From Chondrosia reniformis (lineage: Eukaryota; Porifera; Demospongiae; Chondrillida; Chondrillidae), in the NCBI GenBank assembly GCA_947172415.1, contig OX359198.1, positions 2,821,401 through 2,885,400 on the forward strand: DNA of 64,000 bases, given 5' to 3'. This document shows, piece by piece, positions 1 to 64,000 of the stretch; position 1 is the first letter of the stretch, and every line of letters begins with the position of its first letter. Below the pieces are notes generated by a model. The model was not told where the DNA came from and made no database searches. It saw only the letters and a program-made list of their open reading frames with translations. The translations under genes were made by a program, and so were the position numbers.

Positions 1-589
1 GTTGTATGTACTAGTTTTAGTACACGTATATTCCAACTCTATGTTCTAGCTCTATGTACTGGTTCTTGTTATATTTACTAGTTTGACGTTTTAGTTGTAT
101 GTACTCAATTGTAAATAGTAGTTGCATGTTCTAATTGTATGTACTAGTTGTATTTACTGGTTAGAGGAACTAGTTTCATGTACTAGTTGTATGTACTAGT
201 TGTGTGTACTAGTAACTAGAGGTATATATAAGTACTTATTGTATGTACTAGTTATATGTACTAGTTGTATATATGTACTAGTAACTAGTCGAATGTACTA
301 GTTGTATGAACTAATTATATGTACTAGTTGTATGTACTAGTAACAATCTGTATGTATAGGAACTAGTTGAATATACTAGTTTTATTTACCTATTATATGT
401 ACTAGTCGTATGTCCTAGTAGTTAGTTCTAGATTTATGTATTAGGTATATGTACTAATTATATTTACTAATTGTGTGTAATTGTTGAATGTATTAGTTGT
501 ATATATGTACTAGTTGTACGCAATGGTTACTAGTTGTATGTACTAGTTGTATGTAGCCAATGTGTATGTACTAGTTTTATGTACTAGTA
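1..589 (+). repeat. 13-bp satellite, forward orientation (block 1)
   Basis: Diverged tandem copies of the 13-mer ACTAGTTGTATGT, read directly. Monomers contain the palindrome ACTAGT plus an asymmetric seven-base spacer TGTATGT. The block ends in a head-to-head switch near 584-597, where the spacer changes to ACATACA while the ACTAGT register is kept. Confidence 0.95.
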
Positions 590-3165
590 CATACAACTAG
601 TACATACAACTAGTACATAAAACTAGTCCACACAACTAGTTCACACAACTAGTGTGCTGTTCTTCTTCTTCACGATTGCGCAATCGAAATTTTGCCATAG
701 CAACAAATGTCGCAATTTTTCTTGCCGTTTCCATGGTTACATGAGCATAATTATTTTGGTGGCAAGTTTGAAAAAGACTCACTTTTCACATTAAGCACTT
801 TTGTCGCCCTATTTTGAACCCCACTATACAGTTGAAAATTTTACATTTATGGTGAAATGCACTATACATATAACTAGTCCACACAACTAGTTCACACAAC
901 TAGTATATATAACTAGTACATACAACTAGTACACGCAACTAGTACATAAAACTAGCATTGAGTACATACGAGTTTATCCAACTAGTACATACAACAACTT
1001 CATACAACTTGTACATATATATGTTACTTACAACTAGTACATACAACTAGTATTTACAACTAATACATACAACTAGTACACACAACTAGTACATATTACT
1101 AGTACATACAATTATGACACACAACTAGTACATATTACTAGTTCATACAACTACTACACAAAACTAGTCCATATAATTAGAACATACAACTAGTACATAC
1201 AACTAGTACATACAACTAGTACCAAAAAATATTACATACAACTAGTACATACAGGAAGTACATAACTAGTATATATAACTAGTATATGTACCTTATACAT
1301 ACACCTAGTATATATAACTAGCACATACAACTAGTGTGTATAAATAGTACAAACAACTAGTACATACAACTATTTCTTACAACTAGTAAATATAACTAGT
1401 ACCAGTACATAACACTATTGCAGACAACTGGTACATACAACTTATACAAACAACTAGACCCTACAACTAGTTACTAGTACATACAACCAGTACATACAAC
1501 TGGTATATACAACTAGTACATTCAGCTAGTTTATAGAACTAATATTTCCAATTAGTACATACAACTAGTACATACAACTAGACCATACAATGAGTTACTA
1601 GTACATACAATGACTTCATACAACTAGTACATAGAACTAGTACTTACAATTAGTACATACATCTAGTACATACAACTATTACATAAAACTAGTGCTACAG
1701 CTGGTATATACAACTAGTATATACAACTAGTACATATAACTAGTACACACAACTAATTCACACACTAGTACATACAACTAGTACATATAACTAGTACATA
1801 CAACTAGTACATTCTAGTAGTACATACAACTAGTACACACAACTAGTACATACAACTAGTTCACACAACTAGTACCTACCCAGTACTTAGTATAACTAGT
1901 ACTAGAACGTACAACTAGTACCTACAACTAGTACATACCACTAGTTATTACAACTAGTACACACTACTAGTACAAATAAATAGTGCATACAACTAGTACA
2001 TGCAACTACTACATACAGCTAGTACATATTACTAGTACATACAACTAGTACATACAACTGGAACATAAAACTAGTACATACAACTAATACGTACAATTAG
2101 TACATATAACTAGTACGCACAACCAGTACACACAACTATTATCCAGTACATACAACTAGTACATGCAACTAGTACAAAAAATTAGAACATAGAACTAGTA
2201 CATATTACTAGTATATAGAACTAGTACATACACCTAGTAAATAAAATTAGTACATACAACTAGTACACACAAGTACTACATATAACTAGTTCATATAACT
2301 AGTACATACACATATAACTAGTATATATAAATAGTTCATACACCTAGTACAAACAACTAGGACATACAAGTAATATATACATACAACTAGTATATGCAAT
2401 TCATACATACAACTACTACATGCAACTACTACATACAACTTGTATCTACAACTATTCAATATAACTAATACTAGTATATACAACTAGTTCTTACAACCAG
2501 TACAAACAACTAGTACATTCAACTAGTTCACATAACTAGTACCTACCTAGTACTTAGTATACCTAGTACTAGAACGTACAACTAGTACCTACCACTAGTA
2601 CATACCACTAGTTATTACAACTAGTACATACTACTAGTACATATAAATAGCGTATACAACTAGTACATACATCTAGTACATACAACTAGTACATATAACT
2701 AGTACATACAACTACTAAATATAACTTGTACAAACAACTAGTACACAAACTAGTATTGAGTACATACAACTCTTACATATAACTAGTACAACAAATAGAA
2801 CATACAACTAGTACATACAACCAATAGGTACAACTTGAACGTATAACTAGTACGCACAACTAGTACACACAACTAGTATCGAGTACATACAAGTAGTTCA
2901 TACAACTAGTCCAAACAATTAGAACATACAACTAGTACATACAACGGGAACATACAACTAGCACATAAAACTAATAAATACAACTAGTACAAATAACTTG
3001 TACATGCAACTAGTTACTAGTACATACAACTAGTACATACAACAAGTAACTACAACTAGTAAATATAGTTAGTAAATAAACAATTACACACAACTTGTTC
3101 ATAGAAGTATTAGATACAAATAGTACACACAACTACTTCATAAAACAAGCACATACAAAGGCTGG
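590..3165 (-). repeat. 13-bp satellite, reverse orientation (block 2)
   Basis: Same satellite with the spacer inverted (ACATACAACTAGT). Interrupted by non-satellite DNA at 651-870. Open frames here reflect the periodicity and are not genes. Confidence 0.93.
651..870. other. Unidentified 220-bp unique insert in satellite
   Basis: Non-satellite sequence including a palindromic ATTGCGCAAT. It is flanked on both sides by the same roughly 32-bp satellite stretch (two ACTAGT monomers with CCACACA and TCACACA spacers). That may be a long target duplication or just local satellite duplication. No ORF and no recognisable ends. Confidence 0.5.
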
Positions 3166-3505
3166 GAGTGTTGCACAAACCTTAAAGTAAATAATAAGAA
3201 GACAGGAAGTTCGAGTTTAAAAAACTCATGGGGCGCCAGACGCCCCTAAGTAAACTTGAACTACTTGGCTGGTTCTTATAGATATCCGGTTAAGCGATTT
3301 CCGATCAACTCTTGTTGGCCATTAATTTTTCAAGGCCATATATCGTAGAAAACGTTTTTGTGCAAGCTCTACGTTACATAGTATTAGTAAGGGTGGTTTT
3401 TAAGTCCATTTCATTCGTTCAATGTTCTACACTAAGGAAGAGAAAGCTAATTTTAGGCTAGAAAACGAAAGCTAGCCGCACGTCCGCCATTTTTTGACAG
3501 ATATA
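3166..3505 (-). repeat. Terminal module related to the R2-like element 3' end
   Basis: Near 3,210 it carries the hairpin motif GTTCGAGTTTAAAAAACTC followed by a GGGGCGCC.../GGCGCCCC-type GC-rich hairpin, and near 3,484 the motif CCGCCATTTTTTG. The same order (hairpin, GC-rich hairpin, CTTGG, CGCCATTT) is seen at 46,850-47,020 and, reverse-complemented, at 32,386-32,560. It is probably a diverged third copy of that 3' region in minus orientation. No coding sequence. Confidence 0.45.
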
Positions 3506-3507
3506 TA

Positions 3508-4590
3508 CAGTGCAAGTTACAATATACTAAGGTAATCTAAATAAATAAATAAATAATATAATATAATATAATATAATGTAATTAAATAATTCATATGGTT
3601 CCAAGAAAGGATCTAGAAACAAAATGGGCATATCATCATAAAGTATAGGGTATAAAACTCGTTTTAAATTAAGGGATTTCTTATTTAGGCCTCCGTTTGT
3701 TAGAAAACGGAGGACAAAATCGGCGTATAAAAGGCCATAGGACTATAGAAAACCAATGGAAAATTTATATTCCAACCATGTGTTATATTAATAAAAATTT
3801 TTAATTTGTCAGATAACTGTGAAACCAACAAATATCGTGGTACATGTGCATAGGAAACGTCTGGCAAAGTTTTGCTTAATTAAATGAGCAAAATAATCAA
3901 GATAATAATGAAGAATTCAATGTTACAATTGTGCAATCTGATGATGTATTATGATGTTTCTCTTGTGCGTCACCAACACCTCTCGTATGTCGCTCCGTAA
4001 ACATTTAGTGAATCTTGTGACATTGCGAAAACGTCACCGCCTTCGTTGCTAAAGAAGATCATCCCTTTCGTGAACGGCTATGACAAGTCGACACTCCCCT
4101 ACAAGAAGGAGCTACGGAATAAGCGAGTTGCAGCGAAGGTTAGATAAAATGTATTTGTATACGTTCATGTTAAGTTTCAGCCTGAATTGTTGCTATATAT
4201 ATTGATGTAAAATAAATAAAATAAATTCGTTTAGACGACCGTAGTAAAACTTTGGTAGTTTAAGCTCCGCCATCTCTTCTTTTGTTTTCTGTTAATATTT
4301 TTACCTATCCATGTATGTACGTACGTATGCAGGAGTGTAATTGGATACGCAGGGGTGGATTTGGATAAATATGCATGCGTGCAAGCTCATACAGTACATA
4401 TAGTCAATCTCTCAGTGTATTGCTAGCCCCAGCAAAAGTATACTTACAATAGATAATAATATATATATATATATAATTAATACAATCAAGTACTACACAA
4501 TGCAAGTTACAAATTTATAAACGAATGCAAGTATATATATTAAAATATTTTTACTTGCAATTGTCCATGTGTAGGAATAAGGAGTGCTAT
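3508..4590 (+). repeat. Interspersed repeat family A, copy 1
   Basis: Begins CAGTGCAAGTTACAATATAC, then AT-rich microsatellite-like DNA, a conserved segment around 3,600-4,260, and ends near TTGTCCATGTGTAGGAATAA. Copies occur at 5,008-5,770 (same strand) and 45,856-47,589 (opposite strand, interrupted). No open reading frame is shared by the copies, so this looks non-autonomous. The family is not recognised. Confidence 0.6.
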
Positions 4591-4624
4591 ATTAAGCGTG
4601 TTTAAATACAATCAAGTACTACAC

Positions 4625-5003
4625 AGTGCAAGTTACAAATTTATACACGGATGCAAGTGACTCCCAAGATAATCACACTGAGGTATATAATATAATACGG
4701 ATGCAAATGACTCCCACAATAATCACAATCACGTATATTAAACGCTACAAGGTAGTACTAGTACTTAGTACAAAGTTGTGAAAAGGTAATTGGAAGGCCA
4801 TGTGTTTAACCTTATATGATCTGTAGAGACTATACTACTCTGTATGCAGCAGTTGAGAATTTCAGTGTGGCTAAAGTCTTATAGCATTTAATATACGTGA
4901 TTGTGATTATTTTGGAGTCATTTGCATCCGTATTATATTATATACCTCAGTGTGATTATCTTGGGAGTCACTTGCATCCGTGTATAAATTTGTAACTTGC
5001 ACT
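4625..5003. mobile_element. Foldback element with about 130-bp inverted arms
   Basis: Left arm (about 4,625-4,755) and right arm (about 4,868-5,003) are inverted copies sharing AGTGCAAGTTAC termini and an internal GGATGCAAGTGACTCCCA motif. The spacer is about 110 bp of unique AT-rich sequence. No ORF. It resembles a MITE/foldback. A right-arm-only relative lies at 45,856-45,999. Confidence 0.65.
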
Positions 5004-5007
5004 ATAT

Positions 5008-5770
5008 ACAGTACAAGTTACAATATACTAAGGTAATCTAATATAATATAATATAATATAAATAAATAAATAAATAATATAAATAATTCATATGGCTCCA
5101 GGAAAGGACCTAACAACAGAATGGGCATAGTATCATAAAGTTTAGGGTATAAAACTCGTTTTAAATTAAGGGATTTTTGATGTAGGTCTCCGTTTGTTAG
5201 AAAACGGAGGACAAAGTCTGCATATAAAATGCCATAGGACTATAGAAAAGCTATAGAAAATTTATATTGAAACCAAGTGTTGTATTGATAACAATTATCA
5301 ATTGGTCAGATCACTGTGAAACTGATATATATCATGGTACATGTGTATGTCAAACGTATGGTGAAGTTTTGCTTAATTAAAGTTGCAAAATAATCGAGAT
5401 ATACCGAAGAATTTAAGCTTACGATTGCGCAATCTGGTGATGTATTGTGATGTTGCTCTAGTGCGTCATCAACACCTTCGCATTTAGTGGATTATCATGT
5501 GACGTTGCAAAAACGTCACCGCATCGTTGTTACAGAAGATAATCCTTTCGAGAACGGCCATGACAAGTCGACGCTCTCCTATGAGAAGGAGCTATGGAAT
5601 AAACGAGTTGTAGCGAAGGTGAGATAAAGCGTATTTGTGTACGTTTCCGTTAAGTTTGAGGCAGAATTGTCTCTATATTGATGCAAAAGAAATTCGTTTA
5701 GTCGACCGTATAGCTCTGTCTTCTCTTCTTACATTTTTTACTTGTCCATGTGTAGGAATTAGGAGTGTTT
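5008..5770 (+). repeat. Interspersed repeat family A, copy 2
   Basis: Direct repeat of 3,508-4,590, with shared CATATGG..CCA, CCGTTTGTTAGAAAACGGAGG and GACAAGTCGAC segments and small internal deletions. It abuts the foldback at 4,625-5,003. No credible gene; the 75-residue open frame at 5,635-5,862 is not conserved in copy 1. Confidence 0.6.
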
Positions 5771-5785
5771 GTTGCGATCATTATG

Positions 5786-5934
5786 AGAATAAAGCCTTGT
5801 TGAGCATCAGCAACATTAATTTACTAATTTCCTACTTGATATTCCCATTCCTTTATTTCTGATGAAGACTTCCGGGTTGAAACGTCCAGAATTAGTAAAT
5901 TTATGTTACTGATGTTCAACAAGGCTTTATTCTT
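5786..5934. repeat. Inverted repeat (45-bp arms) with decayed hammerhead-like core in the loop
   Basis: Arms 5,786-5,830 and 5,889-5,934 pair (AATAAAGCCTTGTTGA with TCAACAAGGCTTTATT). In the loop, CTGATGA (5,859-5,865) and GAAAC (5,879-5,883) are separated by 13 bases, as in a hammerhead core. Stem II is weak and stem I does not pair, so activity is unlikely. Confidence 0.5.
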
Positions 5935-6042
5935 ATCCATGTGTGTACGTTTTCCATGTGTACAGTAGAATCTCATAACGAAATTGCTCATAGTGAATGT
6001 CTTAAGTATAGTGAAGGCTAATTACACTCAAGTACACTACAC

Positions 6043-6750
6043 AGTGAAAGTTACTGGCAATATTAAAATTACAATCAAGTACTACACATTACAAGTTACA
6101 AATTTAAGAGGGCCAAGTGACTGTACAATATTAAAATTACAATCAAGTACTAGCTACACATACAGTGCAAGTTACAAATTTAAAGAGATCCAAGTGACCC
6201 CTAGGATAATCAGTATTTTAAACAGTAGAGACTTTAGTCACACTAGTACTGTTGCAGGCTTTGAAATCCTCAACTACTGCATAGAGAGTAGTAGCTGATA
6301 CAGATCATCCAATTGCAAGGTAGAACAATGGCCTACCAATTACCTTTTCACATCTTAGTATAGACTGAAGATGATGCATCTGCATGCCATATATCAACAA
6401 AGGTTCCAGTATTAAAGGGGTCTCAGCTAATAACCACAGCAGATTTGATTTGCCTTGTGAGGGAGATAAGAACACCGACGGTTGGTTGCATGCATTTGCA
6501 TAATCAAAAGGCTTAGAGACCATTATGCAACTTGTACACAAGGGACATAACATACGTATATAAAGGCCTTGGCCTTTTTTGTCCTATCCTAGGGGTCACT
6601 TGGATCTCTTTCAATTTGTAACTTGCACTGCATGTGTAGCTACTACTTGATTGTAATTTTAATATTGTACAGTCACTTGGACCTCTTAAATTTGTAACTT
6701 GTACTGTGTAGTACTTGATTGAACTTTTAATATTGCCAGTAACTTTCACT
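6043..6750. mobile_element. Foldback/TIR element with about 167-bp inverted arms
   Basis: Left arm 6,043-6,209 and right arm 6,584-6,750 are inverted copies starting AGTGAAAGTTACTGGCAATA and ending at a CCCCTAGGAT motif. Each arm contains two internal direct repeats of a CAAGTTACAAATTTAA segment. The middle about 370 bp has no recognisable gene. The open frames at 5,984-6,298 and 6,513-6,866 simply read through the arms. Confidence 0.65.
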
Positions 6751-6837
6751 ATATATATATATATATACAAGACTATGAACGGGAAGCCATACGTTAACAT
6801 GATTTCTGAAAACAATATAGGGACGCCTGCATCGCCC

Positions 6838-9800
6838 CAACTAGTACATACACCTAGTACATACAACTAGACCATACAACTAGTTACTAGTAAATACAAC
6901 TACTTCATACAACTAGTACATAGAACTAGTACTTACAATTAGTACATACATCTAGTACATAACACTATTACATAAAACTAGTGCTACAACTAGTATTTAC
7001 AACTAGTATATACAACTAGTACATATTCTTATTACATACACATATAACTAGTACTTACAAATTACTACTACTTACATCAACTTGTATCTAGTACATGCAA
7101 CTAGGATCTACCTAGTACCTAGTATAACTAGAACTAGAACCCACAACTAGTATATACAACCAGTATATATAACTAGTACATACACATATAACTAGTATAT
7201 ATAAATAGTATATACACCTAGTACATACAACTAGGACATGTAGGTAATATATACAACTAGTACACACAACCAGTGCATACAACTAGTGTATAGATACACC
7301 TAGAAACTGGTACATGCAACTAGTACATAGAATGAGTATATAAAACTCATACATACGACTTGTACGAACAACAAGACACTAGTACATACAGCTGGTTCAT
7401 AGAAGGTGAACATAAAACTACCACATAAAACTAGTAAATACATCTAGTACAGAGTTAGTACATACAAGTTATATATACATACAACTAGTACATACAATTG
7501 GTACATAACTAGTACATACAACTATTACATACAACTAGTACATGCAATTCGTACATACAACTACCACATGCAACTACTACATACAACTTGTACCTACAAC
7601 TATTAAATATAACTAATACTAGTCCATACAACTAATACATAGAACTAGTACATACACCTAGTACATAAAATTAGTACATACAACTAGTACACACAAGTTC
7701 TACATATAACTAGTACATTTAACTAGAAACTAGTACATGCAACTATATAGTACATAAAAGGAGTACATAAAACTCATACATACAACTAGTACGAACAACA
7801 AGATATTAGTACATACATCTACTTCAGAACGTGAACATAAAACTACCACATAAAACTAGTATATACAACTAGTGCACAGCTAGTACATAAAAGTTATATA
7901 TACATACAACTAGTACATACAATTGGTTCATAACTAGTACATTTAACTACTACATACAACTTGTACCTACAACTATTAAATATAACTAATACTAGTCCAT
8001 ACATCTAGTACATAAAACTAGTACAAAAACCTAGTACATAAAATTAGTACATACAACTAGTACACACAACTACTACAGATAACTAGTACATACAACTAGT
8101 ACATAGAACTAGTACATACCTCTAGTACATAGAACAAATACATAAAATTAGTACATACAACTGGTGCATACAACTGGTACATAACTAATACATACAACTA
8201 GTACATACAACTAGTACATATATTTATTACATACACATGTAACTAGAACACACTAAAAGCACAACAACTTGTATATAGTACATGCAACTAGGATCTACCT
8301 AGTACCTAGCATAACTAGAACTAGAACCTACACCTAGTATATACAACTAGTACATATAACTAGTACACACACATATAACTAGTATATATAAATAGTACAT
8401 CCACCTAGTACACCCAACTAGGACATACAAGTAATATACACAACTAGTACACACAACCAGTGCAAACAAGTAATAAATACAACTAGCAACTAATACATGC
8501 AACTAGTACAAAGAAAGAGTACATAAAACTGATACATACAACTAGTAGGAACAACAAGAGACTAGTACATACACCTAGTTTATAGAACGTCAACATAAAA
8601 CTACCACATAAAACTAGTATATACTACTAGTACACAGCTAGTACAGACAAGTAATACATACATACAACTAGTACATACAACTAGTACATATAACAATTAC
8701 ATTAAACTATTACATACAACCATTACATACAACTTGTACCTACAACTAGTAAATATAACTTGTATTAGTACATATATACAACTAGTAAAATCAACTAGTA
8801 CATACAATTAGTACATACAAATAGTACAAACAGCTATTACATTAAACTTGTACCCACCTAGTAACCACTATAACTAGTACTAGAATCTATAACTATTACA
8901 TACACCTAGTACATACAACTAGTACATATATTTATTATATACACTTATAACTAGTACACACAACTACTACATAAAACTAGTCCATACACATATAACTAGA
9001 ACATATAAATAGTACATATAACTAGTACTTTCAACTAGAACATAAAACTAGCACAAACAACTAGTACTTATAACTAGTAACTAGCAAAAACAATTAGTAC
9101 ATAACTAGTACATACAACTAGTACATACAACGAATATATAAAATTAGTACATAAAAATATTACATTCAGCTAGAAAATTCAACTAGTACCTACAACTAGT
9201 ACGTACAATTATTACCTACAACTAATAAATAAAACCAGTACTAGTACATATAACTAGTTCATACAACTAGTACATACAATTAGCTACGAGTACATACAAC
9301 CAGTACATACAACTAGCTACGAGTACATACAACTTGTACCTTAAACTAGTATATATATACAACTACTTCATAAAACTAACACATAGAACGATTACTTACA
9401 ACTAGTAAATACATCTACTACATACAACTAGCACATAAAACTAGTCCTACAAATAGTTCATACAACTAGTACACAAACGTAGTCCATATAACTAGAACAT
9501 ACAACTAGTACATACAATTAATACATACAGGTAGTACCTACAACTAGTTAATATTACCAGTACTAATACCTACAACTAGTGCCTCCCACTAGTACGCACA
9601 ACTAGTACATATAACTAGTATATACATATAGAACATACAACTAGAACTTTCAACTAGGAACTAGTTCATACAACTAGTTCATACAACTAGTACATCCCTA
9701 GTTGATACCACTAGTACATACAACTAGCACAAACAACTAGTACAAAACTAGTACATACAACTAGTACATACAACTAGTACATACAACTAGTACATACAAG

Positions 9801-12800
9801 TAGTACCTACAACTAGTTAATATTACCAGTAATAGCACCTACAACGATTTTATACAACTATTTCATACAATTAGTTCATACAACTAGTTCAAAAATAGTG
9901 CATACAACTAGTAAAAATAACTACTACAAAAAACTAGTACCTTCAACTGGTACATAAAACTAGCAAGGAGAACATACAACGAGTACATACAACTAGTATA
10001 AACAAGTACTTCATTCAACTAGTACATATAACTATAACTTACAACTAGTACATAAAACTAGAACCAGTAATATGTACTAGTTGTGTGTACTAGTTGTAGG
10101 TACTATGGTGTACCTACAACTAGTACACACAACTAGTACATATTACTGGTACATACAACTAGCACATACAACCAGAACAAACAACTAGGACATACAATTA
10201 GTAAATAGTGCATACAAATAGTACATATAACTAGTGCATACAAGTAGTACCTAAAACTAGTTAATAAAACCAATAACAGTACCTACAACTAGGTAATACA
10301 ACTAGTTCATACGATCTTGGAGATAGTACATCCTTCAAACAACTAGTACATAAATAGTGCATACAACTAGTTAATACAACTAGCACAAACAACTATATAC
10401 AACAAAACTAGTATATACAACTAGTACATACCACTAGAACATACAATTAGTACATAAAACTATTACATTAAATCTCTACATACAACTTGTACCTAAAACT
10501 AGTAAATCAGCCTAGTACTAGTACATACAACTAGTCCATACAACTAATACATGAAACTAGTTCATACAAGTAGTAAATATAACTACTACATACAACTAGT
10601 ACATTGAAGTAATCCATAAAACTAGTTCAAATAACTTGTACGTACATTTAGTATCTTCAAGGAGTAAATATAACTAGTACCAGTACATACAACTAGTAAA
10701 TTGCATGCAATCAGTTCATACAACTAGTACACACAACTGAAACCTACAACTAGTAAATATAACTAGTACATGCAAATAATACATACAAATAGAACATACA
10801 ACTAGTACATATAACTAGTATTTCAACTAGTACATAGAAGTATATAGTACAAAACTAGTATATATATATAGCTAGTATATATACCTGTACATATAACTAG
10901 TACATATAACTAGTACATATAACTAGTACATACAAGGAGTACCTACAACTCCTTAATATTAACAGTAATAGTACCTACAACTCTTTAATATTACCAGTAA
11001 TAGTACCTCCAACTAGTTCATACAACTAGTTCATACAACTAGTCAATAAAGAGTGCATAAACAACTACGACATATTTGGTACTTACAACTAGTACATACA
11101 ATCAGTACAAACAACTATTACATAAACTTGTAAATACAACTTGTGCCTACAACTGGTAAATAAACCCAGTATATACTAGTACATACAACTAGTCCATACA
11201 CCTATATAATAAAAATAACTAGTTCTTATAACTAGTAAATATAACTAGAACATACAATTAGTATATTCAGATAGTCCATAAAACTAGTTTATACAACTAG
11301 CACGTACATTTAGGCTCTTCAATGTGAAAATGTAACTAGTACTGGTACATACAACAAGTAAATTAAATACAATCAGTTATTACAAGTAGTACATACAAAT
11401 AGTACATACAACTAGTACATACAACTAGTATATATATAACTATTAGATATATTTAACTAGTATATATACCTAGTACATACATCAAGTACATATAACTAGT
11501 ACATATGACCACTTTATACAACTAGTACATTCAACCAGTATGTACATGCAACTAGTCCTTACAAGTAGTACATACAACTAGTAACGAGTACATACAAGTA
11601 GTCCCTAATACTAGTACATACAACTTTTATTTGCAACTAGTACAAACAACTAGTACATACAACTATTACATACAATTAGTACATATAATTAGTACCTACA
11701 ACTAGTTATATTTACTAGTTGTTTGTATTAGTTTTTTAGAAGTTGTATGTATTAGTTGTATGAACTTGTGGTATGTGCTAGTTGTATGTACTAGCTGTAT
11801 GTACTAGTCCATATAACTAGTACATACAACTAGTACACACAACTATTACATAAAACTAGTACCTATGACTAGTGCATGCAATTAGTACAAACAACTAATA
11901 TTTACAACTATTACTTACAACAAGTACATAGAGTGAGTACATTCAACTACTTCTGAGTACATACATGTAGTATATACAATTTGTACCAACAACTAGTAAC
12001 AAGTACATAAAAACTATTACATACAACTAATACATACAACTACTACCTACAACTGGAACATAAATCTAGTACTTACAACTAGTACATACATATAGTACCT
12101 ACAAATATTAAATATACCGGGTACAAGTACATACAACTGGTACATACAATTGGCACATACAGCTAGTAACGAGTACATATAACTAGTAAATACATCTAAT
12201 ATATAAAACTAGTACTTTCAACTATTAATTACAAGTAATACATACAACTAATAACTAAACTTAGTAAATATAACTAGTAGTAGTACATACAACTAGTACA
12301 CACAACTAATACCTCCGACTAGTAAATATAACAAGTATTAGCACATACAACAAATACATAAAACAAGTACATACAACTAGTAGATAGAACTAGTGCATAC
12401 AACTAGTACATTCACCTAGTACATACAACTAGTACATTCACCTAGTACATACAACTAGTCCATTAACTAGTACATATACTTAATTCATACAACAAGTACA
12501 TATAACTAGAAACTATATCTATTATATACAACTAGTAACTAGTACATACAACTGGTACATAAAACTTGAACCAATTACTAGTAAATATAACTAGTATTAG
12601 TACATACAACTAGTACATACAACAAGTAGATACAACTAGTTTGTACAATCAGTAACTACATAAAACTAGAACCTACAACAAGGAAATGTAACTAGTACCT
12701 ACAACTAGCAAACAAAACTAGTACTAGTATATAAATCTAGTACACACAACTAGTACATACAACTACTGCATGCAACTAGTACACACAAGTAGTACATAAA

Positions 12801-14064
12801 ACTAATACATATATACAACTTATATCCAGTAAATATAACTAGGATCTACCTAGTACCTTGTATAACTACTACTAGAACTTACAACTAGAGCATAGAACTA
12901 GTACATACAATTAATACATGCTACTAGTACCTAAAACTAGAAAGTATAACTAGTACATACAGTTATTTTACCCAACTAGAACATACAACTAGTACATATA
13001 ACTCGTACATACAACTAGTACATGCAACTAGTACAAACAATTAGAACTTACAACTAGTACATACACCTAATACATACAATTAGTACGTACAACTAGAACA
13101 TACAACTAGTTACTAGACAAACAACTAGTACATACAACTAGTTACTACAAATAGTAAATAGAGTTAGTACATACAATAATTAGACACAACGTGAACATAT
13201 AACTAGTACATTCACATATAACTAGTATATATAAATAGTACATACACCCAGTACATACAACTAGGACACACAAGTAATATATACAACTAGTACACACAAC
13301 CAGTGCATACAACTAGTACATACAACTAGAAACTAGTACATGCAACTAGTACATAGAAAGAGTACATAAAACTCATGCATACAACTAGTACGAACAATAA
13401 GACATTAGTACATACAGCTAGCTCATAGAATGTGAACATAAAACTACCACATAAAACTAGTAATTATACAACTAGTACTAAGCTAGTACATGCAAGTAAT
13501 ATATACATACAACTAGTACATACAATTGGTACATAACTAGTCCATGCAACTAGTACAAACAATTTGTTTATACAACTACTACATGCAACTACTACATACA
13601 ATTTGTACTAATACTAGTACATAAAACTAGTCCATACACCTAGTCCATAAAATTTGTACATACAACTAGTACACACAAGTACTAGATATAACTAGTACAT
13701 ACAACTAGTACATAGAACGAGTACATAAACCAAGTATAGACAACTAGGACATATAACTATTACATAAACGATTACACACAACTACTACATACAACTTGTA
13801 CCTACAATTATAAATATAACTTGTTCTAGTACATACAACTAGTAAATCAACTAGTACATATAATCAGTACATACAAATAGTACAAACAGCTAGTACATAC
13901 AACTTGTACCCACCTAGTAACCACTATAACTAGTACTAGAACCTATAACTATTCAATACAACTAGAATATACAACTAGTACATATACTTATTATATACAC
14001 ATATAACTAGTACACACAACTACTACATAAAACTAGTCCATACACAGGTAACTAGTACATATAA
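6838..14064 (-). repeat. 13-bp satellite, reverse orientation (block 3)
   Basis: Diverged ACATACAACTAGT monomers for 7.2 kb. Local orientation flips occur at 10,063-10,150 (hairpin) and about 11,707-11,810 (a short forward island). Distinctive variant strings recur every few kb, for example TACCCACCTAGTAACCACTA at 8,851, 13,917 and 18,880, showing higher-order organisation. No genes. Confidence 0.93.
10063..10150. repeat. Perfect 41-bp inverted repeat inside satellite
   Basis: Arms 10,063-10,103 and 10,110-10,150 are exact reverse complements around a six-base loop TATGGT. Each arm spans about three satellite monomers, so this is a miniature satellite strand switch. Confidence 0.85.
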
Positions 14065-14830
14065 ATAGTACTAGAAATATTAAAAAATTTCTACAAAAAT
14101 AGTGAAGATGTAGGGACGGCATAAAAAGTAGAGAAACAAGAAAGGGATGTTACACAGTGAAGCATTAGCTATATATGCATGAATCATACAACACCCTTGC
14201 TTGTAGGATTCATGTATAGCTAATGCTTCACTGTGTAACATCCCTTTCTTGTTTCTCTACTTTTTATGCCATCTCTACATCTTCACTATTTTTGTAGAAA
14301 ATTTTTAATATTTCTAGTTTCTGTACTTTTTATAGAGCATGGGCTAGGTATTAGATTCTATAATAATTAAAACCTTTTTGGTTTCGCAATCTTCGACTAA
14401 ATATGACGTCATTAAAATGGCGACTTTATTGAGGCCTCGACTCTGGGGCCATGAAAACCTTCATACTCAATAATAGCGCTATCGCTCTCGCTTCTGCAAA
14501 AGAATACAGCTCGGAAAATTTGCAATAGTTTCGTTTAACAATTAGTCCGAAAGCTTAAGTAGTTTTTTAGTTATGGCTGACGAAGAAGAAGAAGAAGAAT
14601 ATGAAGAAGACGAAAATGGAAATTTTTAAGGTTTATTATTTGGCCAGCGGGAGATATTCGCTTGCTTTTAAGGTCTATTTAGAGTGTATATATTGTATAT
14701 TTAGCTATACATAGCCTTGTTTTGTCGATTTTCGGCCTATTTCGGGATTTCGCTCCTATACCGATGTATGGGGAAAACGAAAAAAACCGCGTCATCCCTA
14801 CATAGGGAGTACTACCGTACTCCCTGATAT
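14065..14830 (+). mobile_element. Foldback / Helentron-like non-autonomous element, copy 1
   Basis: The 5' half is a long inverted repeat (arms of about 115 bp between about 14,069 and 14,325, loop around CAACACCCTTGCTTGTAGG). The 3' end is the hairpin GGGAGTACTACCGTACTCCC. The flanks (AAATAGTA before, TATACAAC after) join without any duplication to match the uninterrupted satellite variant at about 49,046-49,075. This suggests insertion between A and T with no target duplication, as in Helitrons. A short acidic open frame at 14,573-14,629 is broken in copy 2. Helentron assignment is tentative: canonical TC/CTRR ends are absent. Confidence 0.6.
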
Positions 14831-17800
14831 ACAACTAGAACATAAACTAAAACATACAGCTAGTACATTGAACTAGTACATACAACTAGAACCTATCTAG
14901 TACCTAGTACAACTAGTACTAGAACCTACAACTAGTACTTACAACTAGTAAATACAACAAGTATCGAGTACATACAACTAGTACATACAACTAGTACAAA
15001 CAAGTAGTACATACAACTAGTCCATACAACTAGTACATACAACTAGTACCCACCTAGTACCTAGTATAACTTATACTCGAACGTTCAACTAGTACTTACA
15101 ACTAGTACATACAACTAGTACAAACAACTAGTACACACAACTAGTACATATAACTAGTAAACACAACTGCAACAAAAACTAATTCATACACAGGTAACTA
15201 GTACATATAAATAGTTTATGCAACTAGAACATAAACTAGAACATACAACTGGTACATTGAACTAGTACATCCAACTAGAACCTAACTAGTACCTAGTACA
15301 ACGCGTACTAGAACTTACAACTAATACTTAAACAAGTACATATAAACAGTGCATACAACTAGTACATACAACAAGTACAAACAACTAGTACATTCAACTA
15401 GAAATTACAACTACTAAATATAACAAGTACATACTACTGGAACGCACATCTAGTACATACAAATAATAAGTACCACTAGTACATATAAATAGTGCATATA
15501 TACAACTAGTACATGAAACTGGTACATACAACTAGTACATACAACTACTAAATATAACTAGTACATACAACTAGTATATATAACTAGTATATACAAGTAG
15601 TACACAAAACTAGTATCGCGTACATACAACTAGTACGTACAACTAGTGCAAACAATTAGAACATACAACCCATACATATAACTAGAATGTACAACTAGTA
15701 CACACAACTAGTATCGAGTACATACAACCAGTACATACAAATAGTACAAACAATTAGAACATAAAATTAGAACATACAACTAGTACATACAACTGGAACA
15801 TACAACTAGTACATTCAACTAATACATACAACTAATACATATAACTAGTACATACAACTCGTTACTAGTGCATTCAACTAGTACACACAACTAGTTATGA
15901 GTACATACATGTAGTACACACAATTTGTACTAACAACTAGTAACGAGTACATAAAAACTATTACATACAACTAATACATACAACTACTACCTACAACTGG
16001 AACATAAATCTAGTACTTACAACTAGTATATACATATAGTACCTACAAATATTAAATATACGTAGTACCAGTACATACAACTGGTACATACAACTGGTAT
16101 CTACGACTAGTAAATAAAACTAGTATTAGTACATACAACTAGAACATACAACTGGCACATACAGCTAGTAATGAGTAAATATAACTAGTAAATACATCTA
16201 GTATATACAACTAGTATATACAACTATTAATAACAAGCAATACATTCAACTAATAATTACACCTAGTAAATATAACTAGTAGTAGTACATACAACTAGTA
16301 TCCACAACTAGTACCTGCGACTAGTAAATATAACAAGGATTAGTACATACAACTAGTACATACAACAAGAACACACAACTAGTAGATACAACTACTAATG
16401 AGTACATAGAAGTAGTACACACATCTAGTGCATACAACTAGTACGTACAAATAGTTCATACAAGTAGAACATTAAATTAGTACATATACATATTACGTAC
16501 AACTAATACATATAACTAGAAAACACAACTATATAGTGCATACAACAAGTTAATGTTACTTACCAGTAGTGCACACAACTGGAACATACAACTTGAACCT
16601 ACAACAAGGAAATATTACTAGTACCTACAACTAGCAAACATAACTAGTACTAGTACTTAAATCCAGCACACACAACTAGTATATACAACAATTGGATGCA
16701 ACTAGTACATACAACTAGTACATACGACTAATATAAACAATTAGTGTATAAAATTAGAACCTACAACTAGTAGATACAACTAGTACACACACCCTAAAAC
16801 TATAGCTACAACTAGTACATACAAAGAATACATACAAATAGTACATGCAATTAGTACATAAAATTAGTGCAAACAACTAGGATTTACATACAACTAGTAC
16901 ATACAACTAATACCTAAAACTAGTACATAGAACTATTACGTACAACTAGTACAAACAGCTAGAACATACAACTAGTTCATGCAACTAGAACATGGAACAA
17001 TTACATACAACTAGTATATACAACGAGTATATACAACTAGACACAAACAACTAGTACATACAACTAGTTACTACTACATACAACTAGTACATACAACTAA
17101 TACATAAAACTAGTACATAGAACTATTACGTACAACTAGTACAAACAGCTAGAACATACAACTAGTTCATGCAACTAGAACATGGAACAATTACATACAA
17201 CTAGTATATACAACGAGTATATACAACTAGACACAAACAACTAGTACATACAACTAGTTACTACTACATACAACTAGTACATACAAATAGTACAAACAAC
17301 TAGTACATACAACTAGAACCCACCTAGTACCTGGTACAACTAGCACTACAACCAACAACAATTACCTAGAACTAGTACATACAACTAGTTTTGAGTACAT
17401 AGAACTAGTACAAACAACTAGTACCTACAACTAGTACCTAGTTTAACTAGTATATACTAGAACATACAACTAGTACATACAACTAGTACATATATATTAT
17501 GCGTACAACTAGTACATAAAACTAGTACCCACAACTAGAAAATACAACGATGACATACAACTAGTGCATACAACTAGTACATAATACATATATTCAGTAC
17601 ATACACATATAACTAGTACATATATATAGTACTTACACCTAGTACATAAGACTAGTACAAACAACTAGTACATACAATTAGTACACAGCTAATACATACA
17701 ACCAGTATATACAGTTGGTTGATAATGACTACATACAACTAGTTCACACAACCAGTACCTACAATTAGTTAATACAACTAGTACTAGTACAAAACACTAG

Positions 17801-19043
17801 TAGATAAAATTAGTATATACACCTACTACATACAACTAGTACATACAACTAGTACACACAACTACTACATAAAACTAGTACATACACATATAATTAGTAC
17901 ATATAAATAGCACTTACAACCACTACATACAAGAAGTACATACAAGTGGTACATAACTAGTACATACAACTAGTACATATAATTAGTGCATACAATTAGT
18001 CCATAGAAATAATACATGCAATTAGTACATACAAATAGAACAAACAGGTAGTACATACAACTTGTACTTACCTAGTACCCACTATAACTAGTACCATAAA
18101 GAACCTATAACTATTACATACAGCTGGAACATATATACAACTAGTACATATAACTAGTACTTACAACCCATACATATAACTAGTGCATACAACTAGTACA
18201 CACAAGTAGTACCTGTAAACAGTTCAGACAACGACTATATACAACTAGTACACACAACATACATACAACTAATACAAAAAATTAGAACATAAAACTAGTA
18301 CATACATATAATACATACAATTAGTACGTACAACTAGAACCTACAACTAGTTACTGGTACAACAACTAGTACATACAACTAGTAACTACAAATAGTAAAT
18401 ATTGTGAGTACATACAACCATCGGACACAACTAGAACATATAACTAGGACACCTAGTACATACAACTAGGATATACAAGTGTTATAAACAACTAGTCCAC
18501 ACAACCAGTACAACTAGTACATACAACTAGAAACTAGTACATGCAACAAGTACATAGTAAGAGTACAAGAAACTCATACATACAAAATCAAGTCACCAGT
18601 ACATACAGCTAGTTCATAGAATGTGAACTTACAACTACTACATAAAACTAGTATAAACAACTAGAACACAGTTAGTACATACAAGTAATGTATACATAGA
18701 ACTAGTGCATACAACTAGTACATAAACTATTACATTCAACTATTACATACAACTATTACATACAACTTGTACCGACAACTAGTAAATATAATTAGTACTA
18801 GTACATACAACTACAAAAATCAACTAGTACAGTCAATTAGTACATACAAATAGTACAAACAGCTAGTACATACAACTTGTACCCACCTAGTAACCACTAT
18901 AACTAGTACTAGAACTTATAATTATTACATACACCTAGTACATACAACTAGTACATATACTTATTACATACACATATAACTAGTACACACAACTACTACA
19001 TAAAACTAGTCCATACACAGGTAACTAGTACATATAAATAGTA
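14831..19043 (-). repeat. 13-bp satellite, reverse orientation (block 4)
   Basis: Same satellite. It includes a near-exact direct duplication of about 190 bp (about 16,902-17,091 and 17,092-17,285) and a segment at about 15,898 that matches one at about 11,950. No genes. Confidence 0.93.
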
Positions 19044-19580
19044 CAGTGAAAACTGGTTAACACGAAGTCGCTTTACACGAAATATTGCTTAACACAAACA
19101 ATTCGCCGAGACCAGGTTATTTACCATACTAAATATACCGTTTTACGCGAAAAGTGCCTGTTGACGCGAAGGCATTAACCGTGTAATTTCTCAAGATGGC
19201 AGTCGCGAAGAAGCAGCGAAGCTACTCGATAGATTTCAAGATAAAAATTTTCGAAGAGATTGACGCCAAAAGGTTCTCTAAGTCGGAAATTTGTAAAAAG
19301 TACGATATTCCCAATTCGACACTGTCTACGTTCTTGAAGAACAGGACTAAAGTTGAGGTAGAAAACTCCAGCGCCAACGGGAGTAGGAAACGTCTTCGCG
19401 AAGCAGCCTACTCTGATATCGACGAAGCGTTTATATAGCGTGAAGCGTGTTTATATGCATATATATATATACACTTTTGTATCATTACATTACATGTATG
19501 GAGATCTGATAACAAGAAATACTGTTAACGAGAAATGATTTGGCTTGCACCGTGAATTTCTCGTTAACCAGTTTTCACTG
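19044..19580 (+). mobile_element. Tigger/pogo DNA transposon, internally deleted
   Basis: The termini are inverted repeats, CAGTGAAAACTGGTTAAC at the left and GTTAACCAGTTTTCACTG at the right, with TA on both sides (19,042-19,043 and 19,581-19,582). CAGT termini, a TA target duplication and the encoded CENP-B/psq-type helix-turn-helix identify the pogo/Tigger group of the Tc1/mariner superfamily. At 537 bp it keeps the N-terminal DNA-binding region but lacks the DDE catalytic domain. Removing element plus one TA restores the satellite variant seen near 49,046. Confidence 0.9.
19196..19438 (+). pseudogene. Tigger transposase remnant: N-terminal CENP-B/pipsqueak HTH only
   Basis: An 80-residue ORF from ATG to TAG. 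Residues about 5-55 fit the pogo-family DNA-binding module: basic start (KKQRSYSIDFKIKIFEEI), then KSEICKKYDIPNSTLSTFLKNR, typical of the HTH_psq/CENP-B N-terminal domain that binds the transposon ends. The second HTH (CENP-B DNA-binding domain) and the DDE nuclease are absent because of the internal deletion. The ORF lies inside the terminal repeats. The remaining 25 residues (rich in N, S, K, R) show no clear domain. Alone it could bind but not mobilise ends; expression is unknown. Confidence 0.85.
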
Positions 19581-19582
19581 TA

Positions 19583-19930
19583 TATACAACTAGATCATAA
19601 ACTAGAAGATACCATTAGTACATTGAACTAGTACATACAACTAGAACCTATCTAATACCTAGTACAACTAGTACTAGAACCTACAACTAGTACTTACAAC
19701 TAGTACATACAACAAGTATCAAGTATATACAACTAGTACTTACAACTATTACATAGAAATAGAAACTAGTACAAACAACTAGTACATAGAAAGAGTACAT
19801 AAAGCTCATCCATATAATTAGTACATAGCTGGTATATACAAGTAATATACACAATTGGTACATATCTAGTACAGCAACTAGTACATACAACTAGTACACA
19901 GAATGAGTACATAAAGGTAGTACATACAAC
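19583..19930 (-). repeat. 13-bp satellite, reverse orientation (block 5)
   Basis: Short continuation of the reverse array, ending in a tail-to-tail orientation switch at about 19,925-19,945, where ACATACAACTAGT gives way to a degenerate junction (GTGGTACGTATTAGTGATTAG) and then forward monomers. Confidence 0.92.
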
Positions 19931-22900
19931 TAGTGTGGTACGTATTAGTGATTAGTTTTATGTACTAACTGCATGTACTAGTTTTATGTGCAAGTTATAT
20001 GTACTGGTTAAATGAACTAGGTTTATGTACTAGTTGTATGTGCTAGTTTTATGTACAATTTGTATGTAGTTATATGTTCGAGTTGTATGTACTAATTTTG
20101 TGTTATTGTTGTATGTACTAGCTATATTTACAAGTTGTTATTACTCGTTGAATGTATTAATTGTATGTATATGTTGTATGTACTAGAAACTAGTTGTATG
20201 TACTAGTTGTATGTACTGTTTGTATGTACTAGTAAATAGCTGTTTGTACTTGATATATGTACAAGCTGTATTCTAGTTGTATGTACTAGTTGTATGGACT
20301 AGTGGTAGTTATATGTACCAGTTGTATGTACTAGTTGTGCATAATTTTTGTATGTACTAGTTTTATTTACTAGTTGTAGTCACTAATTGTATGTACTAGT
20401 TGTATGTACAAATTGTATGTATTTGTAACTATATGTATGTACTAGTTGTATGTACTAGTTGTATTTACTAGTTGTGTGTACTAGTTACTAGCTGTATATA
20501 CTAATTGTATGTAATAGTTATATGTACTAGTTGTATGTACTGATTGTGTGTAATTGTTGAATGTACTTGTTATATTTATTTGTTGTAGTTACTATATAGT
20601 TGTATGTACTAGTAACTAGTTGTATGTATAGGTACTAGTTGTATGTACCATTTGTATGTACTAGTTATATGTAGTAGTTGGGTACTAGTTATAGGTACTA
20701 GTTGTATGTACTAGTACAAGTTATATTTAATAGTTACATTTACTAGTTGTATGTACTAGTACAAGTAATATTTATTAGTTATATTTACTAGTTGTATTTA
20801 CAAGTTGTTTGTACTAGATGTAATTACTAGTTGTATGCACTAGTTGTATGTACCTTTTACATAGAGTAGTTGTTTGTACTAGTTATATGTACTAGTTGTA
20901 TGTACTAGTTGTATGTACTGTTTGTATGTGCTAGATACTAGTTGTATGTAGTAGCTGTATGGACTTGTTTTATGTACTAGTTGTATGTGCTAGATACTAG
21001 TTGTTTGTATTAGTCGTAAACACTAGCTATAGTGAACCAGTTATATGTACTATTTGTGTGCACTGGTTGTAGGTTCTAGACATGTGAACTGGTTCTATTG
21101 ACTAGTGTATGTACTAGTTATAGGTACTAGTTGTGTGTACTAGTTTTCTGTACTGGTTGAATGTACTTGTAGTATGTACTAGTAATATGTACCAGTTGCA
21201 ATACTAGTTATATGTACTAGTGGAATGTACTAGCTGTAATCACTACTTATAGGTACTAGTGATATGTACTAGTTGAATGTACTAGTTTTATGTACTAGTT
21301 GTATGTACTATTCATATGTACAAGTTATATGTGTATGTTCTGTGTATTATTACTAGCTCTCTGTACAAGTTGTATGTACGAGTTTTATGAACTAGTTGTA
21401 TGAACTAGTTAAATGTACTTGTTGATATACTAGTTATGTACTAGTTGTAAGGACTAGTTATACGTATTAGTAAAATGCACAAGTTTTATGTACTAGTTTT
21501 ATGTACTAGTTGTATATTCTAGTTTTATGTACTTGTTGATATACTAGTTATGTACTAGTTGTAAGGACTAGTTGTTTGTACTAGTTATGTGTACCATTTA
21601 TATGAACTAAATATATGTATTATATTATTATGACTAGTTATATGTGTATGTTCTAGTTATATGTACTAGTTGTAAATACAAGTTGTATCTACTAGTTTAA
21701 TGCACTAATTGTATGTACTAGTTGTCCGTACCAGTTATATGAACTAGTTGTATGTACTACTTGTGTGTACTAATTTAATGTACTACTTGTACGTATCGGT
21801 TGAATGTATTGTTTGTATGTACTAGTTGTATGTACTAGTTGTATTTACTAGTTTTATGTACTAGTTGTATGTACTAGTTGTATGTATTGGTTGAATGTAC
21901 TGTTTGTATGTACTAGTTGTATGTACCAGTTATATGTGTATATTCTAGTTATATATTCTAGTTGTATATACAAGTTGTAAGTACTAGTTATGTATTCGTT
22001 GTATGTAGTATCTATATGTACTAGTTATATGTGTATGTACTAGTGATATGTTCTAGGTGTATGTACAATTTGTGCGTACTAGATATATGTACTAGTTGTA
22101 TGTACCAGTTGTCTGTACCAGTTGTATGTACCAGTTGCATGAACTAGTTGTATGTATTAGTTGTTTGTACTATTTGTATGTACAAGTTATATGTGTATGT
22201 TCTAGTTATCCTTACTAGTTCTATGTACAAGTTGTATGTACGACTTGTCTATCCTAGTTGTATGAACTAGTTTATGTACTAGTTGTAGGTACTAGTGGTG
22301 ATCACTAATTATAGGTATTAGTTATAGGTACTAGTTGTAGGTACTAGTTGTACATACTATTTGTATATTCTAGTTGTATGTACTAGTAATATGTACTGGT
22401 TGTATGTACTAGTTATAGGCACTAGTTGCATATACTAGTTATATACTAGTTATATGGACTAGTTGTATGTACTGTTTGTATGTACTGTTTGTATGTACTA
22501 GTCGTATTTATTAGTTGTAGCTTCTAGTGGTAATCACTAGTTATAGGTACTAGTTATATGTACTAGTTGTATGCTCTAGTTATATTTACTAATTGTGTGT
22601 ACTAGTTGTATGTACTAGTTTTATGTACTAATAACTAGTTAAATATATTAGTTGTATGTACTAGGTATATGTACTAGTTCTATATAAAAGTTGTAGTACT
22701 AATTGTATGTACTAATTGTAATTACGTGTTTTAAATCCTAGTTGTATGTATGAGTTGTATATACTTGTTGTATGTTCTTCAAGTACATACAACAAGCTTA
22801 TACATGTACTAGTTATATGTAATAGTTTTGTGTACTAGTTATATGTACTATTGCATGTACTAATTCAGTGTACTGGATGTATATACTAGTACTAGTTATA

Positions 22901-23135
22901 TTTACAAGTTGTAGGAACTAGTTGTATAGAGGATGTACTAATTGTATGTACTAGCTATGCACTAGTTGTAGGTTCTTGTACTAGCTATACAAGGTTCTAG
23001 GAACGTACGAGTTGTATATACTAGGTGTTTGTACGGGTTGTATGAACTAGTTGTATGTGCTACTTGTGTGTACTGGTTTTATGTACTAGTTGTATGTAAT
23101 AGTTGTATGTACTAATTGAATGAACTAGTACTATA
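19931..23135 (+). repeat. 13-bp satellite, forward orientation (block 6)
   Basis: Forward ACTAGTTGTATGT monomers. The segment about 21,880-22,500 shares a long series of variant monomers with 28,540-29,080 and with 34,560-36,000 (higher-order repeat). Near 22,785 a very short flipped monomer occurs, and the same arrangement is seen at about 44,590. No genes. Confidence 0.93.
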
Positions 23136-23865
23136 TAATCGGGGAGTACGGTAGTACTCCCTATGTAGGGATGACGCGGTTTTTATCGTTTTCCCCATAC
23201 ATCGGTATAGGAGCAAAATCCCAAAATAGGCTGAAAATTGACAAAACAAGGCTATGTATGGCTAAATATACACTATACATACTCTAAATAGACATTAAAG
23301 GCAAGCGAATATGTCCGGCTGGCGAAATAACAAACTTAAAAATTGTCATTTTTGACTTCTTCATAATCTTCTAGCCATAAATAAAATACTATATAAGCTT
23401 TTGGACTAATTGTTAAACGAAACTACTGCAAATTTTCCGAGATGTATTCTTTTGTAGAAGTGAGAGCAATAACCCTATTATTGAGTATGACGGTTTTCAT
23501 GGCCTCAGAGTCAAGGCCTCAATAATTTGGCCATTTTAATGACGTTATAATCAGTTGAAGATTGCAAAACCAAAAGGTATAAAATTATAATTCCTAGCCC
23601 ATTATCCATACAAAGTACAGAAACTAGAAATATTAAAAATTTTCTACAAAAATAGTGAAGATGTAGGGATGGCACAAAAAGTAGAGAAACAAGAAAGGGA
23701 TGTGTTACACAGTGAAGTATTAGCTATGCATGAATCATACAACACCCTTGTTTGTAGGATTCATGTATAGCTAATACTTCACTGTGTAACATCCCTTTCT
23801 TGTTTCTCTCCTTTTTGTGCCATCCCTACATCTTCACTATTTTTGTAGAAAAATTTTAATATTTC
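23136..23865 (-). mobile_element. Foldback / Helentron-like non-autonomous element, copy 2
   Basis: Reverse-complement copy of 14,065-14,830, starting with the GGGAGTACGGTAGTACTCCC hairpin and ending with the long inverted repeat (about 23,625-23,865). The neighbouring duplicated satellite at about 24,480-24,500 (ACTAGTACTATATTTGTATTTAC) acts as an empty site and indicates insertion at an A/T junction. Several substitutions separate it from copy 1, and the acidic mini-ORF is broken here. Confidence 0.6.
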
Positions 23866-26800
23866 TTTGTATTTACTAGTTGTATGTACTAGTTGTAGGT
23901 GCTAGTTGTAAATACTAGTCATGTGTACCAGTTGTATGTACTACGTTTGTGTCCTAGTTGTATGTCATAGATATATAAAGTAGTTAGATGTTGTATGAAC
24001 TAGTTGTATGTTCTAGTTGTATGGACCAGCTATATGTACTAGTTATTTGTACGAGTTGTATGTACTAGTTGTAGAAGTAGTTGAATGTACTAGTTGTATG
24101 TACTAATTACTAGTTGTATGTACTGGTGGTATATTCTATTTGTATGTACTAGTTATATATACCAGTTGTGTGTACTAGTTGTATGTACTAGTTGTATGTA
24201 CAAGTGTATGTACTAGTTGTATGTACTAGTTGTATTTCCTAATTGTATGTACTAGTTGTATGTACCACTTGTACGTACTAGATATGTACCAGTTGTATGT
24301 ACTAGTTGTATGCACTAGCTATCCACTAGTAGGTTCCAGTACTAGTTATACAAGGTACTAGGAAGGTTCGAGTTGTATGTACTAGTTGTATGTATCAGTT
24401 ATATGAAGACATGTACTACTTGTGTGTACTAATTTAATGTACTAGTTGTATGTACTAGTTGTATCTACTAATTGTATAAACTAGTACTATATTTGTATTT
24501 ACTAGTTGTATGTACTAGTTGTAGGTGCTAGTTGTAAATACTAGTCATCTGTACCAGTTGTATGTACTACTTTTGTGTCCTAGTTGTATGTCATAGATAT
24601 ATGTAGTAGTTAGACGTTGTATGAACTAGCTGTATGTTCTAGTTGTATGGACCAGCTATATGTACTAGTTATTTGTACAAGTTGTATGTACTAGTTTTAG
24701 AAGTAGTTAAATGTACTAGTTGTATGTACTGGTCGTATATTCTATTTGTATGTACTAGTTATATATACCAGTTGTGTGTACTAGTTTTATGTACTAGTTG
24801 TATGTACAAGTGTATGTACTAGTTGTATGTACTAGTTGTATGTCCTTATTGTGTGTACTAGTTGTGTGTACTACTTGTGTGTACTAATTTAATGTACTAG
24901 CTGTATGTACTAGTTGTATCTACTGATTGTATAAACTAGTACTATATTTGTATTTACTAGTTGTATGTAGTAGTTATGTACCAGTTGTATGTACTAGATT
25001 TATGTACTAGTTGTAAATACTAGTCGTGTGTACCAGTTGTATGTACTACTTGTATAGTACTAGTTGTATTTTCTAGTACTAGTTATTCAAGATTCTAGGA
25101 ACGGAGTTGTATGTACTAGTAATATGTACTAGTTCTATGTACTAGTTGTAGAAGTAGTTGTATGTTCTAGTTGTATGTACTAGTTATATGTTCCATATAG
25201 TTTTACCCACTAGTTCTATGTACTAGTTGTAGCACTAGTATTATATGCTAGTCGTATCTACTAGTGGTATTTACTAGTTGTATGCACTACTTGTATAGTA
25301 CTAGTTGTATTTTCTAGTACTATATAGTTATTCAAGATTCTAGGAACGGACGAGTTGTATGTACTAGTAATATGTACTAGTTCTATGTACTAGTTGTAGA
25401 AGTAGTTGTATGTACTAGTTATATGTTCTATATAGTTTTACCCACTAGTTCTATGTACTAGTTGTAGCACTAGTATTATATGCTAGTCGTATCTTCTAGT
25501 GGTATTTACTAGTTGTATGTACTATTTATATGTACTAGTTATATATGTATTTACTAGGTATATGTATTAGTTGTTTGTACTAGCTATGTGAACTAGCTGC
25601 ATGTACTAGCTGTATATACTAGTTGTAGGTTCTAGTACTATATGGCTCTACAAGGTACTAGGTAGGTAATTCCTATATATAGTAGTTGTTTGAACTAGTT
25701 GTAAGTACAAATTCTATTTACTAGTTGTATGTACTAGTTGTATGATCTAGTACTATATAGTTATATATACTAGTTGTATGTACAATTTGTATGTACTAGT
25801 TGTATGTCCTAGTTGTATGTACTAGTTACTAGTTGTATATACTAGTTGTATTTACTAGTTGTATAAACTCTTTACTAGTTGTATGAACTAGTTTTATGTA
25901 CTAGTAATAATTATAATTACAAGTTGTAAGTACTAGTTGTATGTACTAAATCTATGCAATAGTTGTATGTACTAGTTTTATTTACTAATTGTATAAACTA
26001 GTTGTGTGTACTAGTTGTATGTACTAGTTTTATGTACTAGGTTTTTGTACTAGGTTTATGTACTAGTTGTATGTACTAGTTGTATGTACTGGGTTTATGT
26101 ACTAGTTGTGTGATCTAGTTGTATGTACTAGTAACATGTACTAGTTGCATGTACTAGTTGTATGTCCTAATTTTAGGTTATAGTTATGTGTATGTTCCAG
26201 TTATATGTGCTAGTTGTATGTACTAGTTGTATGAACTAGTTAAATGTACTATATATATGTACAAGTGATATGTGAATGTTGTAGTTATCTTTACTAGTTC
26301 TAAGTACAAGTTGTATGGACGATTTGTATGTACAAGTAGTAGGCACTAATTTTATGTACTAGTTTTATATACTAGTTGTTAGTACTAGTTGTATGGACTA
26401 GTTGTATGAACTAATTACATGTACTATTTTTATGTACTAGTTCTATGTAGTAGGCATATGGACTAGGTTTATGTAATAGTTATATGTACTAGTTGTAAGT
26501 ACTACTTGTATGCACTAGCTGTATATACTGGTTGTATGTACTAGTTCTATGTACTAGTTGTATGTGTTAGGTGTATGTACTAGGTATATGTACTAGTTGT
26601 ATATACTCGTTCTGTGTATATACTAGCTGTATGTAGTGGGGGTATGTACTAGTTGTCCATACAAGTTCTAATTACAATTTTGACGTTCTAGGTGAATGAA
26701 CTGGTTTTATGTACTAGTGGGTATACTGGTTATACGCACTAATTGTATGTGCTAGCTATATAAAATAGTTATGTACTAGTAGTATGTTTTAGTTATTTGT

Positions 26801-29800
26801 ACTAGTTGTATGTACTAGTTGTATGTACTATATATATGTAAAAGTTATATGTGTATGTCCTAGTTATATGTTCTACTTGTATGTACAAAGTGTATGTACA
26901 AGTTATGTATTAGTTGTATGTAGTATTTTGATGTATTAGTTACATGTGTATGTTCTAGTTATATGTACTAGGTGTATGTACAATTTGTGTGTACTAGATG
27001 TATGCACTAGTTGTATGTACCCGTTCTATGTACTAGTTGTGTATACCTAGTTATATGTACAATTTATTTGTGTATGTTCTAGTTATCATTACTAGTTCTA
27101 TGTACAAGTTGTATGTATGAGTTGTATGCACTAGTTGTATGAACATGTTGTATGTACTAGTTGTAGGTACTAATGGTAATCACTAGTTATATGTACTAGT
27201 TAAATGTACTAGTTGTAGGTACTAGTTATTTGTCCTAGTTGTACGTCCTAGTTTCATGTACTAGTTGCATATACTAGATATATACTAGTTATATGTACTT
27301 GTGGTATGTACTGTTTGTATGTACTGGTTGTATGTACTATTTATAGGTATTTGTTGTATGTACTACTTTAATGTTATATTTATATATAACAGTTAAATGC
27401 CCTATTTATAAATGTGTATGTTTTAGTTATATGTATTAGTTTTATATAGAAGTTATATGTAGTAGTTGTATGTACTTTTTGTATTTACTAATTGTATGTA
27501 CTATTTGTATGTACTAGTTGAATGTACTGGTTGAATGTACTAGTTTTATGTACTACTTATATGTACAAGTTATATGTGTATGTTTAGTTATCTGTACAAG
27601 TTGAATGTACAAGCTGTATGTAATAATTATATGTACTAGGGTTATGTACTAGTTAAATGTACTTGGTGTACGTACTAGTTGTATGTATTAATTGTAAACA
27701 CTAGTTATAGTGAACCAGTTATATGTGCTATTTGTTTGCAGTGGTTGTTTGTTCTAGACATATGTACTGGTTGTATGGAGTAGTGTATGTACTGTTTGTA
27801 TGCACTAGTTGTATGTACTAGTTGTACGTATTGGTTGAATATACAGTTTGTATGTACTAGTTGTATGTACTAGTTGTATGTACTAATTGTATGTACTAGT
27901 GGAAATCACTACTTATAGGTCCTAGTTATAAGTACTAGTTGTAGGGACTAGTTGTACATACTATTTGTATATTCTAGTTGTATTTACTAGTAATATGTAC
28001 TGGTTGTATGTAAAAGTTGTATGCACTAGTTGTATGTACTAGTTATAAGTATTGTTTGAATGTTCTGTGTGTATGTACTAGTTGTATGTAGTAGTTATAC
28101 TTGTATGTTCTAGTTATATGTTCTACTTGTATGTACAAACTTTATGTATTAGTTATGTATTAGTGGTATGTAGTATTTATATGTACTAGTTATTTGTGTA
28201 TGTTCTAGTTATATGTACTAGGTGTATGTAAAATTTGTATATACTAGATGTGTGTTCTAATGGTTTGTACCAGTTGCAGGTAATAGTTGTATTTACTCAT
28301 TGTATGTACTATTTATATGTACAAGTTATATGTGTATGTACTAGTTATTCCTATTACTTCTTTTGTACAAGTTGTATCTACGAGTTGTATGTACTAGTTG
28401 GATGTCCAAGTTGTATATTCTAGTTGTATCTACTAGTTGTAGGTAATGGTTGTGTGTATTAGTTGTATGTACTAGTTGTATGTACTAATTGTATGTACTG
28501 GTTGTATGTACTATTTATGTGGCCTGGTTTTATGTACCAGTTGTACGTATTGGTTGAATGTACTGTTTGTATGTACTAGTTGAATGTACCAGTTATATGT
28601 GTATATTCTAGTTATATGTTGTACTTGTATGTACAAGTTGTAAGTACTAGTTATGTATTCGTTGTATGTAGTATCTATATGTCTTATCTATGTAAGTACT
28701 AGTTATATGTTCTAGGTGTATGTACAATTTGTGCACACTAGATGTATGTACTAGTTGTATGTACCAGTTTTCTGTACTAGTTATATGTACCAGTTGCATG
28801 TACTAGTTGTATTAATTAGTTGTTTGTACTATTTGTGTGTACAAGTTATATGTGTATGTTCTAGTTATCCTTACTAGTTCTATGTACAAATTGTATGTAC
28901 GACTTGTCTGTAGTAGTTTTATGAACTAGTTATATGCAGCTGTTGTATGTACTAGTGGTAATCACTAGTTATAGGTACTAGTTATTGGTACAATTTGTAA
29001 TTACTAGTTGTACCTACTAGTTGTATATTCTAGTTGCATATACTAGTTATGTACTAGTTGTATGCACTAGTTGTATGTACTATTTATATGTATTAGTTAT
29101 ATGTGTAACTTCTAATTATCTGTACTAGTTGTATGTACAAGTTGTATGTAGTAGGTATATGTACTAGTTGTATGTACTAGTTATATGTAATCGGTTTATG
29201 TACTAGTCCTATGTACTAGTTTAAGTGCTAGCTTTATACTAGTAGTATGTACCAGTCGTATGTACTGGTTGACTGTACTGGTAGTATGTACTAGGAATAT
29301 GTACTAGTTGCATGAACAAGTCATATCTACTAGTTGTATATACTAGGTGTAATCACTAGTTATAGGCACTAGTTATATGTACTAGTAGTATGTACTAGTT
29401 GAACGTACTAGTTGTATACTAGTTGTATATTCTAGTGGTGTGTACTAGTAATATGTACTGGTTGTATGTACTAGTTATATGTATTAGTTGAATGTCCTAG
29501 TTATATGTACTAGTTGAATGTCCTAGTTTTATGTACTAGTTGCATATACTAGTGGTATGGACTAGTTGTATGTACTGGTTGTATTAACTGGTCGTATGTA
29601 CTGGTTGTATGTACAAGTTGTATGTACTTGTTTAGTGTACTATTTATATGTACTAGTTGTATGTACTAGTTGTATGCACGATTTATATGTACTAGTTTTA
29701 TGTGAATGTTCTAGTTATATGTACTAGTTGTATGTACAAGTTGTATGTACTAGTTGTATGTTCTTCTTTTATGTACTGGTAGAATGTACTATTTATAAGT

Positions 29801-30333
29801 ACTAGTCATATGTGTATGTTCTAGTTATATATGCAAGTCTTATGTGCTAGTTTTATGTACTAGTTGTATGTACACGTTACTAGTTGTATGTACTAGTTGT
29901 ACTTTCTAGTACTAGTTATGATTATTAGTTGCAAGTACTAGTTGTATGTACTTGTTGTTTGTACTAGATGTAGGAACCAGTTACACTAATACACTATACT
30001 AGTATTACGTACTAGTGGTAATCACTAGTTGTAAGAACTAGTTATATGTAGTAGTTGTATATACTAGTTCTACGTACTAGTTATAAATACCAGTTGTATG
30101 TACTAGTTGTATGCACTAGTTGTAAGTACTAGTTATAGGTTCTAGTGGTATATACTAGTTATATGTACTAGTTGAATGTACTAGATATATTTACTAGCTG
30201 TATGCAATAGTTATTTGTTCTAGTTGTATGTACTAGTTGTATGAACTGTTTGTATGTACTCGTTGTAATCTTTAGTTATAGGTATTAGTGATGTGTAGTA
30301 GTTGTATGTAGTAGTTGTATGTACTAGTTAGGC
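23866..30333 (+). repeat. 13-bp satellite, forward orientation (block 7)
   Basis: 6.5 kb of forward monomers. Internal direct duplications include a roughly 626-bp unit (about 23,866 and 24,492) and a roughly 241-bp unit (about 25,051 and 25,292). No genes. Confidence 0.93.
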
Positions 30334-30401
30334 ACTGCCTCAGGCAGCCCCTTATATTGTTTTCATTAGCCGATTTTGTTGTACGGCTTCATGTTATGGA
30401 A

Positions 30402-30403
<2 letters not shown>

Positions 30404-30448
<45 letters not shown>
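30404..30448. repeat. (TA)n microsatellite in the element 5' UTR
   Basis: About 45 bp of uninterrupted TA dinucleotides ending at ATACGGG. The matching region of the mini-element at about 47,141-47,152 has only a short TATATAT run. Confidence 0.95.
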
Positions 30449-30451
<3 letters not shown>

Positions 30452-30505
30452 CGGGTTCATACACAACTATTGTAACACTTAATTTATACTTTACAAAACC
30501 TTAAA

Positions 30506-32215
30506 ATGGCGGATGACGATGAGGGTGAGGCCGCACTGATTGAGGATGAAGCTCCAGAAGATTCTGCCTCTTCCCGCTCCCAATGTACAGTTTGTTACCG
30601 ATCAATGCCCGTTACTAGATTGGGACTTATCCGCGTTCATGGCCCAGTGTTAAATCGTTGTCCTGGTTCTCGAAAGCCGCCCGCACCCGTCAACACCTGT
30701 CAGCGCGGTAACATCCCTGACATCGCGGACTCCGCGCAGGCCTTCAAGCTACGCAGGTTCTCGGTAAAGATCCTGAAGAGAGTCCCTCGTGCCTCCCGTG
30801 ATCTGTCAGCGAGAAAATTGGCCGAAATCCTCGATCGCGTCTCATCAGACGGCTCGGAGTCTTCCTGGGATCGCCTGTTCTGTTTCCCTGCCCGCTGCCT
30901 ACGAGTGCCAGATAGAGGCGGCCATCGCAGAAGCTTGACTTCACACACCAACCAGCTTATCAAAGAGGAAGCGGACCCTACCTTCGTCCAGTCTGCCCCT
31001 AACAGACGAACAGGTAAATTCACTCGCGATCCAGTAGACACTTTAGCAGGGAGAGTTTCTGCTAAACTAGAGGAAGGAGATTTTAAAGGGGCAGTTCGTC
31101 TTGCCTCTTCTGAAGACAGTATTGCAATCCCTACAGTGAAACGCTTGCCACCCTTCGGGAAAAGCATCCTCTGCCCCACCCGGATTCTGCTATTCCACTA
31201 GTGTCCACCGAGGATCAACCAATGCCAGTCCAGGTATCAGAGGACGAGGTAGCAAGAGCCATCTGCTCTTTCCCTTGTGGTCGGCTGCGGGTTGTGCACA
31301 GCTGGTCCAGCAGATCCTGCCCCAAGGACTGCTGAACTCCCCATTCCCAGCAGCCACAGAGGCATTGGTAGTCTGGCAACAGGGCCACAAAGAACCAGCT
31401 CCATGTGCCCATGACTCTTCTCATCAGAAGGCTTGGGATGGCCCCGTGGTGACAGCAGCAGCAGAAGCCCTTGTGAGGGAATCTCCTGATGAGTTAGCTC
31501 AAGCTCGTCTGCTGGCATCTCAGAGGAAGGAGTCGGGTGAATGGCTACATGCGCCTCCAATGTCGGCTATTGGTCTCCGAATGGATGATGAGGTGCTTCG
31601 AGTAGCAGTGGGGCTCCGCCTAGGGGTTGCCCTGTGCAGACCCCACAAATGTCATCAGTGTGGCGCTGAAGTGGACCATTTGGGTTTGCACGGCCTTAGC
31701 TGCAGGAGGAGTCAGGGCCGGCACCCAAGACATGCAGCAGTGAATGACCTTCTCAAACGGTTACTGGCCTCAGCAAAGATCCCCTCTCTCCTGGAGCCCA
31801 CAGGCATCGCACGCTCTGATGGAAGAAGGCCGGATGGGATCTCAGTGATGCCCTGGAGGAACGGACGGACACTGGTATGGGATGCCACTTGCCCTGATAC
31901 ATTCGCCCCTTCCCATGTAGCCCTCGCTGCAAGGGAAGCAGGGCTGGTGGCCAGCCAAGCAGAGAAGGCAAAAACCCAGAAGTAGGCCCTTCTTGGTACC
32001 AGCCACCATTTCGTTCCATTTGCAATTGAAACATCAGGGGTTTTTGGGCCAGAGGCCATTACTTTCATCAAGGAGCTGGGTCACAGGATCAGGGCTGAGA
32101 CCGGGGAGCCACGCTCCTTGCAGTTCCTGATGCAAGGTATTGCAGTGGCTGTCCAGCGGGGCAATGCGGCCGCAGTGAGGGGCACTTCTCCCCCAACAGA
32201 CAATGTTTTTATTTG
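30506..32215 (+). pseudogene. R2-like ORF remnant: zinc finger, start of RT, then RLE endonuclease
   Basis: Starts at ATG in AAAATGGCGG. It encodes an acidic N-terminus, then a CCHC-type finger (CTVC near residue 28, then RVHG and NRCPGS), then a basic RT-upstream domain (RVPRASRDLSARKLAEIL). A frameshift near 31,160 moves the reading to another frame (HPDSAIP, then VSEDEVARAICSFPCG). Just before the expected GGPDG motif of the RT a large deletion removes the whole palm, including the YxDD box. The C-terminal part (31,275-31,985) has CHQCGAEVDHLGLHGLSC (CCHC) and RRPDGISVMPWRNGRTLVWD, matching the PD..D core of restriction-like endonucleases of R2-type elements. A TAG stop at 31,983 interrupts; reading on gives HHFVPFAIETSG to about 32,215. 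It cannot encode an active RT. Confidence 0.8.
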
Positions 32216-32577
32216 ACTATTTAGAATGATTATGCACATTATTATTTTATTTATTATAATATGAACAATCAGTATTTTGATATATTAAAAGAGAGTTACA
32301 CTTTAAGTATATATTTATAGTAACTATATAATCACTGTATAAATGACCATGGATATTATTTATACTTCAATACATCGTTTTTACAAATGGCGGCGTTCAG
32401 GAAGCTTTAGTTTACGACACTTTTCCATCGTTATTTATAAAGTTCAGGACACTTAAGCGTCCTGAATCGTTGGTATTACGAATATATATATTAAACCCAA
32501 CAATGCGGCAGAGTAGTTCGAATTAATTCGGGGGCGGAAGACTGACGAGTTTTTAAACTAGAAATAATTGTTTTTTT

Positions 32578-34753
32578 TTCTAGTTGGATGTACTCATTGT
32601 ATGTACTAGTGTATGTACCGATTATATGTACTAATTGTATGTACTAGTTATATGAAATAGTTATAAACTTGTAGTATTTTGTAGTTATATGTGCTAGTTG
32701 CATGAAAACGTTGTATGCACTAGTTGATGTACTATTTATATATACTAGTTATATGTGTATCTTCTAGTTATTTTTACTAGTTGTATGTACTAGTTGTATG
32801 TATTAGTTTTATGTACTAGTTGTATGTACTAGTTGTAAACACTAAATATAGAGTACTTATTATATGTACTTTTTTATGTACTGGTTGTAAGTTCTAGATA
32901 AATGTACTGGTTGTATGTACTAGTTATATGCACTAGTGTTATGTCCTTGCTTTATGTACTACTTGGATATACTAGTTATGTACTAGTTGTATGGACTAGT
33001 TGTATGTACTAGTGGTGTGTACTAGTTTTATGTACTAGTTGTATGTACTAGTTGTATTTACTAGTTATATGTGTATGTTCTAGTTATATGTTCTACTTGT
33101 ATGTACAAGTTGTATGTATTAGTTATGTATTAGTTGTATGTAGTATTTATATGTAGTATTTATATATGTATGTTCTAGTTATCCTTACTAGTTCTATGTA
33201 CAAGTTATATGTACTACTTGCATGTACTACTTGTATGAAGTAGTTGTAAGTACTAGTTGTATGAACTAGGTCTATTTCTAGTTGTATGTATTTGCTACTA
33301 GTTGTATGTACTAGCTTTTTGTATATACTAGTACTAGTTATATTTCCTAGTTTTAGAAACTGCTTGTGTGTACTAGTTGTATGTACTAGTTGTATGTGGT
33401 AGTTGTATATATTGGTTGAATTCACTGTTTGTATGTGCTAGTGGTATGTACTAGTTGTATTTACTAGTTATATGTGTATGTTCTAGTTATATGTTCTACT
33501 TGTATGTACAAGTTGTATGTACTAGTTATGTATTAGTTGTATGTAATATTTAAATGTACTTGTTATATGTGAATGTTCTAGATATCCTTACTAGTTCTAA
33601 GTTGTTGTTTGTACGCGTTGTATGTACTACTTGTATATACTGTTTGTATGTACTAGTTGTATGTTCTGATTTTATATACCATTTATACGTACTAGTTGTA
33701 TGTACTAGTTATATATACTATTTATATGCACTAGTTTTATGTGTATGCTCTAATTATATGTACTACTGGTATGTAAAATTGTATGTACTAGTTGTATTTA
33801 CTAGTTGTATGTGCTAGTTATTTGTACTAGTTTCATAGAGTAGTTGCATGTACTAGTTGTAGGTTTTATTTATATGTACCAGTTTTATGTGAATGTTCAA
33901 GTTATCTGTACTAGTTGAATGTACAAGTTGTATGTAATAGTTATTTGTAGTAGTTGTATGTCCTAGTTATATGTACTTGGTGCATGTACTAGTTGTATGT
34001 AATTGTTGTAAACACTAGCTATAGTGAACCAGTTATATGTACTCTTTGTTTGCACTGGTTGTATGTTCTAGACATATGAACTGGTTCTATGGACTAGTGT
34101 ATGTACTAGTTATATGTACTAGTTGTATGTACTCTTTATATGTAATAGTTACATGTACTAGCTGTAATCACTACTTATAGGTATTAGTGATATGTAATAG
34201 TTGTATGTACTAGTTGTTTGTACTAGTTGTATGTACTATTCATATGTACAAGTTATATGTGTATGTTCTGGGTATCCTTACTTGTTTTATGTACAATTTG
34301 TATGTACGAATTTTATGTACTAGTTGTATGAACTAGTTAAATGTACTAGTTGTATGTACTATTTGTATGTACTAGTGGTAATCACTTGTTATAGGTACTA
34401 GTTAAATGCACAGGTTTTAAGTAATAGTTGTATGTACTAGTTGTATATTCTAGTTTTATGTACTTGTTGCATATACTAGTTATGTACTAGTTGTAAGGAC
34501 TAGTTGTATGTACTGGTTGTATGTACTAGTTGTATGTACTAGTTGTATTTACTAGTTGTATGTACTAGTTGTACGTATTGGTTGAATGTACTGTTTGTAT
34601 GTACTAGTTGTATGTACCAGTTATATGTGTATATTCTAGTTATATATTCTACTTGTATATACAAGTTGTAGGTACTAGTTATGTATTCGTTGTATGTAGT
34701 ATCTATATGTACTAGTTATATGTGTATGTACTAGTTATATGTTCTAGGTGTAT
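32578..34753 (+). repeat. 13-bp satellite, forward orientation (block 8)
   Basis: Forward monomers. The start (TAGTTGGATGTACTCATTG) matches 39,140, placing the R2-like and Naiad insertions in paralogous satellite blocks. The end (TTCTAGGTGTAT) matches 22,048 and 28,706, which lack the SINE insert. Open frames such as 33,554-33,817 are periodicity artefacts. Confidence 0.93.
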
Positions 34754-34827
34754 GAATAATCGATGTGATAATCAAACCACAAGTAATAATCAATGAAACA
34801 TCATAAAGAGGGAAAAACACGAAAGAA

Positions 34828-34899
34828 GCAATTGCTGGGAATTAAACCCAGGACAGCTGGTTATGATCACCAGTTGCTCTGCCACTGAGCTACAACTGC
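34828..34899 (-). tRNA. tRNA-like SINE head, copy 1 (pseudo-tRNA)
   Basis: On the minus strand it folds as a cloverleaf: acceptor GCAGTTG/CAATTGC, D-arm GCTCAGTGGCAGAGC, anticodon stem CTGGT/ACCAG, T-arm CTGGG/CCCAG. The anticodon loop is GATCATA and lacks the invariant U33, so it is a pseudo-tRNA serving as a Pol III promoter (A box TAGCTCAGTGG, B box here degenerate GGTTTAATTCC). Confidence 0.6.
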
Positions 34900-35168
34900 C
34901 ACAGCAATGCCTCCCCCATGTTCTCCCTCTTAAACTAACTACAACAAATAATCAGTGTACATTCTTAATTAGTGGTGATTCACTTCATCAGACAAGCTGA
35001 TAATCGGAGACCCAGCCCATTTCCAGTGGGAGGGGCCATCTTAACCAATGGGTCGCTGGCCACCATCAACCACTGGAGAGCTGGGTAAATCTATGAATAA
35101 TCGATGTGATAATCAAACCACAAGTAATAATCAATGAAACATCATAAAGAGGGAAAAACACGAAAGAA

Positions 35169-35240
35169 GCAATTGCTGGGAATTGAACCCAGGACAGCTG
35201 GTTATGACCACCAGTTGCTCTGCCACTGAGCTACAACTGC
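35169..35240 (-). tRNA. tRNA-like SINE head, copy 2 (pseudo-tRNA)
   Basis: Same cloverleaf as copy 1, with a better B box (GGTTCAATTCC) and anticodon loop GGTCATA. No U33, so a working tRNA is unlikely. Confidence 0.6.
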
Positions 35241-35509
35241 CACAGCAATGCCTCCCCCATGTTCTCCCTCTTAAACTCACTACAACAAATAATCAGTGTA
35301 CATTCTTAATTAGTGGTGATTCACTTCATCAGACAAGCTGATAATCGGAGACCCAGCCCATTTCCAGTGGGAGGGGCCATCTTAACCAATGGGTCGCTGG
35401 CCACCATCAACCACTGGAGAGCTGGGTAAATCTATGAATAATCAATATGATAGTCAAACCACAAGTAATAATCAATGAAACATCATAAAGAGGGAAAAAC
35501 ACGAAAGAA

Positions 35510-35581
35510 GCAATTGCTGGGAATTGAACCCAGGACAGCTGGTTATGACCACCAGTTGCTCTGCCACTGAGCTACAACTGC
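35510..35581 (-). tRNA. tRNA-like SINE head, copy 3 (pseudo-tRNA)
   Basis: Identical to copy 2 over the cloverleaf. The unit is cut off a few bases beyond the head, where satellite resumes. Confidence 0.6.
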
Positions 35582-35588
35582 CACAGCA

Positions 35589-36339
35589 AGTATGTACAAT
35601 TTGTGCATACTAGATGTATGTACTAGTTGTATGTACCAGTTTTCTGTTCCAGTTGTATGTACCACTTGCATGTACTAGTTGTATGTATCAGTTATTTGTA
35701 CTATTTGTATGTACAAGTTATATGTGTATGTTCTAGTTATCCTTACTAGTTCTATGTACAAGTTGTATGTACGACTTGTCTGTACTAGTTGTATGAACTA
35801 GTTTATGTACTAGTTGTATGTACTAGTGGTAATCACTAGTTATAGGTACTAGTTAAAGGTACTATTTGTAGGTACTAGTTGTACCTACTATTTGTATATT
35901 CTAGTTGTATGTACTAGTAATGTGTACTGGTTGTATGTACTAGTTATATGTACTAGTTGCATATACTAGTTATGTACTAGTTATATGGACTAGTTGTATG
36001 TAATGTTTGAATGTACTGTTTGTATTACCTTGTCGTATGTACTAGTTGTAGCTTCTAGTGGTAATCACTAGTTATAGGTACTAGTTATATGTACTATTTG
36101 TAGGTACTAGTTGTACGTACTAATTATATATTCTAGTTGTATGTACTAGTAATATGTACTAGATGTATAACCTAGTTTTATGTACTAGTTGCATATACTA
36201 GTTATGTACTAGTTGTATGGACTAGTTGTATGTACTGGTTTCATGAACTGGTTGAATGTACTAGTTGTATGTTTTGGTTAAATGTACTCTCTTATATGTA
36301 CTAGTTGTATGTACAAGTTGTATGTACTAGTTGTATGTA
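35589..36339 (+). repeat. 13-bp satellite, forward orientation (block 9)
   Basis: Forward monomers continuing the higher-order repeat interrupted by the SINE array. No genes. Confidence 0.93.
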
Positions 36340-36890
36340 TCTTTGTAAAGGTTCATCTTTCGACTTTTGGAGCGTCTAGAGATGCAGTTTTTTCGATTCT
36401 TCTGTCTGCCAAACGTTTCGACCCTGGGGGTCTTCTTAAGTAACTGGTGTTGGTCTTCTTCTTCTGTACCAGTTCTCTTCCCTCTCCACCACTCTGGCTT
36501 GCCTCCACTCAATTGGATGGCCAGTTTTTAGGGAGTGAACAGCTAAGCCATTGTTCACATCCCCCATCCTGACGGCACGTTTGTGCTCCGCCATCCTGAC
36601 TTTTAGTGTTCTTCCAGTTTCTCCAGTGTACACTGCAGGACAACTAGAACAGGGAATTTTCAATGTTGGGTTCTTTTTGATTGGTTGATAGCTTGTATCA
36701 TCCAAAAGTTCCCTTACTTTGCGGTCGTACTCTTCTTTGTCCAGGAGGACTGTGGCATTTCCCTTTTCTGCTGGAAGAATGATGGTATCAGAGTCCACCT
36801 TGAGCTCCTTGATGGCTGCTGTCTGACGTTTGGTCAGATTAGGGCTCGGGACCCCAGCTTTTGACAGGCATCATTGGACTTGGCTCCTGA
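36340..36890 (-). mobile_element. Penelope-like element fragment, minus strand (left half of head-to-head pair)
   Basis: Homologous to the plus-strand fragment at 36,891-37,705 over the GIY-YIG coding region and 3' end, but in opposite orientation. The 3' end (leftmost, 36,340-36,445) holds a decayed hammerhead-like core, CTTAAGA...GAAAC, with the same GACCC/GGGTC stem II as the right copy. Core base G5 is changed to U, which should abolish cleavage. Confidence 0.75.
36436..36885 (-). pseudogene. Penelope-like ORF fragment: RT N-terminus fused to GIY-YIG by deletion
   Basis: Minus-strand frame open from a TGA at about 36,883. It reads SPNLTKRQTAAIKELK and then TIILPAEKGNATVLLDKEEY, the conserved upstream RT motif of Penelope-like elements (LPADKG..TVV). 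It then jumps from KKNPTLKI directly into PCSSCPAVYTGETGRTLK, the GIY-YIG endonuclease region. The RT palm is missing. The C-terminus differs from the plus copy after NWYRR because of a further deletion. A canonical Penelope element has RT followed by C-terminal GIY-YIG, as here. No in-frame ATG begins the RT part; this is a broken fragment. Confidence 0.8.
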
Positions 36891-36946
36891 GTTGTTCTCA
36901 CTGGTGACCAGGTAAGTAACGAGCTAAGGATTCTGTCCCCGCAATG

Positions 36947-37618
36947 ATGTCAACCTGTGGAATGTGGAAAAGGGTACTCCAGGCCAACGGATACCCCAGT
37001 AAGGTTGCTGCTAGGCACATGAAGAAGAGACAACGGAACCAGGGAAGTAGGGTAGATGGTGAACGTAAACTTTTTATTCCATATGTGAAAGGCCTCAGTG
37101 AAATGATCTCCAGAACATGACGGAAGATGAATATCGAAACCATCTTCATAAAGCAGAGATCACTGAGGAGTATCCTATCTAGGCCTAAACAACCCCAGCC
37201 TACCATGGATATTAAAGGTGTCGTTTACCAGATCACCTGTTCTAGTTGTCCTGCAGTGTACACTGGAGAAACTGGAAGAACACTAAAAGTCAGGATGGCG
37301 GAGCACAAACGTGCCGTCAGGATGGGGGATGTGAACAATGGCTTAGCTGTTCACTCCCTAAAAACTGGCCGTCCAATTGAGTGGAGGCAAGCCAGAGTGG
37401 TGGAGAGGGAAGAGAACTGGTACAGAAGAATAATTAAGGAAGCCCTGAAGATCCAACAATGTCAGGTAAGAATGAACTTAGATCAAGGAATTGTACTAAG
37501 AAGTGGTTGGAAACCCTTTTTTATCAATACTCCCTTCACCTCTCCTTCCTCTGGAAATGATGTAACCGATGACATCACTGATGAGGTAATTGAAAATGGC
37601 AGGAAAAGATGCCTATAA
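36947..37618 (+). pseudogene. Penelope-like linker plus GIY-YIG endonuclease, one in-frame stop
   Basis: A 224-codon frame. The first part (MWKRVLQANGYPSKVA ... KLFIPYVKGLSEMISR) is the linker typically found after the RT thumb (NGYP and F.PY..G.SE motifs). A TGA at about 37,118 interrupts; the reading continues RKMNIETIF. The GIY-YIG nuclease follows: GVVYQITCSSC (CxxC insertion), VYTGETGRTLKVRMAEHK, then REENWYRR with the conserved E/N region. It would nick target DNA to prime reverse transcription. The RT upstream is absent, so this is a dead copy. The frame stops 25 bases before the hammerhead-like segment. Confidence 0.85.
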
Positions 37619-37642
37619 ATGAAGACACATTGAAGACCAACA

Positions 37643-37684
37643 CCAGTCACTGAAGAAGACCCCCAGGGTCGAAACGTTTGGCAG
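37643..37684 (+). ncRNA. Degenerate hammerhead ribozyme motif at Penelope 3' end
   Basis: CTGAAGA (37,650-37,656; position 7 may be any base), an extra A, a perfect stem II GACCC/GGGTC with a CCA loop, and GAAAC (37,671-37,675). ACGT then gives the short palindromic stem III and U the cleavage position. Stem I pairs four bases next to the core (CAGTCA with TGGCAG, including one G-U). The extra A between core and stem II is non-canonical, so activity is doubtful. Confidence 0.5.
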
Positions 37685-37705
37685 ACAGAAGTATCGAAAA
37701 AATAA

Positions 37706-39189
37706 TAAGTAATATGTACTATTTATATGTACTAGTTATATGTGTGTGTTCTAGTTATATGTACTAGTTGTATGTACCAGTTGTATGTATTAGTTGTATG
37801 TACCAGTTGTATGTATTAGTTGTATATACTGGTTTATTAATTAGTTGTAGGTACTAGTTGTATGTATTAGGCATATGCACTAGTTGTATGTACTCGTAAC
37901 TAACTGTATATTCTAGGCTTATGTACCAGTTGTATTTACTCATTACTAGTTGTATATATGTACTAATTGCACATACTAGTACTAGTTATATTTCCTGATA
38001 GTAGGAACTACTTGTGTGTATTAGTTGTATGTACTAGTTGTAGGACCTAGTTACTAGTTCTTTGTACTAGTTGTATATACTAGTTTTATGTACTAGTTCT
38101 AGTTATCTTTACTAGTTGTATGTGCTAGTTGTATGCACTAGTTGAATGTACTAGTTTTATGTACTAATTTTATGTACTACTTGTAGTACTAGTTGTATGA
38201 ACTAGTTGTATTTACTAGTTGTTTGTATTAGTTGTATGTACCAGTTGTACGTACTAGTTGTATGTACCAGTTGCATGTACTAGTTGTGTGTATTAGTTGT
38301 ATGTACTATTCATACGTAGTAGGTATATGTGTATGTTCTAGTTATCCTTATGAGTTCTATGTATAAGTTGTATGTACGAGTTGTATGTATTAGTTGTATG
38401 AACAAGTAAATGTACTAGTTATATGTACAAGTTGTAGGTGCTAGTTGTATGAACTAGGTGTATTTACTAGTTGTATGTACTAGTTGTATTTTTACTGTAT
38501 GTAACAGCGACCTCCTACTGACGAGATGAGCTACATGATTAATTTAATTGAAAATGTACTAGTTGTATGTACCAGTAGCATGTCTTAGAGTGTATGCATT
38601 AGTTGTATGTAATATTTATGTGTAGAAGTTATATGTGTATGTTCTAGTTATCCTTCCTAGTTCTATGTACAAGTTGTATATACGACTTGTATGTACTAGT
38701 TGTATGAACTAATTATTATATGTACTAGTTGTATGTACTAGTATTATGTACTAGTGGAAATCACTAGTTGGAAGAACTAGTTATATGTACTAGTTGTTGG
38801 TACTAGTTGTATGTAGTAGTTATAAATACCAGTTGTATGTACTTGTTGTATGCACTAGTTGTAAGTAATAGTGATATGTACTAGTGGTATGTAGTAGTTA
38901 TATGTACTAGTTGCATGTGCTAGTTGTATGTACTAGTTTAATGCACTAGCTATACGTACTAGTAATATGTACTAGTTGCATGTACTAGATATATGTACTA
39001 ACTGTAGGCACTAGTTATTTGTACTAGTTGTAAGAACTAGTTGTATGTACTGGTTGTATGTACTAGTTGTAATCTTTAGTTATAGGTATTAGTGATATGT
39101 ACTAGTTGTATGTACTAGTTGTATGTACTAGTTTTATTATATAGTTGGATGTAGTCGTTGTATGTACTAGTGTATGTACTGGTTATATG
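37706..39189 (+). repeat. 13-bp satellite, forward orientation (block 10)
   Basis: Forward monomers; the stretch 38,740-39,189 is paralogous to 30,000-30,333. A roughly 55-bp non-satellite patch (about 38,500-38,555, AACAGCGACCTCCTACTGAC) has no identified origin. No genes. Confidence 0.93.
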
Positions 39190-39329
39190 AAAAATCTAAT
39201 ATACCATTTTCCTACATGCTATATTCTGTAAAAAGAGCCTATAGGGGAACTAAACCTAAAGAGAGCTTTAGATGAAGATACAGGAGTCTTTTCTTCCTTC
39301 TTTTCCCTTCTTTCATCTTCTTCTCCACT

Positions 39330-39375
39330 GGGTCAGACAGCCGTTTCTGGGAATTCCACCCTTCATCAGTGATCC
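39330..39375 (-). ncRNA. Hammerhead ribozyme motif 3' of the Naiad ORF
   Basis: Read on the minus strand: stem I GGATCA, core CTGATGA, A, stem II GGG/CCC with a seven-base loop, A, GAAA, short stem III (AC-GGCT-GT), cleavage base C, then the stem I partner TGACCC. Stem I pairs five of six bases. The catalytic core is complete; the only irregularity is an A-A mismatch at the base of stem II. It lies 255 bp beyond the ORF on the same strand, fitting a pseudo-LTR ribozyme of Penelope-like elements. Confidence 0.7.
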
Positions 39376-39630
39376 TGGGAGTCTTTGTCTTTTTCTTTAT
39401 CTTGATCTTCTGTGAATCCTTGGCTCTCTATGCTAAATCTAGGGGCCTTATATACACTATTTTGGCGCCAAAAGTTAAATAAGGTGTTAACTAAGACACA
39501 TGATGAAATTTAATTTTATGAAAGGAATGTAGGTCCAATTAACTTTTATGAATTAATTATAAATCTATTAGTAAACTTGCTTGTACAGGTAAAACAGACT
39601 CAGCATAACTATAGACAAAAGTAGGACATA

Positions 39631-42592
39631 TTACGTAAGTCTACCCTTAGGTCTTCTAGTAGTAACATTTCTTTGGAGGTGGGGTAACACAATATGGGGT
39701 AACACAAGACAGTCCTTAAGCATACTAGCTACTTTTTGCTTATACTTGATTCTAACTAGAGGCTGCCGGGATAGGAAGGTTTTAAAGGTTGATTTTAGCT
39801 TAAAGTATTTGTAACCCTGCTTAATAAGTCTATTGCATAACTGCAAACTTTTAGCCTGAAAACTGGAGAAGTCACTACATATTCTGGAATACCTAATTGG
39901 GTTGTGAAATAAAGACACCATAGGCTGGGGTATTAGGAATATTACTATCTAAATGGGGGAAGTTTACTATATCAAAGTTAAAGTCCTCTCGCTTATCATA
40001 TACTTTAGTGATAAATTGATTGTTAGTAATGGTTATATCTAAGTCTAAAAAGGGGGATTTTTTAGGGCTGGTATTTGTCTTTTTAAGAATAAGTTCTTTG
40101 GGGTAAATATCACTAATTGACAGTTCAAAATCCTTGTTGTTAATACATAAAAGGTCATCAATATACCTATAAGTATTGGAAAATTTAATAGCTAGGGTGA
40201 TGTTATCCTTAAGTAGTCCTTTCATAAACTCATACTCATAGGCAAACAGAAAAAGATTAGCAACTACAGGGGCACAGTCAGTACCCATAGGGATACCTAC
40301 ACATTGCTTAAATACAGAACCGTCTACACATACATAAATGTTGTCAATAAGGTAATTAAAGAGCTCTACTAAATGAACAGCTGTGACTGCTTTATTGGAG
40401 ACATTGTTAGACCAAAAGGCTTTATCCTGACAGACTTCTATATATTGGGACTTCCTACAGGTATAGGCACTATGAATAAGGTTAGTAATCTTATCTTTAA
40501 GTAGGTTATGGGGGATCGCTGTATATAATGTAGAAAAATCAAAACTAGCTAGCTGGGTTTTTCTAGCGGGTATAGACCTAAGACTATCTAAGACTTCTAG
40601 TGAGTTTTCTACTATCCAAAAGGCATTAACACCAGTATTCCTATATATACCAAGGCAGTATTCTCTAAAATGTTTGAGAATTAGTCTGAGTGCCGAATTT
40701 AGAAATCTAGAAAGGGGTTTGGTAGTACATTTGTGAGAGGCAGCTATGAATCTGTAGTTGTAAGGGTTCTTATGTAGCTTAGGCATCCAGTAAAAAGAGG
40801 GAAGGTTACACCAGTCTGGTTTAGGTTCTAAGTTCTCTAGTTTTAAGAAATCTATGTGTTTCCTAATTAACTGTTGTGGTTCTACTGTACATTTAGCATA
40901 AGTGGAGGTACTGCCTAGTTCTTCATTAATAATTTGTCTATAGTAGGACTTACATATAAATATTATATTATTAGAGGCCTTATCGGCAGGGGCTATAACA
41001 TACTTATCATGTAGGTCTGCTAAGAATTTCTTAATTTTAGGGCAAGTAAGGGTCTTCTTGGCTACTGAGGATTTGGTATACAATTTAGACAGCTTAGAGA
41101 TCCTATCATTAATTTTCTTAAGTACAGTATTTTCCCACTCACTAAATACAGAAATAGATACATTTTCTCTACGGGCCCAGGTAATCTTATATTTTCTAAG
41201 ACCTTCCTTACACATTTTTAAAGCAGTTACCCAATTAAAGTTATTAGGTTCTCTAAATTTTGGTCCTTTCTTAAGAAGTTTTCTAAGTTTTGGGTTACTA
41301 ACAATACGTAGGTCACCTGTTAAAACATGGCCTAGGGGATTGTAAATGAAGGGGGACTTGTGACACTCACATGGTTCTGGTTTTCTAAAGACATCTGACT
41401 TAGAGGCTTGTGAAAAGTTAAAGATTTGAGGTCCTATTGGTTGGGTATACTTATATACTACACATGGGGGCTCTTTGTTTTGTATAAAGGGTGGGACAGT
41501 TTCTAACACTAACTTTTGGTTTAAGATACCTGAGAGGCCTTTTTTTTCTACACCTTTATTATGAAACACGATTTTAAGAAACCCTTCTGGACTTGTCGTT
41601 TTCGTTGGGTGTTTGGGAAGGCTGGCTGAAGCGCGTGCTTTAATAACGTCTTTAATCATTAGCATAAGTCTAAGCGGAAAAGGTGTTTCTGGGGTATCGA
41701 TGAGACATTGTACCGAGTTTAACAAACGATGAAGGTGTCGAGCTTGTAATGCAAAAGTATCGCGTTTAAGTTTGGCTAGAAAGCCCACGTTCTTGTAAAG
41801 TGGTAGTCGTTCTTTGAGCCATTCAGGGTCGAAGGTAGCGTTATTACTACTGCCTGTCGATTTTAGATTGGAGCGCCGATACCGTCTTTTATGAGATAAG
41901 CGATTAAAAAGGTTCCATACGATGATTTCTTTTTTAAGTTTCGAAATATTGCCAACGCCTTTAATGTTATCGTTAAGTCCATATGGATAAATAGAGCAGA
42001 GTTCCTTGTACCAGAACGCTTCTCTCAGTAGTCTGAGGCTAGTAGAATTAGGTGTCTCAGGTATCTGTTCTATGGGCATAATCAAGGCATCATCAAAACT
42101 ATGGTTATCAGAATTAAAGTGATTGTAAAGATACAGTGGCTTAAAACCTTTGGTACTAGTCCTATGGTTGTTCATTCTACTCCTAAGCATCTGAGAGGTT
42201 TCTCCTACATACTGTACATCACATTGTTTACAAGTAATAAGATACACAACATTCCTACTCTGGCATCCTAGGGGACCACAAGGGCTACGGACTTGATAGG
42301 TCCTGCCAGTAACTGAACTCTTAAAAGTAGGGCCAGTAACTAAAGAGGGACATGTTTTACACCGCTTATTGCTACACTTCTTAACTAGTGAGGGGCTAGC
42401 TTGCCCACCAGTAGGCACCCCTCTACCTATAGATGGGGGAGAGTTAGCTAACTTTTCATCACCAGGCACCCTACCTTTACCTAATGACGGGGAGCTTGTT
42501 AACCCGGGCGACCTCCCAGCCAGTATCCTATCTCTATACTTTGTACTTGTTATGATTGGAAATGGGTCAAGGACTAGACAAGCTAGTCCACA
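39631..42592 (-). pseudogene. Naiad Penelope-like polyprotein: N-terminal GIY-YIG, C-terminal RT, one frameshift
   Basis: The main frame (42,592 down to 39,893) has no upstream ATG and is open to the truncated 5' boundary. In order: Pro/Ser-rich leader with a repeated SPSLGKGR-like segment; Cys cluster CSNKRCKTC; GIY-YIG nuclease (NVVYLITCKQCDVQYVGE, RSRMNNHR, REAFWYKEL) about 70-160 residues from 42,469; a long middle region with CECHKSP; then RT with APADKASNN, FDFSTLYTAIPHNLL (about residue 640), GIPMGTDCAP (about 725) and YRYIDDLL (about 770). An extra base in a CCC run at about 39,897-39,900 shifts the frame. The second frame continues with IRYSRICSDFSSFQAKSL, the expected RT thumb, to a stop at 39,631. 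Apart from the truncation and this frameshift the coding region is intact, so the copy is young. Confidence 0.88.
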
Positions 42593-42593
42593 A

Positions 42594-45078
42594 ATATGTA
42601 CTAATTGTATGTACTGGTTATATGAACTAGTTATAAACTAGTAGTACGTTGTAGTTATATGTGCTAGTTGCATAAAAAAGTTGTATGCGTGTATTCTAGT
42701 TTTATGTACTGGTTGTATGTAGTAGTTGTATGTACTATTTATATGTACTTGTTGTATGTTTTAGTTGTATGTACCAGTTGTAAATACTGCCTAAATGCAT
42801 TAGTTGTATGTACTAGTTGTATGTACTTTTTGTATGTACTCTTTATATGTATTAGTTGTATGTACTAGATTTAAGTTCTAGTACTAGTTATGTTTATTAG
42901 TTTGAAGTATTAGTTGTATGTACTAGTTGTAAGTACTAGATGTAGGAACAAGTTACTAGTTCTATTTACTAGTTGTATATATGTACTAATACCAGTTATA
43001 TTTACCAGTTGTAGGAACTAGTTTTATATTCTAGCTCTATGTACTAGTTGTATGTACTACTTGTATGAACTAGTTGTAGGTACTAGTTGTATGAACTAGG
43101 TGTATTTACTAGTTGTATGTAGCAATTTTTGTATATACTAGTATAAGTTATAGGTACTAGTTGTAGGTACTAGTTGTATATTCTAGTAATATGAACTGGA
43201 TGTATGTACTATTTATAGGTACTTGTTGTATGTTCTAGTTGTATATACTAGTTGTAAGTATTACTTATATGTATTAGTTGTATCTCCTAGTTGTATGTAC
43301 TAGTTATATGTACTGGTTGTATGCCCTAGTTGTATGCACTAGTTGTATGTACAGTTTAAATGGACTAGTGATATTTGTATGCTGTGGTTATATGTTCTAG
43401 TTGTATGTACAGGTTATATGTACTAGTTAAATGTAGTAGATTAATGTACTAGTTGTATGTACTAGTTATTTGTACTAGATGTAGAACTAGTTGTATGTAC
43501 TAGTTGTGATCACTAGTTATAGGTAATAGATATATGTACTAGTAGTATGAACCAGTTGTACGTACTAGTTGTATATTCTAGTTGTATGTACTAGTAATAT
43601 GTACTGGTTGTATGTACTAGTTTTATGTACTACTTGTATGTCCCAATTATATGTACAAGTTGCATATATATACTAGTTATGTACTAGTTGTATGTACTAC
43701 TTGTATGAACTAGTTGTAAGTACTAGTTGTATGAACTAAATGTATTTACTAGATGTATGAATTCGCTACTAGTTGTATGTATATACCAGTTTTTTTATAT
43801 ACTAGTACGAGTTAAATTTACTAGTTGTAGGTACTAGTGGTAATCACTAGTTAAAGGTATCACTTATATGTACTAGTTGTAGGTAATACTTATAAATTCC
43901 AGTTGTATGTTCTAGTAATATATACTGGTTGTATGTACTTGCTTTATGTGCTAGTTTAATGTCCTAGTTTTATGTACTAGTTGCATATACTAGTTATGTA
44001 CTAGGAGTATGTATTAGGTGTATGTACTGGTTGTATGTACTACTTATATGGACTAGTTATATATACTGTTAATATGTACTAGTTATATTTGTATGTTCCA
44101 GTTATATGTACTTGATTGTATGTACTAGTTGTAGTACTAGTTGTATGTACTAGTTGTATCTACTAGTGGTATTGACAAATTACTTGTGGTATGTACAGGT
44201 TGTATATTCTATTTGTTTGTACTAGTGCTATGTACTAGTTATAAATACTAGTTGTATATACTAGTTGTATGTACTAATTGTATGTACTAGTTGTATGTAC
44301 TAGTTGTATGTACTACGTGTATGTACTAGTTGTATATACTAGTTTTATTTACTAATTGTATGTACTAGTTGTATCTACTAGTTGTATGTACAAATAACTA
44401 GATGGATGTACTAATTTGTATGTTCTAGTTGTATGTACTAGTTCTATTTACTTGTTATAGTACTAGTTGTATGTACTAGTTATATGTACTAGTTCTATGT
44501 ACAAGTTGTAGTACTAGTTGTATGTACTAATTTTAAATACGAGTTATAAATCCTAATTGTATGTATGAATTATATATATATATACTAGTATTTAATTCAA
44601 GTACATACAACAAGTATATACATGTACTAGTTATATGTAATAGTTTTGTGTACTAGTTATATGTACTTGTTGCATGTACTAGTTGTGTGTACTGGATGTA
44701 TCAACTAGTACTAGTTATATTTACTAGTTGTAGGAACTAGTTGTATAGAGTAGTTGTATGTACTAATTGTATGAACCAGTTATTGATGTTCTATTTCCTT
44801 GTTTTATGTAGAAGTTATATTTACCAGTTGTACTAATTGTATGTAATAGTTGTATATACCACGTGTTTGTACTAGATATGTACCAGTTGTATGTACTAGT
44901 TGTATGTACTAGCTATGCACTAATTGTAGGTTCTAGTACTAGCTATACAAGGTTCTAGGAATGTAAGAGTTGTATGTACCAGCTGTTTGTACTGGTTGTA
45001 TTAACTAGTTGTATGTGTTACTTGTGTGTACTAGTTTTATGTACTAGTTGTATGTAATAGTTACTAGTTGTATGTACT
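42594..45078 (+). repeat. 13-bp satellite, forward orientation (block 11)
   Basis: Forward monomers. The region 44,560-45,075 is paralogous to about 22,740-23,110, including the short flipped monomers. No genes. Confidence 0.93.
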
Positions 45079-45576
45079 ATGAAAAATGGGAGTTAATTGC
45101 ACTGAGCTGTGCAAAGGCTAGGATGATAAGCAAAAGTATTCACTGGAAGATATTACGCCAAACCAGCCAAGGGACCGAAGTCTAATCTTGGCTGGGGGAC
45201 CGAAGTCCTAATAAAAATGGCAACCAGTGATCGCCTCCCAGTCATCCAAGATGGAAAAAAATTCATCAAAGAACCACAGACAGCTGTTTCGCCCTTCTTA
45301 ACTTATTAATCAGCCACAAGTGAAACACTTGTGGTTTCATAATAAGTGAAGACGGTCATCCAACTCACCATCATTGAAGTGTACCACACTGATGAGCCCA
45401 AATGAGGGCGAAACAGCTGTCTGTGGTTCTTTGATGAATTTTTTCCATCTTGGATGACTGGGAGGCGATCACTGGTTGCCATTTTTAATAGGACTTCGGT
45501 CCCCCAGCCAAGATTAGACTTCGGTCCCTTGGCTGGTTTGGCGTAATATCTTCCAGTGAATACTTTTGCTTATCAT
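45079..45576. mobile_element. Foldback element carrying a hammerhead ribozyme
   Basis: Inverted arms 45,123-45,294 and 45,406-45,576 (about 172 bp, nearly identical) surround a 110-bp centre. A 44-bp unique tail lies at 45,079-45,122. The right arm begins inside the ribozyme stem II. The left arm carries the mirrored GGGCGAAAC segment, but on its own strand the core reads CTGATTA followed by an unpaired insert, so only the plus-strand ribozyme is complete. There is no ORF. It resembles two inverted Penelope pseudo-LTRs without a coding region. Confidence 0.75.
45383..45427 (+). ncRNA. Canonical type I hammerhead ribozyme
   Basis: All conserved elements are present. Stem I is ACCACA (45,383-45,388) with TGTGGT (45,422-45,427), six perfect pairs. 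The core is CTGATGA (45,389-45,395). Stem II is GCCC/GGGC (45,396-45,399 and 45,406-45,409) with loop AAATGA. GAAA (45,410-45,413) follows, and stem III lies in the palindrome ACAGCTGT (45,413-45,420). The cleavage base is C45,421 after GT, giving the standard GUC site. The short palindromic stem III is typical of retroelement hammerheads thought to work as dimers. Confidence 0.88.
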
Positions 45577-45855
45577 TGTATGTACTAGTTGTATATTCTA
45601 GTTGTATGGACTAGTCATATGTACTAGTTATGTTTTAGTTGTATGTACTAGTTGTATATACTAATTACTAGTTGTATTTACTAGTTGTGTGGACTAGTTG
45701 TATGTACCAGTTGTATGTACAGGTTGTATGTACTAGTTGTTTGTACTAGTTCTATGTACTAGTTGTAGTACTAGTTGTATCTCCTCATTATTTGTACTAG
45801 TTGTATGTACTTATTGTATGTACTAGTTGTATGTACGAGTTGTATGTACTAGTTG
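45577..45855 (+). repeat. 13-bp satellite, forward orientation (block 12)
   Basis: Last forward block, about 21 monomers, before the composite repeat at 45,856. Confidence 0.92.
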
Positions 45856-46671
45856 TGGCTAGAGTCTTGTAGCGTTTAATTATATACCTGATTGTGATTA
45901 TTTTGGGAATCATTTCCATCTGTATTATATTATTTACCTCAGTGTGATTATCTTGGGAGTCACTTGCATCTGTGTATAAATTTGTAACTTGCACTGTTTA
46001 GTACTTGATTGTATTTAAACATGCATAATATATAACACTCCTTATTCCTAAACATGGACAATTGCAAGTAAAAGTATGAGCAAAAAACATAAGAAGAGAA
46101 GACAGAGCTTAAATTACCGAAGTTTTAAGACGGTCGACTAAACGAATTTCTTTTGCATTAATAAAGGGAGCTACCAAATAAGCGAGTTGTAGCGAAGATT
46201 AGATAAAGCGTATTTGTATACGTTCCCATTATGTTTGAGGCAGAATTGTCCTTCAGGCTATATATATAGCAACATTTCTAGCTTAAACTTAACATGAACG
46301 TATACAAATACGCTTTATCTAACCTTCGCTACAACTCGCTTATTCCATAGCTCCTTCTCGTAGGAGAGCGTCGACTTGTCATAGCCGTTCTCGAAAGGAT
46401 GATCTTCTTCAGCAACGAGCCGGTGACGTTTCCGCAACGTCACATGATTCACTAAATGTTTACGGAGCGACATAAGAGAGGTGTTGGTGACGCATTAGAA
46501 GAACATCACATTACATCACCAGCTTGCGCAATCGTAACTTTGAATTCTTCATTATATTTTGATAATTTTGCTCATTTAATTAAGCAAAACTTCGCCAGAC
46601 GTTTCCTATGCACATGTACCACGATATATGTTGGTTTCACAATTATCTGAAATTTTTTATTAATATAACAC

Positions 46672-47324
46672 AGCTGCGGATCAAATATCTATTAAGACAA
46701 ATATGATGGTTAAATCAGTATGCTTTCTGTAATGTTATACATTGCTTGATCTCCGCTACATACGTATATTGTATGCTCTTCAAATAGGCCGAACACCACT
46801 TTACCACAGACATGGTTGACATTCACATGAGGTTAAACAAGTAGTTCGAGTTTAAAAACTCGTGGGGCTGCCGCCACCCGAATTTACTCCAACTTCTTGG
46901 CCGCATCGTTGGGCTTTGATAAACTATTCTTAATCCTAACGATTGAGGACGCTTAAGTGTCCTGAAAATTATAAATAACGACAGAAAACTTCGTTAACTA
47001 AAGCTTCCTGAACGCCGCCATTTGCAAAAACGATGTATTGACGTATAAATTAAGTGTTACAATAGTTGCGTATGAACGCGTATTATACATAATTCGACGT
47101 AGAAAATGTGTTATAATAGTTGTGTATGAACTCGTATTATATATATCCGTAATATGAAGCCATACATAATTCGCGTTATGAAAACAATAGAGGGGGCTGC
47201 CTATGGCAGCCCCTAAAAATATTTAGAAACACATAGGTTACTGATATGCATATATTTAGGTATATAGTTTTTTTTAATTATTTTTATTATTATTATTATT
47301 ATCATTATTATTATTAAATAACAC
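46672..47324. mobile_element. Nested 650-bp insertion with 7-bp target duplication
   Basis: ATAACAC occurs immediately before (46,665-46,671) and at the right end (47,318-47,324). Family A copy 1 has ATAACAC once at the corresponding place. The insert ends in an (ATT)n-like tail (about 47,277-47,317), as expected for non-LTR/SINE integration in plus orientation. It carries the minus-strand R2-like miniature element (46,840-47,216) inside it. Confidence 0.65.
46840..47216 (-). mobile_element. Miniature derivative of the R2-like element
   Basis: Minus-strand order: GGCAGCCCC hairpin and TTTTCATAA..GGCTTCAT segment (matching 30,334-30,490), then directly GTCAATACATCG...AAATGGCGGCGTTCAGG and the 3' hairpin (matching 32,359-32,560). 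All coding sequence is missing. The join falls at TTTATAC, which is present at both ends of the deleted interval in the long element. A short local duplication of the ACAACTATT..TTCATAC segment precedes the join. Confidence 0.75.
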
Positions 47325-47589
47325 ATTGTTTGAATATAAATTTTCCATAGGTTTTCTATAGACCTATGGCCTTTTATATGCAGACTTTGTCCTCCGTTTT
47401 TTAACAAACGGAGGCCTAAATGAGAAATCGCTTAATTTAAAACGAGTTTAATAGCCTACACTTTATGATGATATGAACGTTTTGTTTCTAGATCCTTTCT
47501 TGGAGCCATATGAATTATTTAATTATATTTTGTTATATGGTATTATTTATTTATTTAGAATACCTTAGTATATTGTAACTTGCACTGTA

Positions 47590-47655
47590 TATATATCCGT
47601 AACATGAAGCCATACATAAACCGCATTATGAAAACAATAGAGGGGGCTGCCTGTG
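47590..47655 (-). repeat. 5'-end fragment of the R2-like element
   Basis: About 65 bp matching the 5' terminus (minus strand: GGCAGCCCCCTCTATTG, then GGCTTCATGTTACGG). It abuts the start of family A copy 3, as the related 3' module abuts family A copy 1 at 3,505. Confidence 0.65.
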
Positions 47656-50325
47656 GCATAAAACTGGTTAAGACAACTAGCACAAACAACTACTACATAA
47701 TTGGTACATACAACTAGTACATACAACTCTTTATTACAAGCAATACGTACAACTAATAACTAAAGCTGGTAAATATAACTAGTAGTAGGGCATACAACTA
47801 GTATACACAACTATAACCTGCGACTATTAAATATAACAAGTATTAATACATACAACTAGTACATACAACAAGTACACACAACTAGTAGATTCAACTACTA
47901 ATGAGTACATAGAACTAGTACAAACAACTAGTGCATACAAATAGTTCATACAACTAGAACATAAAACTAGCATATTTACATAGTATATACAACTAATACA
48001 TATAACCAATACATAAAACTAGTACACGCAAGTATATAATATATACAACTGATACATACAACTAGTGCATACAACTAGCACATAAAACTAGAACCACAAC
48101 AAGTACATAGAACTTGTCCTTAAAACGATTTCATAAAACTAGTACAAAAAACCAGTATATAAAACTAGTACATTCACCTAGTACATACAACTAGTCCATT
48201 AACTAGTACATATACTTAATACATACAACAAGTACATATAACTAGAAAATATATCTTGTATATAAAACTAGTAACTAGTACTTACAACTGGTACATAGAA
48301 CCAGTACATATAACTAGAAAATACAACTAGTGCATATAACAAGTTACTGTTATTTACCACTAGTGCATACAACTGGATCATACAACTTCAACTTATTACT
48401 AGTCAATATAACTAGTATTAGTACATACAACAAGTAGATACAACTAGTACATACAACTAGTACATACAACTTCTAGCTATCCAGTACCTAGTGTAACGAG
48501 TACTAGAATCTACAACAAGTACATACAATTAGTACCTACAACTAGTACAAATAAATGATGCATGCAACTAGTACATAAAACTAGTACACACCAAGAGAAA
48601 ATACAACGAGGACCTACAACTAGTGCATACAACTAGTACATGCAACTAGTACATACAAGTAGTATATATAAATGATGCATACAACTAGTACATAAAACTA
48701 TTACACACAACTAGAAAATACAACGAGGACATACAACTAGTGCATACAACTAGTACCTAGAACAATTACACACAAGTAGTATATACAAATAGTACATACA
48801 ATTTGTATCTAGTACATGCAACTAGGATCTACCTAGTACCTAATATAACTTGGACTAGAATCTACAACCAGGACATACAACTAGTACATATAACAAGTAC
48901 ATGCAGCTAGTATATGCACCTTGTACACACAACCACTACATATAACTAGTACATACACATATACCTAGTACATATAAATAGTAGATACAACTAGTACGTA
49001 GAACTAGTACACACAATTACTGCATTAAACTAGTCCATACCCAGATAACTAGTACATATAAATAGTATATACAACTAGAACATAAACTAGAACCTACAAA
49101 TAGTAGATACAACTAGTATATACAACTAGAAGCTACCTAGTGTGCAGTACAACTAGTACTAGAACCTACAACTAGTATCACACCTAGTCAGACAACTAGT
49201 ATCGAGTACATACAACTAGTACAAACAACTAGTACATACAACTAGTCCATACAACTAGTACATTCAACTAGTACCTACCTAGTCCCTAGTATAACTAGTA
49301 CTAGAACATACGACTAGTTCTTACAAAGAGTACATACAACTAGTAAATATAAACAGTGCATACAAGTAATACATGCAACTAGTATATACAACTAGGACAT
49401 ACAAGTAGTACATAAAAACTAGCACATACAACAATTACACACATCTAGTATATAAAACTAGTACATACACCTTGTATCCAGTACATAAAACTAGGATCTA
49501 CCTAGTACCTAGTATAACTAATACCAGAACCTACAACTAGAGCATTGAAGTAGTACATACAACTAATACATACAATTAGTACCTACAACTAGTACATATA
49601 ACTCGTACATAGAATTAGTACATGCAACAAGTACAGACAATTAGAACATAGAACTAGTACATACAACTAATACATACAATTAGTACATACAACTAGAACA
49701 TTCAACTATTTACTCATACAAACAACCAGTAAATACAAATAGAAAATATAGTTAGTACATACAACAATTAGACACAACGAGAACATATAACTAGTACATA
49801 CACATATAAATAGTATATATAAATAGTTCATACATCTAGTACATACAACTAGGACATACAAGTTTTATAAACAACTAGTACACACAACCAGTGCATACAA
49901 CTAGTACATACAACTAGAAACTAGAACATGTAACTAGTACATAGAGAGAGGACATAAAACTTATACATACAACAAGTACAAAAAACAAGACACTAGTATA
50001 TACAACTAGTACACAGCTGGTACATACAAGTAATATATACATACAACTAGTACATACAGTTGGTACATAACTAGTACAGGCAACTATTACATACAACTAG
50101 TATATAAAATTCGTACATACAACTACTACATGCAACTACAACATACAACTATTAAGTATACCTAATACTAGTACATACAACTAGTACATAAAACTAGTAC
50201 ATACACCTAGTGAATAAAATTAGTACATACAACTAGTACACATAAGTACTGCATATAACTAGTACATATAACTAGTACATACACATATAACTAGTATATA
50301 TAAATAGTACATACACCTAGTATAC
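47656..50325 (-). repeat. 13-bp satellite, reverse orientation (block 13)
   Basis: Reverse monomers. 49,040-49,090 is the uninterrupted counterpart of the sites hit by the Tigger and foldback elements. Open frames such as 47,827-48,009 are periodicity artefacts. Confidence 0.93.
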
Positions 50326-50573
50326 TTTAGAAACAAAAGCCTTAACAGAGAAATTGTTTCTTCCTGCCTTAGTTTACTAAGGCAAGGAGTATCTGGCTTG
50401 GACAACCCTCAGTCAGTTATGTTTTCCCTTCTTCGGGTTTTTAGCCAGAAGCCTCGACTTTGCATCCTTCCGGCAGCAGCAGACAGGTGCACGTCGGGCC
50501 AAAGTTGACCATCATAATAGGAGGGAGTACCTCCATACACCAATCCACCAGGCAAGGACTTAGACAGGACTAC

Positions 50574-51285
50574 TTATCGTCCAGGCCCCAATCCCTCAAC
50601 AGATAGATGTCGCCTCAATATCCTCACAGCCAAACAGAGAACAGTTCTCTGCATGGCTCTCATCACTTCTACTGCACTTTTTGACAGCTTTGGAATTCCC
50701 CTAAGGTCTTCCAGGTGCGTCTTTACTGTCCCCAAAGCATCAATTATCATTGGGACTACCTTAATTCGGTGGCCGCTAAATTGCTGCCAGCTTCTGGTAC
50801 TTTTGGAACTTCTCTTGCCATCTTCCATTAATATTGCTGTCAGTAGGAACTGGCATCTCAATAATGTAGATGGACTTAGATATCCGATCCTCAACCACTA
50901 AGTCTGGCCTTCTTTCTGTCATTTCTTCATCTGTAGGGATGCTAGGATCCCACAAGATTTTGACAGACCTATTCTCATAGACTGGTTTTGCTTCTAGTTT
51001 GTACCAGGGCTCTCCCTGTCTGAATCCATATTCTTTCAACAATCTCCACAACACTATCAGTATTGCCCGGTCATGTCTCTCTTTGTAGAGAGAAAAGCCC
51101 TTGGGCTCACACATGTTTAGTATGTGTTTGACCGTTTCCATAGCCTTGCCACATTCTCTGCACATTAGGAGGCTAGAATTCCTCAGAATCCTATTTCGAT
51201 ACCACCTAGTGTGCAACACATCATCTTGGGCTGCAAGAATCAGAGCCTCAGTTTGAGGTCTAAGTCTCCCATCGGAAAGCCACAC
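50574..51285 (-). pseudogene. R4-like C-terminus: CCHC finger and restriction-like endonuclease
   Basis: Two overlapping frames that are one domain split by a frameshift near 50,790-50,800. The first frame (from 51,285) reads WLSDGRLRPQTEALILAAQD, then CRECGKAMETVKHILNMC (CCHC), RHDRAILIVLWRLL, KILWDPSIPTDEEM, and RRPDLVVED...IYIIEMPVP, the PD-(D/E)xK-type core. The second frame continues GHRIKVVPMIIDALGTVK. An in-frame TAG just upstream of the first frame separates it from the RT. The domain would cut target DNA in the intact family. Confidence 0.8.
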
Positions 51286-52148
51286 CTATTTGTGACTTGT
51301 CTGTGGTATGAGCCCTGGTGAGACTTTTCGGCTAGGTTACTTTTTAACCTTTCTAGTCTGAGCCTCCCAGAGCTCACGTGCCACTCTCCTCCATGCTCTT
51401 ACATTATTTTGTGAGGGATCTGTCTATAGCCACATTTCCGGTTCTAGTTCTATTCCATGGCTTCCCAGTATCAATCTGGCTTCTTTCAAGACAGTCCTCC
51501 TCTGCTTTGAGCACTCCAGCCACTTTTGGTGTTTAACCAAAACAGCTGTGAGTGGATCATTGGCAGTATGGAGGTATCTTTCCAGATTCACACAACAGCC
51601 CTGTCGTGATCCAAAGGAAAACTACAGAGCCTTCTACCACCTTGAGAGCGAGGCAAGTTCACTCTCTCAATGGCAGAGTTATAGTGATGACACTGGTACT
51701 TTCTCATGATCTTTCTCACCATTCGTTCCAGTTTTGGAAGCTCACTTTGTCTCCACCTCAAAACTGGGTAAGAGTATCTCAATAGAGAGGCACACAACAT
51801 GTTAGAGGCTTCTGCAGCATTCTTACCATTGAGGTGAGAGCCCCACACTTGTGGAGTTCCTCCTCAATTCGTTGATCAAGCAAGCTTTGACCTTGCTGTC
51901 ATCTACCTCAAACAGTTGTTCTAGCTCTAGGTACTTATAAGTAGTACCTTTTTCAAGGCCCTTTATGGATTCTTCACTGCGTTCAGGGTTGTCTGGGCCA
52001 GAAGGTATATCCCTTGGTTCTGTTAAGAATTTGGGATATGGGAGCTATGGCCAGACAAAAGAGGAGTGGCGATAAGGAGTCTCCTTGGAAGAGACCCCTG
52101 TTATATTTAACAAGGGTGCTCCTAACCACCTTCCCCGCAGTCCTCAAC
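51286..52148 (-). pseudogene. R4-like RT C-terminal half, degraded, catalytic box deleted
   Basis: Fragments in shifting frames. Near 52,060-52,140 it reads GLFQGDSLSPLLFCLAIAP (RT motif with QG..SP). Soon after, at about 51,880-52,010, another frame gives GTTYKYLELEQLFEVDD. The YxDD-containing segment that should lie between is gone. 51,588-51,848 reads ASLLRYSYPVLRWRQSEL and LPRSQGGRRL, the thumb/post-RT region. 51,286-51,587 holds only short remnants with several stops. Confidence 0.7.
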
Positions 52149-53123
52149 TCAAGCCCAGTGTTTGGAGAAGAGCTCTATAGACCTCCGGATCCAACCTGGG
52201 CACTTGATGGTTTTTAGCACCTTCATCACCCACTTGTGAGGGACTCTGTCATATGCCTTCTCATAATCGATCCATGCCACACTAAGTGGTTTGCCCATAA
52301 TTTTGGCATCTAGATCGATTGATTGATCCAGCAGTAGACAGTCCACACAGCCCCACCTCCCCTTCCTCATTGCTCGTTGAGCCATATGCAAAAGATCATT
52401 AGTGTAGGTGTAAGTGAGTAATTCTGATGCAATGTATGCTGTGACAGCCTTGTACATTGTGTTGAGACACGCAATAGGTCGGTAGTTGGCCGCACTTTTC
52501 GGGTCACCCTTTTTGGGGATGAGTAGAGTGCGACCCCTTGTAAGCCAGTCTGGGACTGACAGATCTCCGCTCACCACCCTCCGTAGTACATCTGCCAAGG
52601 CAGACTGTGCAGAGGGGAGTGCTTTCAATCAAAAAGTGTGGATGCCATCCGGCCCAGGGGCTGACCAGCTTTTTGCCTTTTTCAAGGCTTTCATCAGTTT
52701 GGTCTCATCAATGCTATCGGGACCTTCAGAGGGGGTTCTACCCACCCTCTTTTTGGTTTCCTTTAGCCATTCTCTCACCCCTGGGTCGTCTTTGTTGACC
52801 TTACCAACAGTAACTACAATCTTTGTCCAAAAGTCTCTTACTAACTCAATTGAGGGAGCTTCATTGGAGGTTGGAACATTGCCATTCATCCGGAACTTCC
52901 TTTGGGTATTCCAAAGGTGGTTTTGTTCCTGGAATTTCCTGCGTTCAACCGATCTTTGCTCTTGTAGGGTCCAGACCCTGAGTTTCCACAGTGTCTGTTC
53001 CCGAGCTCTGATCAGCACATTCAGGTTTAATGAATGGCACTCCCTCCTAAGCTTTCTTCGGAGTACTTTCTGGCATTTGGTCATAGGATTACTACTCGGT
53101 AGACGCGCTATTTCCATATCCAA
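52149..53123 (-). pseudogene. R4-like RT N-terminal half with a W-to-stop change
   Basis: A single continuous frame interrupted only by a TGA at about 52,626-52,628, where related proteins have Trp after GIHTF. Upstream part: basic region, then KAKSWSAPGPDGIHTF (RT entry motif). Downstream: RGRTLLIPKKGDPKSAANYR (motif 1) and LSVAWIDYEKAYDRVPH (motif A with the catalytic Asp). It ends in a TGA at 52,149, after which reading moves to another frame (QGDSLSP). Confidence 0.82.
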
Positions 53124-53820
53124 CTAGGCAATCAGTCTTCTAAACCTAAGGCCTTTAGCCTTCCTGTCACTTATGTGACCTCCCTGTCTCTTACTACTCT
53201 TTTGATTGTCTGATTTCCTTCCCTGGTTGCATGGCTGCGATTCCTTGGTTGTTTTTCCCCTCACAGCCATAGCAACAGAGTAGACCAGGCAGTTCAGGTG
53301 CCAGGCCGACCTAGGGCCTTCCTGCCACTCTTTCTCCACCCAATCATTGGCTTCCTGAAGCAGTGCCGTATCAACATGGTTGAACCGCACCGCCCCACAG
53401 GGTTTCCTATCAGAGAAATCTCCAGGTTTCTTTCGGAGACAGGCATTTTTGCTTTGCCTAAAAGTTGCATCAGTTGATCATTGCCACTTGTCCTGGGACT
53501 GGGATGATCATGTGTGGGAGTTTCAACAGGGCCTGTAAACAGCTCACTATTTTGTCCAGTCCTGGCCTGAACTTGGTGTGGCTCTTCCTGTCCCTGGGCT
53601 CTCACACCTTCTCCACAGTCCCAGTTAGGGTGGCTACACCATGAGAGTCAGGTTCCACAAGGTTTAGTCTCGAGAGACCTTGACCTCTTGGGATTCTACT
53701 AACTCTTGTAGTTAGCGCTACCTTTGTGGTTTTATGGTCTGGCATTTTAGCATTCCAAGCCTGGTACAACTGCTCGGCATAGCCCTTTTCCATGGGCTTA
53801 CTTTCTCGGTAGAGCTCCAT
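53124..53820 (-). pseudogene. R4-like N-terminal region, frameshifted
   Basis: Three overlapping frames. The first begins at an ATG at 53,818-53,820 (MELYRESKPMEKGYAEQLYQ, then TTRVSRI). The second runs 53,294-53,605. The third (53,124-53,390) contains RFNHVDTALLQEANDWVE and SAWHLNCLVYSVAMAV, which looks like the conserved segment preceding the RT. Function unknown; probably nucleic-acid binding. At least two frameshifts. Confidence 0.6.
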
Positions 53821-53945
53821 GAGGATATTATCCCTCTGAAGGTTCTTGGTAGGAGACGGAGGTACTGCAAGTAACTGATAACCGAGATTTAGATTTGGTT
53901 AATGATGCACATCAAGGTGCCTCTAGAAGGAGAAGGATCCAAGGG

Positions 53946-56900
53946 GTGATCTGGAACCCATAGTATATCTAGTAATATTTTCTCTTTATATCTCTTTATT
54001 TTGCCAAATATATCGCTTAGTTTTTGCTTAATTTATCCAACGGACCAGAATATCCCATAGTTTTGCCAAATATATCCAACAGTTTTTGCCCAATATATCT
54101 CTTAAATAACCTATAGTCTTAGCCCTATATATTATATCACAATTTTTCTATCAAATATATCCCATATTTTTCTAAATATATTCCATAATATAACCTATAG
54201 TCTTAGCCAAATATATCCCATAGTTTTTGCCCAATATAAACCATAGTTTTTCAAAATATCCCATAGTTTTTACAAATATAACCCATAATTTTTGCCAAAT
54301 ATATCCTATAAGTTTGCCTAATATATCCCTCAGTTTTTGCTTAATATATCCAATTATTTGCAAATATTGCCTATTATATCGAATAATATATCCCATAGTT
54401 TTACCCAATGAACCCCTTAGATTTTGTCAAATATATCCCATAGCTTTTCACAAATATATCCCATAGTATATACCATAATTTTTGTCTTATATATCCCATA
54501 ATTTTGCCTAATTTTTCCTTAATATATCCAATAGACAAGTATATCCAATAGTTTTGCAAATATATCCAACAATTTTTAACCAATATACACCATAATATAT
54601 CCCACACTTTGTCCATTTTATCCCATAGTTTTTGCCATATATATCTCGTAAAATGACCTATTATCTTAGCCCCATATATCCCATAGTTTTTGCCCAATAT
54701 TTCCCGTAATTTTTCCAAATATATCCCATAGTTTTGCCAATATATCCCATAATATTTGCCAAATATATCCCATACTTTTGATTTATATATCCCTCAGTTT
54801 TTACTTAATATATACAATTATTTAAAAATAATGCCAATTATATCCCATAATATATCTTATAGTTTTAGCACTATATATATCCCATAGTTTTTGCCGAATA
54901 TATCCCATAGTTTTTCCGAAATTATCGCATAGTTTTGCAAATATATCCCAAAATTTTGCAAATATATCCCATAATTTTTGCCAAATATATCCTATAATTT
55001 TTGCCAACTATATACCATAATTTTGCCTAATATATCCCTCAGTTTTTGCTTAATATATCCAATTGTTTGCAAATATTGCCAATTATATCCCATAATATAT
55101 CCCATTCTTTAACCCAATATACCCCTTAGTTTTAGTCAAATATATCCCAAAACGTTTGACAAATATATCTCATTGTATATCCCATAACTTTTGCCCTATA
55201 TATCCATTAATTTTTCCAAATATATTTCATAATTTTGTTTAATATATCCCTTAGTTTCTGCTTAATATATGCAATTGACAGGTATATCCCATAGTTTTTC
55301 AAAACATAGCCAACAATTTTTAACCAATATATCCCATAATATATCCATCCCATAATGTGTGCTCCATATATCCCATAGTTTGTGCCAAATATATCCAATA
55401 AAATAACTTATAGTCTTAGCTCAATATATCCCATAGTTTTTCCCCAATATGTCCCATAGTGTTTCCGAATATATCCCATAGTTTTGGCAAATATATCCCA
55501 CAATGTTTGCCAAATATATCCCACAATTTTGCCTAATACATCCCTCAGTTTTTGCTTAATATATCCAATTATTTAAAAATATTGCCAATTATATCTCACA
55601 ATATATCCCATTCTTTAACCCAATATACCCCATAGTTTTAGTCAAATATATCCCAAAGCTTTGGACAAATATATTCCATAGTATATCCCATAATTTTTGC
55701 CCTATATATCCAATAATTTTGCCTCATATATCCCATAATTTTGCCTAATATATCCCTTAGTTTGTGCCAAATATATCCCATAAAATAACTTACAGTCTTG
55801 GCTCAATATATCCCATAGTTTTTGCCCAATATATCCCATTGTGTTTCCTAATATATCCTATAGTTTTGGCAAATATATCCAATAATTTTTGCCAAATATA
55901 TCCAATAATTTTTGCCAAATATATCCCATACTTTTGCCTAATATATCCCTCAGTTTTTGCTTAATATATCCAATTATTAGCAAATATTGCCAAGTGTTGG
56001 TCAAATATATCCCATAGTTTTGACAAATATATCCCATAGTATATTCCATAATGTTTGCCCTTAATATCCCATAATTTTGCCTAATATATCCCTTAGGTTT
56101 TGCTTAAAATATACAATGGACCAGTATATCCCATAGTTTTGCCAAAGATATCCAACAATTTTTAACCAATATATCCCTTAATATATCCCATAATTTTTGC
56201 CAAATATATCCCATAGCTTTAGCCGAATATATCCAACAGTTTTTACATAAGAAATCCTATAATTTAAAAATTTGCCAATTATATCCCATAATATATCCCA
56301 TAGTTTTACCCGTTATACCCCTTAGTTTAAGACAAATATATCCCATATTTTATCCCATAATTTTTGCCCTATATATCCCATATTTTTGCCTTATACATCC
56401 CTTAGTTTTGGAAAATATATCACATAGTATATCCCATAATTTTGCCTTATATATCGCATAATTTTCCTAATATATCCCATAGTTTTGCAAATATATCATA
56501 CTTTTTGCCAAATATATCCCATACTTTTGCCTAATATATCCCTTAGTTTTTGCTTAATATATCCAATTATTTAAAAATTTTGACAATTATATCCCATAAT
56601 ATATCCCATATTTTACCCAATATACCACCTTGGTTTTGTCAAATATATCCCATAGCATTTGACAAATATATCCCATAGTATATCCCATAATTGTTGCCCT
56701 ATATATCCCAAAATTTGTCTTAATATATCCCTTAGTTTTTGCTTAATATATCCAATGGACCAGTATATCCCATAGTTTTGCCAAAAATATCCCATAAAAT
56801 AACTTATAGTCTTAGCCCAATATGTCCCAATATTCTTACCAAATATATCCCATATTTTTCCAAAAATTTCCCATAATTTTAGCCAAATATATCTCATAAT

Positions 56901-57985
56901 ATAACCTATAGTCTTGGCCCAATATATCCCATAGTTTTTGCACAATATCTCCCATAGTTTTTCCGAAAATATCCCATAGTTTTTGCAAATAAATCCCATA
57001 ATTTTGCTTAATATATCCCTCAGTTTTTGCTTAATATATCCAATTATATAAAAATATAGCAAATCATATCCCATAATATATCCCATAGTTTTGCCCAATA
57101 CACCCCTTAGTTTATATAAAATATATCCCATAGCTTTTGACAAATATATCCCATAGTGTATCCCATAATGTTTGCCCTATATATCCCATAATTTTGCCTA
57201 ATATAAACCCTTAGTTTTTGCTTAATACATTCAATGGACCGTTTATGCCATAGTTTTGCCAAATATATCCAACAATTTTTAAACAATATATCCCATAATA
57301 TATCCCATAATTTTGACCCATGTATCCCATACTTTTTCCGAATATATACCTTAAAATAACGTATAGTCTTAGCCGAATATATCCCATAGTTTTTGCCAAA
57401 TATATCCCATACTTTTTCCATATATATCCTATAATTTTTGCCAAACATATCCCATATCATAATTCATATTCTTAGCCCAATAAATCCCATTGTTTTTAAA
57501 CAACATATCCCATAGTTTTTCCGAATATATCCTATAGTTTTTGCAAATATATCTCTTTTTCTGCAAATATATCCCATAATTTTGCCTAATATATCCATTA
57601 GATTTTACTTAATATATCCAATTGTTTAAAAATATTGCCGATTACAACCCATAATATATCCCATAGTTTTACCCAATATATCCCTTAATTTTTGCCTTTT
57701 ATATCCCATAATTTTGCCTAATACATCCCTTAGTTTTTGCTTAATATATCCAATGGACCAGTATATCCCATAGTTTTGCCAAAGAGATCCAACAATTTTT
57801 AACCAATATATTCCATAATATATCCCATAATTTTTGCCCATTTTATCTCATAGCTTTTGCCGAATATAACCCATAAAATAGACTATAGTCTTAGCCCCAT
57901 ATATCCCAAGGTTTTTGCCAGATATATCCCATATTTTTTCCAAATTTATCCCATAATTTTTGCCAAATATAACCCATGATAAAAC
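53946..57985. repeat. Second satellite: AT-rich 22-24-bp monomer
   Basis: About 4 kb of diverged monomers such as TATATCCCATAGTTTTTGCC and TATATCCCATAATTTTGCCT. A recurrent block (CCAATGGACCAGTATATCCC followed by CCAACAATTTTTAACC) recurs at roughly 54,040, 54,530, 55,270, 56,115, 56,757, 57,236 and 57,756, indicating higher-order units of about 0.5-0.8 kb. The many Tyr/Ile/Lys/Gly-rich open frames (such as 56,613-57,143) are translations of the repeat and are not genes. Confidence 0.9.
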
Positions 57986-57987
57986 CT

Positions 57988-60642
57988 CTAGTCAACATAA
58001 GTAATTGGGATGTCTGAATGCACAGACTGACTGCCAACCACCAATGGTTCCGATGTATACTCCTTGCCATGTGTCCCTTTATCCGCAATCTCAACATAAG
58101 ATTGTGACATGCACTTGTCATTGTGTACCAAAGCACTACTACCCTTTACTGCTGCACTTGATTTCTCCTTATTTTGACTACAATTCTGGACAAAATGACC
58201 TGATATTAGCTCCTCTTTTTCTGATTCCTCACCACTATGAGCAGATTCTTGTCGTAGCCTCGCCATTTCCTCATGGACTCTCTTGTTTGCTGTCATCTTC
58301 TTTGGCTGAAAGTTCAGGAGGGCCACTCCATTCAGGGTGCGCACACGACTAAGAGCTACATAGGCCATTCCAGGTTCAACTACATCCTTCCCTAAATCCA
58401 TGACTGCTGCATCAAGAGACAATCCTTGCACCTTGTGAATAGTTGCTCCCCAGCCCAGAATCAAGGGAATCTGTGTTCTCTGCAGGAGTATACCTTCCTT
58501 TCCATAGAAATGTGCAGGAATAAGCTGAATTGGTACAACATCCTGTTCCTCCGAGACAACATGGTACCTTTGACAATTTCCCTCATTGGGATCTAAGAAT
58601 CTCACATATACCTCTGTGGGTAATTCACCAGGCATATTCTGATGCCTTGCATTTCTTGACCACTTGAAGCCTACAATTGTTCCTCTGGCACCATTCACCA
58701 AGCCATCACCACAGTTAATGTTTCATCGCAACATTAATCTAGCACCAACTGCTAGCCTCAGTATACGGGGCAGTGCAGCACAGTATTTATCATCTTGTGG
58801 AATGAGATGTTCGGGAACCTCATTGTATTTAATATTGGCATAAATTTACCCTCGACTCTCTAATATTGCATGCTCGGCATCAATACTATAGATTTGACTG
58901 CTCTTTGCTAGACTTTTTATCTGCATTTCATAGTGCCCATCAACATCTACTGTACGAGGATACAATGTCAGAGCTGTATCAAATGGGGAAGCCAGCAAAT
59001 CCACAGTCCCACCCGAAACCAAACGTGTTTGAAGAACTTTCACATCTTCATTGGTGTGCACGCCCGTCCTGATCCGATTAAGTATCTCTGAGAATGAAGC
59101 ATCATTCTGCTGACGCATGTTCACTTCCAGTTCAATCACCTTGAAGAAATCCCTCCAAAGGTGTGAAGCCAGTCACCCCGATGAGCGTCCAGGTTTCTGA
59201 CTGAATATAAAACTACCGTTCACTGGAGATAGCTGGTACAAGTCACCCACTGCAATGACATTCAAGCCACCAAAGATCTCATCATTACCATAAATCTCAC
59301 ACAGTCGACTGTGAACTGACTTCAGTATCTGGTAAGACACTATACTGAATTCATCAATGATGATGGTGTGCACTCCTTGCCACAGATTCCTCAAGTCATG
59401 CAGGGTTAGGGCATTCAGCTGCAATTGATGAGCAGTTCTGCCATGCTCCACCTAAAGCCGCAATGCTCTATGGATTGTGAGGCCTTCAATGTTGAAGGCT
59501 GCAACCCCGGTGGGTGCCATCAACATACAGGCATGCATCTCTTGACTCCCTGACATAGAACGTTCCATATGCTCTTTAATAGCCCTAATCACATGTGATT
59601 TTCCAGTGCCTGCTCCACCTGTCACAAACAGATGAAATGGTTCTGGAGGTTTGTGGCGTATTTTCATTCTGTGTTTGTGCAACTCACGAGTGTGGTGCAC
59701 AACAATGTCAAATGGAATATGCTGCTTTGTATTCAAACTTGCAATGAGTTGCCTAAATTCCCTATCCATAAGGGAGTGTCTACTCATTGCTCCAATGTCG
59801 TCATCATTGTCATTTAAGAGCATATGTTCTTCATCTATTGCACTCAGATTGTCATCATCAAGGCATGCTGGGTCCATGAAATGCTCTGGGTTCATCAACC
59901 CTCCTTCAGCCTCAATAAAGGGTTGTGCAGCATCCTCCTTTTGAGCCTGCTGTGCCATTGGGGCAACAACATCTTGGTAGGCATTGTCTTCCGAGGCTTG
60001 TAATTGCACAACAGCCTTCTGCACTTCATCTACAAAGGCATGATTGTGAGCATTCAAAACAACCATTTCTCCTTCTCGTACAATGAAAGCCTGCATTGCA
60101 GAAGCGTGACCTTTCAACAGATCCTCAGGTTCCTTCCTCCAAGGGATGTATAGTAGCAGCAAACTGTAGTAATAGTCATCACCATGACTTTCTACTGCCT
60201 GTACTGGGATTTGAAGACAGGCTTGCTTCCTTCTCAGACGAACCCATCCCATGTCATTCTGCAACTGGTTACGAGGCTGTGCTGGTCCATTTCCAACTTT
60301 CCCAACACCTCGTGTATCTACATCATACCACACTGTGAAGTGAGCCAAGGTCATGCTTGCAAATTCTGGTGTGTCAGGTCTAGAGGCATATCTATCAAAG
60401 ATACCAGGGGCAAAAATATCAGAGAAATCATCCTCCAATTCAAGCAATTCAGACCTACTCTTGAGTAACCGCGTTCTCTTTTCTAGTCTGGTGGTGTTAA
60501 GGAATACAACTTTTCTTGAATTTTCTTTCAGAGGCAAGTGACACAATCGATATGCTGCCTCCTGGGCACTCAACTCACGATGGGTCAGCATTGTGTTGCC
60601 AATCGTTGACAGACGCTTTCTTGTTGAAGCCTGAGGAGGCAA
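57988..60642 (-). pseudogene. Helitron PIF1-like helicase domain with four in-frame stops
   Basis: One continuous frame broken only by nonsense codons at about 59,452 (TAG), 59,173 (TGA), 58,846 (TAA) and 58,722 (TGA, where Arg is expected). Motifs: HRELSAQEAAYRL near the start; Walker A GGAGTGKSHV (about 59,590-59,620); Walker B TIIIDEFSIVS; GDLYQLSPV; LPRILRLAVGARLML before the fourth stop; then GWGATIHKVQGLSLD and GMAYVALSRVRTLNGVALL, the C-terminal helicase motifs. In Helitrons this 5'-to-3' helicase unwinds DNA during rolling-circle transposition. The last about 60 residues are Ser/Glu-rich with no known motif. Confidence 0.88.
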
Positions 60643-61805
60643 TTTTCCGATGTATCTCGGATAGCTTTCCTGACCTCTTCACTTTCTGATTTACACATGT
60701 AGGAACACACATATGCAGCTGTGCCATATACTGATCCAATCAATTGTACATCCATATTAGCTTTCCATGCCTTCAGAAGGTGTGTATAGTATGGATTGCA
60801 GTTTTCTTCCCTTGCTGATCTCTTCAAGACATAGAACCTGGACTTGTTTCCAGGATCATCATGGCTTTTCAGCCGTGTATCTTCTGACAGAGGTTGAGGA
60901 AAATCAAATCGGCAGTCTGCCACATTTTTCCCCTTTGTGTTGCTTTCCTGCAAGTTGATGTATGATGGTGCTGCTGCACTCTCAACACCAATGAACGAAG
61001 TTCTTCATCTTTGCAACCTTGTGTTGGAATATTCACAGAAATGTAACTAACTGTGGAGCAATCTGCCTTCCAGCTGTAGTATCTAAGTTTGGAGCATCCC
61101 TTATCCACCACATGGAATGGACATGTGGAGATCCCCTCAACTGGAATTCAATTCTCCAAATGTTTTCAACTACCTCACCAATAGGTTGCCCAGATCCTTT
61201 AATCACTTCCCTGAGGAACCATTGAAAGCGATGTGCAAAATGCCTAGCTGTAACCATTGGATTTGTCCTCATCAGTTCTCTCCTCTCACTGGCTGATAAA
61301 TTAGCTGCCTGTTCCTCTGACAGATTCTGACCCATACTCCTGCTTAGCACTATCATCAAGTCCACCAATTATATCGTCAGCACTCAGTGTGACAAAGAAT
61401 GTGGGAGGACCTAGCAAATAGCTGGATCTTTAATGAGTTCCAATAAGCCTTTGTGCCACGAATATCTCTCATGAAGCTATAACAACTTTCACGCAAGTGA
61501 GGGTTATTTTCCCGGGGTCCTCGCAGCAAACCAGCTGTGAGTAGCTCCTTCTCATTGGTTTCCTTGTTAGACTTCTCACAGTGGCCTATTCTGAATGATC
61601 GCATCCTCATAGCAATGGAAGTGCTGCTCTGCAATTTCAGGGCTTCTACAATGTTACAGGCCCAAAAGATATAAGCAGGATGACATGCCCATCTTGAGTC
61701 AGCACTAAGCATTCTTGTTTGAAAATATTCTAGAGGTGTAACTTTGACTTCTCTGATGGTGCCAAAACCAGTTTCACCATTGGGGTAAAGGGTCGGAAAA
61801 GCCAA
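60585..61805 (-). pseudogene. Helitron Rep (HUH, Y2) endonuclease, frameshifted
   Basis: Split over several frames. 61,377-61,805: AFPTLYPNGETGFG..., ADSRWACHPAYIFWA, the Helitron-like N-terminal domain. 61,033-61,368: HFAHRFQWFLREVI and IEFQLRGSPHVHSMWW; HVH (61,117-61,125) is the metal-binding HUH motif. 60,869-61,111: SYISVNIPTQGCKDEELRSL. 60,585-60,953: CRFDFPQPLSEDTRL and YVCSYMCK, with the two catalytic tyrosines of the Y2 motif. Frameshifts lie near 60,640, 60,950, 61,040-61,060 and 61,370. Rep nicks and joins single strands during rolling-circle transposition. Confidence 0.85.
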
Positions 61806-62990
61806 TACTTCTAAATCATTTTGATTCTCAAATATACTTAGTGGTGGGGTTGTTACTCTGTAACTTATATATCTGTTGTTCTATTGGTATACTACCTTGT
61901 ATCAAGTCAACAGCCTCTACAACGGGCTGGAGAGCATCCAACCTAACAATTCATGTTTCATCCATTTCTAAAATATCTTCATTCACATTTTCACCGTCAG
62001 TGACTTTTTCTTCTTTATGGTTGAACATGTCTTCTGACATCTTAGTGATGGTGATGTCACCATACAAGGGGTTATGTTGCTTTAACCATTTCAGAGCTTG
62101 CATCACATTGGAGTATCGACAGGTATGGTAAATTGTATCAGGGACAGAGCCATTTGGTTTACTTTCAATAGAGTCTGGCTGCTGAATGTAAAGAATATCT
62201 TCACCACTGGGTTAACGAGGGAGCTCTGAAATGACACAGTCAACATTAGAGGGAAAGTTGATTACCTGGCCTCTAACAGCCCTTTGTCCACCCCTTGGCA
62301 AATTGGCCATTTTCATGAAAACAGTAGCCTTTGAAATCAAACACTGCTCTAATGTGTTTAGTCCAATGAACACTGAAGGGACCTCTGGTACTTTCATTTA
62401 TTAAACTGTGATCCTGCAGGAATTTTCTTTCTTTCCATAGCACTCTTGCACTTGTTACACAACCAAACACTTTCTATACTTTCTTGAACTGATTCATTCA
62501 CCACAGCAAGTAGCTCATTTGCCACATCGCAGCTGTACAGGGCACCCAACTGCTAATAGCACGACCTTTCACAGGAAAAACACTTATGGGTCGGCCCCTT
62601 AAGAATTGCTTTTTCAAATTTATGTAAGTTATTTTTCAACTTTAAAGCTTGTTTTGATGGTATTGAAATCTCAAGTCTTGGTACTTGCACCGCAGATGCA
62701 GTAACAACACCAGACTCAATTACATTTCCACCCACTTCCATGTCCACCTCTTCAGACTTTTGGCTGATAAGATTTTCCTTACCAGTATCATCCATGACTG
62801 AATCATCACTTTGGGTTGATTCTCTTTGAACTTCCTTCAAACTGTCACTCTCCAACCCATCAGTGGATTCATAAATTGAACTAATGCGGGTCACATTTAC
62901 CTTGGTATTTGAAACAATGCTAGTACATGGCACACTACTGGTTATTTCTCCTTCTGAGTTACGTTTTTGCCTCCTCCATGCTTGCATTCT
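61806..62990 (-). pseudogene. Helitron N-terminal Cys-rich / DUF6570-like region, broken
   Basis: Frames on the minus strand: 62,553-62,987 (Ser/Glu-rich, then HKCFSCERSCY and a TAG). The same frame continues ESVWLCNKCKSAMERKKIPAGSQFN until a one-base shift. 62,212-62,397 reads VPSVFIGLNTLEQCLISKATVFMKMANLP, typical of the region found upstream of Rep in animal Helitrons. 61,806-62,211 gives VMQALKWLKQHNPLYGDI with stops. The CxxC pairs suggest zinc binding. No activity can be assigned. Confidence 0.7.
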
Positions 62991-63118
62991 TAATCTTGCT
63001 TGCTCTTTTTCTCTCTCCAGTCTTAGAGTATTTTTTGTTTAGATTCATTAATCAATTTTGTTTTCTTAAATTTGTTACTGCTGCTCAGTCTTGACTCCTG
63101 TTTTTTAGTTGATTCAGA

Positions 63119-63620
63119 CTGCAACCTCTTCCTCTCATTTTCAGAGAGGGTACCAAGTCTTTCAGCACGATCTTCATTGCTTTCTGACTGCAACCTCTTA
63201 CTCTGATTTTCAGAGAGGGTGGCAAGTCTTGCAGCACGATCTTCATCGCTTTCTGACTGCAGCCTCTTACTCTAATTTTCAGAGAGGGTGGCAAGTCTTG
63301 CAGCAAGATCTGCACTGCTTTCTGACTGCAACCTCTTACTCTGATTTTCAGAGAGGGTGGCAAGTCTTGCAGCACGATCTTCATCGATTTCTGACTGAAA
63401 CCTCTTACTCTGATTTTCAGAGAGGGTGGTAAGTCTTGCAGCACCATCTGCACTGCTTTCTGACTGCAACCTCTTACTCTGATTTTCAGAGAGGGTGGCA
63501 AGTCTTGCAGCACGATCTTCATTGCTTTCTGACTGCAACCTCGTACTCTGATTTTCGGAGAGGGTGGCAAGTCTTGTTGCACGATTTTCCTTGGTTTCTG
63601 AGTACAGCCGTTTCCTGTTA
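63119..63620 (-). repeat. 69-bp coding minisatellite in the Helitron N-terminus
   Basis: Copies start at 63,119, 63,188, 63,257, 63,326, 63,395, 63,464 and 63,533 (constant spacing of 69 bp, a multiple of three), sharing CTGCAACCTCTTACTCTGAT. The repeat encodes 23 residues, charged and probably helical. Outer copies are more diverged than central ones. Confidence 0.9.
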
Positions 63621-63898
63621 TTTTCAGTGAGTGCAGCAAGCCTCACAGCACCTTGCTTCTCAGTCTCATATTGCAGCCGCAGTCTCTGGTTCTCTGACAT
63701 TTTTAATAATCTTATACCGTGCTCTTCAACTGTTTCAGCCTCTAGCCACTTTCTCTGACATGCTGACAGCATGGCCAGTGTACAACATTTCTTTATTGCA
63801 CTTTCCATGTATTCTTGACTGTCAATTCCAGTTTGGTCCATGACTGGATTAACAGCTGATGTAGGCATTGTCAATTCATCATGTATCTCATTCTGACG

Positions 63899-63928
63899 TG
63901 GGCCTGGGTTCAGTTCAACATCTCCACC
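63899..63928 (-). promoter_or_regulatory. 2A-like (StopGo) ribosome-skipping motif
   Basis: Codons for GGDVELNPGP match the D(V/I)ExNPGP consensus exactly, with a hydrophobic Leu-rich run just upstream. In known 2A peptides the Gly-Pro bond is not formed and two products result. If active, the upstream product would be released before the repeat/Rep-helicase protein. Confidence 0.8.
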
Positions 63929-64000
63929 CAGCAATAGCAGTATACTTAATGAATGAGCTAAGCGAAAGTTGCCCTTACTGCTGCGTAGCAGGTGATGCAA

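What the first reader, a model, noticed from the sequence alone, without database searches (positions are those of the whole stretch)
45383..45427. Complete hammerhead ribozyme inside a coding-free foldback element
All core bases (CTGATGA, GAAA), a perfect six-pair stem I, a perfect four-pair stem II, the palindromic short stem III ACAGCTGT and a GUC site are visible. It sits in a 500-bp inverted-repeat element in satellite DNA with no ORF. The layout looks like paired Penelope pseudo-LTRs or a retrozyme-like unit; the mirrored copy in the left arm has lost its core.
Basis: partly seen in the sequence, partly recalled or inferred. Interest (0 to 1): 0.78.

Follow-up and report, generated by a model that had tools for sequence, protein, structure and literature searches.

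The report
Sponge hammerhead retroelement with Penelope-style insertion
A small non-coding jumping element in a sponge genome carries a self-cutting RNA (a hammerhead ribozyme), and the way its copies are inserted points to Penelope-type retrotransposons as the machinery that moves it, a question left open for such elements in animals.

Summary
A type I hammerhead lies at 45383-45427 (+): Rfam RF00163, 34.6 bits, cut-off 34. It sits in a foldback element (45079-45576) inside a 13-bp satellite. Contig lengths identify the genome as the sponge Chondrosia reniformis, chromosome 10.

It is one copy of a repeat: 541 similar hammerhead cores genome-wide, 0 for the reversed pattern, in two families with 363-bp and 354-bp tandem units. 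By anatomy these are non-autonomous retrozymes.

The new point is how they insert. Copies sit head to head, both outer ends being 3' ends of the unit. Two 3' ends recur, a short one and a long one (a 44-nt tail in the window's family). In 26 of 27 scorable inserts, of 48 examined, one outer end is short and the other long. Of 16 scorable non-satellite inserts, 14 show likely target-site duplications. This matches published Penelope anatomy (PMC3846280, passages). A Penelope-type element in this genome shows the same pairing in 3 of 3 inserts with both ends visible.

Best reading: retrozymes mobilised by Penelope-type enzymes that prime on both DNA strands. Cleavage, circular RNA and the driving enzyme were not tested.

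The parts
45079..45576 (.). whole foldback retrozyme insert (498 bp)
45079..45295 (-). left arm: minus-strand copy, long 3' end outward, lacking the 5' half of the hammerhead
   Evidence: L031 = window: U147-366 on the minus strand
45079..45122 (-). 44-nt tail present only on the left end, with a stem-loop and the long 3' end
45273..45294 (-). 3' half of the hammerhead left in the left arm
45296..45355 (.). near-palindromic junction segment between the arms (matches unit positions 35-94 on both strands)
45356..45576 (+). rest of the right arm: plus-strand copy, short 3' end outward (ends GCTTATCAT at 45576)
45383..45427 (+). type I hammerhead ribozyme; predicted cut 45421/45422
   Evidence: 34.6 bits; covariation
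39893..42637 (-). 914-aa open frame of a neighbouring Penelope-like element with N-terminal GIY-YIG (aa 129-162) and reverse transcriptase (aa 621-835); context, not part of the insert
   Evidence: both Pfam scores are just under their cut-offs (22.1 of 22.6 and 23.3 of 29.6 bits)
39336..39369 (-). hammerhead-like core in the 3' UTR of that Penelope-like element; below Rfam's cut-off, stem II closing pair broken
   Evidence: not among the matches

Best explanation
The site is one insertion of a non-autonomous retrozyme. Shown from sequence: a non-coding 363-bp unit with a conserved, covarying hammerhead is repeated through the genome, often in tandem, and its copies are inserted head to head with one long and one short 3' end and, outside satellite, usually a target-site duplication. 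Inferred: tandem units are transcribed; the RNA can cut itself at sites equivalent to 45421/45422 and may circularise; a Penelope-type enzyme (reverse transcriptase plus GIY-YIG endonuclease, most likely the C-terminal-endonuclease type found in this genome, acting in trans) recognises the stem-loop between the two start sites, makes staggered nicks in AT-rich or satellite DNA, and primes a cDNA from each nicked strand, one starting at the short site and one at the long site; the two cDNAs are then joined at their inner ends. In this copy the join removed the front half of the left ribozyme.
For: Rfam match. 541 related cores, reversed control 0. Covariation: 3 of 14 pairs and 17 cells changed on both sides, 0 of 500 shuffles reach 17 cells, slid controls 0. 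Ribozyme letters vary less than the rest, 9/1497 against 278/11270. Circular folds better than shuffles, z -5.75 and -6.43. One short and one long end in 15 of 15 and 11 of 12 scorable inserts. Among 100 listed cores, neighbours under 1 kb apart are minus-plus 11, plus-minus 0, same strand 12. Shared flank words of 7 nt or more in 14 of 16 inserts against 5.4% of 240 mismatched pairs. Same pairing in 3 of 3 inserts of a Penelope-type element with both ends visible. Published Penelope anatomy (PMC3846280) and both-strand extension from two internal sites in vitro (PMC11167929).
Against: No expression, cleavage or priming data. 21 of 48 inserts are single-orientation or have an unclassifiable end, and 1 scorable insert is long/long. 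Short/long windows were chosen after looking. No clear sequence identity between the retrozyme tails and the Penelope-type tail, only a similar plan. The adjacent N-terminal-endonuclease element does not show the rule: 13 of 15 uninterrupted 3' pieces end at one site, and in L089 both outer ends are of that one kind. The in vitro study saw no difference in start site between strands and found the hammerhead not needed for insertion. Inner cDNA ends are not concentrated at the ribozyme cut (only U166 and U167 are within 4 nt of U163). The ribozyme window ranks only 36th of 363 for conservation.
Confidence: 0.72

Rival explanations
1. Self-primed foldback: one cDNA or an antisense transcript folds back and primes its own second strand, giving a head-to-head mirror repeat, as proposed for Penelope inverted pLTRs in PMC3846280.
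For: The two arms of a family-A insert resemble each other more than arms of other inserts: mean difference 0.032 against 0.050, permutation p 2e-4, n 11. A palindromic stretch lies at the junction here.
Against: A mirror copy should carry the tail on both ends or neither; 26 of 27 scorable inserts carry it on one only. Both outer ends adjoin duplicated target. Arm similarity is also expected if both cDNAs came from one RNA or one source. Family B is uninformative (n 5, p 0.22).
Confidence: 0.17
2. The elements are solo pLTR pairs of an autonomous Penelope family with this pLTR, not an independent retrozyme.
For: Layout identical to inverted pLTRs with one tail (PMC3846280); hammerheads occur in Penelope pLTRs (PMC7761336 passages).
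Against: Of 30 GIY-YIG loci, 1 has a 73-nt diverged piece of the 363-bp unit and 0 the 354-bp unit. Flanks of non-satellite inserts share little beyond the unit apart from pieces of other repeats. Only 30 of 150 scored GIY-YIG hits were fetched, with 1.5 kb each side, so such a family could have been missed.
Confidence: 0.08
3. A by-product of satellite DNA: an inverted repeat formed by recombination, with a chance or decayed hammerhead.
For: The window copy lies in a 13-bp satellite and its left ribozyme is broken.
Against: 541 cores; 13 of 24 family-A and 19 of 24 family-B inserts have no satellite flank; target-site duplications; covariation.
Confidence: 0.02

Closest known systems
Metazoan non-LTR retrozymes (PMC7229834: main text parts 1-3, Discussion and passages read)
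   Same: Non-coding unit in the stated size range (about 150-450 bp), G+C under 50%, type I hammerhead with weak helix III, tandem copies, highly self-paired predicted circle, TSD longer than 4 bp.
   Different: Described there as tandem repeats; the word 'inverted' occurs 0 times in that main text. Here copies are inserted head to head with one tailed and one untailed end. Circular RNA untested here.
Penelope-like elements with GIY-YIG endonuclease (PMC3846280 passages and Discussion; PMC11167929 parts 1-2 and passages)
   Same: Head-to-head terminal copies, a tail on one of them, TSD of about 8-10 bp there and 6-14 nt shared words here, hammerhead, preference for AT-rich sequence, insertion into own-type ends.
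   Different: No ORF in the unit. The short/long pairing is near-strict in this sample, whereas the papers call the tail optional and report no start-site difference between strands.
Penelope hammerheads of the minimal type (passages of PMC7761336, PMC6155905)
   Same: Type I hammerhead in Penelope-related repeats, possibly acting as a dimer.
   Different: Minimal Penelope hammerheads are said to lack helix III; this one has a 2-pair helix III with an AGCU tetraloop, closer to the retrozyme kind.

Membership tests
Type I hammerhead ribozyme (RF00163) | score over Rfam's gathering threshold with an intact core | tested here: met
   34.6 against 34 bits; family members up to 43.1 bits
Type I hammerhead ribozyme (RF00163) | helices supported by covariation | tested here: met
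   helices I and II only, helix III never varies
Type I hammerhead ribozyme (RF00163) | self-cleavage after the GUC | not testable with these tools
   needs transcription in vitro
Metazoan non-LTR retrozyme | tandem units of about 150-450 bp with a type I hammerhead, G+C under 50%, no LTR or ORF | tested here: met
   363 and 354 bp, 45% G+C; arrays of up to 4; no ORF of 200 aa or more in the window copy
Metazoan non-LTR retrozyme | target-site duplications longer than 4 bp | tested here: met
   14 of 16 non-satellite inserts share 7 nt or more; 5.4% of mismatched pairs do, null maximum 12
Metazoan non-LTR retrozyme | expressed as linear and circular RNA | not testable with these tools
   no RNA data at hand; predicted circle is strongly self-paired
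Penelope-like element insertion | head-to-head terminal copies with a tail on one of them | tested here: met
   26 of 27 scorable of 48 inserts; 11 minus-plus and 0 plus-minus neighbours
Autonomous Penelope-like element | ORF with reverse transcriptase and GIY-YIG within the element | tested here: not met
   no ORF in the unit; units not found bounding GIY-YIG ORFs in 30 loci except one 73-nt piece

The most novel reading that the evidence does not exclude
Retrozymes are parasites of Penelope-type enzymes, and each insertion is made by two-ended target-primed reverse transcription: an enzyme complex nicks both DNA strands and starts one cDNA at each of two fixed sites flanking a stem-loop in the RNA, one of each per insertion, so the short/long pairing is a built-in asymmetry of the complex. 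The same rule would explain the inverted pLTRs and the 'optional tail' of Penelope elements in general.
Probability: 0.5. Interest if true: 0.78.

Novelty: new variant of a known kind. Interest (0 to 1): 0.62.

Why it matters
PMC7229834 (Discussion) and PMC7761336 (passages) leave open which enzyme moves animal retrozymes and name Penelope-like elements as likely candidates, on grounds of shared hammerheads, tandem copies and co-occurrence. Here the insertions themselves carry the Penelope anatomy in two retrozyme families, so the question becomes directly testable. The near-strict short/long pairing also turns the loosely described Penelope 'tail' into a rule about how two cDNAs are started per insertion. 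No paper on hammerhead elements in sponges turned up in the held library: 0 papers for hammerhead ribozyme + sponge + Porifera, and none of the 10 listed (of 150) holds both hammerhead ribozyme and Amphimedon. That library lacks most subscription papers.

Tried and rejected
The first genome pattern had a wrong stem II spacing and found 0 (its reversed control found 1); one search used the right one. Satellite by-product: rejected by dispersed copies with TSDs. The neighbouring N-terminal-endonuclease element as driver: not preferred, because its 3' pieces end at one site and L089 shows the same kind of end on both outer sides. First end-count patterns for that element found few copies because the window copy lacks 6 nt there (6 and 5 matches); with the common form 1,314 and 1,368. 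These counts cannot separate tailed from untailed ends. Conservation measured against one reference copy looked nearly flat (2.5% against 2.9%, rank 193 of 363) because that copy is the odd one; per-column majority counting gave 0.6% against 2.5%, rank 36 of 363, so the ribozyme is among the conserved parts and is not the most conserved one. Cleaved monomer as template: no support from inner ends. No solved structure matches the 914-aa frame at E 0.01. The first ribozyme alignment was misframed in three rows and was redone.

Full report
Where it is. The window is G000:C10:2821401-2885400. The locus is on chromosome 10 in a 13-bp satellite (unit TAGTTGTATGTAC) that fills about half of the window (lag-13 identity over 0.45 in 52%). 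Scaling the genome count of a 20-mer (194,337 matches) by the window's (792) puts the satellite at roughly 8 Mb, about 7% of the genome. That is my arithmetic and a rough estimate.

The ribozyme. Rfam finds the type I hammerhead at exactly 45383-45427 with 34.6 bits, just over the cut-off of 34. The margin is thin, so the family evidence matters more. A genome-wide Rfam search scored 73 matches out of 11,921 first-look candidates, 51 of them over the cut-off, the best 43.1 bits; the same search rang in 11 of 14 control genomes, over the cut-off in none, and the window's own site was not among the 73 scored. A core pattern with up to 3 mismatches gives 541 places (272 + 269) and 0 for the reversed control. 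Two families appear: stem I ACCACA/TGTGGT (window, 'A') and GCCATA/TATGGC ('B'). Over 13 variants 98.4% of cells pair, 3 of 14 pairs change on both sides in 17 cells; 0 of 500 shuffles reach 17 cells and 70 of 500 reach 3 pairs; the slid controls give none. These changes mostly separate the two families, so they are few independent events. With an extended stem I, 6 of 17 pairs change on both sides; 3 of its 18 rows (L002, L005, L032) have unrelated upstream sequence and were kept in.

The unit. Distance between successive cut sites in real tandems is 363 nt (A) and 354 nt (B); both are 45% G+C and fold as circles better than shuffles (z -5.75 and -6.43, 100 shuffles each). Among the 100 cores listed there are arrays of four at 359-362 bp. 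In family-A loci fetched by whole-element similarity, 9 of 1497 ribozyme letters and 278 of 11,270 others differ from the column majority (Fisher p 2e-7, which ignores shared ancestry; rank 36 of 363 windows).

The insertion rule. Mapping the units on L031-L060 and on L001-L030 shows one layout again and again: minus copies left, plus copies right, both outer ends being 3' ends of the unit. Two 3' ends recur: short (A319, B about 140) and long (A363, B about 195-205). Clustering gave 24 inserts per family. Head to head with both outer ends classifiable: 15 and 12. One short plus one long: 15 of 15 and 11 of 12; the exception is L003, long/long with a short right piece. The binomial tail for 26 of 27 at 0.5 is 2e-7. 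The inserts in L034 and L057 have near-identical left flanks (100 of 101 letters) and may be one duplicated event, which would make it 25 of 26. The other 21 inserts have one orientation only or an unclassifiable end. The end windows were set. A count that does not depend on them: among 100 listed cores, neighbours under 1 kb apart are minus-plus 11 times, plus-minus 0, same strand 12. In both families the tail has the same plan: short site, stem-loop, T-run ending in CAT or CCAT.

Target sites. Of 16 scorable non-satellite inserts 14 share 7 nt or more across the insert (range 6-14), against 5.4% of 240 mismatched pairs, whose maximum is 12. Satellite adjoins 11 of 24 A and 5 of 24 B inserts, more than the rough 7%, but these loci were not a random sample and old copies may last longer in satellite. 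Two A inserts (L035, L039) lie in the 3' end of the N-terminal-endonuclease Penelope-like element at nearly the same place.

Which enzyme. Penelope elements are described with inverted pLTRs, a 31-bp tail at the 3' end of one of them, and 8-10 bp TSDs (PMC3846280, passages and Discussion). A purified Penelope-like protein cuts and extends both DNA strands and starts at two adjacent internal sites, the tail being the stretch between (PMC11167929, parts 1-2 and passages). That study saw no start-site difference between strands and no need for the hammerhead in insertion in vitro, so the one-of-each rule is not in it. In this genome 150 GIY-YIG hits were scored and 30 fetched. The C-terminal-endonuclease kind (for example L087) ends either at CCCAAAGATA or about 38 nt further on. 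In the 3 inserts whose two ends I could see (L070, L074, a small one in L035) one end is short and the other long; L070 and L035 show duplications of about 10 and 9 bp, L074 none that I could see. The N-terminal-endonuclease kind in the window behaves differently: 13 of 15 uninterrupted 3' pieces end at TTTTTCAT (two of the 13, L063 and L085, are tandem junctions, and L077/L078 share flanks), and L089 has that end on both outer sides. So the C-terminal kind is the better candidate, although the T-rich long end of the retrozymes resembles the other kind.

One RNA or two. In family A the arms of an insert resemble each other more than arms of other inserts (0.032 against 0.050, permutation p 2e-4, closest or tied in 8 of 11; L034 and L057 overlap the same two inserts), which suggests one RNA or one source; family B is uninformative (n 5, p 0.22). 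Copies run past the ribozyme cut, so a cut linear monomer is not the usual template; an uncut tandem transcript or a circle is.

Not shown. No cleavage, transcript, circle, binding or priming was measured. The names Poseidon-type (C-terminal endonuclease) and Naiad-type (N-terminal) are recalled and rest on domain order; no tree was made. The best-explanation odds (0.72) cover the retrozyme-plus-Penelope reading; the strict two-start mechanism alone is put at 0.5.

Verdict. It is a sponge retrozyme whose insertions carry Penelope anatomy, with a short/long pairing rule that I did not see stated in the parts read of PMC7229834, PMC11167929, PMC3846280, PMC7761336, PMC6155905 and PMC8490949.

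Noticed in passing
34751-35589 (-): A 341-bp tandem repeat (2.5 copies, 98% matches) carries three tRNA-like genes (Rfam tRNA 52-55 bits) that ARAGORN, with the bacterial code, reads as tRNA-SeC(tca); the anticodon assignment is doubtful.
   Followed up: no
39187-42594 (-): A Penelope-like element with the endonuclease ahead of the reverse transcriptase in one 914-aa frame sits in the satellite 3 kb from the hammerhead element; its 3' end matches at 1,300 or more places in the genome.
   Followed up: partly
L018, L035, L039, L060, L061: Pieces of about 235 bp of that element's 3' UTR start at nearly the same 5' point, which may be a third short non-autonomous family with a degenerate hammerhead.
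   Followed up: no
G000 C2:5368945-5368982 and C2:5447627-5447664: Two copies of that element's 3' end abut tail to tail at the same site, as if it had inserted into its own 3' end.
   Followed up: no
window about 19.0-20.0 kb: The 13-bp satellite changes strand here: left arrays read ACTAGTACATACA, right ones TAGTTGTATGTAC.
   Followed up: no
57988-60678 (-): Two open frames with AAA/PIF1-type helicase matches, possibly a Helitron-like remnant (recalled, not tested).
   Followed up: no
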